A DNA stretch of 64,000 nt, from contig CAMCPM010000010.1 in assembly GCA_945876755.1 (NCBI GenBank), positions 1 through 64,000 of the forward strand, read 5' to 3'. Source of the DNA: an uncultured Clostridia bacterium. Lineage in GTDB: Bacteria; Bacillota; Clostridia; Oscillospirales; Ruminococcaceae. Shown piece by piece: positions 1 to 64,000 of the stretch. The notes under the pieces were generated by a model. That model was not told the DNA's origin. It saw only the letters and a program-made list of their open reading frames with translations, and did not search any database. The position numbers and the translations under genes are program-made. Every line of letters begins with the position of its first letter. Position 1 is the stretch's first letter.

Positions 1-54
1 GAAATAGCTGTTTCCTCTTTGAACTATTCCTGTATCAACTTTACGATTTGCCAT
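1..54 (-). CDS. Tyrosine-type recombinase/integrase, N-terminal fragment (continues beyond the left window edge)
   Basis: Minus strand from ATG at 54 reads MANRKVDTGIVQRGNSYF..., resembling the N-terminal arm-binding region of Firmicute phage/ICE integrases; directly downstream of the XRE gene. Confidence 0.6.
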   Translation of the reverse strand, partial: MANRKVDTGIVQRGNSYF

Positions 55-55
55 T

Positions 56-601
56 CTATTCACTCTCCTTTATATCATTCCATTTTTGATAATAATCTTC
101 AAACTCTAATCTTTGCAGTTTTTCCATATGTTTCATAAACATATCAAATTCAACAGCTTTCATAGTTCTTTCTTCTCTGTAATCATCTTCTATCCAAGAA
201 ATAGTGATATTGTCAGGCACATCAATAATAATGTTTCCGTTTTTATCACACTTTGCCGAATCGTTATCTATGCTATAACCGAGTGATTCAAGCCATTGAC
301 AATATTTTTCAGTTCTTTTGATTGAATCGGCACAAAACATAAGATGATACTTTGAATCCCATTCGCCTGCTTCTCCAAGTAAAATAGAAATAGAAACGTT
401 GAAGAACTCTGCAATCATTGGCAAATATTTGTTTGACGGTGGATAAACCTTTTTATTTGGGTTGCTTTCGTTTGGTATCCAACGATTAACCGTGTTTGTT
501 GATACTTCTTTGCCAGTGCATTTTGTGAGATGTCGTGCCAAGTCTGCCTGTGTTCGTTTTTTCTTTTCGAGCAAATCTTTAATTACTTCACCTGTTGTCA
601 T
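56..601 (-). CDS. XRE-family HTH transcriptional regulator (repressor-like)
   Basis: ORF 181 aa; N-terminal HTH (VIKDLLEKKKRTQADLARHL...VSTNTVNRWIP...LPMIAEFFNVSISILLGE). Confidence 0.8.
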   Translation of the reverse strand: MTTGEVIKDLLEKKKRTQADLARHLTKCTGKEVSTNTVNRWIPNESNPNKKVYPPSNKYLPMIAEFFNVSISILLGEAGEWDSKYHLMFCADSIKRTEKYCQWLESLGYSIDNDSAKCDKNGNIIIDVPDNITISWIEDDYREERTMKAVEFDMFMKHMEKLQRLEFEDYYQKWNDIKESE

Positions 602-715
602 AAAAAATCTCCTTATCTACATAAAATTATTTTTGTGTGGATAGACAGTAAAGTTTTGTGATGATATAATTGTATCATAAGATATGTTAAAAATCAATAG
701 GTAGGTGAGAAAAAA

Positions 716-904
716 TTGAAAAGTCTTAAAATGCTAATCAAAATGAAAGAAATTCCTATGTGGAAAATAGCAAGACAGATAGGTATTTCAGAACCAACTA
801 TTTATAGGTGGATGCGTGTGTATGATGCAGAGCATTACACAAAAATCAAAAATGCAGTTGAAGAAATCGAAAAAGGCGGTGTAAATAATGATGAAAACAA
901 TTAA
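716..904 (+). CDS. Small HTH protein, divergent from the XRE gene
   Basis: 62 aa; IARQIGISEPTIYRWMRVYDAEHYTKIKNAVEEI resembles a HTH; TTG start. Confidence 0.6.
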   Translation: MKSLKMLIKMKEIPMWKIARQIGISEPTIYRWMRVYDAEHYTKIKNAVEEIEKGGVNNDENN

Positions 905-1052
905 ACAATGTCAGGAATTAACAGGGTTGCCGTATTCAGCAATCAGAAATCTTTGTGTACAAAACAAGATTAAATATTTCAGGTCGGGAACAAAATATTA
1001 TATCTATGTTGAAAGCCTGATTCAGTTTCTTTCAAGAGGTGAAGCTGTTTGA
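888..1052 (+). CDS. Excisionase/MerR-like DNA-binding protein (below the ORF-track length cutoff)
   Basis: Hand translation: MMKTIKQCQELTGLPYSAIRNLCVQNKIKYFRSGTKYYIYVESLIQFLSRGEAV*; Xis-like winged helix pattern. Confidence 0.65.
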   Translation: MMKTIKQCQELTGLPYSAIRNLCVQNKIKYFRSGTKYYIYVESLIQFLSRGEAV

Positions 1053-1770
1053 TAATAGGATATTGGAAAACAAGCGGTAAAAGACCGATTGAAAAAGAGG
1101 AAAACAGAATCTTGTATAACGAACCGCCAAGCGGTGATTATTGCGGTGTTTATGAGCAGAATACAATAGTCAGGATAGATATTGACGATTATAACCATAA
1201 TACCGAAGAATTAGAAGAACCGCTAAACGGAAAGCCAAGAAGTGAAGCTGTCATTAGCTATCTTGAAGAATACTGCTACAAGTATAATGCAATCAAGACG
1301 GAACACGGTGTTCATATAACAATGCTTCTACCGAAATCCTTTCCTATCGAAAGCAATAAACTGAATTGGTATTGTGCTATGGGAATAAAGATTGAAGCAC
1401 ACGTTACAATGAATGTTTGTCTGCATTGCTGAATATGGCTATTCAAGGATATTTCAGCTTGATTGAAAACAACGGATTTTCAGAGGGTGAAACAAGCCAA
1501 AATGCCGTTGAAAGTTTCAAGATTGAAAATGATACAGTTCTGCAATGGATAAAGGATTGTGAAATTACTGAAGATTTGCTGTTGCGTGAACCGATTAAAA
1601 ACGGTTTTAGCGGACTGTATAACGATTATAAAGCGTTTTGTATTACCATATCAGCCGAGCCAAAACAACAGAAAGATTTTTCAAGAACGATATGCAATGA
1701 ATACGGAATGGAAACGCACACAAAACGCATACAGAATATACGCTGTCAGTTCTTCAGAAAAATACACTAA
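1049..1770 (+). pseudogene. Degraded primase: N-terminal prim-pol-like part joined out of frame to a C-terminal D5-like primase/helicase tail
   Basis: Frame 1 (1049-1432) ...VRIDIDDYNH...IKTEHGVHITMLLP; frame 2 (1417-1770) ECLSALLNMAIQGYFSLIENNGF...VLQWIKDCEI...YNDYKAFC; central helicase missing. Confidence 0.65.
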
Positions 1771-1898
1771 ATGTCAATCTGTCAATCTGAAATGCTATCC
1801 CTTTTATAGTATAAAAATAATGCATAGAAAAAATTGATATATAAAAAAAGAAATAGTATATATGATTGACAGCTTGACAGAAAGCGAGGTGATGTGAA

Positions 1899-2084
1899 TT
1901 GAGCTATCAAGATATGCTGGATAGATACGCCTATCAGCAAAGCGAAAAAGGGGCAAAGGTGCAGTCAAAACTTGACGAAATGGCAAAAGAGTATTCAGCG
2001 ATTGTCGGGAAAAAGGTGAAAAGCGGTCGCATTGAATGTCTTAAAAGTGAAAAATCAAACAAAAAATATCTATATGAAAAATAA
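1899..2084 (+). CDS. Hypothetical small element-encoded protein
   Basis: ORF 61 aa with upstream AGCGAGGTGATG-type RBS. Confidence 0.35.
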   Translation: MSYQDMLDRYAYQQSEKGAKVQSKLDEMAKEYSAIVGKKVKSGRIECLKSEKSNKKYLYEK

Positions 2085-2096
2085 GGAGTAAAAACA

Positions 2097-2738
2097 ATGA
2101 TTAAAGAAAAGATTATTAGCAATTTGGAAATTTACGCAGAAACCTATAATAAAGCAACTGAACTTTGGGAAAATGTCAGAAATCAGATTATGAGAGAATA
2201 CAAAGAAGATTTTCAGGCTGACAGGCTTTCTTCTGCAAAGGATGTTTACGAAAAGACTTTAGCTGATGCAAGAAACGAAATTATGAGTGCTGTTGATGAT
2301 GTGCTGGACAGCGTGAAATCAAAGGTTGTTTCCGTTACAGAAAAGGAAATTCCTGAAGCGTTTGAATCTACACTTAACATTATTAAGAATTTGGAGAAGC
2401 CGACAAAAAGCGAGGTCGAAAGTATATCAGGAATGTATTTCAAGAATTATCTTTGCTATCGTTCTTTGTGTGATGTACTGAAGCAGAAAGGTTATAATCT
2501 GCCTGTTGTAAAGCTGGATGATATTCTTGCTGATATTGAAAGTTTGAGAAACGAAATCAAACGCAAAATAAGAGCCTCTGTGACTATTATATCACAATGG
2601 CTCTTATCAATCAATATATTCGGTTTTATTTTGTTAGATTTTCGATTTGTTCATCTGACGGATTATAAATACACAACATCATTTCGCATATATCGTCTAT
2701 CCGAACCGCCTTTGTACTTCTTGGATATTTCTTTTTAA
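2097..2738 (+). CDS. Hypothetical helical protein; C-terminal part after ~2570 may be read-through into unrelated DNA
   Basis: RBS (ATAAGGAGT) upstream; charged helical sequence to ~EIKRKI, then a hydrophobic tail crossing a hairpin and overlapping a minus-strand ORF. Confidence 0.5.
   Translation: MIKEKIISNLEIYAETYNKATELWENVRNQIMREYKEDFQADRLSSAKDVYEKTLADARNEIMSAVDDVLDSVKSKVVSVTEKEIPEAFESTLNIIKNLEKPTKSEVESISGMYFKNYLCYRSLCDVLKQKGYNLPVVKLDDILADIESLRNEIKRKIRASVTIISQWLLSINIFGFILLDFRFVHLTDYKYTTSFRIYRLSEPPLYFLDISF
2568..2607. repeat. Perfect 9-bp inverted repeat with an inner 5-bp inverted repeat (hairpin)
   Basis: ATAAGAGCC-TC-TGTGA-CTATTATA-TCACA-AT-GGCTCTTAT. Confidence 0.8.
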
Positions 2739-2901
2739 GTTTACATTGTATGCGATTTCCGTACAAATCTGTAAATGATACTTTATCAAAATACTGTATT
2801 GCAAAAGGTAATTGAACATCTAAAGTTTTCATTCCTGAATTGTCCATAAACCTTTCAATATCATCTTTTGAAAACTGCTTAACGATAATATTCATAAGCA
2901 C
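2626..2901 (-). CDS. Hypothetical protein
   Basis: ORF 91 aa, MLMNIIVKQFSKDDIERFMDNSGMKTLDVQLPF...; plausible composition, no family recognised. Confidence 0.4.
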   Translation of the reverse strand: MLMNIIVKQFSKDDIERFMDNSGMKTLDVQLPFAIQYFDKVSFTDLYGNRIQCKLKKKYPRSTKAVRIDDICEMMLCIYNPSDEQIENLTK

Positions 2902-3062
2902 CCCCGAATTGATTATTCATCATCTGACATTTCTTCAAATCGACCGTCAAGAAACATATTAAATCTGCTTTCATAGCTTTCCAACAGTTCGCCGTGCATC
3001 AATGCCTTGTATGTATATGCTTCAGGCGAACTACCGAAAACAGCTTTCTTGGTGGTGAGTTG

Positions 3063-3383
3063 ATGTATAGAAAGTATATTCTGCTTAATGAGTGCAGAAA
3101 GGCTGATATCGAGCGTGTACAAGCATTATACGATATATCAAAAAATAAAAAATGCTTGAATTACATAAATGAAGTATCTGAAGATATAGTTGATACTGAT
3201 AATAAATTGCAAGATATTAGAGATAGAATAAGCAGTATTTCTGATGAACTATCCCGAAAAATAGTTGAATTAAAGGTATATGAGGGATATACATTTGAAA
3301 GAATTGCAGATGAACTATATTATTCACAAAGATATATTCAAATGAAATATGCCAAATGCAATGCTTTGCTAGCTGATTGCTAG
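3063..3383 (+). CDS. Sigma-70 region 4-like phage-type regulator
   Basis: MYRKYILLNECRKADIERVQALY...IVELKVYEGYTFERIADELYYSQRYIQMKYAKCNALL; HTH like phage late regulators. Confidence 0.55.
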   Translation: MYRKYILLNECRKADIERVQALYDISKNKKCLNYINEVSEDIVDTDNKLQDIRDRISSISDELSRKIVELKVYEGYTFERIADELYYSQRYIQMKYAKCNALLADC

Positions 3384-3423
3384 GTAAAAAGCTACATCAT
3401 TTATAATGTGTGAGGGTGATAAA

Positions 3424-3648
3424 ATGGCGAACAAAATTCGATATTCTGAACCAGCTGATTATTTTCCAAAAGAAATAAGAGAAAAGTTTTTTGCTGATAA
3501 AAACGAACATAAAAGCAAGGTTGAACTTGTTCTTCAAAAACAGAGAAACGGAGAAGAACTGACAGATGATGAATTAGATATTCTGTTTGAGCAAATGAGT
3601 ACAGAAACCGCTGAAGCTATGAACGGCACACATCCGAAAAATAAGTAG
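3424..3648 (+). CDS. Hypothetical protein, 74 aa
   Basis: RBS GAGGGTGATAAA before ATG; MANKIRYSEPADYFPKEIREKFF... Confidence 0.5.
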   Translation: MANKIRYSEPADYFPKEIREKFFADKNEHKSKVELVLQKQRNGEELTDDELDILFEQMSTETAEAMNGTHPKNK

Positions 3649-3669
3649 TTTATTTGATGTTTATTTGAT
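3648..3669. repeat. 11-bp tandem direct repeat x2
   Basis: GTTTATTTGAT GTTTATTTGAT then GTTTA. Confidence 0.85.
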
Positions 3670-3906
3670 GTTTAAAGTTACGTCAAAGTGTAAAAATTAC
3701 AAAAAGACAGAAAAATCAAAAGCACGAAAAACGGCTTAAAACCTTGCTTTTTCTGCAAATTAGAGAATAACAGAAAAGTTGGAAAAAGCGTTTAATAGAA
3801 CTCAAAGAGATAATTTCAGCCCTTACAAACCTCGTATTTCTGCGGTTTGGGGCGTGTTATTCATCAATTTGGACAACTTTTGGACAACCAAATATTGCTT
3901 TAAAAG

Positions 3907-3933
3907 CCTCCCTGTTACCGCAGGGAGGTTTTT
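3907..3933 (+). terminator. Rho-independent terminator (probably bidirectional)
   Basis: CCTCCCTG-TTACCG-CAGGGAGG followed by TTTTT. Confidence 0.85.
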
Positions 3934-3939
3934 GTATCT

Positions 3940-4158
3940 TTACTCAAGTTTTAATTCAATTAAATTTGCCACCTTTGCTTTTGTGCTTTTGAGAACATCG
4001 GCATACACGTTTGCTGTTACGCCTATATCGCAATGTCCTAAATGTTCAGATACAACTTTCAGGTCAACTCCGCTGTTCAGCAGGAGTGTAGCATTAATGT
4101 GGTTTATATGTACGTTTTGGCTTAGCTTCTTCAATAAAATTTTCATTAACATCATCAT
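3940..4158 (-). pseudogene. Tyrosine recombinase C-terminal remnant
   Basis: INHINATLLLNSGVDLKVVSEHLGHCDIGVTANVYADVLKSTKAKVANLI; box II region degenerate (INHINAT in place of the usual LRHTHAT) and no N-terminal part. Confidence 0.8.
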
Positions 4159-4249
4159 TTTTTATATGCTGGTAACATTCATGTGTAGCAATTACTGTGA
4201 ATATTACATATGGACACACTCACCAAAGCAGCTATATTTCGATATAAAA

Positions 4250-4280
4250 AGCGTTACCATTCATCCCGAATGGTAACGCT
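4250..4280 (-). terminator. Rho-independent terminator downstream of the GH2 gene
   Basis: 13-bp perfect stem AGCGTTACCATTC-ATCCC-GAATGGTAACGCT; U tract on the minus strand. Confidence 0.85.
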
Positions 4281-4368
4281 TTGCATTGTTTGTAAGCAAA
4301 TAAGTTTCATTAGTAATATCTCTTGACATTTTCATAAAAGCAGTAAATCCAAATTAAGGACTTTATTT

Positions 4369-7300
4369 TCATTCCTGCTGAATAAACTCAATGCTCTCAA
4401 AATCAAATGCGCAGCCGGGCAGGAACTGCAGCTTCACGGTCATTTTACCCTGCACAGAGGGCAGCTTTACCGAAACTGCGGTGTAATCCTCACTGTACGG
4501 GAACTCAATTATCTCTTTAAGCACCACTCCCGTTTCGTCCGCAAAATGCAGGTGGATAGAATCGTTATCGTGGTGAGTTCTTCCCGTCAGCCGAACCTCG
4601 GAAACGCCCTTTGCAAAATCCATATCTTCAAAATCAATAAATACGTTGTTTCCGATGCCCGTTATCCTGTCACCAGATATTTCATAACTGTCGCCGTGGA
4701 TAAGGTCGCAGTCCGAAGCGTTCAGCTTTTCATAGGCTTTCAGCTTCGGTTCAAACTTAAAGCCACCGAAGTCGATGCGCAGGTCGGTCTTGTCGAACTC
4801 AAAGTAAATGTCCTGCACTCCCGTCAGCTTTCGAGGCAAAGTATAGCTGTTGTCCTGATAGGTCTGCCATATGAAATCCGCCTGATAGGTGAACTCTCCA
4901 AGACACTCCGAGCCGATTTCACCCGGTTTGCCAAGCCACAGACGGAAGCCAAATGGGTCGTTTTTATGCCAGTTTATTACACGGATAAGGAAGCTGTCCG
5001 TGCCGTATTTGCCGAAATCTGTCTTTGTAAAGCCAACAATATTGTTGTTTGCCTTGATGTTTACGCCGCCCTTTGAAACCTCGTCCATGACCGACAGGCT
5101 GTATGTATAATGACAGGCAGGGAGAAATTCGTAAGGGTCAAAGTATGCCTGACCGAAGCCTTCCGCAGTAAACTCATACTCCGAAAAGACTTCCGCCTGA
5201 GGTTTTCCGTTTGAGCAGGAACAGCGAAGTCTGAATGCTCCGTCACCCGAAGCCGTAAGCAGGGCTGTATTTCCCTCAGCGGAAACAGCGGCGGTGTTGG
5301 TGGGTATTCCGCTGTTTGTGACAACGCTCCATACAATGTCGCCAAAGCCTGCATTTTCTGGCAGAATTTTTGCAGTTATCCTGCTTGACGGACTTTCGGG
5401 AGTAAGTTTTTCTCCCGTATCACGGACAAGCTCTATCTTCCTTACGGGTACTTTTCCGTTTGTCACTTCGGTGATATTTTCCGTGCAGGACACGCCCTTG
5501 CGCACATTTCCTGCGGTTTTCTCTATAACAAGTTCTGCGCCTTCAAGACCCTCGGCAAAGGCTTTTACAATAATTTCACCTGCCTGCGTGTCAGGTACGA
5601 TATAAGCCGCAGCCTTGCCGGAGAACAGCTTGCGCTCTGCGGATTTGTAGCTTTCGTAATCGGTGCTGTCGCCGTTGTCAAAGCCAACAAGCCTGCCCCC
5701 TGCTACCTGTATTTTTACCCTGTCACGGGCATTTTCAACGGCGTGACCGTCTTTATCAACTGTGGAAATTTCCACAACTGCAATATCCTCGCCGTCTGCA
5801 AAAACGGTACGCTTTTCGCAGCTAAGTACAAGCCTTGCGCTGTCGCCGAAGGAATGCTTAACGTCCTCAATTATCTCACCCGACTTTGTTTTTCCGAAAA
5901 TGCGAAGCTCTCCCTTTTCGTAGGGGACTTTCCATGTTACGGTGTACTCCACGGGATGCTTTTTGCCAAGGCTTATGCCGTTAAGGAACAGCTCCGCTTC
6001 GGGAAGATTGGTGTAAGCCACAACATCTATCATCTGCCCCTCGTTGAAATCCCAGTAAGGCATAAGATGAAGCACAGGCTTGTCCGTCCATGCAGCCTGA
6101 TAAAGATAGAAGCTGTCCTTTTTAAGTCCTGCTGTGTCAATGCTGCCGTAGTACGAATTTTTGGTGGAGTAAGGGGTAGGCTCTCCGATATAGTCCGAGC
6201 CTGTCCAGATAAACATTCCTGCGCAGTAGTCACAGTCGCGGTCAAGGGCGATTATCTTCTGGGGCGTATCGGCGGAGATACCTGCACGGCAGTTGCCCAG
6301 AGAGCTGCATTGCAGGTCCTCATGTGTAAGAAATGCCGCATCTCTCGGGAAATGATACACTCCCCTGCTTTTTACGCCTGCGGTAGTTTCGCTGCCGTAT
6401 ATTTTCCAGTCGGGATGTGCGTTATGATGTGCTGCATAAAGGCTCTCACCGTAATTGTAGCCAACAAGGTCGACTTCCTCCGAGCAGCGCTGTGCGCCCT
6501 CCCAGGGCATATAGTTTGAACCATGTGTGGTGGGAGCATTGCAGAGAGGGTCGTGCTTTCTTACTGCGGCGTGGAGCTGCTTTATCACCTCACAGCCTCT
6601 CGGAGAAACGTGAGCGTCATATATCTCGTTTCCAACGCTCCACATAATAACGCTTGGGTGGTTTCTGTCACGCCTTACCCAGCTTGCCACGTCTTTTTCG
6701 TACCAATCGGGGAAAAAGCGAGCGTAGTCGTACTCCGTCTTGGGGCGCTCCCACATATCAAAAGCTTCGCTGTCCACAAGTATGCCCATTTCATCGCAAA
6801 GCTCCATAAATCCAATTGCAGGAGGGTTGTGTGACGTTCTCACAGCATTAACGCCCATATCAAGCATAGACTGAAGCTGACGGCGAGCCGCAGACTTGTT
6901 GAATGCTGCGCCAAGACAGCCAAGATCGTGGTGAAGGCAAACGCCGTGAAGCTTAATATGTCTGCCGTTAAGGAAAAATCCTTCATTCGGGGTGAATTTA
7001 ATATCCCTTATGCCTGTTTTCTGCTCTATGCGGTCAATTTCTTCGCCGTTTTTCAGCAGTACAGCTTCAAGGGTAAGGAGATTGGGCGAAGCAATATCCC
7101 AAATATCATTTTCGTCAAGTCCGTCAAGGGTAAACTCTGCGGAAGTTAGCTTTTCCGCAGGATATTCCCCCGAAAACAGCAGCTTTTCACCATTTTTCAA
7201 AATAAACTGCAGCTGCGCTCCCTCCGCATTTTCTGTTTCAGCGGATATATTGCAGAGCCAGCCTTCGTTCTGCTTTTCTGCGTGGAAATACACACCGTCC

Positions 7301-7725
7301 GTTACAAGATGACTTTCGGGAGAATTTATCAGCCACACATCACGGAAAATACCTGCTCCCGAATACCACCTGCTGTTAGGTGCAAGATGCCGCACAAGGA
7401 CGTATATCTCGTTTTCGCCGTCGTGAAGATAAGGTGTGATGTCCGCTTCAAAGGAGGTGTAGCCGTATTTCCAGTCAAAGGCTGCCTTGCCATTGACATA
7501 AATGGTGCAGTCCATATACACACCCTCGAAATAAAGGCGTATGCTCCTGCCGCTTACGCTGCCGAAATCATACACCTTTCGGTAGTGACCGTAGGAGCTT
7601 TCGTACAGGTCGTTTGCGTTGTAAATAAGCCAGTCATGTGGGAGCTGAACAGGGGTAAACTCCTCCGCAGCTTTTTCGGGAGAAGTCTTACTGAAACTCC
7701 AGTTGTCGTTAAATAATTCTTTCAT
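4369..7725 (-). CDS. Glycoside hydrolase family 2 (beta-galactosidase-like), probably intracellular, with C-terminal accessory beta domains
   Basis: ORF ~1118 aa; LPHDW, HGVCLHHDLGCLGAAF, MWSVGNEIYD motifs of GH2; no signal peptide; RBS GAGGTG before the internal ATG. Confidence 0.92.
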   Translation of the reverse strand: MKELFNDNWSFSKTSPEKAAEEFTPVQLPHDWLIYNANDLYESSYGHYRKVYDFGSVSGRSIRLYFEGVYMDCTIYVNGKAAFDWKYGYTSFEADITPYLHDGENEIYVLVRHLAPNSRWYSGAGIFRDVWLINSPESHLVTDGVYFHAEKQNEGWLCNISAETENAEGAQLQFILKNGEKLLFSGEYPAEKLTSAEFTLDGLDENDIWDIASPNLLTLEAVLLKNGEEIDRIEQKTGIRDIKFTPNEGFFLNGRHIKLHGVCLHHDLGCLGAAFNKSAARRQLQSMLDMGVNAVRTSHNPPAIGFMELCDEMGILVDSEAFDMWERPKTEYDYARFFPDWYEKDVASWVRRDRNHPSVIMWSVGNEIYDAHVSPRGCEVIKQLHAAVRKHDPLCNAPTTHGSNYMPWEGAQRCSEEVDLVGYNYGESLYAAHHNAHPDWKIYGSETTAGVKSRGVYHFPRDAAFLTHEDLQCSSLGNCRAGISADTPQKIIALDRDCDYCAGMFIWTGSDYIGEPTPYSTKNSYYGSIDTAGLKKDSFYLYQAAWTDKPVLHLMPYWDFNEGQMIDVVAYTNLPEAELFLNGISLGKKHPVEYTVTWKVPYEKGELRIFGKTKSGEIIEDVKHSFGDSARLVLSCEKRTVFADGEDIAVVEISTVDKDGHAVENARDRVKIQVAGGRLVGFDNGDSTDYESYKSAERKLFSGKAAAYIVPDTQAGEIIVKAFAEGLEGAELVIEKTAGNVRKGVSCTENITEVTNGKVPVRKIELVRDTGEKLTPESPSSRITAKILPENAGFGDIVWSVVTNSGIPTNTAAVSAEGNTALLTASGDGAFRLRCSCSNGKPQAEVFSEYEFTAEGFGQAYFDPYEFLPACHYTYSLSVMDEVSKGGVNIKANNNIVGFTKTDFGKYGTDSFLIRVINWHKNDPFGFRLWLGKPGEIGSECLGEFTYQADFIWQTYQDNSYTLPRKLTGVQDIYFEFDKTDLRIDFGGFKFEPKLKAYEKLNASDCDLIHGDSYEISGDRITGIGNNVFIDFEDMDFAKGVSEVRLTGRTHHDNDSIHLHFADETGVVLKEIIEFPYSEDYTAVSVKLPSVQGKMTVKLQFLPGCAFDFESIEFIQQE

Positions 7726-7747
7726 ATAGTACACCTCTTTTGTGTTT

Positions 7748-8593
7748 TTACGATAAATTGCTTGTGTTATGCAGCTTTCTGTATTCAGAAGGAGTTATTT
7801 TTTCCCGTCTGCGAAAAACGGTACAGAAATATCCTGTATCGGAAAAACCCGAATGTTCGGCAATATCCGAAACAGACAGATCGGTTTCTGCAAGCAGTCG
7901 CTTTGCCTCAGTCAATCTGCGGCACACCACATATTCATTCGGACGGATATTCATGATCTGCTTGAATACTCTGCAAAGATATTGATGTGAAACACCTGCA
8001 ATTTCCGAAAGAACTGTCATAGAAAAATTATTGCGGAAATTTTCGTCAATGTAATTCAGCACGGGCATAAGAATATTGCTTTTATCCGAGAACCCGTTTG
8101 CTTTGTCAGAATCCGCAAGCCGGTGAAATTCCATAAGATACTGATAAACAAGTCCCGCACAGGTGAAGTTACCGTATATCTTATCGGTTTTCAGAGCAAC
8201 GTACATTTTATCAAATAGTTTACTCAGCAGCTTCCCGTCCTCGGGATATATTATTACAGGCTTATTCATATTAAACTCACTCAGCATTTTCGTACAGGCA
8301 TATCCGTCAAAAACAGTCCAGCGAATGTCCCATTTTTTATCATCCGGATAGTATTCGTGGGGATAAAATGCAGGAAGAAAGAAAAAGCAGCCTGCTGATA
8401 TTTTTACGGAGATATTTCCATACAGGAGCGTTCCGCTGCCGTCGGCGCAGTATAATATCTGATGCCAGCAGTAGCCTTCGGGGCGTTTTATCCTGCCCTG
8501 ATATTCTGTCCCTCCTATTCCTGTCAGATATACGGGGAGATCTCTGACCTGCCCAATGAAGGGATAAAGATACTGATTTATCTTTGTATTCAT
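7748..8593 (-). CDS. AraC-family transcriptional regulator with cupin-like sensor domain
   Basis: C-terminal HTH_18: FRNNFSMTVLSEIAGVSHQYLCRVFKQIMNIRPNEYVVCRRLTEAKRLL...GFSDTGYFCTVFRRREKITPSEYR; ORF extends to 8623 but the RBS fits ATG at 8593. Confidence 0.93.
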   Translation of the reverse strand: MNTKINQYLYPFIGQVRDLPVYLTGIGGTEYQGRIKRPEGYCWHQILYCADGSGTLLYGNISVKISAGCFFFLPAFYPHEYYPDDKKWDIRWTVFDGYACTKMLSEFNMNKPVIIYPEDGKLLSKLFDKMYVALKTDKIYGNFTCAGLVYQYLMEFHRLADSDKANGFSDKSNILMPVLNYIDENFRNNFSMTVLSEIAGVSHQYLCRVFKQIMNIRPNEYVVCRRLTEAKRLLAETDLSVSDIAEHSGFSDTGYFCTVFRRREKITPSEYRKLHNTSNLS

Positions 8594-8656
8594 TCCGAAC
8601 ACCTCAGTAGAAGTATAATGCATTTCTTTATGTCTGTCAATAGTTGATTTTGATTT

Positions 8657-8690
8657 TTTATCGGATTATCTTTTGGCGAAGTCCGATAAA
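8657..8690. promoter_or_regulatory. Candidate operator: perfect 9-bp inverted repeat between araC-like gene and GH44
   Basis: TTTATCGGA-N16-TCCGATAAA. Confidence 0.5.
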
Positions 8691-8758
8691 TTCTATATTA
8701 TTTTATTTGTATTGTAATTTTTGAAACAAAACACAAGAAAAAGGCTAATTATTTTTAA

Positions 8759-8787
8759 TTGACGGAATGACTATAAAATGTTATTAT
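8759..8787 (+). promoter_or_regulatory. Sigma-A-type promoter for the GH44 gene
   Basis: TTGACG-N17-TATTAT about 30 bp upstream of the GH44 ATG. Confidence 0.6.
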
Positions 8788-8816
8788 GATAGTAAATAAT
8801 TTAAAGGAGTACAGCC

Positions 8817-10526
8817 ATGAATATAAAAAGAATTTCAGCCGCACTTGCTGCTCTGCTGGTGTGTGCTTCACTTGGCGGAACGGTTACAGCCGAGCAGTCT
8901 GCATCAGATATCACAGTTTATCCTTCGGAAGGGCATAAAGCTGTATCGCCATACATCTATGGAGTAAACAGTGGCGTTGATCTGAGTACGGTTTCTGCAA
9001 AATCATTCCGTTTAGGCGGAAACAGAATGTCTGCATACAACTGGGAAAACAATATGTCAAATGCTGGCTCTGACTGGCATAATACTGCCGATATGTATCT
9101 GATAACCAAAGCAGCGCAGGAGTTTAAGCAGGCTCCCGGAGGAGCGGCGCTTAACGCTTTATATGAGGCAAAAAACGGAAACGTTCCATATACTTTGCTT
9201 ACGCTTCAGATGCTGGGATATGTTTCATCAAGCAAAAGAGGTCAGCTAAAGAAAGATATGACGGCTCCCTCCGAATATTGGAAGAAGGTTGTCAACCGTA
9301 AAAACGGTGATCTGTCCCTTGAACCCGATAAAAAAGACGACTGCGTTTATATGGACGAATATTTGAATTATCTCTTTGAAAATGTGGGAAAATCGGACAG
9401 CGAAACAGGCATTAAGGCGTTTGCGCTTGATAACGAACCTGCACTCTGGCACCATACCCACAGTCTTGTTCAGACTGAACCGCTTTTATGTTCGGAGCTT
9501 ATCGGAAAATCCATTGATCTTGCTTCTCTTGTGAAGGAAATGGACAGCGGAGCAGAAGTATTCGGCCCCTCTCTTTTTGGATATTCCGCTTTTGATTCTT
9601 TTGCAGGCGCATCCGACTGGACTGAACTGAAATCAGAAAACAGTTATCGCTGGTTTATAGATTATTACCTTGACGAAATGAAAAAGGCAGAACAGGAAAA
9701 AAGCACACGCCTTCTGGATGTGCTGGATATCCATTATTATACCGAAGCAAAGGGAGTGTGCGGCGAACGTTCCTGCAATCATTATGATAATGATGACTGC
9801 GTAAAGGCACGTCTTGACAGTGTGCGTTCTCTGTACGATGAAAATTATCACGAGGACAGCTGGATAACCGACACAGGTGCAGAATTCTTCCCTTTGATTC
9901 CCAATTTACAGCAGTCTATTGATACATATTACCCCGGAACCAAAATAGCCTTTACCGAGTATAATTTTGGCGGCGGAGATCACATTTCAGGAGCGGTGGC
10001 ACAGGCTGACACTCTGGGAATATTTGCGGAAAACGGAGTGTATTTTGCAACAATATGGTCATTTGATGAGAATGAATATCAGCTTGCAGCAATAAATATG
10101 TTTACTAATTACGACGGTGCAGGTAACGGCTTTGGAAATACACTTGTTAAAAGTGAGTATGATAATGAGGATATTTCCGTATATTCTTCAATTGAAGATG
10201 ACAATGAGAACATTGTTAAGATAATCGTAACGAACAGGTCTGTTCACGAGGAAACCCCTGTCCGAATTACTCTTTCTTCGGATAATAAATATTCCGATGC
10301 CGAGGTGTATTCTCTTTACGGAGATTCTTCCGAGATACATTGCCTTGACGGAATTGACAAAATATCGGACAACAGCTTTGAATATAGCTTAAAGCCATTG
10401 TCCGTTACCGAGTTTATAGTCCATAAGAAAGAGAAAAATATTGCTGTTCCGATCATAGCGGCAATATCCGCTACGGCTGCCGCTATTATAGGAATATGCA
10501 TAGCTTTAAAACGCAAAAATAAGTAA
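8817..10526 (+). CDS. Glycoside hydrolase family 44 (endoglucanase/xyloglucanase-like), secreted and C-terminally membrane anchored
   Basis: Signal peptide; SPYIYGVNSG...FRLGGNRMSAYNWENNMSNAGSDW; C-terminal TM IAVPIIAAISATAAAIIGICIALKRKNK. Confidence 0.9.
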   Translation: MNIKRISAALAALLVCASLGGTVTAEQSASDITVYPSEGHKAVSPYIYGVNSGVDLSTVSAKSFRLGGNRMSAYNWENNMSNAGSDWHNTADMYLITKAAQEFKQAPGGAALNALYEAKNGNVPYTLLTLQMLGYVSSSKRGQLKKDMTAPSEYWKKVVNRKNGDLSLEPDKKDDCVYMDEYLNYLFENVGKSDSETGIKAFALDNEPALWHHTHSLVQTEPLLCSELIGKSIDLASLVKEMDSGAEVFGPSLFGYSAFDSFAGASDWTELKSENSYRWFIDYYLDEMKKAEQEKSTRLLDVLDIHYYTEAKGVCGERSCNHYDNDDCVKARLDSVRSLYDENYHEDSWITDTGAEFFPLIPNLQQSIDTYYPGTKIAFTEYNFGGGDHISGAVAQADTLGIFAENGVYFATIWSFDENEYQLAAINMFTNYDGAGNGFGNTLVKSEYDNEDISVYSSIEDDNENIVKIIVTNRSVHEETPVRITLSSDNKYSDAEVYSLYGDSSEIHCLDGIDKISDNSFEYSLKPLSVTEFIVHKKEKNIAVPIIAAISATAAAIIGICIALKRKNK

Positions 10527-10548
10527 TAATTGATAAATATAAACGCAA

Positions 10549-10594
10549 CAACCTTGACTTCGTAAAAATCCGAAAGTCAAGGTTGCTGTTTTAT
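10549..10594 (+). terminator. Rho-independent terminator after GH44
   Basis: CAACCTTGACTT...AAGTCAAGGTTG followed by CTGTTTTATT. Confidence 0.85.
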
Positions 10595-10636
10595 TGTAAA
10601 GCAATTGATCAAGATTTATTTTAAAGATAATGATAT

Positions 10637-11026
10637 ATGGATAAAACCGCACTGGAGCTTTTGAAGCCTGTTTCGGGAAATGCTTAGTTTGTGGATAAGG
10701 TGAAAAGGCTTGAAGCTGAAATCGTGAATCAGAATTCCGAAACGGAAAAGTGGCATAAAGAATATCAGCTGTATAAAGACGAATACCATCGGCTTGTTAA
10801 AGAGAGAGAAAAATTAATCAAACATATTGACAAACTGAAATAGGAGTTTTCTGCCGAACAAGCCAAAACCTCCGAAACAGAAAAACATATAGCCGAGCTT
10901 ACGGACAAATCCGTTGCAATTGCTGAAATGGGAGAAAGGCTCAATGCTATTTTCTGGATTTTGTTAGAAACCGTCAAAACGGGTATAATAAAGAAAATCT
11001 TAAATCAGCTCACAAGAAAGTTGTAA
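10637..11026 (+). pseudogene. Coiled-coil protein remnant (possibly mobilisation/relaxase C-terminus) interrupted by two in-frame TAG codons
   Basis: MDKTALELLKPVSGNA*FVDKVKRLEAEIVNQNSETEKWHKEYQLYKDEYHRLVKEREKLIKHIDKLK*EFSAEQAKTSETEKHIAELTDKS...; TAG at 10685-10687 and 10841-10843. Confidence 0.6.
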
Positions 11027-11080
11027 ACACATTGAATTAAAAAGGTTGAAAAAGAGGTTGGCAGAATGTCGCAAGTGCAG

Positions 11081-11379
11081 AAAAGGTACACCTTTTCCCG
11101 TCAAGCTCCGCTGACGGCTTGTTAGGAGCTGTCTGCCCCTAACACCCAAATAATGTTTAAAAAAATCAGAAGTATATTTTTCTAAATGCCTATGTGAAGC
11201 AAGCATAATGCCTAAATACGGCTATCCGAAATGAAAACTGTACAGTTTTTCATCGCTTGCGAGTGTTTCCGAAAAGATACGTATCTTTTCCACGCTTGCG
11301 GGCTTTTACCCATAAAGTCATATGACTTTTCATCGCTTGCGGATATCTTCATCACAAATCATATTCAACCGGGTTGAAT
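11081..11379. repeat. Cluster of palindromes, three followed by a CGCTTGCG motif
   Basis: AAAAGGT-AC-ACCTTTT (11081-11096); AAAACTGTACAGTTTT (11234-11249); GAAAAGATACGTATCTTTTC (11271-11290); AAAGTCATATGACTTT (11314-11329); ATTCAACC-G-GGTTGAAT (11363-11379). Confidence 0.9.
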
Positions 11380-11380
11380 C

Positions 11381-11884
11381 TCATTTTCTCCACTTTTGGA
11401 TTGGCTCACTTTTGCCGCAGCTATCGGAAGTGGCAGGAAAATTCATCATCCATTCCGCATATTCTTCTTCGGTTATGATTTTTTCACTCAGTTCTTTTCT
11501 GCGAAGCTGCCATTCTTCAAGAAATTTATTCAGCAGATGATTGTGAAATTGAAGTGCAGGCTGCGGATTTCCAAGTTCATCGGAAACTGAGATTATAGAA
11601 AAATTGTTAATGCGCAATTTTTTCGATTCCTGCTCAAGATCAAAAAGCAAATGAATGAAGTTTTCTGTATTTTCCAAAGACGGATTTTTCAGAGAATTGA
11701 TATTTACATCAAGTACGGCAGCTATCTCCGACAGCAATTCCGATTTTGGAGTTCTTGTGCCGCTTTCATATTGAGCGATCCTGACATCTGCAGATTTTTC
11801 ATCAAAGCCGAGTTTCATTCCAAGTTCTTTCTGAGTAAGCCCACGAAGATTTCTTGCATTTTTGATTTTTTCACCTATCGTCAT
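11381..11884 (-). CDS. XRE-family HTH transcriptional regulator
   Basis: MTIGEKIKNARNLRGLTQKELGMKLGFDEKSADVRIAQYESGTRTPKSELLSEIAAVLDV; start refined from the longer ORF (RBS GGGAGGG). Confidence 0.9.
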   Translation of the reverse strand: MTIGEKIKNARNLRGLTQKELGMKLGFDEKSADVRIAQYESGTRTPKSELLSEIAAVLDVNINSLKNPSLENTENFIHLLFDLEQESKKLRINNFSIISVSDELGNPQPALQFHNHLLNKFLEEWQLRRKELSEKIITEEEYAEWMMNFPATSDSCGKSEPIQKWRK

Positions 11885-12106
11885 AGCGCCCTCCCGTAAA
11901 AATATTCTCAAATAGATTATATCATATTTTTCGATTCCTCTCAATAACCTAATCAAAAAAGTTAAAGAAATTTTCTGAAACCTCTTGACAAAAGCAAATT
12001 TGTATAGTATAATATAGCTAAGCATTTAAGATTAGTTATAATGTGATTGCCCAAGATTTATTAAAAATTGAATAATGGCGTCCCAAAGGAGCGGGGCGGA
12101 ACAGCG

Positions 12107-12157
12107 AAAGAGAGCTAAGAGCAAATCTGCGGATTTGTTTCATAGCTCTCTTTTTTA
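12107..12157 (+). terminator. Attenuator/terminator-like nested hairpin in the leader of the TnpW-like gene
   Basis: AAAGAGAGCTA...TAGCTCTCTTT with inner CAAATC-TGCG-GATTTG, then T-run. Confidence 0.75.
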
Positions 12158-12185
12158 TTTTGACGAAAAAGAAAGAGGGAACAAA

Positions 12186-12386
12186 ATGAGAGGAACAACA
12201 TTAACCGAACTGAACGAGAAATACAAAGATTCCCAGGTTCGCACAAACAGATATTTCGTGGACGGCAAGGAATACATAGTCCACAGCCATTTCTGCGGAA
12301 ACAAGGATATTGACAAGGTTATCTCAACGATTGCCTTGACTCGTGCGATGTCCGAGGTATTTGAAAAAACAGAAAAAATCGCGTAA
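12186..12386 (+). CDS. TnpW-like small transposon-encoded protein
   Basis: MRGTTLTELNEKYKDSQVRTNRYFVDGKEYIVHSHFCGNKDIDKVISTIALTRAMSEVFEKTEKIA; sits just upstream of a large serine recombinase. Confidence 0.55.
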   Translation: MRGTTLTELNEKYKDSQVRTNRYFVDGKEYIVHSHFCGNKDIDKVISTIALTRAMSEVFEKTEKIA

Positions 12387-12403
12387 TTTATCACTTTAAA
12401 GTA

Positions 12404-12432
12404 TTGCTATCTTTTGAGATATATGATATAAT
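12404..12432 (+). promoter_or_regulatory. Sigma-A-type promoter for the serine recombinase
   Basis: TTGCTA-N17-TATAAT. Confidence 0.6.
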
Positions 12433-12479
12433 ATGTATATCGAAGATAGCTGCTTTGGAACAGAAAGGAGTTTTTTAAT

Positions 12480-14150
12480 ATGCCAAAGCAGACAATTTAC
12501 AATGCAGGGATCTATGTAAGGCTTTCCAAGGACGATGAGAGAGCAGGAGAATCCCTGTCCATAGAAAATCAGAAGCGTATTCTCACAAGCTATGTTACCG
12601 AGCAAGGTTGGAATATCGTTGATATTTATGTCGATGACGGTTACAGCGGAACAAATTTTGACCGCCCCGGTGTCACTCGTTTGCTTGAAGATGCTAAAAC
12701 AGGAAAAATCAATCTTATCATTGTTAAGGACTTATCCCGTTTCGGCAGAAACTATATTCAGGTTGGTCAGTACATCGACTACATCTTTCCAACCTACAAT
12801 ATCCGCTTTATTGCTCTGAATGATAATGTTGATACTTTCAACACCGACAGCACTGCTATGGATATGATGCCTATAATGAATGTATTCAACGAGTGGCACG
12901 CTGCCAATACGTCCAAAAAGATTCGGGCTGTTATTGAATCTAATGCGAAGTCGGGAAAGTATCGTACAACTTTTGCTCCTTATGGGTATGTCAAGGGTGA
13001 TGATGAAAATCGTCTGCCTGTTGTGGACGAGCCGGCGGCAAGTGTTGTTCGGCGAATATTTGAAATGCGTTCACAGGGTATCAGTCCAAGACACATTGCT
13101 GACACTCTAAATGCAGAAGGTATTCCGACTGCATCGGATTATATGTATTCCAAACTCGGAAAGCCCAATCCACGCAAAACGGCTCACTTGTGGGGAACAA
13201 AAACGGTAAAGCAGATACTAAATAATCCGATTTATCTCGGAAACTTATATCAGCTTCGTTCAACTACCGTATCCTATAAGAATCATAAGGTTGTAAAAAA
13301 GGACAAGGAATATTGGATAGTAATTGAGAATACTCATGAGCCGCTTGTTTCTCAAGAGATATGGGACAAATGTCAGGAAATTGCTGAATCTGTCAGTCAG
13401 GGCAAGAGGACAAAAAAGGGTGAAACAATGCCTCTCAGCGGATTAATGTACTGTGCAGACTGCGGAGAAAAGATGCGTTTGGGAACGAATAATACCACGA
13501 ACGGAAGTAAAAAGCTGCCGAGAAAGTACATTCGCCACAATTATCAATGTGGGGCATACAGCCGTTTCGGGAAATTTTACTGCACAAGTCATTATATCAA
13601 GATGAAGGATATAAATGCGGTTGTGCTTGCGGATATTCGGTCAATGGCTGAACTTGTTGTTGAGGACGAAGAATCGGCAAGACAGAGATTCCTTTCGGAG
13701 AAAGCTAAACTTAATGAACGTCAGACTGCCGATGAAGAAAAACGTCTTCGTGACGGCAAGCATCGTCTTGAAGAACTCAAAAAGTTGATACCTTCTATTT
13801 ATGAAGATAAGGTGTTAGGTAAAATCCCGGAGGACGTTTGCGTAAATTTGTTGGAAAAGTATCAAGCAGAGCAGAAGGCGTTGTCCGCAGAGGTGGAAGA
13901 GCTTGAAGCGAAGCTGTCCGCCGTAAAGAAGGACGAGGAAGATGTTGAGGAATTTATCCGCCGCTTGAAGAAATACACCGATGTGCAGGAGCTTACACGT
14001 GAAATGACTCTTGAGCTTATTGAGTACATCACCGTTGACGAGTATGCCGCCGGCAGACCGAGAGATATCCATATTTATTACAAATTGATTGAAAAGCCGC
14101 TTCCTCACAAGAAGTATCTTGAAGTGGCTAAGAATGAAGAAACCGCCTGA
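12480..14150 (+). CDS. Large serine recombinase (Tn4451 TnpX-like, resolvase + recombinase + zinc ribbon + coiled coil)
   Basis: AGIYVRLSKDDERAGESLSIENQKRIL...DDGYSGTNFDRPGVTRLLEDAKTGKINLIIVKDLSRFGRNYIQVGQYIDY...CADCGEKMR; intact 556 aa. Confidence 0.95.
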   Translation: MPKQTIYNAGIYVRLSKDDERAGESLSIENQKRILTSYVTEQGWNIVDIYVDDGYSGTNFDRPGVTRLLEDAKTGKINLIIVKDLSRFGRNYIQVGQYIDYIFPTYNIRFIALNDNVDTFNTDSTAMDMMPIMNVFNEWHAANTSKKIRAVIESNAKSGKYRTTFAPYGYVKGDDENRLPVVDEPAASVVRRIFEMRSQGISPRHIADTLNAEGIPTASDYMYSKLGKPNPRKTAHLWGTKTVKQILNNPIYLGNLYQLRSTTVSYKNHKVVKKDKEYWIVIENTHEPLVSQEIWDKCQEIAESVSQGKRTKKGETMPLSGLMYCADCGEKMRLGTNNTTNGSKKLPRKYIRHNYQCGAYSRFGKFYCTSHYIKMKDINAVVLADIRSMAELVVEDEESARQRFLSEKAKLNERQTADEEKRLRDGKHRLEELKKLIPSIYEDKVLGKIPEDVCVNLLEKYQAEQKALSAEVEELEAKLSAVKKDEEDVEEFIRRLKKYTDVQELTREMTLELIEYITVDEYAAGRPRDIHIYYKLIEKPLPHKKYLEVAKNEETA

Positions 14151-14193
14151 TTTGGCGGTTTGAGAAGAATTTATTATTGTGTGACCTTTTGCG

Positions 14194-14313
14194 ATGTTTG
14201 CTACTTTATCTGTATATACTCACGCATTCAACGAGGTAAAAGCCAAAGCCACAGACGAGATCGTAGATATGCTTCATCTGAACGAGAAATCCGGCTCCCG
14301 TAAGACAAGCTGA
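14194..14313 (+). pseudogene. Tyrosine integrase C-terminal remnant (retains the YTH region)
   Basis: Hand translation MFATLSVYTHAFNEVKAKATDEIVDMLHLNEKSGSRKTS*. Confidence 0.75.
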
Positions 14314-14360
14314 ATTCAGAGTTGTCCAAAATTTGACCAAAGCCCATAATCTGATATAAG

Positions 14361-14410
14361 AATAACCTCTCAACTGACGCATTAAAGCCATTTGAGAGGT
14401 TATTTCTTTT
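14361..14410 (+). terminator. Hairpin terminator between element and tRNA-Pro
   Basis: AATAACCTCTCAA...TTGAGAGGTTATT followed by TCTTTT. Confidence 0.75.
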
Positions 14411-14412
14411 GG

Positions 14413-14486
14413 TCGGAGTGACGGGACTTGAACCCACGGCCTCTACCACCCCAAGGTAGCGCGCTACCAATCTGCGCCACACCCCG
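14413..14486 (-). tRNA. tRNA-Pro (anticodon GGG)
   Basis: Minus strand CGGGGTGTGGCGCAGATTGGTAGCGCGCTACCTTGGGGTGGTAGAGGCCGTGGGTTCAAGTCCCGTCACTCCGA; acceptor, D, anticodon and T arms fold. Confidence 0.96.
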
Positions 14487-14633
14487 AACAACAGTATTAA
14501 TTATACCATACTGTTATTCGGTTGTCAAGCAATATTTTATATTTTGTGATTTTTCACAAAAATAAATTAAAAATGTTCAAAAATACAATGCTACAAATTC
14601 AATAATATTGCAAAAATATTTTTGCATATCAAA

Positions 14634-15848
14634 TTATTTAATTCCGTATTGTGCCAAAGCCTTTTTCATATCAGCGCCAACATCGGCATCTTTACTGAAA
14701 TAGTGGTCTAAATCTGTATCCTCATAGAAAATATATACGCTTATTATATATTGGGTATCATTGAAGCCATATGAATAAATAGTCGGTATAAGGTCGCTGT
14801 TAGTTTTTTTCTGAACGCTTTCCAGTACCTTGCACATCTTATCAACATCCAATACATATGTCTTCATTTTTTCGTAAAGCGATTTTGACGAACATTTAAA
14901 ATCAATACTGATTTTTTCTTTTTTAGCAGCTGATGTAAGCTGATTTTTTATTAAACTTTTTGCCGAATCAAAATCCTCTGCATATTTTTTATTTACAATA
15001 TAATAATTTTTAGAATTATCTGTAGCAGCAGGTACTTCAAAGCTGAGATTATCTTCTTTATGAGAACCTGCCAATGACTTATCGCTTACCATAAAGTAAT
15101 CATACTGAAGATTATTTTTAACATTGCTTATAGGGTCATCCCATGTAACGTCAACATTATACCACTTCTTGTTATAATAAACCTTATTCCACATATGAAG
15201 CGTATCATCTTTATTATTTACGTCATCTCCTATTACAGTTACAGTACGGATACCTGCCTGACCGCAAATATATGTAAAAGTTTTGGCATATCCGTCACAC
15301 TTTGCCTTATTTTTTACCAGCGCGCCATAAACTGTATCATTTGTTTTGCTATCAAGGTCATACACTGTATTTTTAATTATAGAATCATGGATCGTTCTGA
15401 TTTTTTTATATGTTGACATATCTTCTGTAAGTTTTGATAAAATTTCATCTGCTTCTTTTTCATATGATTTTACCATTTTATCATATGTTTCTTTATTATA
15501 CCGGTAAGTCATTTTAAAAGTTACCGATTTTCTGGATGACGAAGTTGCTTCAATATCTTTTAAATTAAATGTCATTGGGTCGTGAAGAATAAGAAGCTCT
15601 GAGATTTTGTTGAAATCTTCCTGATCTATTTCATAATTGATCTTTAATGTTTTTTTACATTCAATTACAGCTTCTTTCAATGATTTATATGCCTTTTTCG
15701 CATTATCTGTAAGCTGATTATAATAATAAGGAGTCTCATAAACCTTTGCGGCTTCCGCAATACTATAATCGCTTGTTGCGAGTGTTGTTGCTGTAACTGC
15801 CAACGACATTACAAAACACAACATGAATGAAATAAATTTTTTAAACAT
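14634..15848 (-). CDS. Secreted transglutaminase-like (cysteine protease fold) protein
   Basis: Signal peptide; AKCDGYAKTFTYICGQAGIRTVTVIGD...LHMWNKVYYNKKWYNVDVTWDDP (C-H-D triad context). Confidence 0.85.
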   Translation of the reverse strand: MFKKFISFMLCFVMSLAVTATTLATSDYSIAEAAKVYETPYYYNQLTDNAKKAYKSLKEAVIECKKTLKINYEIDQEDFNKISELLILHDPMTFNLKDIEATSSSRKSVTFKMTYRYNKETYDKMVKSYEKEADEILSKLTEDMSTYKKIRTIHDSIIKNTVYDLDSKTNDTVYGALVKNKAKCDGYAKTFTYICGQAGIRTVTVIGDDVNNKDDTLHMWNKVYYNKKWYNVDVTWDDPISNVKNNLQYDYFMVSDKSLAGSHKEDNLSFEVPAATDNSKNYYIVNKKYAEDFDSAKSLIKNQLTSAAKKEKISIDFKCSSKSLYEKMKTYVLDVDKMCKVLESVQKKTNSDLIPTIYSYGFNDTQYIISVYIFYEDTDLDHYFSKDADVGADMKKALAQYGIK

Positions 15849-15918
15849 AATAACTCCCCTTTAACAAATAATTTTATTTATTATAACATATTTATAATTA
15901 ATTTGCAATATTTTTTCC

Positions 15919-17211
15919 TTAAACATAAATATAATTCCATATAGCTGACAGTTTATCATTTGTCATTTTATCGGCAAAGCTTAGTTCTTCAATTTTGATA
16001 AAGTAACCTAATTCATTTCTTAATGCAAGTATATTTTCAGCAAGCTCCTCATCAATTCCGGGAAGCTGCATTAAATCTGCTTTTCCGCAAGTATTTATAT
16101 TTACACGATAAATTTCATTTGAAGAACTGTATATCTCTGAATTTTCAGTATTATTATCTGTTACTGAACTTATTGTAATATTACCGTCACCTTCTGATGT
16201 CGTAAATAAGCTGTCCGAGCCACTGTCATATGTAGTAAAAGCAGGGTCAACATAAACATAAGGCGCTATCATCGCAAGCTTACTGCTGCCTATTCCGCTT
16301 ATATTCAGCAAATCTTCAACGCTGTGGAATCCTACGGTTCTTGCATATTCAACTATTTTATTTGCCGTAGCCTTACCTATTCCTTTAATATACATAAGGT
16401 CTTCTGCGGAAGCTTTGTTAAGATCAAGCGGGAAATCAGGATAATATTCTTCTGTTGTAACCGAAACAGATTTCTTAGTGCTGTAAAAATATTCGTCATC
16501 TTCGTCGTATTCTTCTGTATCATCATCAGAATCCGTAATAAATTCTTCTGTCTCCATAGCAAAATCTTCCGTTGCTTCTGTCGTAACCACAACAGTTTGA
16601 CGTTCTTCTTTTTCGGTCACAGTGCCCGGAACAGATGTAGTTACAGGAATTTCATATTCTGTACCTGCAACACTTGAAACTTGAGACCGAGCCAAAGTTT
16701 CAGGAAGATATTCATAATTAATATAAAAATAATCCTTTATCAAATCAAGCTTCTTTTCGCCTATACCGTCAACATTCAAAAGCTCATCAAGAGAATAAAA
16801 ATATCCGTTAAGATTTCTGTAATCAACTATTCTTTCTGCAAGTACCTCTCCTATTCCCCTGACAAATACAAGTTCATTTTTACTTGCCGAATTAATATCT
16901 AAAGGAAAAACAACTGTAACGCAGGTAACTTCAGCAGCTTCAGATACCATTACAGTTGTTTTTGATACATCATTATTTTCGGTTTCCCAAATATCCGAGT
17001 TATCGGTACGCTCTTTTGTTGTGCCGCTAAATGCAGCCGTTTCTTCGTTTGATAATACTTTTACAACAGGCGCCGATATCTCATTTCTTCCTATTGCGAT
17101 AGGTATAATAAAAATCAAAAAATACAAAGCAAGAAAAGCACTTATACGAATAATATTATTTTTCTTTTGCCTTTCTTTTTTAGTTTCTTCATTTTTTTCC
17201 ATGATTTTCAT
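15919..17211 (-). CDS. ComEA-like membrane protein with three helix-hairpin-helix modules
   Basis: N-terminal TM; three repeats: DINSASKNELVFVRGIGEVLAERIV, DLNKASAEDLMYIKGIGKATANKIV, NINTCGKADLMQLPGIDEELAENIL. Confidence 0.88.
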   Translation of the reverse strand: MKIMEKNEETKKERQKKNNIIRISAFLALYFLIFIIPIAIGRNEISAPVVKVLSNEETAAFSGTTKERTDNSDIWETENNDVSKTTVMVSEAAEVTCVTVVFPLDINSASKNELVFVRGIGEVLAERIVDYRNLNGYFYSLDELLNVDGIGEKKLDLIKDYFYINYEYLPETLARSQVSSVAGTEYEIPVTTSVPGTVTEKEERQTVVVTTEATEDFAMETEEFITDSDDDTEEYDEDDEYFYSTKKSVSVTTEEYYPDFPLDLNKASAEDLMYIKGIGKATANKIVEYARTVGFHSVEDLLNISGIGSSKLAMIAPYVYVDPAFTTYDSGSDSLFTTSEGDGNITISSVTDNNTENSEIYSSSNEIYRVNINTCGKADLMQLPGIDEELAENILALRNELGYFIKIEELSFADKMTNDKLSAIWNYIYV

Positions 17212-17362
17212 CCTTGCTATAAATAGTTATATATAATTATATCATATTACACAGTATCAAGGCAATATTTTTCAGAAATATTTTTTAGGCAATCAATTAA
17301 AATATATAAAGTAATATCACTATACTTTTTATAAGACTGTTTCAAAAAGGAGAAAATACAAA

Positions 17363-17707
17363 ATGAAAATTACAGCACACTTTGATTCACCTGACAGTGC
17401 AGATTTTGCCGCAGGTGCCCTCAGAAGAGCCGTTTCACCGCTGTCTTCAATAAAAATAAGCAAATCGTCCCCCGATTCAGATAAAATAGGCATGAACATT
17501 TTTTCATCTTATAATCCGGCAGTTACCACGCCGACATATTCCATACCGGTCTATATCCCCGCTGCTTTTTCGAATAATAACGTTCAAGACCATAACGACA
17601 ATATAAAAAACGACTATATTATTGAGGTCATATGCCGAAAAGAGGACTACCCTGCCGCTTCAAAAATAATAATAAATCACGGCGGCAGAAACATATCAAA
17701 ATTATAG
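17363..17707 (+). CDS. Hypothetical protein, 114 aa
   Basis: ORF with RBS AAAAAGGAG; no family recognised. Confidence 0.6.
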   Translation: MKITAHFDSPDSADFAAGALRRAVSPLSSIKISKSSPDSDKIGMNIFSSYNPAVTTPTYSIPVYIPAAFSNNNVQDHNDNIKNDYIIEVICRKEDYPAASKIIINHGGRNISKL

Positions 17708-17777
17708 AATAACTTATACCTCGCCGGCATAAGATTGAAAAGCAGATACAATCTTATTAAAACTCGGGAGGTACAAA

Positions 17778-18710
17778 ATGAAAAATTACTATCCGGAGGG
17801 TGAGCTTTTCCTTTCACCCGATAATCAGAACTGTATTAAGTCAATTTTTACGCTGCAGGAAGCAATGCTTCAGAGAAAAATTCTTGAAGCACGGGTCCTG
17901 CTGTGCGACAACGACCACAATCTTCACGTTGACTTACCATGTGCAAATGTTAAGGGAATAATTTACCGTGAGGACGGCGCTATTGGAATCGCAGAAGGTA
18001 CGACAAAGGATATAGCACTGATAACAAAGGTAAACAAGCCTGTTTGCTTTATAGTCAAGCAGATACAAAAGGATGAAAACGGCAGCTATACTGCCGTTCT
18101 TTCCAGACGCGCTGTTCAGGAAGAATGTATAGAAAATTATATTTCCGAACTGACCCTGGGCGATGTAATTCCGGCAAAGGTCACTCATCTTGAACAGTTT
18201 GGTGCGTTTGTTGACATAGGCTGCGGTATCCCGTCGCTTATCCCTATAGACGCAATATCCATTTCACGAATCTCTCACCCGTCCGACCGCTTTCAGCCAG
18301 GTCAGAGTATTTTCGTCGTTATCAAGGATATCAGCGACGGCAAGGTATGGCTTTCTCACAAGGAGCTTCTCGGCACATGGGAGGAAAATGCTGAAAGATT
18401 CCACTATGGAGAAACCGTTTCGGGAATTATACGAAGCGTTGAGGATTACGGAATTTTTGTTGAGCTTGCGCCTAATCTGGCGGGTCTTGCCGAACCAAAA
18501 GAGGGCGTAACAGTCGGTCAGCACGCAAGCGTATACATAAAGGCGCTTATCCCCGAAAAAATGAAGGTAAAACTGATAATTGTAGATGTTTTCAGCGGAA
18601 CGCATATTCACCGTCCGCCCGAATATTTTATTACAGAAGGACATATTTCGCACTGGCGCTATTCTTCTGAATTATCGTCAAAGATTATTGAAAGCCGTTT
18701 CAGTCTTTGA
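17778..18710 (+). CDS. S1 RNA-binding domain protein (ribosomal protein S1-like)
   Basis: LGDVIPAKVTHLEQFGAFVDIGCGIPSLIPIDAIS and GETVSGIIRSVEDYGIFVELAPNLAGLAEP; RBS GGGAGG. Confidence 0.88.
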   Translation: MKNYYPEGELFLSPDNQNCIKSIFTLQEAMLQRKILEARVLLCDNDHNLHVDLPCANVKGIIYREDGAIGIAEGTTKDIALITKVNKPVCFIVKQIQKDENGSYTAVLSRRAVQEECIENYISELTLGDVIPAKVTHLEQFGAFVDIGCGIPSLIPIDAISISRISHPSDRFQPGQSIFVVIKDISDGKVWLSHKELLGTWEENAERFHYGETVSGIIRSVEDYGIFVELAPNLAGLAEPKEGVTVGQHASVYIKALIPEKMKVKLIIVDVFSGTHIHRPPEYFITEGHISHWRYSSELSSKIIESRFSL

Positions 18711-19962
18711 TTTTCTGCCAATACAGCTTTGCCGCCTGTTCGGTTTTATTGTCGCCGTATTCATAATACACCCTGTCCTTTATCGGGTCAGGAAGATACT
18801 GCTGTTTAACATAATGATTCGGATAGTCATGCGGATACAGATAATGCTGTCCTACAACTTCTGCGCCTTCTCCGTCAAAATGCTTATTCTGCAAATGACG
18901 TGGGAAGTCACCGCACTCACGATTTTTAACGTCGTCAAGCGCAGCATTTATTGCATTATATGCCGAATTGGATTTAGGCGCGGTAGCAAGAAGTATCACC
19001 GCATTGGCAAGAGGTATTCTCGCTTCGGGAAGTCCAAGCTGCATTGCGCTGTCAACGCAGGCTTTCACGATTGGTATCGCCTGCGGATAAGCAAGTCCTA
19101 TATCCTCGGCGGCAATTACAAGCAAACGGCGTGAAAGAGAAATAATATCCCCTGCCTCAATAAGTCTTGCAGCATAGTGGATTGCAGCGTTTTCGTCCGA
19201 ACCACGTATTGACTTCTGAAGCGCAGATAAAATATCATAATGGGAATCGCCGTCACGGTCGTAGCGCATATTACTGCGCTGTGTAAGCACTTCGGCGGTT
19301 TCCATTTTTATTATTATCTCATCGTCCGTACTTGCCGCAGAAAGCACGCAAAGTTCTGCGGTATTTATGGATTTTCTCACATCGCCTCCGCAGCCGTGGG
19401 CAATATGTTCCACAACGCCTTTTTCTACTTTGACCTTTACGCCCAGCTCGTCCGCAACGATGCGGAATGCACGGCTTATGGCAGGGACAAGCTCCTCAGC
19501 GGTAATATGCTTGAACTCGAAAACTGTTGAACGGCTTATTATTGCGTTGTACACATAAAAATACGGGTTTTCGGTAGTTGAGGCAATAAGCGTTATCTGT
19601 CCGTTTTCTATATATTCAAGTAAAGACTGCTGCTGTTTTTTGTTAAGGTACTGTATCTCATCAAGATATAGCAGAACGCCGTTCATTCCGTCTATAGTAT
19701 TAGTATCGGCGATAACGTCCTTAATATCAGAAATTGAAGCGGATGTACCGTTCAGCTTATGCAGCTTCATATGTGCATTTTCGGCGATAATACGTGCAAC
19801 AGTGGTTTTTCCTATGCCCGAGCTGCCGTAAAAAATCATGTTGGGTATCTTTCCGCTTTCTATTATACGGCGGAGGGGCTTTCCCTCGCCCAGCAGGTGG
19901 GACTGTCCAACAACATCGTCAAGCGTTTTGGGGCGTATTCTGTCTGCAAGTGGGGCTGACAT
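18700..19962 (-). CDS. rarA: Replication-associated recombination protein A (RarA/MgsA AAA ATPase)
   Basis: PLADRIRPKTLDDVVGQSHLLGEGKPLRRIIESGKIPNMIFYGSSGIGKTTVARIIA. Confidence 0.95.
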   Translation of the reverse strand: MSAPLADRIRPKTLDDVVGQSHLLGEGKPLRRIIESGKIPNMIFYGSSGIGKTTVARIIAENAHMKLHKLNGTSASISDIKDVIADTNTIDGMNGVLLYLDEIQYLNKKQQQSLLEYIENGQITLIASTTENPYFYVYNAIISRSTVFEFKHITAEELVPAISRAFRIVADELGVKVKVEKGVVEHIAHGCGGDVRKSINTAELCVLSAASTDDEIIIKMETAEVLTQRSNMRYDRDGDSHYDILSALQKSIRGSDENAAIHYAARLIEAGDIISLSRRLLVIAAEDIGLAYPQAIPIVKACVDSAMQLGLPEARIPLANAVILLATAPKSNSAYNAINAALDDVKNRECGDFPRHLQNKHFDGEGAEVVGQHYLYPHDYPNHYVKQQYLPDPIKDRVYYEYGDNKTEQAAKLYWQKIKD

Positions 19963-19982
19963 AATTTATTCTCCTAATCATA

Positions 19983-20024
19983 AAAGCGGCGCAAAACGGC
20001 ATATGCTGCCATTTGCACCGCTTT
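19983..20024 (-). terminator. Hairpin downstream of glyA
   Basis: AAAGCGGYGCAAA..GGCA/TGCC..TTTGCRCCGCTTT imperfect inverted repeat. Confidence 0.65.
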
Positions 20025-20042
20025 GGTTTTTAATATTAATTA

Positions 20043-21299
20043 TTACTCATAAAGAGGATATTTAGCGCAGATAGCATTTACACCTGCACGGATCTCGTCT
20101 GCCTTGTTCTCGAAATCTGTTGCGCAGAGGTAAATGTACTCAGCGATCTTCTCCATCTCCTCAACGCCGAGACCTCTTGTTGTTACAGCAGGTGTACCGA
20201 TTCTGATACCGCTTGTTACGAAAGGCTTTTCGGGGTCGTTATGGATAGCGTTCTTGTTAACTGTGATGTAAACCTCGTCAAGACGGTGTTCAAGCTCCTT
20301 GCCTGTGATGTTGAACGGACGAAGATCAACAAGCATAAGGTGGTTGTCCGTACCGCCGGAAACAAGATTAAAGCCTCTCTTGAGAAGACCTGCCGCAAGA
20401 GCCTGTGCATTCTCAACGACCTTTCTGCCGTACTCCTTGAACTCCGGCTTGAGAGCTTCACCAAAGCATACAGCCTTAGCCGCAATAGTGTGCATAAGAG
20501 GTCCGCCCTGTGTACCGGGGAAAATTGCGGAATTTATCTTCTTTGCAAGAGCCTCGTCATTTGTAAGGATAAGACCGCCTCTCGGTCCGCGGAGAGTCTT
20601 GTGTGTAGTTGTTGTTACAATATCGGCATAAGGAACGGGAGACTGGTGCATACCTGCCGCAACAAGACCTGCAATGTGCGCCATATCAACCATAAGAAGC
20701 GCGCCAACGGACTTTGCAATTTTGGAAAGTCTTTCAAAGTCAATAGCTCTTGGATATGCGCTTGCACCTGCTACGATAAGCTTAGGCTTGTGTTCTTCGG
20801 CAAGCTTCTGAACTGTATCGTAATTTATCATTTCGGTTTCGTCATCAAGACCGTATGAAACAAAGTTGAAATATTTACCGGAAATATTTACAGGCGAACC
20901 GTGTGTAAGGTGTCCGCCGTCGGCAAGGCTCATACCAAGAACTGTGTCTCCGGGGTTAAGAACTGCAACATAAACGGCTGTGTTAGCCTGTGCGCCCGAA
21001 TGAGGCTGAACGTTTGCATAGCCTGCACCAAAAAGCTTCTTGGCACGCTCGATTGCAATATTCTCAACAATATCGACGCATTCGCAGCCGCCGTAATAAC
21101 GCTTTCCGGGATAGCCCTCGGCGTACTTATTTGTAAGCACCGAACCCATTGCAGCCATTACTGCGGGAGAAACAAGGTTTTCGCTTGCGATAAGCTCAAG
21201 ATTTCTGCGCTGTCTTGCAAGCTCCTTTTTCATGCCCTCTCCCACTTCGGGGTCAACCGATGCAACAAAGCCTACTGTATCCATAATATCGTTGTACAT
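20043..21299 (-). CDS. glyA: Serine hydroxymethyltransferase
   Basis: [40 protein letters not shown]...[14 protein letters not shown]. Confidence 0.98.
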
Positions 21300-21442
21300 G
21301 GCGATTACTCCTTTATAAAAATATATTGATTTAATTATACACGATATTTCAGATTATTTCAACTGTATTTGTAAATTTTGTTCAGAAAAACATAAAAGAT
21401 TATTGTTTTTAATGGAAACATCACATTAAAAGATTGCGCTAT

Positions 21443-22366
21443 TTATTCTTCCTCATATTCTTCATCAGCAAAAGTTTCCGGCCAGGGCGCAAATATATCT
21501 ATTGCCTTGCAGTCGTTTTTTATAGTTACATTGCGGCAGTTTCCGCCGAACTCGCCGTCAAGAGTCCACGGAAGGTCGTTATCCGAATGGAACTCTACCT
21601 GCGACGCTTTAAAGGAAATAAAACATTTTGCGTCAAGCTCATGCTTCAGAAGCGAATTTATCGTAAACTGAAATTCTGCAAGATTTTTAGGAGTCTTTAT
21701 AAGAAATATTTCAAACAGACCATCGTCAAGCTTTACCTCTGTTCCGCCAAAATCTTTGATTCCCGCAACCGATGTGGAATTTGAAGCCATACCGAAAATA
21801 AAGTCGTCCTCTACGGTCTCACCATCGTGCATAACCGTTACATGGTATGATTTTGCCGTGTTAAGACGCTTCATGCCTTCCATAATATAGGCAAGACTTC
21901 CAAACATATTCTTCATTTGCTGCGGAGTTTCATAGCTGACATCTGTAAAGGCTCCGAAGGCGGCAATATATGTGAAATAGTCCTCATTAAAAGAGCCTAC
22001 GTCAACAGTTACAAGGTTGCCGGCGGTAATTCTTTGGGCTGCCTCCTGCATATCTTTTGGGATACCATGGCTCGAAGCAAAATCATTCATTGTCCCCGAC
22101 GGGATATATCCCAGAGGAATACGGCGGTTGCTTGTCATTATAGCCTTGATCGTTTCATTAAGCGTACCGTCTCCTCCGCTGCAAACGACAACATCAAAAT
22201 CATCGCAGCGCGCCGCAGTTTTTTCATAGGCATCATTTTTCGCCTGAGTAGGATGCACTGTTACCTCATAACCGCCCTTTACAAAAATATCTATAATAGT
22301 CATAAGATGCTGACGGATCTGCCCTTTTCCCGAATGAGGATTAAATACAAACATCAGCTTTTTCAT
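21443..22366 (-). CDS. Diacylglycerol kinase family / YegS-BmrU-type lipid kinase
   Basis: FVFNPHSGKGQIRQHL...VVCSGGDGTLNETIKAI...PLGYIPSGTMNDFA. Confidence 0.93.
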   Translation of the reverse strand: MKKLMFVFNPHSGKGQIRQHLMTIIDIFVKGGYEVTVHPTQAKNDAYEKTAARCDDFDVVVCSGGDGTLNETIKAIMTSNRRIPLGYIPSGTMNDFASSHGIPKDMQEAAQRITAGNLVTVDVGSFNEDYFTYIAAFGAFTDVSYETPQQMKNMFGSLAYIMEGMKRLNTAKSYHVTVMHDGETVEDDFIFGMASNSTSVAGIKDFGGTEVKLDDGLFEIFLIKTPKNLAEFQFTINSLLKHELDAKCFISFKASQVEFHSDNDLPWTLDGEFGGNCRNVTIKNDCKAIDIFAPWPETFADEEYEEE

Positions 22367-22590
22367 AGGATCATGCTCCTTCTGTAATTTTTTCCAAACG
22401 TTTTATTGATTGACCAAAGTATTTTAAATTAAAAGTTATTATATCAGAATAATTTTAAATTTTCAACCAAATTTTTTATGTTTCATTTGCTTTTCATTTA
22501 ATTGTCACTTTAAAATATAATTTGCACAAAGCCTATTGAATTACATGAAAAAATATGTTAAAATAATATAAAAATGTTGGAGGTAGTACC

Positions 22591-23985
22591 ATGAAATTCA
22601 AAAAAATAGCGGCACTGTTCTTTGCTGTTTTAATGTGTGTGTTTGCTGTTTCGGCAAATGTTTCCGCAGCTTCCGCAAAGAAAAGCATCAAGCTTAACAA
22701 AAGCAAGATCACTCTTACAGTCAACGACACCTTTACTCTGAAGCCGACTGTAACGGGATATAACAAATACACCATACAGTGGAGTACGTCTGACAAAACC
22801 GTAGCCACCGTAAAAAAGGGCGGAATCGTTACTGCCAAGAAAGCCGGTACTGCCACAATTACCGCTAAAATCAAAGGTACAAATTATAAAGCGACCTGCA
22901 AGGTAACCGTAACAAAGAAGTCTTCATCCAAGAATAGCAGTTCTTCAAACAAATCGTCGGGAAGTGCTCAGGATTTTGTTGACAATCTTAATATCGGCTG
23001 GAACTTAGGCAACACTCTTGACTGCGCAGGCTGCAAATCATGGATAAGCAACGAGCTTGATTTTGAATCCGCATGGGGCAACCCCAAGACCACAAAGGCT
23101 ATGATATCAGCAGTAAAAAAAGCCGGATTCAATACTATACGCATTCCCGTTTCATGGGGCGAACACATGGACTCTAACGGCAAGATAAACGAAAAATGGC
23201 TTGACCGCATCCAGACGGTAGTTGATTACGCATATGACAATGATATGTATGTCATACTCAACACTCACCACGAAAACAGCTGGATAAAGCTTGACGAAAA
23301 AAATGAAAAAGCTGTAACCAAAAAGTTCAAATATCTCTGGAAACAAATATCCGAGCGCTTCAAGGACTATGATGAAAAGCTTATTTTCGAGGGTCTGAAC
23401 GAACCCAGAACCGAAGGCTCTGCACAAGAATGGAACGGCGGAACAGCTGCAGAACGCAAGATACTGAACAATTATCTTTCAGCATTTGTTGATACCGTTC
23501 GCAGCACAGGAGGAAACAACAAGACACGCTATCTTATGCTTACGCCTTATGGTGCTTCCACAAACGCTTCGGCAATGTCAGATTTGAAGCTTCCCGATGA
23601 CGACAGGATCATAATTTCCGTTCATGCTTACCTGCCGTACAATGTTGCTCTGAACAGAGGCTCTAAGGACACAAAGCTTACTGATAATTACAAAAAGGAA
23701 ATCGACAACGCATTTTCTAACATCAACAAGGTATTTACAAGCAAGGGTATCCCCGTAATCATGGGCGAGTTCGGAACAATAAACAAATCAAATACAGCTG
23801 AACGCGTTGAGATTGCAAAGTATTACCTTTCCGTTGCAAATAAATACGGCGTACCTTGCTGCTGGTGGGATAACGGCACGATCTGTTCGCCGTCCGAGGG
23901 CGAGGGCTTTGGTCTGCTGAACAGAAAAACGCTTGAATGGTATTATCCCGAAATAGTCAAAGCGCTTATTGACTCAGCAAAATAA
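22591..23985 (+). CDS. Secreted glycoside hydrolase family 5 cellulase with N-terminal BIG2-like domain
   Basis: Signal peptide; BIG2 (TVNDTFTLKPTVTGYNKYTIQWSTSDKTVATVKKGGIVTAKKAGTATITAK); NIGWNLGNTLDC, IFEGLNEPR, VIMGEFGTI. Confidence 0.95.
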   Translation: MKFKKIAALFFAVLMCVFAVSANVSAASAKKSIKLNKSKITLTVNDTFTLKPTVTGYNKYTIQWSTSDKTVATVKKGGIVTAKKAGTATITAKIKGTNYKATCKVTVTKKSSSKNSSSSNKSSGSAQDFVDNLNIGWNLGNTLDCAGCKSWISNELDFESAWGNPKTTKAMISAVKKAGFNTIRIPVSWGEHMDSNGKINEKWLDRIQTVVDYAYDNDMYVILNTHHENSWIKLDEKNEKAVTKKFKYLWKQISERFKDYDEKLIFEGLNEPRTEGSAQEWNGGTAAERKILNNYLSAFVDTVRSTGGNNKTRYLMLTPYGASTNASAMSDLKLPDDDRIIISVHAYLPYNVALNRGSKDTKLTDNYKKEIDNAFSNINKVFTSKGIPVIMGEFGTINKSNTAERVEIAKYYLSVANKYGVPCCWWDNGTICSPSEGEGFGLLNRKTLEWYYPEIVKALIDSAK

Positions 23986-23990
23986 AATTT

Positions 23991-24022
23991 AAGGGTATCG
24001 TTTTGAGCGATACCCTTTTTTC
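23991..24022. terminator. Bidirectional terminator between GH5 and metK
   Basis: AAGGGTATCG-TTTTGAG-CGATACCCTTTTTT. Confidence 0.9.
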
Positions 24023-24028
24023 TATGCT

Positions 24029-25207
24029 TTACTTTACAGCAGCTTTCAACGCATCAACACGGTCTGTACGTTCCCATGCAACGCCCAGATCCTCACGTCC
24101 CATATGTCCGTATGCCGCAAGCTGGCGGTACTGAGGCTTTCTAAGCTCAAGAGTCTTGATGATAGCCGCAGGACGCAGGTCGAATACCTTATCCACCGCT
24201 TCTGCAAGCTTTTCATCTGAAACATTGCCTGTACCGAATGTATCAACCATAATTGAAACAGGCTTTGCAACGCCGATAGCATAAGCAAGTTCTACCTCGC
24301 ATTTATCAGCAAGTCCTGCTGCAACGATATTCTTTGCAACATATCTTGCCGCATATGCAGCGCTGCGGTCAACCTTTGTGGGGTCCTTTCCGCTGAATGC
24401 TCCGCCGCCGTGACGTGCATATCCGCCGTAGGTATCAACTATGATTTTTCTTCCGGTAAGTCCGCTGTCACCCTGAGGACCGCCGATCACAAAACGTCCT
24501 GTGGGGTTTACGAAGTATTTTGTATCAACAAGCAGCTCTGCGGGAACAACAGGCTTGATGACCTTTTCTATAATATCCGCACGGATTTTCTCCAGCGGTA
24601 CCTCTGCGGCGTGCTGTGATGACACAACAATTGTATCGACTCTTACAGGTTTGCCGTCCTCATACTCAACAGTAACCTGAGTTTTTCCATCGGGACGAAG
24701 ATAAGGCAACACTCCTGTTTTTCTGACATCGGTAAGCTTCTTTGCAAGCTTATGAGCAAGAGAGATCGGCATAGGCATAAGCTCGGCAGTTTCGTTGCAG
24801 GCATAGCCGAACATCATTCCCTGGTCGCCTGCGCCTGTCATAAAGTCGTCTGTGTTCTCTCCTGATTTATGTTCAAGCGCCTCGTCAACGCCCATTGCAA
24901 TGTCCGAGGACTGCTCGTCGATTGACTGAAGTACAGAACAGGTATGTCCATCAAAGCCGTATTTTGCGCGGTCGTAGCCGATATCAATTACGACCTGTCT
25001 AACAATTTTAGGAATATCCACATAGCAGCTTGTAGATATTTCACCCATACAAAGAACCATTCCTGTTGTTGTAGCAGTTTCGCAGGCAACACGTCCCATA
25101 GGATCCTGAGCGAGAATTGCGTCAAGTATAGCGTCGGAAATCTGGTCGCATATTTTGTCAGGATGTCCCTCTGTTACCGACTCAGATGTAAAAAGCATTT
25201 TTGACAT
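24029..25207 (-). CDS. metK: S-adenosylmethionine synthetase
   Basis: [28 protein letters not shown]...[12 protein letters not shown]...[19 protein letters not shown]. Confidence 0.98.
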
Positions 25208-25224
25208 ACAAATCATCCTTTCTT

Positions 25225-25263
25225 AAAAAAACAAGAACAGCGCCCGGAATACTCCAAGCGCTG
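25225..25263 (-). terminator. Terminator of the SAM riboswitch
   Basis: Minus strand CAGCGCTTGGAGTATTCCGGGCGCTG then TTCTTGTTTTTTT. Confidence 0.85.
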
Positions 25264-25284
25264 CGAATTTTTACTGTAAAAATT

Positions 25285-25395
25285 CCTCATCTCTCGGATA
25301 ACTCCGCAGGATTTAGCACCTTTCCTGACAAGCAAGCGCTTGCAATTAGGTTGCCGGGCTTCACAGGACCAGTTCCTCCGCCACTCTTGATAAGG
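25285..25395 (-). ncRNA. SAM-I (S-box) riboswitch upstream of metK
   Basis: Minus strand CTTATCAAGAGTGGCGGAGGAACTGGTCCTGTGAAGCCCGGCAACC...AAGGTGCTAAATCCTGC...GAGAGATGAGG. Confidence 0.96.
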
Positions 25396-25450
25396 TTATT
25401 TAATTCATATAACAAGTATATCACTGTTTACGACGTTTGTCAACACATTT

Positions 25451-26137
25451 TTACAAATTCCAAATAATGATAACAGCTGTGCAGGTTGCTACAAGAAAAG
25501 CTGCTATAATGTAAACGAAAGCATATTTCTTCATATGTCCTCCGCTTTCTCCTGCAGTCGGCGCTTCGGGAAGAACGTGAGCTTTTTTCATAATCGTTGA
25601 AAGTGGTTTATACAGCAGCATAGTAATAGCACTGTTGAGTACGGCTTTTATCAAGTTAAACGGCAGGAAAACAGGAATAAGCATACCTGCAACTGTTTCT
25701 CTGGGAGTACCCATATACAAAGGTGTAATAAGATAATTCCACGCCAGCATAAGTACAGTCATAAGAATCGTTCCGCTTGCAAGACCTATAACTGCGCCTT
25801 TTATCGTATGTATTTTTTTGTAAACTATCGCAGCTGTACACGCAAAAGCAGAAGTAGAAATAAAGTTCATCAGCGCACCTATAGGACCTGTGCTGCTTAT
25901 CGTTACCATTTCGACAAGCGAGACAACCGCAGACATAAGCAGTGAAGCAAGCGGTCCGAACATAAAACCGCCGACCGTTATTATAACGTCCTTTGGCTCA
26001 TATTTCAGAAAGAGAACAACAGGTATTCTGAAAATGAATACTGCTATGTAAGCAAGTGCAGTCATTACCGACAGAACAACAAGCTTTTTTGTGTTCATTC
26101 GTGAATTGCTTTCGTTTTTAAGTACTGTGTTTTCCAT
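25451..26137 (-). CDS. ribU: ECF transporter riboflavin-specific S component
   Basis: Membrane protein (RIPVVLFLKYEPKDVIITVGGFMFGPLASLLMSAVVSLVEM); FMN riboswitch directly upstream. Confidence 0.9.
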   Translation of the reverse strand: MENTVLKNESNSRMNTKKLVVLSVMTALAYIAVFIFRIPVVLFLKYEPKDVIITVGGFMFGPLASLLMSAVVSLVEMVTISSTGPIGALMNFISTSAFACTAAIVYKKIHTIKGAVIGLASGTILMTVLMLAWNYLITPLYMGTPRETVAGMLIPVFLPFNLIKAVLNSAITMLLYKPLSTIMKKAHVLPEAPTAGESGGHMKKYAFVYIIAAFLVATCTAVIIIWNL

Positions 26138-26182
26138 AAGATTACCACCTTAATAAATTTATTAATAAGAGCAATCCGTAAC

Positions 26183-26218
26183 AGAAAACGCCTGCGGAAA
26201 ATACATTCCACAGGCGTA
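26183..26218 (-). terminator. Terminator of the FMN riboswitch
   Basis: Minus strand ACGCCTGTGGAA-TGTAT-TTTCCGCAGGCGTTTTCTGT. Confidence 0.85.
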
Positions 26219-26253
26219 CTCGCGCAAAAATCTTGCTGAAATTTCGCGTTTGT

Positions 26254-26389
26254 TTCTTTCATCCGGACTATACCGTCGGTTCTGGAATTTCACCAGATCG
26301 GCAGAAGCTTTCGCTCTGCTCGTGGACTCAAACTATTCATGAGAATGTTTTTACCACCGGTGAGGACTTGCACCTCGCCCTGAAACAGG
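26254..26389 (-). ncRNA. FMN riboswitch (RFN element) upstream of ribU
   Basis: Minus strand TTTCAGGGCGAGGTGCAAGTCCTCACCGGTGGTA...GATCTGGTGAAATTCCAGAACCGACGGTATAGTCCGGATGAAAGAAAC. Confidence 0.97.
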
Positions 26390-26416
26390 TTGCTGATATT
26401 CAATTTTTATGAGGAA

Positions 26417-26860
26417 TTATTCCTCTGTATCTTCGTCCTCTTCTTCAAAATCAAATTCGAGAAGCTCGCCGCAGCCGGGACAGGTCATAGAACCTTCCTC
26501 AAGCATACCCTCGTTAAGACAGATAGTGTCGCCGCAGCTTGGGCATACAACCTCGTAAAGCTCGTCGTCATCATCGTCGTAACAGTCACAGTCATCGTCA
26601 TAGCAATCGCAGTCATCATCGCAGCAGCAGTCATCGTCAATTTCATAGAAATCGCGCTCAACTTCGCCAAGATCCTCATCAATTGTATCGACTACCTCAA
26701 CGATCTCATCGATCTGATCCTGAATATCCTCTGCTGCAAGAGCCATATCCTGAAGAATATCAGCCATTGCGAGAATAACTTTGCCTTCCTTTGTGGACTC
26801 GTCGATCTGAAGTCCCTCAATAAGGCCTTTAAGATAAGCAGTCTTTTCACCAAGCTTCAT
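26417..26860 (-). CDS. CD1247-like protein: coiled N-terminus, Asp/Cys repeat, C-terminal zinc ribbon
   Basis: MKLGEKTAYLKGLIEGLQID...DDDCCCDDDCDCYDDDCDCYDDDDDE...CPSCGDTICLNEGMLEEGSMTCPGCG. Confidence 0.85.
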   Translation of the reverse strand: MKLGEKTAYLKGLIEGLQIDESTKEGKVILAMADILQDMALAAEDIQDQIDEIVEVVDTIDEDLGEVERDFYEIDDDCCCDDDCDCYDDDCDCYDDDDDELYEVVCPSCGDTICLNEGMLEEGSMTCPGCGELLEFDFEEEDEDTEE

Positions 26861-26913
26861 AGGTTAATCCTCCTTTACGGACATATAATTTAAATTATGC
26901 ACAAAGAGCAGAA

Positions 26914-27483
26914 TTATGCACGCTCCATGTACTCGCCTGTTCTTGTGTCGATTCTGATTGTCTCGCCCTCGTTGATAAAGAGAGGAACCTTAACTTCTGC
27001 ACCTGTTTCGAGGGTTGCGGGCTTTGTAGCATTTGTAGCTGTATTGCCTGCAAAACCGGGGTCTGTCTGAGCAACCACAAGGTCAACAAAGTTCGGGGGC
27101 TCTACTGCAAATACCTTGCCCTTGTAAGAGCAAACCTTGCACATCATTTCTTCCTTAACGAACTTGAAGTTGTCGGAAAGCTCAGCGCTGCTGATAGGAA
27201 CCTGCTCGTAAGTCTCGGGATCCATAAAGTAGTAAAGATCGCCGTCTGTGTAGGAATACTGCATATCCTTTCTCTCAACAAAAGCTGTAGGGAACTTTGC
27301 GGAAGGGTTGTAGCTCTTTTCAATTACGGAGCCTGTAATAACGTTCTTGATCTTGGTTCTTACGAAAGCAGCGCCTTTACCGGGCTTAACGTGCTGGAAT
27401 TCAACTACCTGCAATACGTTGCCGTCTTCTTCAAAGGTAACGCCGTTTCTGAAATCGCCTGCTGTAATCATAAAATTAACCAT
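26914..27483 (-). CDS. efp: Elongation factor P
   Basis: [48 protein letters not shown]. Confidence 0.98.
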
Positions 27484-27631
27484 CCTTAGAATAAATTTTT
27501 TCGCACATACATAGCTTACATATATTTTACTACATATTTTTCAATTTTGCAAGTGTTTTTCGCATTTTTTCCGAATTGGCGGTAATATTTTTTGCCGCGC
27601 ACGAAAATTAATACGTTCTTGCCGCAAATTT

Positions 27632-27663
27632 AAAAGCGGACAGATTTTATTCTGCCCGCTTTC
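27632..27663 (-). terminator. Terminator downstream of rpsU
   Basis: Minus strand AAAGCGGGCAGA-ATAAAA-TCTGTCCGCTTTTAAATTT. Confidence 0.75.
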
Positions 27664-27690
27664 TTGCAACTAAGCGTTAATAATTAACAA

Positions 27691-27864
27691 TTAATACTTA
27701 CGCTTACGAGCAGCTTCGGACTTCTTCTTACGCTTAACCGAAGGCTTCTCATAGTGTTCTCTTTTACGAACTTCAGCGATAACGCCGTCCTTAGCGCAGC
27801 TTCTCTTGAAGCGCTTGAGAGCGGTATCCAAAGATTCGTTTTTACCAACACGAATTTCTGCCAA
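27691..27864 (-). CDS. rpsU: 30S ribosomal protein S21 (57 aa; TTG start; absent from the supplied ORF track)
   Basis: Hand translation [57 protein letters not shown]. Confidence 0.97.
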
Positions 27865-28015
27865 TTTAATTCCCTCCCTTTGCCATGCGGCAGAGGTTTA
27901 TATACAAGATATAACTATTTAATTATACCGTATATACCCTTAGCTTGTCAAGAGTAATTCAAAAAAAACTAAACAAAAAATGCTGATATTTTTCAGTAAG
28001 GTTACATAAAGGGAA

Positions 28016-30430
28016 TTATTTTACAACAATATTTACAAGTCTGCCCTTTACATAAATTTCCTTAACTATATTTTTGCCGTCTATTGCAGCCGCAACCGCA
28101 CCGTCAGCCTTTGCAATTTCAAGAACTTCAGGCTGTTCTGCATCGGCGGGGATCATTATCTTTGCCTTGATCTTGCCGTTTACCTGTACTGCGACCTCGA
28201 TAGTGCTGTCAACGCAGAGTGCTTCATCGTACTTGACCCATTCCTGCTCGCTGAGTATGCCGCCGAAGATACTGTTATACATTTCCTCGGTAATATGCGG
28301 AGCAAACGGATTGAGAATAATAAGCAAGCTTCTCAGTTCAGCCTTGTTGATGCTGCCGAGAGCGTAAATTTCGTTCAGCAGACTCATCATTGCGGCAACG
28401 GCAGTATTGAACTTCATTGACTCAATATCTTCGCTGACCTTTTTAATGGTCTTGTGCATTGAGGACATAAGCTCGCTGCGGTATTCATCGCCGTCAACAA
28501 GAATGTCCTGCAAGCCCCAAACCCTGTCAAGGAAACGCTTGCAGCCCTTCATGCTGCTGTCGTTCCAAGGTGCAGCCTGCTCATAGTCGCCCATAAACAG
28601 AACGTAAACGCGAAGTACATCCGCACCGTAATTATCAACAACATCGTTGGGGTCAATGGTATTTCCTCTCGACTTGCTCATCTTCTCGCCGTCCGGTCCG
28701 AGGATAAGACCCTGTGCGGTACGCTTTGCATAAGGCTCGTCAACAGGCACTTCTCCGATATCGTAGAGGAATCTGTGCCAGAAACGGGAGTAGATCATAT
28801 GACGTGTAACGTGCTCCATACCGCCGTTGTACCAATCAACGGGAAGCCAATATTTCAGTGCCTCCTTGGAAGCGAACTCTTTATCATTGTTCGGGTCACA
28901 GTAGCGGAGGAAGTACCATGATGAACCTGCCCACTGAGGCATTGTATCGGTTTCACGCTTTGCATCGCCGCCGCACTTGGGGCACTTGCAGTTCACGAAA
29001 GAATCAATTTTAGCAAGAGGACTTTCGCCGTCCGAACCGGGCTGGAAATTGTCCACGGGTGGAAGCTTCAGCGGAAGCTCATCATATGGAACGGGAACCA
29101 TTCCACAGTGAGGACAATGCACGATAGGAATAGGTTCGCCCCAGTATCTTTGACGGTTGAACGCCCAGTCCTTCATTTTGTACTGAACGCCCTTTTCGCC
29201 TACGCCCTTTTCGGCAAGGATGCCGAGAACCTTTTCGATAGCATCCTTCTTGTTCGTAATACCGTTAAGTATACCTGAGTTGACCATTTCACCGTCGCCC
29301 GTATAGGCTTCCTTGGAAATGTCGCCTCCCTTGATTACTTCGATAATGTCGATACCGAATTTCTTTGCAAAGTCGTAGTCACGGGTATCGTGAGCAGGCA
29401 CCGCCATGATTGCGCCTGTGCCGTAGCCCATCATTACATAGTCTGCAACATACACGGGAATTTCCTTACCGGTAAGAGGGTTGATCGCCGTAAGTCCCTC
29501 TATCTTAACGCCTGTTTTATCCTTGACAAGCTGGGTTCTCTCGAACTCGCTCTTCTTTGCACACTCAGCCTTATAAGCGTCAAGAGCGTCAATATTTGCG
29601 ATTTTATCTCTATACTTCTCGATGATTGGGTGTTCGGGAGCGATAACCATAAATGTTACGCCGTAAAGAGTATCGGGACGTGTAGTATAAATACGGAGCT
29701 TCTCACCGTTTTCCTTTATCTCAAAATTAACGAATGCGCCTGTAGACTTGCCTATCCAGTTCTCCTGCTGGAGACGGATATTAGGCAGGTAGTTTACCTC
29801 ATCAAGTCCCTGAAGCAGCTTGTCGGCATACTCGGTAATGCGGAGGTACCATACTTCCTTAGTCTTCTGCACGATATCGCTGTGACAGATATCGCACTTG
29901 CCGCCCTGTGAGTCCTCATTGGAAAGGACTACCTTACAGCTTGGGCAGTAGTTTACCAGTGTTTTATCTCTGAAAACAAGACCGTTCTCAAACATTTTGA
30001 GGAATATCCACTGAGTCCACTTATAGTAATTTTCATCGGTGGTATCAACAACTCTTGACCAATCAAAGGAGAAGCCTACACGTTTGAGCTGGTTTGTAAA
30101 CTTTACGATATTGTTATCGGTAACGATCCTTGGGTGTACGCCCGTTTTAACGGCAGTATTCTCGGTAGGCAGACCGTATGCGTCAAAGCCTATGGGGAAC
30201 AGAACGTTATAGCCCTGAAGTCTGCGCTTGCGGCTTACAACTTCAAGTCCCGAATAAGCCTTTATGTGACCGACGTGCATACCTGCTCCGGACGGATAAG
30301 GAAACTCTACAAGAGCGTAAAACTTCGGCTTTTTGCTGCCTGTTTCCGCTTTGAAAGTACCATGCTCATCCCAGTATTCCTGCCACTTTTTTTCTGTGGC
30401 GGCGAAATCGTATCTTTCCAAAAAAATCAT
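28016..30430 (-). CDS. leuS: Leucyl-tRNA synthetase
   Basis: YPSGAGMHVGHIKAYSGLEVVSR (HIGH-like); KMSKSRGNTIDP. Confidence 0.98.
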   Translation of the reverse strand: MIFLERYDFAATEKKWQEYWDEHGTFKAETGSKKPKFYALVEFPYPSGAGMHVGHIKAYSGLEVVSRKRRLQGYNVLFPIGFDAYGLPTENTAVKTGVHPRIVTDNNIVKFTNQLKRVGFSFDWSRVVDTTDENYYKWTQWIFLKMFENGLVFRDKTLVNYCPSCKVVLSNEDSQGGKCDICHSDIVQKTKEVWYLRITEYADKLLQGLDEVNYLPNIRLQQENWIGKSTGAFVNFEIKENGEKLRIYTTRPDTLYGVTFMVIAPEHPIIEKYRDKIANIDALDAYKAECAKKSEFERTQLVKDKTGVKIEGLTAINPLTGKEIPVYVADYVMMGYGTGAIMAVPAHDTRDYDFAKKFGIDIIEVIKGGDISKEAYTGDGEMVNSGILNGITNKKDAIEKVLGILAEKGVGEKGVQYKMKDWAFNRQRYWGEPIPIVHCPHCGMVPVPYDELPLKLPPVDNFQPGSDGESPLAKIDSFVNCKCPKCGGDAKRETDTMPQWAGSSWYFLRYCDPNNDKEFASKEALKYWLPVDWYNGGMEHVTRHMIYSRFWHRFLYDIGEVPVDEPYAKRTAQGLILGPDGEKMSKSRGNTIDPNDVVDNYGADVLRVYVLFMGDYEQAAPWNDSSMKGCKRFLDRVWGLQDILVDGDEYRSELMSSMHKTIKKVSEDIESMKFNTAVAAMMSLLNEIYALGSINKAELRSLLIILNPFAPHITEEMYNSIFGGILSEQEWVKYDEALCVDSTIEVAVQVNGKIKAKIMIPADAEQPEVLEIAKADGAVAAAIDGKNIVKEIYVKGRLVNIVVK

Positions 30431-30479
30431 TCCTTTGCTATATTAATGCGGATATTTCCGCTTATTATCATTTGCAAGC

Positions 30480-30878
30480 TTACTGCGTACCGTTGTCCGC
30501 GGCATTTTCTCCCGAAGCCGCATATGTTTCCTTGAAATACGCATTTATGTTACTGCCGAATATTAATATCAGCAGCACAATAACGTCAAGTAATGCCGTT
30601 ACACCTACAGCTATTACATACGCAGGAAGGAAATCCCCTGTAAACTTAGCCGCAACTGCGCTTATCAATGCAAGCGCAGGTACGTCCGCAATGCGAAGTA
30701 TCACCGTAAAATTACGGGCAGTAAGGCTTCCCTTTTTTATGTAGTAGGCGGCAGCAAAGCCCATTGCCGCCATCAGTATATTGAAAGTGAACAGAGAAAA
30801 AGCAGATATTAAAAAGCACATGACCGACACAACGGCAGCTGTCCTTCTGCCCTTTTCTGCGTTGTCCGACAGCATCAT
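30480..30878 (-). CDS. Hypothetical membrane protein
   Basis: ORF 132 aa with 3-4 predicted TM segments by eye. Confidence 0.65.
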   Translation of the reverse strand: MMLSDNAEKGRRTAAVVSVMCFLISAFSLFTFNILMAAMGFAAAYYIKKGSLTARNFTVILRIADVPALALISAVAAKFTGDFLPAYVIAVGVTALLDVIVLLILIFGSNINAYFKETYAASGENAADNGTQ

Positions 30879-30884
30879 CAGGCA

Positions 30885-31238
30885 TCACTCCAGATATTGT
30901 TTTATGTCAACCTCGTGACCATCGCTCCAAAGGCGCTCCAGATTATAAAAATCACGGGTCTCCTTATAGAAAATATGAACAACAATGTCGGAATAATCAA
31001 GTATTATCCAATTTGAGCCGTTATTGCCCTGGACCTGCTTAGGCTCTCTGCCCATTTCCTTGAGTCTGAACTCAAGCTCGTCCGCAAGAGATTTGGTATG
31101 GGTTGAAGAAGTACCGTCTGCAATTATAAAATAATCCGCAAGGATTGTCAAGTCCCCTATTCCTATTACACGGATATCCTCCGCTTTTTTGCTGTCGAGA
31201 ATTTTTACCGCCGAAGCAATAAGTTCTTCCTGAGTCAT
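30885..31238 (-). CDS. rsfS: Ribosome silencing factor RsfS
   Basis: KAEDIRVIGIGDLTILADYFIIADGTSSTHTKSLADELEFRLKEMG...VHIFYKETRDFYNLERLWSDG. Confidence 0.96.
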   Translation of the reverse strand: MTQEELIASAVKILDSKKAEDIRVIGIGDLTILADYFIIADGTSSTHTKSLADELEFRLKEMGREPKQVQGNNGSNWIILDYSDIVVHIFYKETRDFYNLERLWSDGHEVDIKQYLE

Positions 31239-31834
31239 TGAATTTCAGCCCTTTCCTTTTCTTTTTTCTTTTCATTGGCATATTGATTATACGCATTTAT
31301 TGTGTGATAAGGCAGCATTGAGCCTTTTGCGACCACATCCGTTATTGAAAATCTCAGCGCCTCCAGCATTGCCTTTTCTATGCTCTGGTATGCCGTTTTG
31401 CGCATTTTATTAACGTCCTTATAGGTTCTGTCCGCAGAAATAAGATCCGCAAGATATATTATCTCTTCAAGTCTGCTCATTTCCGACCTGCCAACAGTAT
31501 GATATCTGACTGCGTTCAGCATATCGTCATCATGGATATTCAGAACGTGTTCGGCATACCACGCTCCTGCAATGGCATGGTAAAGCGGCGGAGTAACAAG
31601 TTCAACGTCAGAAACGCTCATAGAGGATTTTTTAACCATTTCAAGCTGTTCGTCCTTTGGGATCTCTTTGCAGATATCGTGCATAAGTCCTGCAAGATAC
31701 GCCTTTTCAGGTTCGGAATAATCATAATGCAGAGCAAGCTTTTCAGCCTCTTCCGCAACATTAAGGCTATGCTGGAATCTTTTTTTCGATAATCTTATGT
31801 CAAGGATATCTGTCAGCTCGGCAGCGGAATACAT
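31235..31834 (-). CDS. yqeK: YqeK-like HD-domain bis(5'-nucleosyl)-tetraphosphatase
   Basis: RFQHSLNVAEEAEKLALHYDYSEPEKAYLAGLMHDICKEIP. Confidence 0.93.
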   Translation of the reverse strand: MYSAAELTDILDIRLSKKRFQHSLNVAEEAEKLALHYDYSEPEKAYLAGLMHDICKEIPKDEQLEMVKKSSMSVSDVELVTPPLYHAIAGAWYAEHVLNIHDDDMLNAVRYHTVGRSEMSRLEEIIYLADLISADRTYKDVNKMRKTAYQSIEKAMLEALRFSITDVVAKGSMLPYHTINAYNQYANEKKKEKERAEIQ

Positions 31835-31847
31835 TTAAAATTCCCCC

Positions 31848-32459
31848 TTATCGGACGGTATAGAGCTTATGCTCCAAAATATATTTTACTACATTTTCGG
31901 GAACATAGCAAGATATATTGCAATTTTTTTTGATTTTTTCCCGTATTTCCGTAGATGACATCTCATAAGCGTCGGTATTAATAAGCAATATCTCTCCGAA
32001 GCTGCGGAGCCTTTCCGCCTGCGCTTCAAGCTTGTCCATGTCCATTTCACCGTTCTCACGGGAGGCAGCAATAATGGTACACATAGAAAGTATCTCTCTG
32101 TAATTGCGCCATCTTTCAAATGACAGCAGCATATCGCTGCCCATGATGAAAAACAGCTTGTCATCGGGATAAGCTTCACGAAAATGCCGCAGTGTATTGA
32201 CCGTATAGCTCACCTCGGGAAGTGATATCTCATAATCGCTGACGGTGACGAATGGCATATCCGCAAAGGCAAGTCTGCACATTTCAAAGCGGTCTGCACA
32301 GGATGCAGGCTTGCGCTCGTTATTCTGCTTGAACGGAGAAATCGCCGTTGGCATAACGATTACCTCATCAAGCTCCACCTTGCTGTAAATCTGCCTGACA
32401 AGATTAACGTGACCGTTGTGTATCGGGTCGAAGCTTCCGCCGAAAATCGCCCTGCGCAT
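31848..32459 (-). CDS. nadD: Nicotinate-nucleotide adenylyltransferase
   Basis: MRRAIFGGSFDPIHNGHVNLVRQI...SSTEIREKI; start refined to overlap the yhbY stop. Confidence 0.95.
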   Translation of the reverse strand: MRRAIFGGSFDPIHNGHVNLVRQIYSKVELDEVIVMPTAISPFKQNNERKPASCADRFEMCRLAFADMPFVTVSDYEISLPEVSYTVNTLRHFREAYPDDKLFFIMGSDMLLSFERWRNYREILSMCTIIAASRENGEMDMDKLEAQAERLRSFGEILLINTDAYEMSSTEIREKIKKNCNISCYVPENVVKYILEHKLYTVR

Positions 32460-32752
32460 CACTTGACCTTCAGGTCGATTTTCGGATTCTGAGGATTGCG
32501 CTTGAAAAGCACGAACTTGTTTCCGATGACCTGCACTACCTCGGATTTTGTTTTTTCCGCAAGCTCGTTTGCCGCCTCGGCAGGAGACAGCATACAACCG
32601 TCCTGCACCTTCATTTTGATAAGCTCTCTCGCTTTAAGTGCGTCGAAAACCTGAGTCACCAGCGTGTCGATTATACCGTTTTTGCCTACCTGCAAAATTG
32701 TATCCTCGGTTGAAGCAATGCTTCTGAGTTTTGCTCTCTGTTTACTGTTCAT
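32459..32752 (-). CDS. yhbY: YhbY-family CRM-domain RNA-binding protein
   Basis: MNSKQRAKLRSIASTEDTILQVGKNGIIDTLVTQVFDALKARELIKMKV. Confidence 0.94.
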   Translation of the reverse strand: MNSKQRAKLRSIASTEDTILQVGKNGIIDTLVTQVFDALKARELIKMKVQDGCMLSPAEAANELAEKTKSEVVQVIGNKFVLFKRNPQNPKIDLKVK

Positions 32753-32764
32753 ATAATCAATCCT

Positions 32765-33799
32765 TTACTGTTTAATGGAAATATCATCAAGTGAAAGCGT
32801 TGCAACTGCATTAAGGCTTTCGTCGGCACGTCTGCCTGCAAGATAGTCGTAATATGCCTGACAGCCTATCATTGCCGCATTATCGCCGCAAAGAAACATT
32901 GCAGGCATATAAAGCTTGAAGCCGTTTTCCGCACACTTTTTTTCAAGCAGCGCCCTTACCGCAGAGTTTGCCGAAACGCCTCCCGCAAGTGCAACTGTTT
33001 TATATCCGTACTCCTTGGCGGCGTTTATTGTACGCTCCACAAGAATTTCCGAAATTGTTTTCTGGAAAGCTGCCGCAAGGTCGTTTCTGTTGACGGTTTC
33101 CCCTTTCTGCTCTGCGTTGTGGACGATGTTTATCACCGCAGTTTTAAGTCCCGAAAAAGAAAAATCAAACTCATTTCCCGTAACCTTCGGGTGCGGAAGC
33201 TTATAGGCTTCGGGGTTGCCTTCCTTAGCCGCCTTGTCTATATGCACGCCGCCGGGATATGGAAATCCCAGCACTCTTGCCGCCTTGTCAAAGGCTTCTC
33301 CTGCGGCGTCGTCGCGAGTCCTGCCGATAACGCGGAATTTCGTGTAGTCCAGCACCTCGATAATGTGTGAATGTCCGCCGCTTGCCACAAGGCAAAGATA
33401 AGGCGGTTTAAGCGGCTCGGGGCTGTCCGCGCTTGTAAGGTAGTTTGCAGCAATATGTCCTGCGATATGATGTGTGGGAATAAGCGGCTTTCCCGTAGCC
33501 ATTGCCAGTCCCTTGGCAAAGCTTGTGCCCACAAGAAGCGCGCCGATAAGTCCCGGAGCGTAGGTCACCGCAAAAGCGTCAATATCGTCAAGAGTGCATT
33601 TCGCCTCGTCAAGCGCACGGGTAACAACATCGAGAATGTTTTCGCAGTGCCGCCTTGAAGCAATCTCGGGAACAACGCCGCCGTACTTTTTATGCTCCTC
33701 GATTTGGGAAGCGACAATGTTGGAGTGAATGATTTTTCCGTCCTCCACGACTGCCGCCGCAGTCTCGTCACAGGAGCTTTCTATTGCAAGAATTTTCAT
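32765..33799 (-). CDS. tsaD: tRNA N6-threonylcarbamoyladenosine transferase TsaD
   Basis: MKILAIESSCDETAAAVVEDG...HHIAGHIAANYL...FSFSGLKTAV. Confidence 0.98.
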   Translation of the reverse strand: MKILAIESSCDETAAAVVEDGKIIHSNIVASQIEEHKKYGGVVPEIASRRHCENILDVVTRALDEAKCTLDDIDAFAVTYAPGLIGALLVGTSFAKGLAMATGKPLIPTHHIAGHIAANYLTSADSPEPLKPPYLCLVASGGHSHIIEVLDYTKFRVIGRTRDDAAGEAFDKAARVLGFPYPGGVHIDKAAKEGNPEAYKLPHPKVTGNEFDFSFSGLKTAVINIVHNAEQKGETVNRNDLAAAFQKTISEILVERTINAAKEYGYKTVALAGGVSANSAVRALLEKKCAENGFKLYMPAMFLCGDNAAMIGCQAYYDYLAGRRADESLNAVATLSLDDISIKQ

Positions 33800-33803
33800 A
33801 CTA

Positions 33804-34250
33804 TCATTTCCTTATAAATTTAGTCATCAGCACAGCGTTTTCTTTCGGGTCGGAGTAGAAATTCTTACGCAGTCCCACACGCTCAAAGCCGTTTTTTTCG
33901 TAAAGCGAAATTGCCGCAAGATTGCTTTCACGGACTTCAAGCCCGACAGTAAAGGCCTCATCGGGAAGCGCTCCGAAAAAGGCTTCAAGAAGTTTTCCGC
34001 CGACTCCTTTTCTGCGGTACTCCTCCGCCGTTGCTACGCTGTAAATATCGGCGCTGTCGAGAACGTATACGCCTGTTATAAATCCGCAGACCGCACCATC
34101 ACAGACAGCCGCAAGAGTTACCGCATTTTCCTGAGCAAGTGCATTTGCAAAAGCCGCCTCGCTCCACGGCTGGGGTATGCTCATACGCTCAATTTCGGCA
34201 ATTGCGGAAACATCCTCCAAAACCGCTTTTCTTACTATTATATCACTCAT
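33804..34250 (-). CDS. rimI: Ribosomal-protein-alanine N-acetyltransferase RimI-like
   Basis: MSDIIVRKAVLEDVSAIAEIERMSIPQPWSEAAF...EEYRRKGVGGKLLEAF...GLEVRESN. Confidence 0.92.
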   Translation of the reverse strand: MSDIIVRKAVLEDVSAIAEIERMSIPQPWSEAAFANALAQENAVTLAAVCDGAVCGFITGVYVLDSADIYSVATAEEYRRKGVGGKLLEAFFGALPDEAFTVGLEVRESNLAAISLYEKNGFERVGLRKNFYSDPKENAVLMTKFIRK

Positions 34251-35220
34251 TGCACCTTTTCGCAACCTCTTCGCAAAGTTCTCTCAAATCGTCCGTACTG
34301 CTAAGCTTTCCGCAGCGGTTTCTAAGTCCCGCCGCACCCGGCATACCCTTTAAATAATATGCGCACTGCCGCCTTGCCTCGCTCATGCCGATACGTTCGC
34401 CCTTGTATTTTACCGCAAGCTCCACCTGCCTGCACATCATATCAAGACGTTCGTTAAGCGTCGGCTCAGGCAGTATCTCGCCCGTTTCAAGGTAATGCTT
34501 TATCTGCCCGAAAAGCCACGGCTTTCCGTAGCTTCCCCTGCCTATCATAACAAGGTCGCAACCCGTTTGACGGTACATTTTCGCTGCCGTTTCGGGAGAA
34601 TTTACATCGCCGTTTCCTATGACGGGAATTTTCACCGCTTCCTTTACCTGACGAATTATATTCCAATCGGCTTTGCCGTGATACATCTGATTTTTCGTAC
34701 GCCCGTGTACCGCAACTGCCGCTGCGCCTGCCTGTTCCATTGCCTTGGCAAACTCAACAGCGTTGACGTTTTGCTCGTCCCAGCCCTTGCGAAATTTTAC
34801 CGTAACGGGCACGGGTACTGCCTTTGCCGCCGCTTCAACGATTTCCGCCGCAAGCCTTATATCCTTCATAAGTGCGCTGCCTGCGCCGTTTCCTGCGACC
34901 TTAGGCACGGGGCAGCCCATGTTTATGTCGATAATGTCGGGGCGGTACTCCATAAGCCGTTTTGCCGCCTCGGCGATAAACTCGGGCTCGCTGCCGAAAA
35001 GCTGCAGGGCATAGGGACGCTCGCTTTCCAGAACGGTGCAAAGCTCCTCGGTTTTGCGGTCGGAATAGCACAAGCCTTTTGCGGAGATCATCTCCGACAC
35101 CATGTATGCACAGCCGTTTTCCTTGCACAGCGCGCGGTATGCTCTGTCCGCAACCGAAGCCATAGGCGCAAGCGCCGCCGTTTTTTCAATTTTTACGTTT
35201 CCTATGCAGATGTATTCCAA
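34243..35220 (-). CDS. dus: tRNA-dihydrouridine synthase
   Basis: LAPMASVADRAYRALCKENGCAYMVSEMISAKGL...DINMGCPVPKVAGNGAGSALMKD. Confidence 0.96.
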   Translation of the reverse strand: MEYICIGNVKIEKTAALAPMASVADRAYRALCKENGCAYMVSEMISAKGLCYSDRKTEELCTVLESERPYALQLFGSEPEFIAEAAKRLMEYRPDIIDINMGCPVPKVAGNGAGSALMKDIRLAAEIVEAAAKAVPVPVTVKFRKGWDEQNVNAVEFAKAMEQAGAAAVAVHGRTKNQMYHGKADWNIIRQVKEAVKIPVIGNGDVNSPETAAKMYRQTGCDLVMIGRGSYGKPWLFGQIKHYLETGEILPEPTLNERLDMMCRQVELAVKYKGERIGMSEARRQCAYYLKGMPGAAGLRNRCGKLSSTDDLRELCEEVAKRCNE

Positions 35221-35254
35221 GCAGGTACTTCCTTTCAGTTCCCGATAAGATTTT

Positions 35255-35351
35255 TTAATGCGTAATTCGTAATGCTTAATTCGTAATTAATGTGGCACAT
35301 ACCGCTCTTTTTTATCTTAAATTCCGCATTACGCATTATATTAAATTCCGA
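35255..35351. repeat. AT-rich imperfect inverted repeat carrying TAATGCGTAATTCGTAATGC-type motifs
   Basis: Left TTAATGCGTAATTCGTAATGCTTAATTCGTAATTAATG; right AAATTCCGCATTACGCATTATATTAAATTCCG. Confidence 0.7.
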
Positions 35352-35373
35352 TTTACCAACACGCCGTAAATCA

Positions 35374-35883
35374 TCACCGTAATAATATCACAACATCAAT
35401 TAGAATTGCCCCGATAAGTACGGCGGCGGTAATTTTCAACGCTCTGCCGCTCATTCTGTCCGTAACGTATTTAGCTACAGGGTGCAGAAGCTTTACCAGA
35501 AGCACGCACAGTACCCCTAAAATAAAGCTGCTGCCAAGAGCTATCCTGCCGTCAAAATTGAACTTCCAGTCATAGTAATCCCAAAGCCGTTCCTCTGTGA
35601 AAAAATCCAGCAGATACGATGCAGCAAGCTCGGCGGCAGTGGTAAGCAGAGTACCGAAAACAAATATTTTCAGCACGCTTTTTTCCTTGCGGAAAATCAG
35701 CAGCAAAGCCATTGCACAGAAGCCGTATATCGGGCAAATCGGCAGGTGAAGCCAGCCGCGCTCCGCAAATCTTCCCCACACAATTGAAGTGAGAATTGTT
35801 TCGTATGCCCAGCCGATAAAGCCGTAAAACACGAACTCAATCGCAAGCGCCGAAATCGTTTCGGACTTAGCCCTTGGCGTCAT
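35374..35883 (-). CDS. Putative ABC transporter type IV / CmpB-like membrane protein
   Basis: FVFYGFIGWAYETILTSIVWGRFAERGWLHLPICPIYGFCAMALLL. Confidence 0.75.
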   Translation of the reverse strand: MTPRAKSETISALAIEFVFYGFIGWAYETILTSIVWGRFAERGWLHLPICPIYGFCAMALLLIFRKEKSVLKIFVFGTLLTTAAELAASYLLDFFTEERLWDYYDWKFNFDGRIALGSSFILGVLCVLLVKLLHPVAKYVTDRMSGRALKITAAVLIGAILIDVVILLR

Positions 35884-38404
35884 ACCATGTCCTGCCCTTT
35901 GAAACGTCGGCGGTAAGCGGAATATCCAGCTTTGCCGCGCTGCGCATTTCCTCGCCCAGCACCGCCGAGGCGCGCTCTGCGTCCTTTTCGCTTACCTCGA
36001 TGATAAGCTCGTCGTGTACCTGCAAGATAAGCCGCGCGTCAAGCTTTTCCGCTTTCAGCCGCTTGTAAACCTTTATCATCGCAATTTTGATTATGTCCGC
36101 CGCAGTACCTTGAATAGGAGCGTTCATTGCGGCTCGCTTGCCGAATGCCTGAATATTCTTGTTGGAATTTTTCAGCTCGGGAATAGGTCTGCGCCTGCCG
36201 AACATCGTTACCGCATAACCCTTTTCCTGCGCATCGGCAACGGTTTGCTCCATAAAGCTTTTAACGCCGGGGTATTTCGCAAGGTAATTCTTGATATATC
36301 TGTCCGCCTCGGCAACTGATACGCCGATATCCTTTGAAAGTGAGAACGCACCAATACCGTAGACAATACCGAAGTTTACCGCTTTTGCCGCACGGCGCAT
36401 CTCTGATGTGACCATATCCGCAGGCATATCAAAAACCTGCGCAGCGGTCGCAGTATGGATATCCATGCCCTTGTTGAAGCCGTCCTGCATATTTTTATCA
36501 CCGCTCATGTGAGAGAGTATACGCAGCTCGATCTGGCTGTAATCCGCATCAAGAAGCACATAACCCTCCTCGGCAACAAAAAATTTACGCATATTTCTTC
36601 CCAGCTCGGTTCGTACGGGAATATTCTGCACATTCGGCTCGGCAGAGGAAATTCGTCCCGTTCTGGTCTCCGTCTGCTTGAATACCGAATGGACTCTGCC
36701 GTCATCTGCAATGACCTTGAGCAGTCCCTCCACATAAGTTGAATTAAGCTTTGAAAGCTGGCGGTACTGCAAAATCGCGTCAACTATCTCATGCTTGTCG
36801 CGGAGATTTTCCAGAACGTCCGCATTGGTGGAGTAGCCCGTTTTAGTCTTCTTGCCTGCGGGAAGTCCCATTTCCTCAAAAAGCACGACACCAAGCTGTT
36901 TTGGCGAACCAATGTTGAACTCGTGTCCTGCCATAAAACAAATCTGCTGTTCAAGTCCTGTCATTTCCTCGGTAAGCTTTTCGCCGAACGCCTTTATACC
37001 TTCGCAGTCAACACGCACACCGTAATGCTCCATCGAAGCCAGCACCTCGGTAAGCGGCAGTTCAACCTCGTCAAGAAGCCATGTCATGCCCTGCTTTTCC
37101 GTTTCCGCAAGCATTGTGGGGATAAGCGTGTCAAGGGCGGCAATTTCGGAAAATTCCCCTAAATCCTCATATGTTGGCGAGCCGTACTCGGCGCACATTC
37201 TCTCCGTTGTATACTCAGACGAATTTGTGTTTAGAATGTACCCAAGAATGTCCGCGTCGGCGGCAATATTTTTAAGTTCTGTGCCGTTTTTGATACAGAA
37301 GCGGTACACCGGTTTTGCGTTTGCAGTATACTTTTTGCACCCCGAAGAAAGAAAATCAAGCTGCATTTTTTTGTCCGAAACGGTGTAGATTTTGCCCTCC
37401 GAAATAAGCTGCATTACGCCGTCTTTAATCAGGAAGGAAGCCTGTTTAAGAGCAGTAATATCCCCCGAAAATTCGCCGCATACCGCATACTCCTTTTTAG
37501 TCGGAGCAGCAATTTCCGCCGCCGTTTCGGTTACGGCAGCAGGCTTGATTTTAAGGCGTTCAAGCAGCTTGAACATTTCAAGCTCTGTAAGCAGCGACGA
37601 GATTTTTCCCTCGTCTGCTTCGCCTGTTTTGTACGCCGAAATATCCGTTTCGATTGGCGCATTTTTTACGATAGTTGCAAGCCACTTGCTCTGCTCCGCA
37701 TCGGCTTTTCCGGCTTCAAGCTTTGCAAGCACGGACTTTGTAGCTATTACCGCTCCGCTTTCAAGGGCGGAATAAAGTTCCTCAATGGTGTGATAGTCCT
37801 TGATAAGCTGGGTAGCGGTTTTCTCGCCAATACCCTTAACGCCGCTAATGTTGTCGGAGCTGTCACCCATCAGCGCTTTCAGGTCGATAAGTTCAATTGG
37901 CTTGATGCCATAATCCTCGATAAATTTCGCCTCGTCGTATTTAATCGTACCCTTTGTTGTGTGGAGCATGACTGTCGTTCCGCCGCCGATAAGCTGGAGG
38001 GAATCCCTATCCCCAGTGAGAATATAGCACTCGCCGTTTTCGTCGACGCAAAGCTTTGAAAGCGTGCCGAGAATGTCGTCCGCCTCGTACCCCTCGCACT
38101 CGATGACCCTTGTACCCATAGCCTTCAGCAGTTCCTTTATCATCGGCATCTGCTGTGCAAGCTCGTCGGGCATACCGTGGCGGTTTGCCTTGTAGCTTTC
38201 CACAGCTTTATGTCGAAACGTGGGCGCACGCAGGTCAAAGGCAACAGCTATACCGTCGGGGTGCAATTCGCCGACCATAGCAAGGTAAATATTCATAAAA
38301 CCCGTCACGGCGTTGGTATAAACGCCCTTTTTGTTGGACAGCATTTTTATTCCGTAAAACGCGCGGTTCATAATGCTGTTACCGTCTATGGCAAGCAGTT
38401 TCAT
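35867..38404 (-). CDS. polA: DNA polymerase I
   Basis: 5' nuclease domain; LLDADYSQIELRILSHMSGD, RRAAKAVNFGIVYGIGAFSL, LQVHDELIIEV. Confidence 0.98.
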   Translation of the reverse strand: MKLLAIDGNSIMNRAFYGIKMLSNKKGVYTNAVTGFMNIYLAMVGELHPDGIAVAFDLRAPTFRHKAVESYKANRHGMPDELAQQMPMIKELLKAMGTRVIECEGYEADDILGTLSKLCVDENGECYILTGDRDSLQLIGGGTTVMLHTTKGTIKYDEAKFIEDYGIKPIELIDLKALMGDSSDNISGVKGIGEKTATQLIKDYHTIEELYSALESGAVIATKSVLAKLEAGKADAEQSKWLATIVKNAPIETDISAYKTGEADEGKISSLLTELEMFKLLERLKIKPAAVTETAAEIAAPTKKEYAVCGEFSGDITALKQASFLIKDGVMQLISEGKIYTVSDKKMQLDFLSSGCKKYTANAKPVYRFCIKNGTELKNIAADADILGYILNTNSSEYTTERMCAEYGSPTYEDLGEFSEIAALDTLIPTMLAETEKQGMTWLLDEVELPLTEVLASMEHYGVRVDCEGIKAFGEKLTEEMTGLEQQICFMAGHEFNIGSPKQLGVVLFEEMGLPAGKKTKTGYSTNADVLENLRDKHEIVDAILQYRQLSKLNSTYVEGLLKVIADDGRVHSVFKQTETRTGRISSAEPNVQNIPVRTELGRNMRKFFVAEEGYVLLDADYSQIELRILSHMSGDKNMQDGFNKGMDIHTATAAQVFDMPADMVTSEMRRAAKAVNFGIVYGIGAFSLSKDIGVSVAEADRYIKNYLAKYPGVKSFMEQTVADAQEKGYAVTMFGRRRPIPELKNSNKNIQAFGKRAAMNAPIQGTAADIIKIAMIKVYKRLKAEKLDARLILQVHDELIIEVSEKDAERASAVLGEEMRSAAKLDIPLTADVSKGRTWYDAKG

Positions 38405-38441
38405 AGCTTTATACTCCTTTTATTTTATCCGCAGAAAGCGG

Positions 38442-39008
38442 TTACTTTACAAAAAATTCTTTCAGCTTTTTCAGAGCAAGTGCCCTGTGGCTGACAGCGT
38501 TTTTCTCCTCTGCGGAAAGCTCGGCAAAGGATTTTTCGCCGTACATAAATATCGGGTCGTAGCCAAAACCGTTAGTACCACGATTTTCGTAACCTATCTT
38601 CCCGAAGCATTTTCCCTCGAAATAGCGTTCCCTGCCCTGCTTGTCAATATAGCAGATGCAGCAGGCAAAATCCGCCGTGCGCTTCTCGTCAGGAACGTCC
38701 TTCATTTCCGCAAGCACCTTCGCTTTGCGCTGTCCCTCTGGAGCGTATCTTGCAGAGTAAATTCCGGGCGCTCCGTTCAAGGCTTCGATTTCAAGTCCGC
38801 TGTCGTCGGCAAGAACAGGAAGTCCCGTTAAATCATATACTGCTTTCGCTTTCAGGTAAGCATTTTCGGCAAAGGTTTTTCCCGTTTCTTCAACCTCGAT
38901 ATCAGCGCCCGATTCCGCCTGCGAAATGACCTCAATTCCCGCAGGTTCAAGAATTTCACGGATCTCACGGAGCTTGTTTTTATTGTTTGACGCAAGAATT
39001 ATTTTCAT
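38442..39008 (-). CDS. rdgB: XTP/dITP diphosphatase (RdgB/HAM1 family)
   Basis: MKIILASNNKNKLREIREIL...LPVLADDSGLEIEALNGAPGIYSARYA. Confidence 0.97.
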   Translation of the reverse strand: MKIILASNNKNKLREIREILEPAGIEVISQAESGADIEVEETGKTFAENAYLKAKAVYDLTGLPVLADDSGLEIEALNGAPGIYSARYAPEGQRKAKVLAEMKDVPDEKRTADFACCICYIDKQGRERYFEGKCFGKIGYENRGTNGFGYDPIFMYGEKSFAELSAEEKNAVSHRALALKKLKEFFVK

Positions 39009-39011
39009 ATA

Positions 39012-40244
39012 TTATTCCTCAGTATCGGTGTCTTCTTTTTTCTTTTTGCCAAAGGAAATTTCCTTAAACAAAAATCCGAATTTGCCGTTCTTCAAATCCT
39101 TTTTCTCCTGCACTTCTTCCTCTGCTTCGGCGGTTTCCTCTGCTTCCGTTACAGACTCTTCTTCCGCTTCGGGAACGATTTCCTCTGCTTCCGGAGTTGT
39201 CTCTGTTTCTTCCGCAATTTCCGTAACAGCCTCTTCCGTTTCGTGAATTTCTTCGGTAACTTCTTCCGCAAATTCCTCGGGAATATCTTCTTTCTCACCG
39301 TCGGTCAGGCGCTCATAGTTGTACTCAAAATCGGTTTCTGTTTCAAAGAGAGCATCTGCAAAATCTTTTGCATGGAAGTCCTGCAAATCGTCAAGCTTTT
39401 CGCCTACGCCCACAAGCTTAACAGGTATGCCAAGCTCACGGTGAATGGAAATGATTATGCCGCCCTTTGCGGTGCCGTCAAGCTTTGTGAGGACAATTCC
39501 CGTAATTTCCGCAGCCTCGCTAAAAAGCTTCGCCTGATTGACCGCGTTTTGTCCCGTTGTTGAGTCCAGAACAAGCAGCGTTTCAAGAGAGCAGCCCTCC
39601 GCCTGCTGGTGTACGATACGGCTGATTTTTTTCAGCTCGTCCATAAGATTTTTCTTGTTGTGGAGACGTCCTGCTGTGTCGCAGATAAGCACGTCCGTCC
39701 CCCTCGCCTTTGCCGCAGTTACCGCGTCAAAAACTACCGAAGCAGGGTCAGAGCCTTCGGCGTGCTTCACGATATCGACTCCTGCACGCTCCGTCCAAAC
39801 CTCAAGCTGCTCGATAGCAGCCGCACGGAAGGTATCCGCCGCCGCAACAAGAACGCTCTTTCCCTCGTTTTTGTAACGTGCTGCAAGCTTGCCGATGGTA
39901 GTGGTTTTTCCTGCGCCGTTCACACCAATAACAAGAATGACCGCAGGCTTTGCGGAAGTGTCAATACCCTTGTCCTCGCCCAGCATTTCGATGATTATCT
40001 CTTTAAGCTCGGTTTTTATTTGAGCAGGGTCGGTAATACCCTTTTCCTTGACTTTTTTGCGAAGCTCGCCGCAGATATCGAGAGAGGTCTCCACACCGAT
40101 ATCGCAGGTGATGAGCAACTCCTCAAGCTCCTCGAAAAACTCCTCGTCGATTTTTGTAAAAGAATTCATCAGCGATTCAAGCTTGCCCATCATTGAATCC
40201 TTGGTCTTTTTCAGACCTGCGGCAATTTTGCTGAAAATGTTCAT
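39012..40244 (-). CDS. ftsY: Signal recognition particle receptor FtsY with Glu-rich C-terminal extension
   Basis: VIGVNGAGKTTTIGKLAARYKNEGKSVLVAAADTFRAAAIEQLEVW...LTKLDGTAKGG. Confidence 0.97.
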   Translation of the reverse strand: MNIFSKIAAGLKKTKDSMMGKLESLMNSFTKIDEEFFEELEELLITCDIGVETSLDICGELRKKVKEKGITDPAQIKTELKEIIIEMLGEDKGIDTSAKPAVILVIGVNGAGKTTTIGKLAARYKNEGKSVLVAAADTFRAAAIEQLEVWTERAGVDIVKHAEGSDPASVVFDAVTAAKARGTDVLICDTAGRLHNKKNLMDELKKISRIVHQQAEGCSLETLLVLDSTTGQNAVNQAKLFSEAAEITGIVLTKLDGTAKGGIIISIHRELGIPVKLVGVGEKLDDLQDFHAKDFADALFETETDFEYNYERLTDGEKEDIPEEFAEEVTEEIHETEEAVTEIAEETETTPEAEEIVPEAEEESVTEAEETAEAEEEVQEKKDLKNGKFGFLFKEISFGKKKKEDTDTEE

Positions 40245-40304
40245 TGCCAGAACCTCCTTGATTATTTAAATATATAAACTTCTGTTTTTACGAAGAAATA
40301 ATTC

Positions 40305-40733
40305 TTAGTTCTCATACCTTGAAAGCACCGACAGCATTTCTTCAAGTTCCTGCTGCTGATTCGTGAAGCCTGACCCTAAAATCTTAGGGGCGACCTGAAA
40401 TTTCAGCTTTAAGTCCTTTCTTTCCATCAGAAATACCGCTTCTATCATATACTGTCCGAAAAGACTTTTATGTATTTTCAGCTTTTTCACAAAACTCATT
40501 TCAAAGGCACTTTTTTCGCAATCGCAAAGGAAATATAGCAAACTCGGAAATCTTGCGGTAAGAAGCCTCCCCCTGTCCGTACAAGCTGCAAATCCGGGAA
40601 GCACGTTTCTTGTTCCGACTCCGGCAAAAAAATCCGTACGCTTGAAAACGCAATAAACCGAAGCGGTGCAGCTTTCACCCGGCAAAAGCATTGCCGCGAA
40701 AGCCTCGTCCATATTCTGCTGATTGAATTTCAT
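40305..40733 (-). CDS. Hypothetical protein (PH-like fold suspected)
   Basis: ORF 142 aa from RBS-linked ATG; MKFNQQNMDEAFAAMLLPGESCTASVYCVFKRTDFFAGVGTRNV. Confidence 0.6.
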   Translation of the reverse strand: MKFNQQNMDEAFAAMLLPGESCTASVYCVFKRTDFFAGVGTRNVLPGFAACTDRGRLLTARFPSLLYFLCDCEKSAFEMSFVKKLKIHKSLFGQYMIEAVFLMERKDLKLKFQVAPKILGSGFTNQQQELEEMLSVLSRYEN

Positions 40734-40782
40734 TGTACGAACCTCCTTGATAGTTGCATTGAATGTTAAGCTGTACAAAACA

Positions 40783-40807
40783 ATTCCGAATTACGCATTA
40801 CGAATTA
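40783..40807. repeat. Copy of the AATTCGTAATGCGTAATTCGG motif overlapping the smc stop codon
   Basis: + strand AATTCCGAATTACGCATTACGAATTAA; matches motifs in 35255-35351. Confidence 0.75.
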
Positions 40808-43800
40808 ACATCAATATCCGCAGGCGGTTGGTCAAGACGCAGTACCTTTGAAATACCCTTTTCCTGCATAGTCACGCCGTACATAACATCTGCCTCGTCC
40901 ATGGTGCCGCGGCGGTGCGTAACAAGAATAAACTGAGTCGTATCGGTAAAGTTGCGCAGATATTGTGCGTACTTCGTAACATTTATATCATCAAGCGCCG
41001 CTTCGATTTCATCAAGGATACAGAACGGCGCAGGCTTGATTTTAAGTATCGCAAAATAAATCGCAATTGCAACAAACGCCTGCTCGCCGCCCGAAAGAAG
41101 CGACAGATTTTTTATTACCTTGCCCGGAGGCGCAACATTTATCTCAATTCCCGATTCAAGCACGTCATCAGGGTCGGTGAGAGTAAGCTCTGCTTTGCCG
41201 CCACCGAAAAGCTCCACGAAAATCTGCTTGAAGTTCTCGTTGATAAGGCTGAAGCTTTCGCTGAACTGACGGCGCATATTGTCTGTCAGCTCCTCGATAA
41301 GCTTTTCAAGCTCACGCTTTGAAGTCTCAACGTCGTCAAGCTGTTCTTTCATAAAGGTGTAACGTTCGGAGACCTCCTTGTACTCCTCAATTGCCGCAAC
41401 GTTTACGCTGCCCAGACCGCGTATCTTCTGCTTTATTTCGTTCAGGTCACGCTGAACGACAAGCAGGTCGTCAACAGGCTTTGCGATATCCTTTGCTTCG
41501 GAAAGATACATTCCGTACTGCTCGTGCATATCGGCAACAATGCCGTCATAGCTGCTCTGAACGGACACACGGCGTTCCTCCAGCCTTGTCATTTCACGGG
41601 AGAATTTTTCTTTCTGCTCGTTCAGTTCCCGTATCTTCACACGTCCCTCGTTGGACTTCTGCTCCATTGCACGGTGTTCGGACTGCTCATCAAGAATTTT
41701 GGCATTGATGTCCGAAACTGCGTCCGCAGAATTAACGAGAGCCGCCTTGCGCTCCTCGATAAGCTCCTGCTTTTCCGCAATAATTTTGTTTTGTTCTTCA
41801 AGCGCAAGAGCAAGCCTTGCGGTGTTGTCACCCAGCGCCGAGAACTGCTCCTCAAGCTGCTTTATCTCAGTGTTGAGAGCGTCCTTGTCCTTGCTGCGTT
41901 CAAGCTGATAAAGCTTCATTTCCGACAGCTTAGCAGACAGTTCCTCACGCTTTTCACGGAGAGAATTTCTCTGCTCGTCGCTGTCTGCGGCAAGCTTTTC
42001 AAGCTCTGCGATCTCCACTTCGCAGGACTTTAACTGTTCTGCGGCTTCCGCTGCGTTTTTCTCGGTTTCTGCAATTTTTTCCGTGTACCGCTTTGCATTT
42101 TCCGCAGTACCTTCAAGCTGACGGACATTCTGTTCAAACAAAGCTTCAATGCGCTTTATTTCAGCGTCAAAACGTATCTTGTCCTCGCCGATAATGCGCA
42201 GTTCATCCTTTGCGCCCTCAATGTCAAAATGCAGCTTGTCGGTTTCCGACTGAAGCTTGTCAACCGTCTGCTTAACGGTATTGAGCCGTTCGGAAAGCTG
42301 CTCTTTTTCGGAGTTCAGCTTTTCAATGTCATTCTTTCGTGTAAGTACACCGCTTGACTTCGCCGCAGAGCCGCCCGTAAAGGAACCGCCTGCGTTGATA
42401 ACCTGACCGTCAAGGGTCACGATTTTAAATTTATAGCCGTACTTTTTCGCAATGACCGCTGCAGAATCAATATCCTCGGCAACAGCAATACGTCCCAGAA
42501 GCGAAGCGAAAATTCCACCAAGTTCCTGCTGATAACCAACCAGATCTACCGCAAGAGAAACAAATCCGCCGCAGTCTTCAAGACCCTTTTCCGCAAGACG
42601 GTTTCCCTTTACAGACGTAACAGGAAGAAAGGTTGCACGTCCGGATTTTGTTTCCTGCAAAAGCCTGATTCCGCGCTTTGCAGTCTCTTCGTTATCAACA
42701 ACAATGTTCTGAAGCGCACCACCCAGAGCAGTTTCAATTGCAACACTGTATTTCTGCTCAACGCTTATAAGCTGTGCAACAGAGCCGTACACACCGCGAA
42801 GCTGTCCCGTTTTTGAAGCTTTAAGCACCTGTTTTACCGAATGTGCAAAACCCTCCATGCTGTTCTCCAGATCGGTCAGCAAACGTATACGCTGCTCCTT
42901 GTCACGTATTGAAAAGCTTATGTCCTCAAATTCTTTTTTCGCAAGAGCAAGCTTTTCGGCACGTCCCGAATGAAGCTTGGAAAGTCCCGAAACACGGTTG
43001 TTTGCCTCGCTTGTTTTTTCGTCAAGCAGACGAATATCATCCTCAGTCTCCTTCTTCTCCCTTGCAAGCTCCTCGCTGTTTATGCGGAGCTGCTCCTCCA
43101 GCGCACGGCACTGTTTAAGCTGTTCCGCAAGCTCGGCTTTGCCCGAATCGCCGGACGTTATCGCAATGTTCAGCTCCGACTGCCTGATATACAGCTTATT
43201 AAGCGTACCGCTTACGTCTGAGTATCTGCTGTCAAAACTGTCCTGCTCGGAAATAAGTGCGTTCAGTTCTTCGCTTGCAGCCGTATATTTCTTTTCCGTT
43301 TCAGAGATATCATCGTCCGCTTTCTTGACAAGAGCAAGCTTTTCCTCAATGATTCTGCGATTTTCTTCACCGGAATTTTCAGCATTTTTCTGCTGGTTTT
43401 CAATGTCCGCAATAGTCTCTCTGCAATGAACTATATCATTTTCATAAACTGCAATATCCGAGTGAAGCTGAGTGTTTGAACGCTCCGCCTCAAGGATCCT
43501 TGCACGCATTTCCTCAATTCGTATCGCTGAAGCCTGCATCTGATTCTGAAGTTCCTCGGACTCGGCTTCAAGACGTGCAATATCCGCTTCAACTCCGTCG
43601 TACTCATTGGTATTTATAAGTATTTTATCCGAAAGTTCGGAAAGCTTTTCTTTCAGATCGTCAAGCTGCTTGACCCAGACCGTTATTTCAAGCGATTTTT
43701 TCTGCTCGGAATATTCAAGGAATTTTGCCGCCTTTTCTGACTGTATACGAAGCGGCTCAACACGACTTTCCAGCTCGCCCATAATATCACGCAAACGGAG

Positions 43801-44364
43801 AATATTCTCCTGCGCAGCCGCAAGCCGCCTTTCTGCTTCCGCCTTTTTATAGCGGAACTTGGAAATTCCTGCTGCTTCCTCAAAAATCTCACGGCGCTCG
43901 CCGGACTTTGCCGAAACTATTTCAGCAACACGACCCTGACCGATTATAGAGTAGCCGTCACGTCCCAGACCTGTGTCCATAAAAAGTTCGTAAATGTCCT
44001 TCAAGCGCACCTGCGAACCGTTGATAAGGTACTCGCTTTCGCCGCTGCGGTAAAGCTTTCTCGTTACCGAAACTCTGTCGGAGGGAATTTGCAGAATACC
44101 TCTGTTGTTAACGATATTCAGCGTTACCTGAGCAAAGCCAACCGCCTTACGCTGAGTAGTACCTGCAAAAATTACGTCCTCCATTTTTCCGCCGCGGAGG
44201 TTTTTGGACGACTGCTCGCCCAGTACCCAGCGCACAGCGTCGCCTATGTTCGACTTGCCGCTTCCGTTAGGTCCGACAACAGCGGTAAGTCCCTTATGGA
44301 AGTCCAGTTTTATTTTATCGGGGAAGGATTTAAACCCCTGCATTTCAAGTGATTCAAGATACAT
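40798..44364 (-). CDS. smc: Chromosome segregation protein SMC
   Basis: MYLESLEMQGFKSFPDKIKLDFHKGLTAVVGPNGSGKSNIGDAVRWVLGEQSSKNLRG...LSGGEQAFVAIAIYFAI. Confidence 0.99.
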   Translation of the reverse strand: MYLESLEMQGFKSFPDKIKLDFHKGLTAVVGPNGSGKSNIGDAVRWVLGEQSSKNLRGGKMEDVIFAGTTQRKAVGFAQVTLNIVNNRGILQIPSDRVSVTRKLYRSGESEYLINGSQVRLKDIYELFMDTGLGRDGYSIIGQGRVAEIVSAKSGERREIFEEAAGISKFRYKKAEAERRLAAAQENILRLRDIMGELESRVEPLRIQSEKAAKFLEYSEQKKSLEITVWVKQLDDLKEKLSELSDKILINTNEYDGVEADIARLEAESEELQNQMQASAIRIEEMRARILEAERSNTQLHSDIAVYENDIVHCRETIADIENQQKNAENSGEENRRIIEEKLALVKKADDDISETEKKYTAASEELNALISEQDSFDSRYSDVSGTLNKLYIRQSELNIAITSGDSGKAELAEQLKQCRALEEQLRINSEELAREKKETEDDIRLLDEKTSEANNRVSGLSKLHSGRAEKLALAKKEFEDISFSIRDKEQRIRLLTDLENSMEGFAHSVKQVLKASKTGQLRGVYGSVAQLISVEQKYSVAIETALGGALQNIVVDNEETAKRGIRLLQETKSGRATFLPVTSVKGNRLAEKGLEDCGGFVSLAVDLVGYQQELGGIFASLLGRIAVAEDIDSAAVIAKKYGYKFKIVTLDGQVINAGGSFTGGSAAKSSGVLTRKNDIEKLNSEKEQLSERLNTVKQTVDKLQSETDKLHFDIEGAKDELRIIGEDKIRFDAEIKRIEALFEQNVRQLEGTAENAKRYTEKIAETEKNAAEAAEQLKSCEVEIAELEKLAADSDEQRNSLREKREELSAKLSEMKLYQLERSKDKDALNTEIKQLEEQFSALGDNTARLALALEEQNKIIAEKQELIEERKAALVNSADAVSDINAKILDEQSEHRAMEQKSNEGRVKIRELNEQKEKFSREMTRLEERRVSVQSSYDGIVADMHEQYGMYLSEAKDIAKPVDDLLVVQRDLNEIKQKIRGLGSVNVAAIEEYKEVSERYTFMKEQLDDVETSKRELEKLIEELTDNMRRQFSESFSLINENFKQIFVELFGGGKAELTLTDPDDVLESGIEINVAPPGKVIKNLSLLSGGEQAFVAIAIYFAILKIKPAPFCILDEIEAALDDINVTKYAQYLRNFTDTTQFILVTHRRGTMDEADVMYGVTMQEKGISKVLRLDQPPADIDVNS

Positions 44365-44365
44365 T

Positions 44366-45358
44366 TCATTCGTCCTTTTTTATTATAATTTCACGGTTTT
44401 TAAGCTTTTCATCGGGGCGGATTTTTAACATTACCCCTTTTTCCCCGAAGTAATCCACGTTGCAGCGCTTATGTCCTGCCGCCTTGCTTACGGCGTTGGG
44501 AGCAGTATAAACGGTGAAGCTTTTTCCGTCCGTAAGTTTCTCTTCAATTGCCCTGCGGAAGAGTATTCCTTCGCAAATCTCACGGAAAGCCGGGTGATAA
44601 AATCCTCCCAGCATATCTTCCTCGACCGTTTCCGATGCGTGCAGACCAAGCTTGATGACCCGTATGCCGCTTTGCTCGAACATTTCCAGCATATCCGCGC
44701 AGATTTCTGCCGCAGTTTCAAAGCTGTACGGCACAAAATCTCCGCGCACATAAAGTTCTCCGAGACGAGTCCCTTTCAGTATAACCGTAGGGTAGATGCG
44801 CACTGTTTCGGGGTTTATCAAAATAATTTCCCGTGCTGTCTGCAAATCTTTTTCCGGGTCGGACTTATACAGTCCCGTCATCATCTGCAAGCCAAGCTCA
44901 AATCCATATTCTTTTATCAGCGCAGAGGCTTTCCGCACATCATCGACGGTATGACCTCTGTCGTTCGCCGCAAGTACAGAATCGTCCATTGACTGCGCTC
45001 CAAGCTCAATCGCAGTCACGCCGTATTTTTTCAGTACACCAAGCACGTCTCTGTCAATGCAGTCGGGACGGGTCGAAATTCTTATGCCGCTTACCGCTCC
45101 ACCTTGCACGAACGGGTACGACACTTCAAGCAGAGATGTCATATATCCCCGTTCAATTGCAGTAAAGCTTCCTCCGAAAAATGCGATCTCAGCCGTACCG
45201 TCGGGAAGATTTTCACAAGCGGTTTCAAGCGTTGCTTTTATCTCGTCAGCCGAAGGCGCGGAAACTGTATGGCTTATCGTCCGCTGGTTGCAGAACGAGC
45301 ACATATTCGGACAGCCCAAATGCGGAATAAAAATTGAAATATTGCTATGCTTTTTCAT
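44366..45358 (-). CDS. Radical SAM protein of Elp3-like type
   Basis: IFIPHLGCPNMCSFCNQRTISH (CxxxxCxxC-type); GIRISTRPDCIDRDVL. Confidence 0.9.
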   Translation of the reverse strand: MKKHSNISIFIPHLGCPNMCSFCNQRTISHTVSAPSADEIKATLETACENLPDGTAEIAFFGGSFTAIERGYMTSLLEVSYPFVQGGAVSGIRISTRPDCIDRDVLGVLKKYGVTAIELGAQSMDDSVLAANDRGHTVDDVRKASALIKEYGFELGLQMMTGLYKSDPEKDLQTAREIILINPETVRIYPTVILKGTRLGELYVRGDFVPYSFETAAEICADMLEMFEQSGIRVIKLGLHASETVEEDMLGGFYHPAFREICEGILFRRAIEEKLTDGKSFTVYTAPNAVSKAAGHKRCNVDYFGEKGVMLKIRPDEKLKNREIIIKKDE

Positions 45359-45360
45359 TT

Positions 45361-46053
45361 TTAAATTTTATAACCCATAAGCCGCAGAGCTTCTCTCGCA
45401 GCAGCCTGTTCAGCCTGCTTTTTGCTGTGGCCCTCGCCTGTACCGATAATATTGCTGTTCAGCTGTACATTTACCACAAAACGTCTGTCGTGGTCTGGAC
45501 CTATCTGCTCGGCAAGGACGTATTCCACGCGCTCCTCGGGATTGCGCTGAATAATTTCCTGAAGCATGGTTTTATAGTCGTGAAGCGCCTTTGAACTGTT
45601 GGCGTCAAGATTTTTCGGAATAAACGAGAGGACGTATTTTTCCGCTGCGTCCATTCCCCCATCAAGAAAAATTGCCGCAATGACAGCCTCAAAAGCGTCG
45701 GAAACGATTGACGGACGCTCTCTGCCGCCGCTGTTTTCTTCGCCCTTTCCAAGCAGGATATGCTGTCCCAGATCAATCTTTTTCGAGAACTCAAACAACG
45801 CCTTTTCGCACACAAGTGAGGCTCTTATCTTAGTCAGTTCCCCCTCCGGAAGATGCTTAAAGTGAGTAAAAAGATGCTTTGAAACAACGATTGAAAGCAC
45901 ACTGTCGCCAAGGAATTCAAGGCGTTCGTTTGAGTTTCTGCCGTGCTTGCTTTCGTTGGCGTAGGAAGAATGTGAAAGCGCCTCGTGCAGAAGCTCTTTA
46001 TTTTTAAAAGTGTAGCCGATTTTACGTTCAAATTCGGTGAAATCCATTTTCAT
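45361..46053 (-). CDS. rnc: Ribonuclease III
   Basis: NERLEFLGDSVLSIVVSKHLF...dsRBD GTGEGHSKKQAEQAAAREAL. Confidence 0.98.
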   Translation of the reverse strand: MKMDFTEFERKIGYTFKNKELLHEALSHSSYANESKHGRNSNERLEFLGDSVLSIVVSKHLFTHFKHLPEGELTKIRASLVCEKALFEFSKKIDLGQHILLGKGEENSGGRERPSIVSDAFEAVIAAIFLDGGMDAAEKYVLSFIPKNLDANSSKALHDYKTMLQEIIQRNPEERVEYVLAEQIGPDHDRRFVVNVQLNSNIIGTGEGHSKKQAEQAAAREALRLMGYKI

Positions 46054-46067
46054 TTCCTCACAAAAAA

Positions 46068-47084
46068 TTACTTTGTTTCCGCAGCGCTTTTTTCGTTAAG
46101 AGAAGCAAGTGAAGCGGTTATTTCTTCAACTACCTTGCCCTCAACGCAGTTTTTAGCCTGACGTATAGCGTTATAAAAAGCGGTTGCATTGGACGAGCCA
46201 TGCGCCTTGATAACAGGCTTTGAGATACCGAGAAGCACTGCTCCGCCTACCTCAGTGTAGTCCATCTTTTTGCGGAACGCCTTGATTTTTTTCATTATCA
46301 TAAGCGCCGCAAGCTTTCCGCCAAAGCTTGTCATAAGCATATCCTTGAGAGTATGACTGAAATAAGAACCCATACCCTCGTAAAGCTTCAGAACAACGTT
46401 TCCGGTAAACCCGTCGGAAACAACGACCTCGCAGGCGCCGAAAGGAATTTCTCTTGCTTCGAGATTTCCGTAAAAGCTTACGGGAGCATTTTTGAACTGC
46501 TTGTAAGCTTCAAGCTCAAGTTCTCTGCCCTTGGTGTCCTCAGAGCCAACGTTCACCAAACCAACCTTAGGCGAAGCAACACCCATGACTTTGTTCATAT
46601 AGCAGCTGCCCATAATACCGAACTGTACCAGCATTTCGGGGCGGCAGTCAACATTTGCGCCCCCGTCAACAAGTATCATGTGACCCTTGTCCGTAGGCAT
46701 TATCGGAGCCAAAGCTGCACGCTTTACACCCTTGATTCGCTTTGCTATAAAGGTTGCGCCGACTACCAGAGCGCCGGTACTTCCTGCGGATACAAAAGCG
46801 TCGCCCTGACCCTCGGCAAGAGCTTTCAAGCCCACAGCCATCGAGCAGTCGGACTTTTCTTTGATTACCATTGTAGGCTCTTCGTGAATGTCTATGACCG
46901 ACTCGGTATGTATTATGGATATTTTGTCAAGACTTATGCCGTTTTCGGCGGCAGTATCCCTGATTATCTTTTCGTTTCCCGTGAGGACTACCTCAACATC
47001 AAGCTTTGCAACAGCCTCGGCTGCGCCCTTAATGACCTCAAGCGGAGCGTTATCGCCGCCAAATGCGTCAACAATTATTTTCAT
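46068..47084 (-). CDS. plsX: Phosphate acyltransferase PlsX
   Basis: MKIIVDAFGGDNAPLEVIKGAAEA...VVSDGFTGNVVLKLYEGMG. Confidence 0.98.
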   Translation of the reverse strand: MKIIVDAFGGDNAPLEVIKGAAEAVAKLDVEVVLTGNEKIIRDTAAENGISLDKISIIHTESVIDIHEEPTMVIKEKSDCSMAVGLKALAEGQGDAFVSAGSTGALVVGATFIAKRIKGVKRAALAPIMPTDKGHMILVDGGANVDCRPEMLVQFGIMGSCYMNKVMGVASPKVGLVNVGSEDTKGRELELEAYKQFKNAPVSFYGNLEAREIPFGACEVVVSDGFTGNVVLKLYEGMGSYFSHTLKDMLMTSFGGKLAALMIMKKIKAFRKKMDYTEVGGAVLLGISKPVIKAHGSSNATAFYNAIRQAKNCVEGKVVEEITASLASLNEKSAAETK

Positions 47085-47116
47085 AGCTTTACTTCCTTTC
47101 GGTTAGTTACTTTATT

Positions 47117-48445
47117 TTACCGTTCTTTCATGTACCCCTCAAACGCTTCAAGCGCCCTGTCGGCAATGACCTGATAGCGTTCCTGCTTGTCCTTTATGCG
47201 GACGCCGATGTCGGGGAGTATTCCCATATTTGCCCCCATAGGCTGGAAATTCTCTACCGTTTCATCAGAAATATATCTCGCCAAAGCACCTATCATTGTT
47301 TCCTGAGGAAGAATAAGCGTACTCTTCCCCTGTAAGCTTCTCGCCATGTTCAGACCTGCCATAATGCCGCTTGCCGCTGACTCCATGTAACCCTCAACGC
47401 CTGTTATCTGTCCTGCAAAGAAAAGATTTTTCCGAGCTTTGAGGGAGAAATCACCGTTAAGCACCTTTGGCGAATTAATAAACGAGTTGCGGTGCATTAC
47501 GCCGTACCGCACAAACTCTGCGTTGGCAAGTCCGGGAATCATCGAGAAAACCCGCTTCTGCTCACCAAATTTCAGATTTGTCTGAAAGCCCACAATATTA
47601 TAAAGCGTGCCGCCGCTGTTCTCCTTGCGAAGCTGTACGACAGCATACGGACGTTTTCCCGTCACGGGGTCGTTAAGTCCAACAGGCTTCATTGCCCCGT
47701 AGCGCATGGTTTCCTCGCCGCGCTTTGCAAGCACTTCAATAGGCATACAGCCCTCATAAACTGTAAAATCATCTCCGCCCTTGGGCTTTTGCATATCAAA
47801 CTCATGAAGCGGAGCAGATTCCGCATTTTTCAGCTCATTCCAGAAATCAAGGTACTCCTCTTTTGTGAACGGGCAGTTGATGTAGTCGTCATCGCCCCTG
47901 CCGTAACGTGCCGCAAAGAAAATTCTGTCCTTGTCCAAAGATTCATAGGTAACTATAGGCGCAGCCGCGTCGTGAAAGCTAAGATATCCTCCGCAGAGCT
48001 TTTCAATGCTCTCGGCAAGACCTCCCGAGGTAAGCGGACCCGTTGCGATAATGACGTTCCCATCGGGGATTTCGGTGACCTCGCCGCACTTGACGGTAAT
48101 ATTCGGCTCGGACTTGATTTTCTCCGTCACAAGATTGGAAAATCTCTCTCTGTCAACAGCAAGCGCTCCACCTGCCGGGACCTTGGTCTCCTCGGCACAG
48201 GGAACAGTCAGCGAACCAAGCCTGCGCATTTCCTCTTTGAGAAGTCCTGCCGCCGAATTGATACGAGAAGCTTTCAGCGAATTCGAGCAGACAAGCTCCG
48301 CAAAGCCGTTGTATTTATGCGCAGGGGTGAATTTCACAGGCTTCATTTCCCACAAGTCCACCTGAAATCCTGCCTTTGCAAGCTGCCAAGCCGCTTCACA
48401 GCCTGCCAAACCTGCACCTATTACGGTAATTTTATCCATATTCAT
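47117..48445 (-). CDS. trmFO: Methylenetetrahydrofolate-tRNA-(uracil-5-)-methyltransferase TrmFO
   Basis: ITVIGAGLAGCEAAWQLAKAGFQVDLWEMKPVKFTPAH...FAELVCSNSLK. Confidence 0.98.
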   Translation of the reverse strand: MNMDKITVIGAGLAGCEAAWQLAKAGFQVDLWEMKPVKFTPAHKYNGFAELVCSNSLKASRINSAAGLLKEEMRRLGSLTVPCAEETKVPAGGALAVDRERFSNLVTEKIKSEPNITVKCGEVTEIPDGNVIIATGPLTSGGLAESIEKLCGGYLSFHDAAAPIVTYESLDKDRIFFAARYGRGDDDYINCPFTKEEYLDFWNELKNAESAPLHEFDMQKPKGGDDFTVYEGCMPIEVLAKRGEETMRYGAMKPVGLNDPVTGKRPYAVVQLRKENSGGTLYNIVGFQTNLKFGEQKRVFSMIPGLANAEFVRYGVMHRNSFINSPKVLNGDFSLKARKNLFFAGQITGVEGYMESAASGIMAGLNMARSLQGKSTLILPQETMIGALARYISDETVENFQPMGANMGILPDIGVRIKDKQERYQVIADRALEAFEGYMKER

Positions 48446-48637
48446 TTATCCTTGTTTTCTAAAAACCTTTGGGTCTTCAGCATAAAATTCAATATATCCA
48501 CACTTGGGACAACCATAACAATTTACCGCACTTGCCTTGTTGTCGTCAATCAGCTTTCGTGATGTGTTCTCAACCCGAAACGGCATCATTATCATCGTAT
48601 CACTGCACAATTCTGTATTACATTTGGGACAATTCAT
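48446..48637 (-). CDS. Small zinc-ribbon protein
   Basis: MNCPKCNTELCSDTMIMM...NCYGCPKCGYIEFY; two CxxC pairs. Confidence 0.8.
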   Translation of the reverse strand: MNCPKCNTELCSDTMIMMPFRVENTSRKLIDDNKASAVNCYGCPKCGYIEFYAEDPKVFRKQG

Positions 48638-48655
48638 ATCAATACCCCTTTTAGA

Positions 48656-50734
48656 TTACTTTTCCCTTTTAATAGCAACCTCGTAGCCGCAGCCGTCTTT
48701 TAAGCAGAACATTTTGCCGCCCTTTTTAAACAGCGTCGTGCCGTCGTTGCACTTGGGACACTTGTCGGAAACGGGAGTATCCCACGTCATAAAATCGCAG
48801 GTCGGATTATCCTCACAGCCGAAATATTTCTTGCCCTTTTTGGACTTTTTCTGAAGCACCTTTTTGTGGCACTTGGGACAAACTCCGCCTGTGTCCTTGA
48901 CGATACGCTTGGTGTTGGTACAATCGGGAAAACCGCTGCACGCAAGGAATTTGCCGAAACGTCCGATTTTGATGACCATAGGCTTTCCGCAGACCTCGCA
49001 GACCTCGCTTGTTTCCTCGTCGGGAACTTTTACACGCTTGCCGTCCATAGCCTTTTCAGCCTTTTCGAGAGTCACGGAAAAATCGCCGTAAAAGTCACTG
49101 AGAGTATCGACCCAATTTCTTTCGCCGACTTCTATCTGGTCAAGATTGCTTTCCATATTCGCCGTAAATTTCGAGTCCACGATATGCTTGAAGTGCTGCT
49201 TCATAAGGTCGGTTGTCACCTCGCCCAGTCCCGTTGGACGAAGCTGCTTTCCGTCGCGTTCAACGTAAAAACGGTTTATGATTGTTGATATAGTCGGCGC
49301 ATATGTGGACGGACGTCCAATGCCGTTTTCTTCAAGCGCCTTGATGAGAGTTGCTTCGGTATAGCGTGCAGGGGGCTGTGTGAAATGCTGGTGACCCTCG
49401 ATATTTTTAAGCTTCAGCACGTCCCCCGTCTCAATATTTGGAAGTACCTTGCCCTCTTCCTCATTTTTGGATTCCTCATAAAGCACAGTAAAGCCGTCAA
49501 ACTTTACAGAGAAGCCTGTTGCTCTGAAATTGCAGCCGTTTGCGTCAATATCTACCGAAACTGTATCAAGAACTGCATTTGCCATCTGGCTTGCGATGAA
49601 GCGTTCCCAGATAAGCTTGTAAAGCTTATACTGCTCGGTGGTAAGGCTGTCCTTTACACGTTCGGGAGTGAGTCCGGGCATGGACGGTCTTATCGCTTCG
49701 TGAGCGTCCTGAGCATTGGATTTGGATTTATAAATTTTCGGCGTAGTCGGAACATAGTTCTTGCCGTAAGTTTCGTTGATATAATCATATGCCGCAGCTC
49801 TTGCTTCATCGGAAATACGCAAACTGTCTGTTCTCATGTATGTGATAAGACCGACTGCGCCCATTCCCTCAATGTCAACGCCTTCATAAAGAGTCTGAGC
49901 GGCTTTCATGGTTTTCGCTGCCGCAAAGCCAAGCTTTTTGGAAGCCTCCTGCTGCATTGTAGAAGTGGTGAACGGAGGTGCAGGAGATTTTCTGCGGACG
50001 GATTTTTTTACGTCCGTGACCTTATATTCGGCACCCTCTATGCGCTTGAGTACCGCATCGGTATCAGCCTGAGAGTGAAGCTCGGTCTTTTCGCCGTTTA
50101 TACCAGTAAAAGAAGCGTCAAACTGTTTCTTTGATGAGGGCGCAGTCATTTTCGCGTCAATAGACCAATACTCCTCGGGCTTGAAGCTGTTTATCTGCTT
50201 TTCACGGTCAACGATAAGCGAAACCGCAACCGACTGTACACGTCCAGCCGAAAGACCGCGGCGAACCTTTTTCCAAAGGAACGGTGAAAGCTTATATCCC
50301 ACGATCCTGTCCAGAATACGGCGTGCCTGCTGTGCGTTGACAAGGTCGATATCAATTGAACGTGGATGCGCCATACCGTTCTGTACACCTGTTTTTGTTA
50401 TCTCGTTAAATGTCACACGGTTTACCTCGTCAACCGGAAGTCCAAGTACCTGCGCAAGATGCCAGGAAATAGCTTCTCCCTCACGGTCGGGGTCGGTTGC
50501 GAGGTAGACAAAATCGGACTTTTCCGCTTCCTTTTTAAGGCTTGCGATAAGCTCCTCCTTGCCTTTGATGTCGGTATATACAGGTTCAAAACCGTTGTCA
50601 ACATCAACCCCCAGCTTTGATTTGGGCAGGTCGCGGACGTGTCCCATTGAAGCGACGACTTCATATCCGCTTCCGAGATATTTTTTTATGGTTTTTGCCT
50701 TTGCAGGCGACTCAACAATTACAAGTTTTGACAT
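48656..50734 (-). CDS. topA: DNA topoisomerase I with three C-terminal zinc fingers
   Basis: KLVIVESPAKAKTIKKYLG...LITYMRTDS; CEVCGKPM, CPKCHKKV, CPKCNDGT. Confidence 0.99.
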   Translation of the reverse strand: MSKLVIVESPAKAKTIKKYLGSGYEVVASMGHVRDLPKSKLGVDVDNGFEPVYTDIKGKEELIASLKKEAEKSDFVYLATDPDREGEAISWHLAQVLGLPVDEVNRVTFNEITKTGVQNGMAHPRSIDIDLVNAQQARRILDRIVGYKLSPFLWKKVRRGLSAGRVQSVAVSLIVDREKQINSFKPEEYWSIDAKMTAPSSKKQFDASFTGINGEKTELHSQADTDAVLKRIEGAEYKVTDVKKSVRRKSPAPPFTTSTMQQEASKKLGFAAAKTMKAAQTLYEGVDIEGMGAVGLITYMRTDSLRISDEARAAAYDYINETYGKNYVPTTPKIYKSKSNAQDAHEAIRPSMPGLTPERVKDSLTTEQYKLYKLIWERFIASQMANAVLDTVSVDIDANGCNFRATGFSVKFDGFTVLYEESKNEEEGKVLPNIETGDVLKLKNIEGHQHFTQPPARYTEATLIKALEENGIGRPSTYAPTISTIINRFYVERDGKQLRPTGLGEVTTDLMKQHFKHIVDSKFTANMESNLDQIEVGERNWVDTLSDFYGDFSVTLEKAEKAMDGKRVKVPDEETSEVCEVCGKPMVIKIGRFGKFLACSGFPDCTNTKRIVKDTGGVCPKCHKKVLQKKSKKGKKYFGCEDNPTCDFMTWDTPVSDKCPKCNDGTTLFKKGGKMFCLKDGCGYEVAIKREK

Positions 50735-50789
50735 TCAATTCAATCCTTTCAATCTATGAAAATCCGCTTTGCGGAATAAATTTACTTTT

Positions 50790-52028
50790 TTAAACAATAT
50801 ATCTTTGTCCGGGAGCAGACCTTACCACGCCCTCAATTTCAAGGTCGGTCAGCAGCATAAGCATATCGGAAATATCCATCTCACACTCCGCTGCAAGCTC
50901 GTCTGCCAGAAGCGGCTTGCCTGCCTTTTTCAATATATTGCAGACCATTGCTTCGTCCTCGTTAAGTACAGATACGTCAAAATCTTCGGCATCATCTTCA
51001 GTCTGCACAGGAGGGTTAAACGTTTCAGTTTTTTCCTGTACTTCAGCATAAGGGTCAATGCGCATCGCCTGCTTGTACACCGTGCTTGTTCTTCCGTTGG
51101 GAAGCTTCGCCGTAACCGCTGCGTGTGCATTTGCTATTTTATGTCCGTAATTTTCATAATATTCATACACAATATCCCTTACGCCGCAAAGACATACAGC
51201 ACCGTCCCTTATCAGAGAAACATTTCCTCCGTAGCGTTTGTCAAACAGGTCGTGGGGAGCAAGCGCAAATATATCCTTGCCCTGACTGAGCGCAAGATTT
51301 GCGGTAATAAGTGCGCCGCTTTTCACCGCTGCCTCTGCAACTATCGTACCGAGAGAAAGTCCCGAAAGTATTCTGTTCCGTGCAGGAAAAGATACAGGAT
51401 TCCCCCCTGTCAGCGGATAATATTCCGAAATAAACAGACCGTTTGCTTCGATTTCCTCACGGTAACAGGTATTTTCCTTAGGGTAATCACGGTCGAGTCC
51501 GCAGCCGAGAACTGCAATTGTTTTTCCGCCGTTTCTTACAGCTGCAAGGTTTGCGGTAATATCAATACCCACTGCAAAACCGCTTACAATTGTTATTCCA
51601 AGACTGCAAAGCTCCTTAACAAGCGCCGCAGTTACCTTTACGCTGTACTCGGACGGTTTTCTCGTACCTACTACCGACAGACTGAAATCATTCTCAAGGC
51701 AGCTCAAATCTCCGCGGCAGAAAAGCACCGCAGGAGGATTATATATGTTTTTCAGTCTTTCGGGGTACGCCTCGTCATCAAAAGTAAGAATATAAATATT
51801 GTGCTTTTCGCAGTATGAAACAAGCTCGTTTAACTGTTCGGGAGTTGTTCTTTCATCCGCTTTTCTTTCTTTTTCGGTCAGCATTTTTTTACGAAAGTCC
51901 GCATTATCAAGCGCACTGCAAGCTTCCGAAACTGTACCGAAGCCGGAAACAGCTTCCCATATTCTGCTGTTTCCGCAGCCGAAGCAGTTTACGATACGAA
52001 GCCATTCTAAAACATTCTGTCCGTTCAT
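50790..52028 (-). CDS. dprA: DNA processing protein DprA
   Basis: LSVVGTRKPSEYSVKVTAALVKEL...TIVSGFAVGIDITANLAA...TIVAEAAVKSGALITANLAL. Confidence 0.97.
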   Translation of the reverse strand: MNGQNVLEWLRIVNCFGCGNSRIWEAVSGFGTVSEACSALDNADFRKKMLTEKERKADERTTPEQLNELVSYCEKHNIYILTFDDEAYPERLKNIYNPPAVLFCRGDLSCLENDFSLSVVGTRKPSEYSVKVTAALVKELCSLGITIVSGFAVGIDITANLAAVRNGGKTIAVLGCGLDRDYPKENTCYREEIEANGLFISEYYPLTGGNPVSFPARNRILSGLSLGTIVAEAAVKSGALITANLALSQGKDIFALAPHDLFDKRYGGNVSLIRDGAVCLCGVRDIVYEYYENYGHKIANAHAAVTAKLPNGRTSTVYKQAMRIDPYAEVQEKTETFNPPVQTEDDAEDFDVSVLNEDEAMVCNILKKAGKPLLADELAAECEMDISDMLMLLTDLEIEGVVRSAPGQRYIV

Positions 52029-52044
52029 TTTGCAGCTCCTTTCG

Positions 52045-52830
52045 TCACTTCATAAGCTCCCACATAATAATTCCGGCAGCCATTGCAGCATTGAGAGAAT
52101 TAACATTTCCCTGCATTTTTATTGTAACTCTTTCACTGCACATAGAACTTACCTCCCGAGGCAGACCGTTTCCTTCGTTGCCTATCAGAACAGCACCGCC
52201 TTTAGAGAAATCACATTCGGTAAGCGAAACTGCGTCAGGATCTATTACAGCAGCAAATGTGGGTACTCCCCTTTTCTCAAACAACGGAAAAACCTCGTCA
52301 AACTTAACCTCGGAAACGTTCAGTCTGAACAGGCTTCCCATAGTAGAACGCACGACCTTAGGATTATACAGGTCGCAGCAGTCAGCGAGGAAAACAGCGT
52401 CAACTCCTACTGCATCGGCGGTACGGATAACAGTACCAAGATTTCCGGGATCCTGCAGCGAATGGAGCAGCAGGTACTTTCCCCCGTTTTTTATTGTATC
52501 AGAAAATAACGGTTTGTCAAGAGTCCTGCATATTGCAAAAATCCCCTGCGAATTTTCCGTTGCGGACATTTTATCAGCCAATTCGTCTGAGATGAGAAAA
52601 ACTCTTTCACGATCCTGAAAATTCAATGCTTCGCCATGCTGTGAAAGCCGTTCAAGGCAGTTCTCAGTCACAAAAACAGAGTGAAGCTCTGCATTTTCAG
52701 CAATTGCGTCGGCAACGAGCCGCACACCCTCAAGAGTAAACATACCGTTTTCCCTGCGATATTTTTTTCCGCTTAAAAGCTTCTGATAAAGCCTGATATT
52801 GGGGTTGTCCTTCGACGTGATCTCCTGCAT
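52045..52830 (-). CDS. TrmH/SpoU-family RNA methyltransferase
   Basis: LLLHSLQDPGNLGTVIRTADAVGVDAVFL...IGNEGNGLPREV...VTIKMQGNVNSLNAAMAAGI. Confidence 0.96.
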   Translation of the reverse strand: MQEITSKDNPNIRLYQKLLSGKKYRRENGMFTLEGVRLVADAIAENAELHSVFVTENCLERLSQHGEALNFQDRERVFLISDELADKMSATENSQGIFAICRTLDKPLFSDTIKNGGKYLLLHSLQDPGNLGTVIRTADAVGVDAVFLADCCDLYNPKVVRSTMGSLFRLNVSEVKFDEVFPLFEKRGVPTFAAVIDPDAVSLTECDFSKGGAVLIGNEGNGLPREVSSMCSERVTIKMQGNVNSLNAAMAAGIIMWELMK

Positions 52831-52911
52831 AACTCACCTTCCTAAAATATCACAATAAACTGCAAAAGTCAGAAGCAAAAAATTCACTTCTGACCTTTAA
52901 GCAATTTTCAA

Positions 52912-53265
52912 TTAAAGAGCAGCCTTTGCCTTTTCGGTAAGAGCTGTGAAACCTGCAGCATCGTTAATTGCAATCTCGGAAAGCATCTTTCTGTTGAGAG
53001 TGATGCCAGCCTTTTTAAGACCGTTCATGAATGTGGAATAGTTCATGCCGTTCATCTTGCAAGCTGCGGAAATTCTTGTGATCCAGAGCTTTCTGAAATC
53101 ACGCTTCTTGAGACGTCTGCCAACATAAGCGTAATTGCCGGATTTCATAACGGCTTCCTTAGCCATCTTGAAATGCTTGCTCTTAGCGCCCCAGTAACCC
53201 TTAGCAAGCTTTAATGTTTTATTTCTTCTCTTACGAGTAGCCATTGCTCCCTTAACACGAGCCAT
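52912..53265 (-). CDS. rplT: 50S ribosomal protein L20
   Basis: [62 protein letters not shown]. Confidence 0.99.
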
Positions 53266-53316
53266 AATCTTTTACCTCCGTTTAATTAGTTGTAGTTGAT
53301 GTACAGCCGTTACCTA

Positions 53317-53514
53317 TTATTTGTAAGGGATAAGCTGCTTTACTGTTGCTGTATTTGCAGAGCCTGTATAGCCTGCTGCTCTGTTGATTCTCTTGCGCTT
53401 TGTAGCTTTCTGAGTAAGTCTGTGACGTCTGTTGGTCTTCTGGTACTTTACCATACCGCTCTTAGTGAGCTTGAAACGCTTTTTAGCGCCGGAATGTGTC
53501 TTCTGCTTTGGCAT
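53317..53514 (-). CDS. rpmI: 50S ribosomal protein L35
   Basis: [42 protein letters not shown]. Confidence 0.98.
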
Positions 53515-53556
53515 AATATATCCTCCTTTAATTTAGACAAAAGCTGTCCTTGCTGT

Positions 53557-54081
53557 TTATTTTGAAGCCTTCGGGGAAACGAACATAACAAGTGCACGTC
53601 CCTCCATTTTGCACGGCTTTTCAACAATACCTGCTTCCGAGCAAGCCTCCTTGAACTTTTCAAGAAGCTCCTCGCCGAGGTGCGGATGAGCAATAGCACG
53701 CTTTCTGAAACGAACGGAAACCTTTATCTTGTCGCCTGATTTCAAGAACTTGATCGCCTGATTCACCTTAGTATTGAAATCGTTGGTATCAATTGTGGAA
53801 AACATTCTGATCTCCTTGATCTCAACGACCTTCTGGTTCTTTCTGGCTTCCTTTTCACGCTTGCTCTGTTCAAAAACATACTTGCCGTAGTCCATGATCT
53901 TACACACGGGCGGAACCGCCTGCGGTGCGATCTTGACCAGATCAAATTCCTTTTCTTCCGCAAGCTTTAAAGCTTCTTTAGCCGACATAACGCCGAGCTG
54001 TGTTCCGTCATTATCGATAACACGGATTTCCTTGTCTCGGATTTCTTCATTGATCTGAACTTCTTTGCTGCTGTTGCTTAT
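53557..54081 (-). CDS. infC: Translation initiation factor IF-3 (probable AUA start)
   Basis: INEEIRDKEIRVIDNDGTQLGVMSAKEALKLAEEKEFDLVKIAPQAVPPVCKIMDYGKYVFEQSKREKEARKNQK; no in-frame ATG near the expected start; GGGGGTG six nt before ATA. Confidence 0.95.
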   Translation of the reverse strand: MSNSSKEVQINEEIRDKEIRVIDNDGTQLGVMSAKEALKLAEEKEFDLVKIAPQAVPPVCKIMDYGKYVFEQSKREKEARKNQKVVEIKEIRMFSTIDTNDFNTKVNQAIKFLKSGDKIKVSVRFRKRAIAHPHLGEELLEKFKEACSEAGIVEKPCKMEGRALVMFVSPKASK

Positions 54082-54099
54082 GGTAAGCACCCCCAAAAT

Positions 54100-54137
54100 A
54101 AATAAAAAATGAGCGGAACAGAACTGCACCGCTCATA
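54100..54137 (-). terminator. Leader terminator/attenuator upstream of infC
   Basis: Minus strand TGAGCGGTGCAGTTCTGTTCCGCTCATTTTTT. Confidence 0.85.
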
Positions 54138-54269
54138 CTGATATCATAATCCATGCGCACAGATTCCCCAATGCGCCGAAATTCAATCAAGTATTGACCT
54201 CTGCGCGCCGGTGCGGCAGGGTGAGAACGGAAAGTTCTGCTTTATTTTCATCAAGGCAAATTGCCAACG
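54100..54269 (-). ncRNA. Structured 5' leader of infC-rpmI-rplT (L20-leader-type autoregulatory region)
   Basis: ~170-nt leader between a consensus promoter and an intrinsic terminator, before infC; GC-rich core CACCCTGCCGCACCGGCGCGCAGAGG. Confidence 0.65.
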
Positions 54270-54275
54270 AATATT

Positions 54276-54304
54276 ATTATAACCCATTCAGTTCCGTTTG
54301 TCAA
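54276..54304 (-). promoter_or_regulatory. Exact-consensus sigma-A promoter of the infC operon
   Basis: Minus strand TTGACA-N17-TATAAT. Confidence 0.92.
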
Positions 54305-54322
54305 TACCTTTTTTAAATTTTT

Positions 54323-54754
54323 TTATTCAGCCGCAGTTGTCTCTTCCGGAGCAGCCATAGCGTTGGTTTTCAGCTTGGTCTGATAAGCTTCGTTATCGAA
54401 CCACGAATCCAGGACCTCCACCGAAATGGAATAACCGTTATCGGTCTTGACATACTCGGTTATTTCTCCGCTTGTGATAAGAGACACGATTTTTTCTGTA
54501 GACAGATTAAGATACTCGCCTGCCTCTGCCTCGGTAAGATACTTATTGTCGCCGAGAGCCATTTCAGACGGCATTGTTATGTTGTTGTTTGCCGCAAACT
54601 GGGTTTCGGTCATAGTTTTGTTAAGCTTTTTAATGTTTCCGCCGATATTAAGACCTGCGATAAGAATACAGATGCCGAGGAAAATCATTCCGAGAAATGT
54701 TGCGTTGATACCGCCCGAGCGCTTTACCGGACGTGGGTTTGACTTATTAGCCAT
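54323..54754 (-). CDS. Membrane protein with MerR/excisionase-like helix-turn-helix
   Basis: TM INATFLGMIFLGICILIAGL; KYLTEAEAGEYLNLSTEKIVSLITSGEITEYVKTDNGYSISVEVLDSWF. Confidence 0.7.
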   Translation of the reverse strand: MANKSNPRPVKRSGGINATFLGMIFLGICILIAGLNIGGNIKKLNKTMTETQFAANNNITMPSEMALGDNKYLTEAEAGEYLNLSTEKIVSLITSGEITEYVKTDNGYSISVEVLDSWFDNEAYQTKLKTNAMAAPEETTAAE

Positions 54755-54781
54755 CAGAAAGCCTCCTTAAACGTCTTGAAA

Positions 54782-57700
54782 TTACACCACCCTTACCGCC
54801 TTGCCCAAAGCAAAGGAGTAAAGATAAGCTTCTTTTACGCGCCTGCCGAAGATCCTGCCCAAAGCGGCGCTGTAAAGCTTCAATTGCAGGTCATACCGCA
54901 AAACCAGCGTTTTTTCGCTTGAAACACGGTCGGTTTTGTAGTCGATAAGAACAATCTCGCCGTCCTCGTCAAACATACAGTCGGCAATACCCTGAAGCAT
55001 ACTACTATTATTATACTCCATAAGCCGCTCATCGTCAATAGCAGTGTCGGATTTTTTGATTAAAAATTTCTGTTCCCGTCGGACGCTGTCGGATTTTTTC
55101 ATTCTGCGGTACAGTTCCGAGTCAAAAAACGCCGAAAGCTGTTCAAGGTCAAGACTTGCGCACTCCTCTGAACTGATAAGACCGTTTTCGGCAAGTCTTT
55201 CAGCTTCAGCGGCAGGGTCTTTCTCAGCGGCAGAATAATCAGCATACTGCATAAAGGTGTGCATTGCAGTACCCTTTTCCGCAGCTGTAAGCGCTCCTCG
55301 TTCCGCAGCAAATTCGGGTCTGCGGAGATAAAGTTTTCCCTCATCAGCGCTTTTGGCGATTTCGGTTACGGTAATTTTTGCAGACTTGTCGGTAAGTCCG
55401 CTGCCGTAACTGAAAGCGAAAAAGCTTTCAAGCCGTTTTACCTGCTCATTGTCGGGAACAGCCTGTACAGCCTGTTCGCCGCTGTCTTCATTATTTTCAA
55501 ACGCCGCCTTGCAGACTCTTACCGCTGCGGCTTTTTTCACGATAGGCAGAAATTCGCCGTCACGGAACCATTCTCCGTCCGGGTGAACAAGCATTACCAT
55601 AGATATCCAGTCAAGCATAGAACGTGCCCCTGCCGCAATTTCCGGAGTAATTCCGCCGGCAGTCATAATTTCAGAGCGCACCGAATCAATGGTTCTGCGG
55701 CTTTTTTCGTTGTCGGGAACAGTTATGAAAAGCTGCTCTCTCGCACGGGTCAGCGCAACATAAAAAAGACGCATTTCCTCGCTTCGGGAATCCGCACGGC
55801 TGATTTCTTTAAGCACGTCCTGCGGAAAGGAGTTATACAGCTTCAGCTTTTCTCTGTCCTGAATTTTGAACCCTATGCCGTACTCCGAATTAATCTGCAT
55901 ACGTCGTTTAAGGTCGTCATCGTTGAAGCGCTTTGAAGTACCGCAGAGAAACACAAACGGATACTCCAGGCCCTTTGACTTGTGTATCGTCTTGACCGCA
56001 ACAGCGTTTTCCGCCGATGACACAGTTGACGCACGTTTCAGGTCGCCGCTTCTGTTTATTATCATATCTATATACCGCACAAAGCCGGACAATCCTCCAC
56101 CTGAATTCTTTTCATAGCTTTCGGCAACGTCAAGCAAAAGTCTCAGATTAGCACGCTTCTGACTGCCGTCCTTATAGACCTGTACTGCGGAAAGGAAGTC
56201 TGTGCTGTCGTAAATCGTGCGGATAAGACGTTCAAGCCTTTGTGAAGCAGCGCAGTATCTCAGCTTGTCAAACAGCTTCATAAAACGTGATAACTTCATA
56301 TAAAGCGGCGAATTTTCCGCAATATCCGTACCTCCCTCAAGCACAAGCTTTACAGCACGGAAATACTGTTCTTCATCCTTCCCCTTTACCTCTGCAAGCT
56401 TTGCCATATCCTCAGCGGTAAGCATAAACATCGGCGACATCAGCACAGCAGTAAGCGGAATATTCTGCATCGGGTTGTCAATTACCGCAAGCATACTTGT
56501 CAGCACCGAAATTTCCCGTGATTCAAGATAGCCTGCCGGCTCCTCGGCATAAGCCTTTATACCTGCCGCAGAGAGCTCCTTAACATACATTTCCGCCTGA
56601 TTGTTGTTTCGCAGAAGAATACAGAAATCTCTCGGCTCGCAGGGACGCTCCTCACCCTTGTCGAAGACCTTTTTCACTCCAAGCATAGATTTGATTTTCA
56701 GAGCAGCGGCATGAGCTTCACCATTTATCATACCCTCGTCCTCGGCTTCATCGCTGACGTTTTCGTCCGAGGGAGCAATTATAATTTCCGTGGTTCTGTC
56801 ACCCTCGGGGTAGTCAAGTCCGCGAACAAGAGCCTCGGACTCGGTATAATCTATCTCGCCTGCTTCACGGCTCATAATACTGCCGAAAACATAGTTTACA
56901 AAGTCAATTACCTCGCCGCTGCTGCGGAAGTTCCTATTAAGAAAAATCGCCGCATTTGTCCCCGAAAAATCCACGCCCGTATATTCATTGGAAACCGAAA
57001 GCGCATTAAGGAACAGCTTCGGATTTGCAAGCCTGAAACGGTAGATAGACTGCTTTACATCTCCGACCGTGAACAGATTTGTTCCGCCTTTTTCGGCTTT
57101 ACCGTTCTTTGACAGCATTTTGAAAATCAAGTCCTGATTGTTGTTTGCGTCCTGAAATTCGTCTATCATTATCATGCTGTAATAATCTGACAGCTCACGG
57201 GCAAGAGCAGTTTTCACTATGCCGCCGTTTTCGTCTCTTTTTGCAAGAAGCTTTATTGCAAGCTGCTCGGCATCGGAAAAGCCAAGAGCATTTTTGCCGA
57301 TTTTAAGACTGTACAGTTCTTCGGAAAAAGTTTCGATGACCTCGTACAAATCCCTTAAAATTTCTGCGTGGACTTTGTAATCGTCCTTGATTTCATCAAG
57401 CAGAAAAATACTTTTCTCCGCCTTTTCAAGTTCTTTTTTGTACTTGCCACGAATCTCCTTGATTTTCTCGGAAACGGCTTTTTCCTCATCGTTCATACCG
57501 CGAGGAAAGCTTATTCTTGTTTTGACCTGCTCAGGCGGTGAAACTCTTTCGTCCCAGCCATACTCAGTACAGCCGAGATTTTTTATCATCAGCTTAATGC
57601 GGTCAGTTTCCGCTTCAATAGCATCGGAAGATGCTCCACACAGTTCGGCATAAAGTCTGCCTGCATACTCCGCCTGACCAAGTATTTTACGGTACTTCCC

Positions 57701-58366
57701 GTCAAGACGTTTTATGTACTCACGGGCAAGCATATCCGTTTCGGGATCAAAGCCTGCCGAATAACGCTCTGCCTGCTCCCGTACCCAATCGCCGTAAAAC
57801 GGCACCGACATGAGAAAATCGTAAATTTTCAGCACCGCTTCTTCAAGCTCGTCATCGCCCCGTTTGGCACCGCTGAAAAAGTCCGCAAGACGTTCTGTTT
57901 TCTCGGGCTGTTCCGCATAAAATTTTTCAAGAGTATTTTCCGCAGCACGCCTTTTTAACAGCATTTCTTCGGTATCGTCAAGAATACGGAAGCCTGCGGA
58001 AATGTCCAGCGACTGAATATTCTCCCGTATCATATCAAAGCAGAATGAATGTATGGTTGAAATTTTCGCTGTCTGCAATAAAGCCTGCTGACGACAAAGC
58101 CAAAGGTTATCGGGTTCTTTTTCGATTTTAGCGGACAGCGCCGCTGCCAGTCGCTGCTTCATTTGCGCGGCTGCGTCGTTAGTAAAGGTTACGACAACAA
58201 GCCTGTCGGCAGGAGTTTTATTCTCGGTATCGGAAAGTATGCCGATAAGCCGTTCAACAAGGACTGAGGTCTTGCCGCTTCCTGCGGCTGCGGAAACGAT
58301 TATTCCCGTGCCTCTCGCCGTAATAGCGTCAAGCTGTTCTTTTGTCCAGTCAGACATTTTCCGCAC
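54782..58366 (-). CDS. addA: Helicase-exonuclease AddAB, subunit AddA
   Basis: WTKEQLDAITARGTGIIVSAAAGSGKTSVLVERLI...LIDYKTDRVSSEKTLVLRYDLQLKLYSAALGR. Confidence 0.98.
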   Translation of the reverse strand: MRKMSDWTKEQLDAITARGTGIIVSAAAGSGKTSVLVERLIGILSDTENKTPADRLVVVTFTNDAAAQMKQRLAAALSAKIEKEPDNLWLCRQQALLQTAKISTIHSFCFDMIRENIQSLDISAGFRILDDTEEMLLKRRAAENTLEKFYAEQPEKTERLADFFSGAKRGDDELEEAVLKIYDFLMSVPFYGDWVREQAERYSAGFDPETDMLAREYIKRLDGKYRKILGQAEYAGRLYAELCGASSDAIEAETDRIKLMIKNLGCTEYGWDERVSPPEQVKTRISFPRGMNDEEKAVSEKIKEIRGKYKKELEKAEKSIFLLDEIKDDYKVHAEILRDLYEVIETFSEELYSLKIGKNALGFSDAEQLAIKLLAKRDENGGIVKTALARELSDYYSMIMIDEFQDANNNQDLIFKMLSKNGKAEKGGTNLFTVGDVKQSIYRFRLANPKLFLNALSVSNEYTGVDFSGTNAAIFLNRNFRSSGEVIDFVNYVFGSIMSREAGEIDYTESEALVRGLDYPEGDRTTEIIIAPSDENVSDEAEDEGMINGEAHAAALKIKSMLGVKKVFDKGEERPCEPRDFCILLRNNNQAEMYVKELSAAGIKAYAEEPAGYLESREISVLTSMLAVIDNPMQNIPLTAVLMSPMFMLTAEDMAKLAEVKGKDEEQYFRAVKLVLEGGTDIAENSPLYMKLSRFMKLFDKLRYCAASQRLERLIRTIYDSTDFLSAVQVYKDGSQKRANLRLLLDVAESYEKNSGGGLSGFVRYIDMIINRSGDLKRASTVSSAENAVAVKTIHKSKGLEYPFVFLCGTSKRFNDDDLKRRMQINSEYGIGFKIQDREKLKLYNSFPQDVLKEISRADSRSEEMRLFYVALTRAREQLFITVPDNEKSRRTIDSVRSEIMTAGGITPEIAAGARSMLDWISMVMLVHPDGEWFRDGEFLPIVKKAAAVRVCKAAFENNEDSGEQAVQAVPDNEQVKRLESFFAFSYGSGLTDKSAKITVTEIAKSADEGKLYLRRPEFAAERGALTAAEKGTAMHTFMQYADYSAAEKDPAAEAERLAENGLISSEECASLDLEQLSAFFDSELYRRMKKSDSVRREQKFLIKKSDTAIDDERLMEYNNSSMLQGIADCMFDEDGEIVLIDYKTDRVSSEKTLVLRYDLQLKLYSAALGRIFGRRVKEAYLYSFALGKAVRVV

Positions 58367-61300
58367 CTCCGTTCATGATTTCCTTTATCTGTTCCGCCGA
58401 GTCAGGAGCATACTCACGCACTTTTGACGGCGGATAATTTCCGCATATGCTTCGGTAATCGCAGTATGAGCATGGAAGAAATCCGCCGCCGTCCATAAGC
58501 GGAACAGCTTCGATTTTTCCGCGCACAAGATTATCGGCAGTTTCCTCCAGAAGCTTATATGAATACCTGCGGAGATTTTCAAGCTGCTCCGCAGTGATAA
58601 GCTTTGAGTAAGCATAATAACCGCTTGAAGAACGCTTCACGGGAATAAACCTTCCGCCGCAGTCAGCCTCCATTGCCGTGATAACTTCATCGTCCAGCAG
58701 GACGGCTCCCTTCATTTTGTATGTATCGTTTAGAACGCCGTTCAGAGCCGCCTCGTCGTCAGAACGCCCCAAACCTGCGGCAGCGTCCTTGGCAGGCATA
58801 TACAGTACGCCCGACGGTACAGCGTCTCTGAATCTGCCCTTGTGGTTCAAGTCGGTAAGCGCAAAAAGGTACAAAAGCATCTGCATATTAACGCCGTAAA
58901 GCAGGTCCTCATACCGAAAATCCTTTGTACCCGATTTGTAGTCAATAACACGGATATAAGCCGTACCATCCTTTCGGTAAAGGTCAACACGGTCGACCGT
59001 TCCCTCAAAATAAACGGTTATTCCGCCCGGAGTAACCAGCTTCAGCGGAGGCTCGTCACCGTCTCTTTTTAAAGTGTACTCAAACTCTTCAGGTACAAAG
59101 CCGCTCTGAGCAAGCTCCTCAGAAAGTCTTTGCAAAATATCCGTCAGCGTATCGGAAAGCCTTGAAAACGCCGCTTTATAGCGCCGTGTCTTTCCATAAT
59201 CGCCGCCGACTGCATCGCTTTTGTAATATTCGTCAAGATGTTTTTTGACCTGAGCCGTGATTTCCGCACGGCTCATATTAACAAATTCCTGCTTGCTTTT
59301 TTCACGAAGTATTCCGCACAGGCAGTAGTGTATCGCGTTTCCTCTTGACGGACTGTCAAGCTCGATTTTTTCGGGCGGATATATGTGCAGACCCTTTTCG
59401 CAGTAATACATAAACGGGCATTTGCGGTAATCCTCAAATCGGGAAGCCGACATTGAAACGGTACTTCCGAAAAGCTTTTTTCCCGTTTCAGCAGAAAGCG
59501 AGTGCCCCACGGAATTTTCAACAGCTTTAAGGTATGCAAGCCGCTCCGAATATTCGGGAATTTCGTCAAGTGCCGCAAAAAGACTTGCAGACTCTGTATC
59601 GCTGCGCTTATAGCAGCGGACATACTGATAATAAGCCGCCCCTGCCGTAGTACAGAACGAAAGCAGTCCCCTGCCGTTAAAATCGGTTACTGACTCTGCA
59701 CCGAACATTTCGGCAGTCTGTGCGATTATCACCGACGAATAAAGCGGCTTGCCCGAAACGTCCGACATTGCATATGACATATAAAGCTTTTCCGAAGCGC
59801 CCGAAAGCACGGAATACGCCACAAAGCGCTCTTCTGCAAGCTTATCCTTGACTCCGCCCGAAAGGGTGATTCCCGCATTTTCAAGAGCAAGGCGGTCACG
59901 GTCGCTGAAAAGTCCCTCAGGCTTTGCCGCATAAGGGAAGATACCCTCATTTACCCCCACCGCAAAGATAACCTTCGGCTCGGCAAGACGCGCCGTATGC
60001 GCCGCCATGAACTGCACGCAGTCAAGAGTCTGAGGCGGAGAAGAAAGCTTCAGCTTTGACACAGCCGATGAAAAAATTTCCGCAAAATCCGCAAGACTGA
60101 GTTTTGTATCGGCAAGCACCCTGTTCAAAGTCTCCAGCAGACCGCAAAGCAGCTCCCAAAGCTGTTTAACCTCACGAACCGCCGCAAGCGCAGCGGCGTC
60201 CTCGGTAGTGCAGTTATCGTACATTGCGCACAGATTTTCAAATAGTCCCACATCGTCAAAAAGAGTCAGTAATGCGGCACAGATGGTTTTACCGTCAGCA
60301 TTTTCACAGGTACTTCCAAACTTGAAAATCGGCTCGGCAACACACTGTCTGACCTGCTCTGCGCCATATCTTACATCATCATACACAAACGGCTCTCTCC
60401 ACATTTTTCCGTCAACGTTCCATTTGTAGCAGTAGCTTTCCGCTGCGGCAATTTCGCTTTCGTCAAGACCGAGCATACCCGTTTTCATATAGCGGAGCCA
60501 GTCCTCGGAGGAAGCATTTTTGTCCGCCGCAAGAGCAAGTGCAGACTTTACAAAAATAAACAGAGCCTTATGGGCAGCAGTATGATTTTCGTCGGTATAA
60601 AAAGGTATGTCATAACGTTCAAAAGCGCTTTCCATTACCGAGGAATAGCTTTCTTTCTGCCGTGCGAGAACAGCTATATCGTTGTAACGATAGCCCTCCT
60701 CCATGACAAGACGGCGTATCTCAGAGCAGACAAAGTCCCCCTCGTCATAGCCGTCGGCGGCACGGTAAACCTTTACCGCACTGCATTTTCCGTTAAATTT
60801 CTCTCTGACGTAACGCAGAACGTTTTCGCTGAAAAATGCAAGCTCAGGCGCACGGAAGCGCTTTTGCTCCGTAAGCATATCATTTTTCACGGGAATGTTG
60901 TAGTCAGCAGCAGTCTGCATAAGTTTGCTTATTGTCCTGTTTACCGTTTCAAAAATTGAGTAATTCACCGGTTTACGGTCAGCCGTTGCAAGGCATATCG
61001 TTACGCTCTCGCTCTGTGTTATAACCGCTTTGAGAAAAGCGTGTTCGTCCGCAGTAAAGCTTTTGAATGCGTCGATAAACACGGTTTTTCCGCAGAAATA
61101 ACCGTTTTTCGAGGCACGCCTCGCCGCTTCTGCGATATCTCCTTCGCCGTCCTTATAGCCGCTTTCGGAGAGCATTTTCCCGTACTCGGAATAAATTAAC
61201 GCAATGTCCGAAACCTTATCCCTTACGCTTTCGTCAAGTCCGTCTGTACAGGCTGCAAGCTGTTCGGCAGTAATTCCGCTGAGAGTAAGCTCCTTTACAA

Positions 61301-61670
61301 TGTCAAGTCCGCTGTCAACAAAAGCAGACGACTTCGCCTGACGGTTGTAAAAGCAAAGTCCCTCTCTTGCGATAAGTTCCTTTAGGGTACGGAACATCAG
61401 CACATTTTTTACCGTATCATCGGCATATCTGCCCTTTAAGCCGCCATGCTTAATAAAAATATCCCTTGCAGTTCTTGCAAAGGAAAGCACGTTCACACGG
61501 TTGAAAAGCTCCATGCCAAGACGCTCGTAAAGAGCGCGGTCGAACTCAAATGAAAACTGGTCAGGAATTATGACAAGAACGTCCTTATCCGCTTTTACTG
61601 CGGATTCTATACGGTTCATCATCTCATAGGTTTTTCCGCAGCCTGCGCCGCCTGTTATCAGATCAAGCAT
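58350..61670 (-). CDS. addB: Helicase-exonuclease AddAB, subunit AddB
   Basis: MLDLITGGAGCGKTYEMMNRI; KCPFMYYCEKGLHI and PCSYCDYRSICG Fe-S cysteines; VIDYKSGTKDF. Confidence 0.97.
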   Translation of the reverse strand: MLDLITGGAGCGKTYEMMNRIESAVKADKDVLVIIPDQFSFEFDRALYERLGMELFNRVNVLSFARTARDIFIKHGGLKGRYADDTVKNVLMFRTLKELIAREGLCFYNRQAKSSAFVDSGLDIVKELTLSGITAEQLAACTDGLDESVRDKVSDIALIYSEYGKMLSESGYKDGEGDIAEAARRASKNGYFCGKTVFIDAFKSFTADEHAFLKAVITQSESVTICLATADRKPVNYSIFETVNRTISKLMQTAADYNIPVKNDMLTEQKRFRAPELAFFSENVLRYVREKFNGKCSAVKVYRAADGYDEGDFVCSEIRRLVMEEGYRYNDIAVLARQKESYSSVMESAFERYDIPFYTDENHTAAHKALFIFVKSALALAADKNASSEDWLRYMKTGMLGLDESEIAAAESYCYKWNVDGKMWREPFVYDDVRYGAEQVRQCVAEPIFKFGSTCENADGKTICAALLTLFDDVGLFENLCAMYDNCTTEDAAALAAVREVKQLWELLCGLLETLNRVLADTKLSLADFAEIFSSAVSKLKLSSPPQTLDCVQFMAAHTARLAEPKVIFAVGVNEGIFPYAAKPEGLFSDRDRLALENAGITLSGGVKDKLAEERFVAYSVLSGASEKLYMSYAMSDVSGKPLYSSVIIAQTAEMFGAESVTDFNGRGLLSFCTTAGAAYYQYVRCYKRSDTESASLFAALDEIPEYSERLAYLKAVENSVGHSLSAETGKKLFGSTVSMSASRFEDYRKCPFMYYCEKGLHIYPPEKIELDSPSRGNAIHYCLCGILREKSKQEFVNMSRAEITAQVKKHLDEYYKSDAVGGDYGKTRRYKAAFSRLSDTLTDILQRLSEELAQSGFVPEEFEYTLKRDGDEPPLKLVTPGGITVYFEGTVDRVDLYRKDGTAYIRVIDYKSGTKDFRYEDLLYGVNMQMLLYLFALTDLNHKGRFRDAVPSGVLYMPAKDAAAGLGRSDDEAALNGVLNDTYKMKGAVLLDDEVITAMEADCGGRFIPVKRSSSGYYAYSKLITAEQLENLRRYSYKLLEETADNLVRGKIEAVPLMDGGGFLPCSYCDYRSICGNYPPSKVREYAPDSAEQIKEIMNGGAENV

Positions 61671-61676
61671 AGCATT

Positions 61677-62210
61677 TTACCTCTTCCCGTTACGTTTAAT
61701 ATCAGCAAACCGCCACGGAATATCCCTGTATTCAGGCGTTGCATAGTTGATTCCTACTCTCGGCAAAGTCTCGATTTCGGGACAGTAACCGTCGTACTCT
61801 ATCCTTATTCTCGGATTTCCGCAAATCGGCTCACCGTTGAAGCTTTTGTCGATTCCAAGCCTTTTGGTAAGCTTGGCAGGACCGTCATAAACCTCGCAGG
61901 CACGAAAAAGCACACCCTGAGGCTGATTCTCCTCACCTGTGATAACATTCATCAGCCAGTGCATTCCGTAGCAAAGATAAACATAAATTATCCCGGATTT
62001 TCCGTACAGCAGCTCCGTCCTCGGAGTACGTCCCTTGCAGGCGTGACAAGCAGTATCCTCCTCACCCCGATACGCCTCGGTCTCGGTAATTCGCAGAGCA
62101 ATTTCAGAACCGTCCTCAAACGTGCGGACGATAAGCTTTCCAACTAAATCGGGAGCGACTTCAAGGCAGTCACGGTGAAAAAATTTTTCTGTAAGAACTG
62201 TATTTTTCAT
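61677..62210 (-). CDS. DNA-3-methyladenine glycosylase (MPG/AAG family)
   Basis: LRITETEAYRGEEDTACHACKGRTPRTELLYGKSGIIYVYLCYGMHWLMNVIT. Confidence 0.96.
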   Translation of the reverse strand: MKNTVLTEKFFHRDCLEVAPDLVGKLIVRTFEDGSEIALRITETEAYRGEEDTACHACKGRTPRTELLYGKSGIIYVYLCYGMHWLMNVITGEENQPQGVLFRACEVYDGPAKLTKRLGIDKSFNGEPICGNPRIRIEYDGYCPEIETLPRVGINYATPEYRDIPWRFADIKRNGKR

Positions 62211-62643
62211 TAATAATATCTCCGTTTTCCCACTTCATAAAAATTTCATTTTCACAAGTATCAAGGTCAAGCTGTTCTCTTACTTCGGTAAAATTCTCTC
62301 GTTGGTAAAATTCAACTGCCCTGACGTTTTTTCTGTAAACGCACAAAGTAAGCTTTGGATATAAAGCCTTTACATGATCGAGAAGAGCTTTTCCCACACC
62401 TTGCGAACGGTACTCGCCGTCAACGAAAATCCCCTCTATGTGTCTGTTTTTTACGCCTACAAAACCGATAACTTTTCCGTCACGTTCAAAGACGTAAACC
62501 TCTGCCTCCGGAATTGCCTTTGCGGCAAAAGCAAAGCGCTCCTGCCAGTAATCGGGATTTATGAAGCTGTGTGTTTCAAGATTTGAAGCAAGCCATATTT
62601 CCATGACTGTTTGCAGATCCTGTTCCGTAAATTTTCTTATCAT
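62170..62643 (-). CDS. GNAT-family N-acetyltransferase
   Basis: MIRKFTEQDLQTVMEIWLASNLETHSFINPDYW...IEGIFVDGEYRSQGVGKALLDHVK. Confidence 0.92.
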   Translation of the reverse strand: MIRKFTEQDLQTVMEIWLASNLETHSFINPDYWQERFAFAAKAIPEAEVYVFERDGKVIGFVGVKNRHIEGIFVDGEYRSQGVGKALLDHVKALYPKLTLCVYRKNVRAVEFYQRENFTEVREQLDLDTCENEIFMKWENGDIINEKYSSYRKIFSP

Positions 62644-62706
62644 TACTTTATCTCCGTAATATTACATATTATATTAAATTATAACACAAAACATTTTTTT
62701 TGTAAA

Positions 62707-62747
62707 TATAAAAAGCGCAGATACCGAAATACAGTATCTGCGCTTTT
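62707..62747 (-). terminator. Terminator downstream of the GGDEF gene
   Basis: 14-bp stem AAAAGCGCAGATAC...GTATCTGCGCTTTT. Confidence 0.85.
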
Positions 62748-62762
62748 GCGCTCGTATTTTCT

Positions 62763-64000
62763 TTAAAGCAAATGGCTGATGTCGTTCACATAGCCGTTAT
62801 CAGGTATCTGCTCCTGCGTCTCCTGCACAGGCTCCGCAGCCTGCTTCTGAGGCGATTTCGCATACGCATATGCAGATTTGCCGTGTTTTTTGATATTGTA
62901 CATTGCTTCGTCCGCAGCAGCAATAACCTCTTCAGTAGTTTTGCCGCTCTCACGCAGGAACGCAATACCTATCGAACAATGAACATTAAGCTTAAGTCCG
63001 GTAGATTCCGACGTAAAGCCCTTTCCGAGGATGTCAATAATTTCCTGAGCAATTTTACCCGAATCTCCGTAAAGCGTAAGGTTTGTAAGACAAGCCACAA
63101 ATTCGTCGCCGCCAAAACGTCCGGCAAAGCCGTGTTCAAAGCATATCTCTTTAAGGGTATCCGCAACAAATTTAAGAACCTCATCGCCGCAGGCATGTCC
63201 GTATTCGTCATTAAAGAACTTGAAATCGTCCAAATCAATAAAAAGCATTGCATCAAGAGTTTTCTTCATAGATGAATTTTCGATCTCGGCAGCAAGACTC
63301 TTGAGGAAGGTTTCTCTATTATAAAGCTGAGTAAGTGCATCATAGCTTGCACGCTGGAGCAGATGCATTTCGCTCTTCTTTTCCTTGTCGATATCCATGA
63401 TAACGCCGACGATCTTTGTCGGAACCTCGTCACGGTTAAAGAACTTGGTAGCTTTTATCATTATCCATACAAAGTCGCCGTAAATGCTCTTTACACGGTA
63501 TTCTCCCTGCATGAAATTTGCAGGACCCAGAATACGTTCAAGGTCATTCATATAGCGCTCTTTGTCATCCTTATGTACACGTATCTTGTAGAAAAAGCTT
63601 TCTTTCATGCTGTCGTCCTTCGGGCGGTAGCTGAATTTCTTGTTAAAGTTTTTGGAAACAAACACTGTACCCTTTTTAAAGCTTATCTCAAATACGATAT
63701 TATTAGTAATTTCAACAATAGTCCGATAACGCTGTTCACTTTCAAAAACGTCATCAAACATTGCATTGAACGCATTTCCTATAGCACGGAACTCATCATT
63801 GCTTTTTATATCAAACCTGGCGTTCATATCGCCCTTCTGTTTTTTCTGGAAGACTTTCATTATCTCGCCTATCGGCTTTGTAAAGTAATAAACAAACAAA
63901 ACCGTTCCTATACAGGAAATAATAAGCACGATAGTAGAAATATTCCTCATAGCTCCGCTGACCTTTTCAGCCTCGCTTTTAAGGCTGTACTTGTCTGAAA
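62763..64000 (-). CDS. HAMP-PAS-GGDEF diguanylate cyclase (N-terminus beyond the right edge)
   Basis: HAMP region KPIGEIMKVFQKKQKGDMNARFDIKSNDEFRAIGNAFNAM; PAS; AGRFGGDEFVACL; frame remains open to the window edge. Confidence 0.95.
   Translation of the reverse strand, partial: SDKYSLKSEAEKVSGAMRNISTIVLIISCIGTVLFVYYFTKPIGEIMKVFQKKQKGDMNARFDIKSNDEFRAIGNAFNAMFDDVFESEQRYRTIVEITNNIVFEISFKKGTVFVSKNFNKKFSYRPKDDSMKESFFYKIRVHKDDKERYMNDLERILGPANFMQGEYRVKSIYGDFVWIMIKATKFFNRDEVPTKIVGVIMDIDKEKKSEMHLLQRASYDALTQLYNRETFLKSLAAEIENSSMKKTLDAMLFIDLDDFKFFNDEYGHACGDEVLKFVADTLKEICFEHGFAGRFGGDEFVACLTNLTLYGDSGKIAQEIIDILGKGFTSESTGLKLNVHCSIGIAFLRESGKTTEEVIAAADEAMYNIKKHGKSAYAYAKSPQKQAAEPVQETQEQIPDNGYVNDISHLL

Follow-up and report, generated by a model that had tools for sequence, protein, structure and literature searches.

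A tandem array of palindromic units, probably minimal origins of transfer, on a relaxase-less island of a Ruminococcaceae bacterium

Introduction

Transfer genes cannot be recognised on many mobilizable islands, and how such islands move is an open question. The window studied here (the whole 64,000-nucleotide stretch of DNA analysed, from an uncultured member of the Ruminococcaceae) contains a serine-recombinase island in which a cluster of short palindromes lies between a coiled-coil pseudogene and an XRE-type regulator gene. The original prediction for this locus had left open whether the cluster was a REP-like family, a mobilisation or origin region, or a stack of recombinase or repressor sites, and we asked which of these it is likely to be.

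Results and Discussion

Anatomy of the palindrome array

All five of the palindromes claimed within 300 bp are present. They had been called perfect, which is true of three of them (AAAACTGTACAGTTTT at 11234-11249, GAAAAGATACGTATCTTTTC at 11271-11290 and AAAGTCATATGACTTT at 11314-11329, with arms of 8, 10 and 8) but not of the first (GAAAAGGT-AC-ACCTTTTC, 11080-11097) or the last (ATTCAACC-G-GGTTGAAT, 11363-11379), which are interrupted at the centre. The perfect ones, of 16-20 bp, are packed into 96 bp and make up three of the six perfect palindromes with arms of at least 8 in the whole window. In 20,000 dinucleotide-preserving shuffles of the array region, at least one perfect palindrome arose in 0.6%, at least two in 0.005% and three in none. 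Each is followed on its 3' side by TTTTC-NN-CGCTTGCG, with a spacing of 39 and 41 bp between units; the consensus C(AT)CGCTTGCGRG that had been given for this flank fits strictly (as ...CGCTTGCGRG) in two cases, the third reading CGCTTGCGGA. Two further elements enlarge the array: palindrome 1 bears the flank in inverted form, with CGCAAGTGCA on its left, which had gone unmentioned, and a decayed sixth unit lies at 11167-11206, its intact counterpart being found in related arrays.

The features of the island are as follows (G, C and L numbers are our handles for genomes, contigs and loci; oriT labels are putative and follow the reading argued below).

10640..11027, + strand: coiled-coil frame with two in-frame stops (pseudogene)
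11032..11053, - strand: tail of inverted unit A that includes TTCAAC; counterpart of the TTCAAC..TTGAA elements that some complete oriTs have 3' of nic
11070..11097, - strand: putative oriT unit A, inverse, GAAAAGGTGTACCTTTTC + TGCACTTGCG; homologues in L183, L182 and C1
11098..11117, - strand: putative second oriT hairpin of unit A, CCGTCAAGCTCCGCTGACGG; same place in L171/L173/L174/L179
11120..11144, - strand: putative first, G-rich oriT hairpin, TGTTAGGAGC..GCCCCTAACA (inverted repeat I14)
11167..11206, + strand: decayed unit A', CAGAAGTATATTTTTCT..GCAAGCATAATG; intact GAAAAGTAATATTACTTTTC-TATGCTTGC in G005:C4 and C1
11234..11261, + strand: putative oriT unit B, AAAACTGTACAGTTTT + TCAT + nic motif CGCTTGCG (11254-11261)
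11271..11300, + strand: putative oriT unit C, GAAAAGATACGTATCTTTTC + CA + CGCTTGCG (11293-11300); near-copy of the L171 oriT
11314..11341, + strand: putative oriT unit D, AAAGTCATATGACTTT + TCAT + CGCTTGCG (11334-11341); near-copy of the L179 oriT
11363..11379, + strand: ATTCAACCGGGTTGAAT, putative 3' tail element of the oriT region; equivalents TTCAACnnGTTGAA 3' of nic in L173/L174/L175
11381..11884, - strand: XRE (HTH_3) regulator, constant partner of the array (PF01381, E=4e-11)
11985..12013, + strand: sigma-70 promoter TTGACA-17-TATAAT toward the recombinase (consensus 12/12)
12066..12160, + strand: conserved leader containing a long inverted repeat, GAGAGCTA..TAGCTCTC; the conserved array-XRE module ends here on the right
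12186..12386, + strand: small ORF of 66 aa, without a Pfam match
12480..14150, + strand: large serine recombinase, presumed island integrase (PF00239, PF07508, PF13408, PF14287)

The coiled-coil pseudogene is possibly a relic of the HTH/coiled-coil gene that stands beside the oriT of some mobC elements; its resemblance to L217:4705-5202 consists of an LKPVS motif and gene order only, the blastp comparison being not significant. The leader, which lies between the XRE/recombinase promoter and the recombinase, may be an attenuator; it has no match in Rfam, and 53 bp of it recur in L171 next to that element's recombinase. The window island thus named combines an integrase with a putative oriT, as an integrative mobilizable element does, and neither att direct repeats longer than 9 bp nor a syntenic empty site in the genus was found for it. 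Remains of a second mobile element (an HTH regulator and small ORFs) occupy positions 1-4300 of the window, and include a C-terminal phage-integrase fragment at 3940-4158 on the minus strand.

Recurrence of the array across genomes

By motif, the genome of origin (G000, 2.34 Mb in 43 contigs) has two array loci, one in the window and one on contig C1. This number told against the proposed REP-like family, and REP or BIME elements were dropped as candidates because they require many copies per genome. Short palindromes with a common spacer would suit REP-like or small-RNA hairpins, but besides the two loci per genome the stems are poor in G+C, no Rfam family corresponds (the search returned nothing relevant, its only weak match being an inverted repeat after the GH44 gene) and there is no terminator at the array, and we give hardly any credence to this explanation.

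The suggested search for such units within and beyond the genome was productive. Arrays were found in seven islands from four genomes and three genera, with several different serine recombinases, and a single unit in approximately 28 other mobile elements. A stricter form of the motif was present in 15 of 398 genomes of the family (9 of 126 genera), with an almost empty reversed-pattern control. The same unit order, together with an XRE gene of ~90% identity, was seen in G005 (two loci), G144, G210:C10 and C1, and XRE copies of this identity adjoin each array for which the contig includes the flank; the G210:C31 array lies close to a contig end with its XRE gene out of view. The conserved block runs from ~11059 to ~12160, after which homology stops, and the recombinase beyond differs between islands. 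The C1 locus (L185:7080-17283) is a paralogous island having the same XRE gene and array with a different serine recombinase, and beside its array are a type IIG restriction-modification system and a helicase-HNH protein, while the G210:C10 island has a kinase/STAND protein as cargo, so that at least some array islands carry defence-like genes. Wider scans gave little: an order-wide pattern search returned almost only chance matches, a scan of genome contigs with TTTTCNWCGCTTGCGRG returned mostly unrelated sequences, none of which had this architecture in related bacteria once filtered for palindromes, and a scan of viral contigs gave no palindromic unit and no exact CTGTACAG unit.

The compensatory pattern that had been proposed for the stems is real across orthologous arrays: GAAAAGATACGTATCTTTTC and GAAAAGGTATATACCTTTTC differ by four substitutions, which form two paired changes. 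In alignment A2, MAFFT placed the C1 row on unit C although the C1 palindrome is unit B, so part of the paired changes counted there stems from this placement; the two paired changes of G210_C10 hold without that row.

The palindromes could be operators of the XRE product: in the window only 2 bp separate the array from the 3' end of the XRE gene, and in the other islands the array lies at this end too. This is, however, the wrong end of the gene for an operator, no unit is found in the XRE/recombinase promoter region (11885-12480), and units occur at mobC genes with no neighbouring XRE. The idea of repressor sites is not supported by these comparisons, and binding by XRE was dropped as a candidate, as XRE relatives of 41-66% identity, several of them next to guaA, are without arrays; we regard operators as very improbable. 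Separately, XRE homologues of ~48-53% identity were observed just past the 3' end of guaA in several genera (L251-L259) with no palindrome array, and are presumably regulators of other islands integrated at guaA.

Single units lie at mobC genes and resemble oriT cores

In the elements with a single palindrome and GCTTGC-type unit (among them L171, L173, L174, L179, L286, L288 and L289), the unit lies ~20-180 bp upstream of a divergent mobC gene (PF21983/PF05713), often with a PF03432 relaxase gene downstream. On the oriT strand the order is mobC start, G-rich hairpin, second hairpin, an A/T-edged palindrome of 18-20 bp and T-N-Y-GCTTGC; in L171, L173, L174 and L179 it is the equivalent of the first hairpin of the window that stands between mobC and the palindrome, and in L173, L174 and L175 a pair of TTCAAC..TTGAA palindromes follows nic on its 3' side at a distance of 41-65 nt. 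The nic site of Tn1549 is RYGCTTG|C, and those of pRS01 and pRJ6 are CTTG|CA and TGCTTG|CCA (PMC7755788). Units B, C and D each have an inverted repeat directly 5' of (R)YGCTTG|C, the R position being T in B and D.

The MobC of the single-unit elements is a ribbon-helix-helix (RHH) accessory protein of the PcfF/NikA family, and its profile finds PcfF (6QEQ) as the best PDB match (E=2e-10). PcfF acts at a 40-bp oriT composed of inverted repeat and nic, binding the repeats and recruiting the relaxase PcfG (PMC6514445); the units of the array are spaced at 39-41 bp, compared to the 40-bp oriT bound by PcfF. The nearest named relative of mobC is on a Ruminococcus albus plasmid. Because architecture, nic motif and gene partners agree, we take the unit to be an oriT core, the inverted repeat and nic core of mobC/relaxase elements, and of the functions first suggested it is the mobilisation or origin region that is borne out; cutting and transfer of the unit would follow from this likeness. 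Array units, in the window and elsewhere, are not beside mobC and relaxase genes as their single-unit relatives are, and for this reason the array was filed as an oriT mimic. We also noted one single oriT-like unit (GAAAAGGGTACCCCTTTTC-TATGCTTGC, L285 in G580:C4) near a serine recombinase and MarR/MATE-like genes with no mobC, which is a candidate for another relaxase-less mobilizable element.

Palindrome cores diverge together with MobC

A set of 28 non-redundant mobC-oriT pairs, with 22 distinct 20-bp cores, allowed the palindromes to be compared with their presumptive partners. Pairing in the 22 cores extends over 9.3 of 10 positions, compared to 5.7 with random halves (maximum 7.1 in 5,000). 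Distance between cores was correlated with distance between MobC N-termini (residues 1-45; Mantel r=0.60, p=1e-4, 28 pairs), and remained so with the C-terminus held constant (r=0.47, p=1e-4), while the correlation with the C-terminus given the N-terminus was weak (r=0.15, p=0.02); an earlier set of 18 pairs gave the same picture. Any specificity set by the RHH factor would be reflected here as a statistical co-divergence of core and MobC, which is what a MobC-palindrome recognition code would give, with shared ancestry accounting for part of the correlation. Four MobC proteins with a TACGCTTGCGRG/AACGCTTGCGGG flank have a common C-terminus, YLFEISPT, and MobC proteins with TATGCTTGCTA, TGGCTTGC or TGTACTTGC flanks end differently; the N-terminus of MobC therefore seems to vary with the palindrome, and its C-terminus with the nic or relaxase type. 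The array, with its one flank type and differing cores, would then correspond to one relaxase type and several adaptors. It had been argued that selection acts on structure and not on sequence: symmetry is indeed kept, but each core is conserved within its type and follows MobC.

Composition and dynamics of the stack

Several units have recognisable counterparts at mobC. Unit C is 97% identical over 33 bp to the L171 oriT (core GATACGTATC) and unit D 94.6% identical over 37 bp to the L179 oriT (core GTCATATGAC), so the array has distinct cores of which two are near-identical to the oriTs of different mobC elements, as in a collection of oriTs of different subtypes. Inverted unit A reads as a full oriT, running from the G-rich hairpin through the second hairpin, the palindrome and nic to the TTCAAC tail; a mobC-relaxase element (L349) has GAAATGTAATATTACATTTC-TATGCTTGC, which is close to A', and the TTCAACCGGGTTGAA tail 3' of unit D is also present in complete oriTs such as those of L173-L175. 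The exact core of unit B was seen in no element outside the arrays, and the sampled genomes yielded no complete relaxase element whose core is exactly CTGTACAG.

The stack also varies in content. A' is replaced by AAAGGAC-GACT-GTCCTTT in G210:C10, one unit between B and D is missing in C1, and in G005:C19 the right half of B is joined to the tail of D. Both deletion junctions (C1 and G005:C19) lie in TTTTC.WCGCTTGCG; oriT-by-oriT recombination by a relaxase, known for same-strand oriTs of pWBG749 (PMC4652767), would produce such deletions, and they could also be due to ordinary recombination across the 13-bp repeat.

In two islands the palindromes are broken at the centre by foreign DNA. At L184:1700-1745 the central TA of palindrome B (..CCTA|CAGTTTTTC) marks the end of an element with another large serine recombinase, and on the reverse strand of L182 palindrome D is cut after GTCATA, again at the central TA; oriT palindromes may therefore be insertion targets, which we regard as a secondary lead. 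To this extent the earlier idea of recombinase sites has something to it, as a secondary possibility only. Taken as the whole explanation it would make the palindromes a stack of attB-like targets at whose central TA large serine recombinases insert, for which there is a parallel in integrative mobilizable elements (IMEs) that integrate in oriTs (PMC7563843). It leaves the nic motif, the link to mobC and the co-divergence of core and MobC unexplained, and the same cores are kept although several different recombinases are present; we consider it improbable.

Relaxases and potential helpers

The array islands have no relaxase in cis: no PF03432 match lies on contigs C10 and C1 of G000 or on C4 and C19 of G005, and G144 and G210 have none at all, from which it follows that in these last two genomes the array cannot at present be used by that relaxase family. 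The only PF03432 matches in G000 are on contigs C37 and C12. C37 (L213:1-2364) has mobC and a relaxase gene. The catalytic part of this relaxase shares 74% identity with the relaxase of L173, an enzyme encoded at a TACGCTTGCGAG oriT. The C37 relaxase (338 aa) has an end that diverges after ~residue 237, and its gene abuts a T4CP (PF02534) match with an internal stop; this helper may therefore be broken, and C37 carries a rearranged conjugative element. Its own oriT is out of sight because the contig starts inside mobC. As L171 and L179 have mobC and oriT with no relaxase nearby, the survey gives a series from mobC, relaxase and oriT, through mobC and oriT, to an oriT stack only.

The absence of a relaxase, together with decay, could mean that the array consists of real oriTs that successive mobile elements left behind, passive remnants fused by relaxase- or homology-mediated recombination and with no current function. 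A pseudogene stands beside unit A, decay is seen in A' of the window and in unit A of C1, unit D is cut in L182, and G144 and G210 are without a PF03432 relaxase. Against this, orthologous arrays from different genera have units C and D and the nic motifs intact or almost intact, and the XRE gene remains with the array through exchanges of recombinase; the preservation of C, D and the nic motifs and the paired substitutions in unit C argue for continued selection. We therefore consider passive leftovers unlikely, noting that this alternative concerns present use only and accepts the identity of the units as oriTs, so that its probability overlaps with that of the preferred reading.

A proposed mechanism

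The best explanation, to which we assign a probability of about 0.83, is that the array is a tandem stack of minimal oriTs of different MobC specificities on a relaxase-less mobilizable island. It builds directly on the anatomy of the units, the association of single units with mobC and relaxase genes, the co-divergence of cores and MobC, the near-identity of C and D to the oriTs of two other elements and the absence of a relaxase; MobC binding, nicking, excision, transfer and a benefit from multiplicity would then come about as follows. Each unit would comprise an inverted repeat for a ribbon-helix-helix MobC and then (R)YGCTTG|C, to be cut by a PF03432 (MOBP) relaxase, the common nic flank CGCTTGCG with different repeat cores providing for different MobC specificities. 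The island, with its serine recombinase integrase and XRE regulator but neither mobC nor relaxase, would be excised by the recombinase, and a MobC supplied in trans by a co-resident element would dock on the matching unit. The docked MobC would recruit a CGCTTGCG-type relaxase, the strand would be nicked, and the island would be exported via the type IV secretion system of the helper. Several units would give access to a wider set of helpers, and as the island is without its own DNA-transfer enzyme it probably rides several mobile elements of gut or rumen bacteria.

Comparison with known systems

The closest parallels are the oriT mimics of the pWBG749 family in Staphylococcus aureus (O'Brien 2015, PMC4652767; Yui Eto 2021, PMC8136818), where relaxase-less elements likewise carry several oriT subtypes (two or three oriTs, mostly of different subtypes) and where a variable dyad bound by the ribbon-helix-helix protein SmpO sets specificity, to which the array cores may be likened. 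Their oriTs are, however, separate and on plasmids, those with two oriTs carrying them on opposite strands, and have a different core (CCTTATGCTCTTACGG), whereas the array has three tandem units within ~110 bp, of the CGCTTGCG type and on chromosomal islands. In pCF10/pRS01 a palindrome bound by an RHH protein of the MobC family and a nic site similarly occupy ~40 bp (PMC6514445), but as a single oriT on a conjugative plasmid, with the pRS01 nic site CTTG|CA and enterococcal relatives in this analysis reading TATGCTCGC. At the level of the nic motif, RYGCTTG|C, the Tn1549 oriT is alike, and Tn1549 differs in being self-transmissible with a single listed oriT. IMEs in the oriTs of ICEs (PMC7563843) use the oriT as insertion site, as may have happened in L184, but bring along a Rep_trans-type relaxase of their own. 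Multi-oriT plasmids (PMC7755788; pEC156 in PMC11389934) carry several oriTs that are thought to widen helper range; theirs are scattered, whereas those of the array are in tandem with one nic type and different accessory-protein sites.

It is thus already known that relaxase-less elements can carry several oriT subtypes with RHH-set specificity, in staphylococcal plasmids, and that plasmids can have several oriTs. Our literature search found no tandem of minimal units of one nic type with differing accessory cores on integrase-swapping chromosomal islands, and no paper on such oriTs in Ruminococcus; the array is best read as a compact, tandem and apparently undescribed version of the oriT mimicry known from pWBG749.

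Implications

More broadly, and with rather more doubt than confidence in the whole, we propose that relaxase-less, integrase-swapping and partly defence-carrying islands of Ruminococcus-like bacteria keep a tandem oriT with several sockets. One nic type would be combined in it with a set of interchangeable palindromes for MobC binding, the choice of helper would depend on the adaptor protein rather than on the relaxase, and recombination at nic would add and remove sockets. The analysis yields a sequence signature (a palindrome followed by YGCTTGC beside mobC), a testable MobC-to-palindrome code drawn from 28 pairs, and a natural array presenting several codes at once. If the reading is true, the gain of a 40-bp unit can widen the range of helpers, and a scan for the signature could reveal hidden mobilizable islands in gut and rumen Clostridia.
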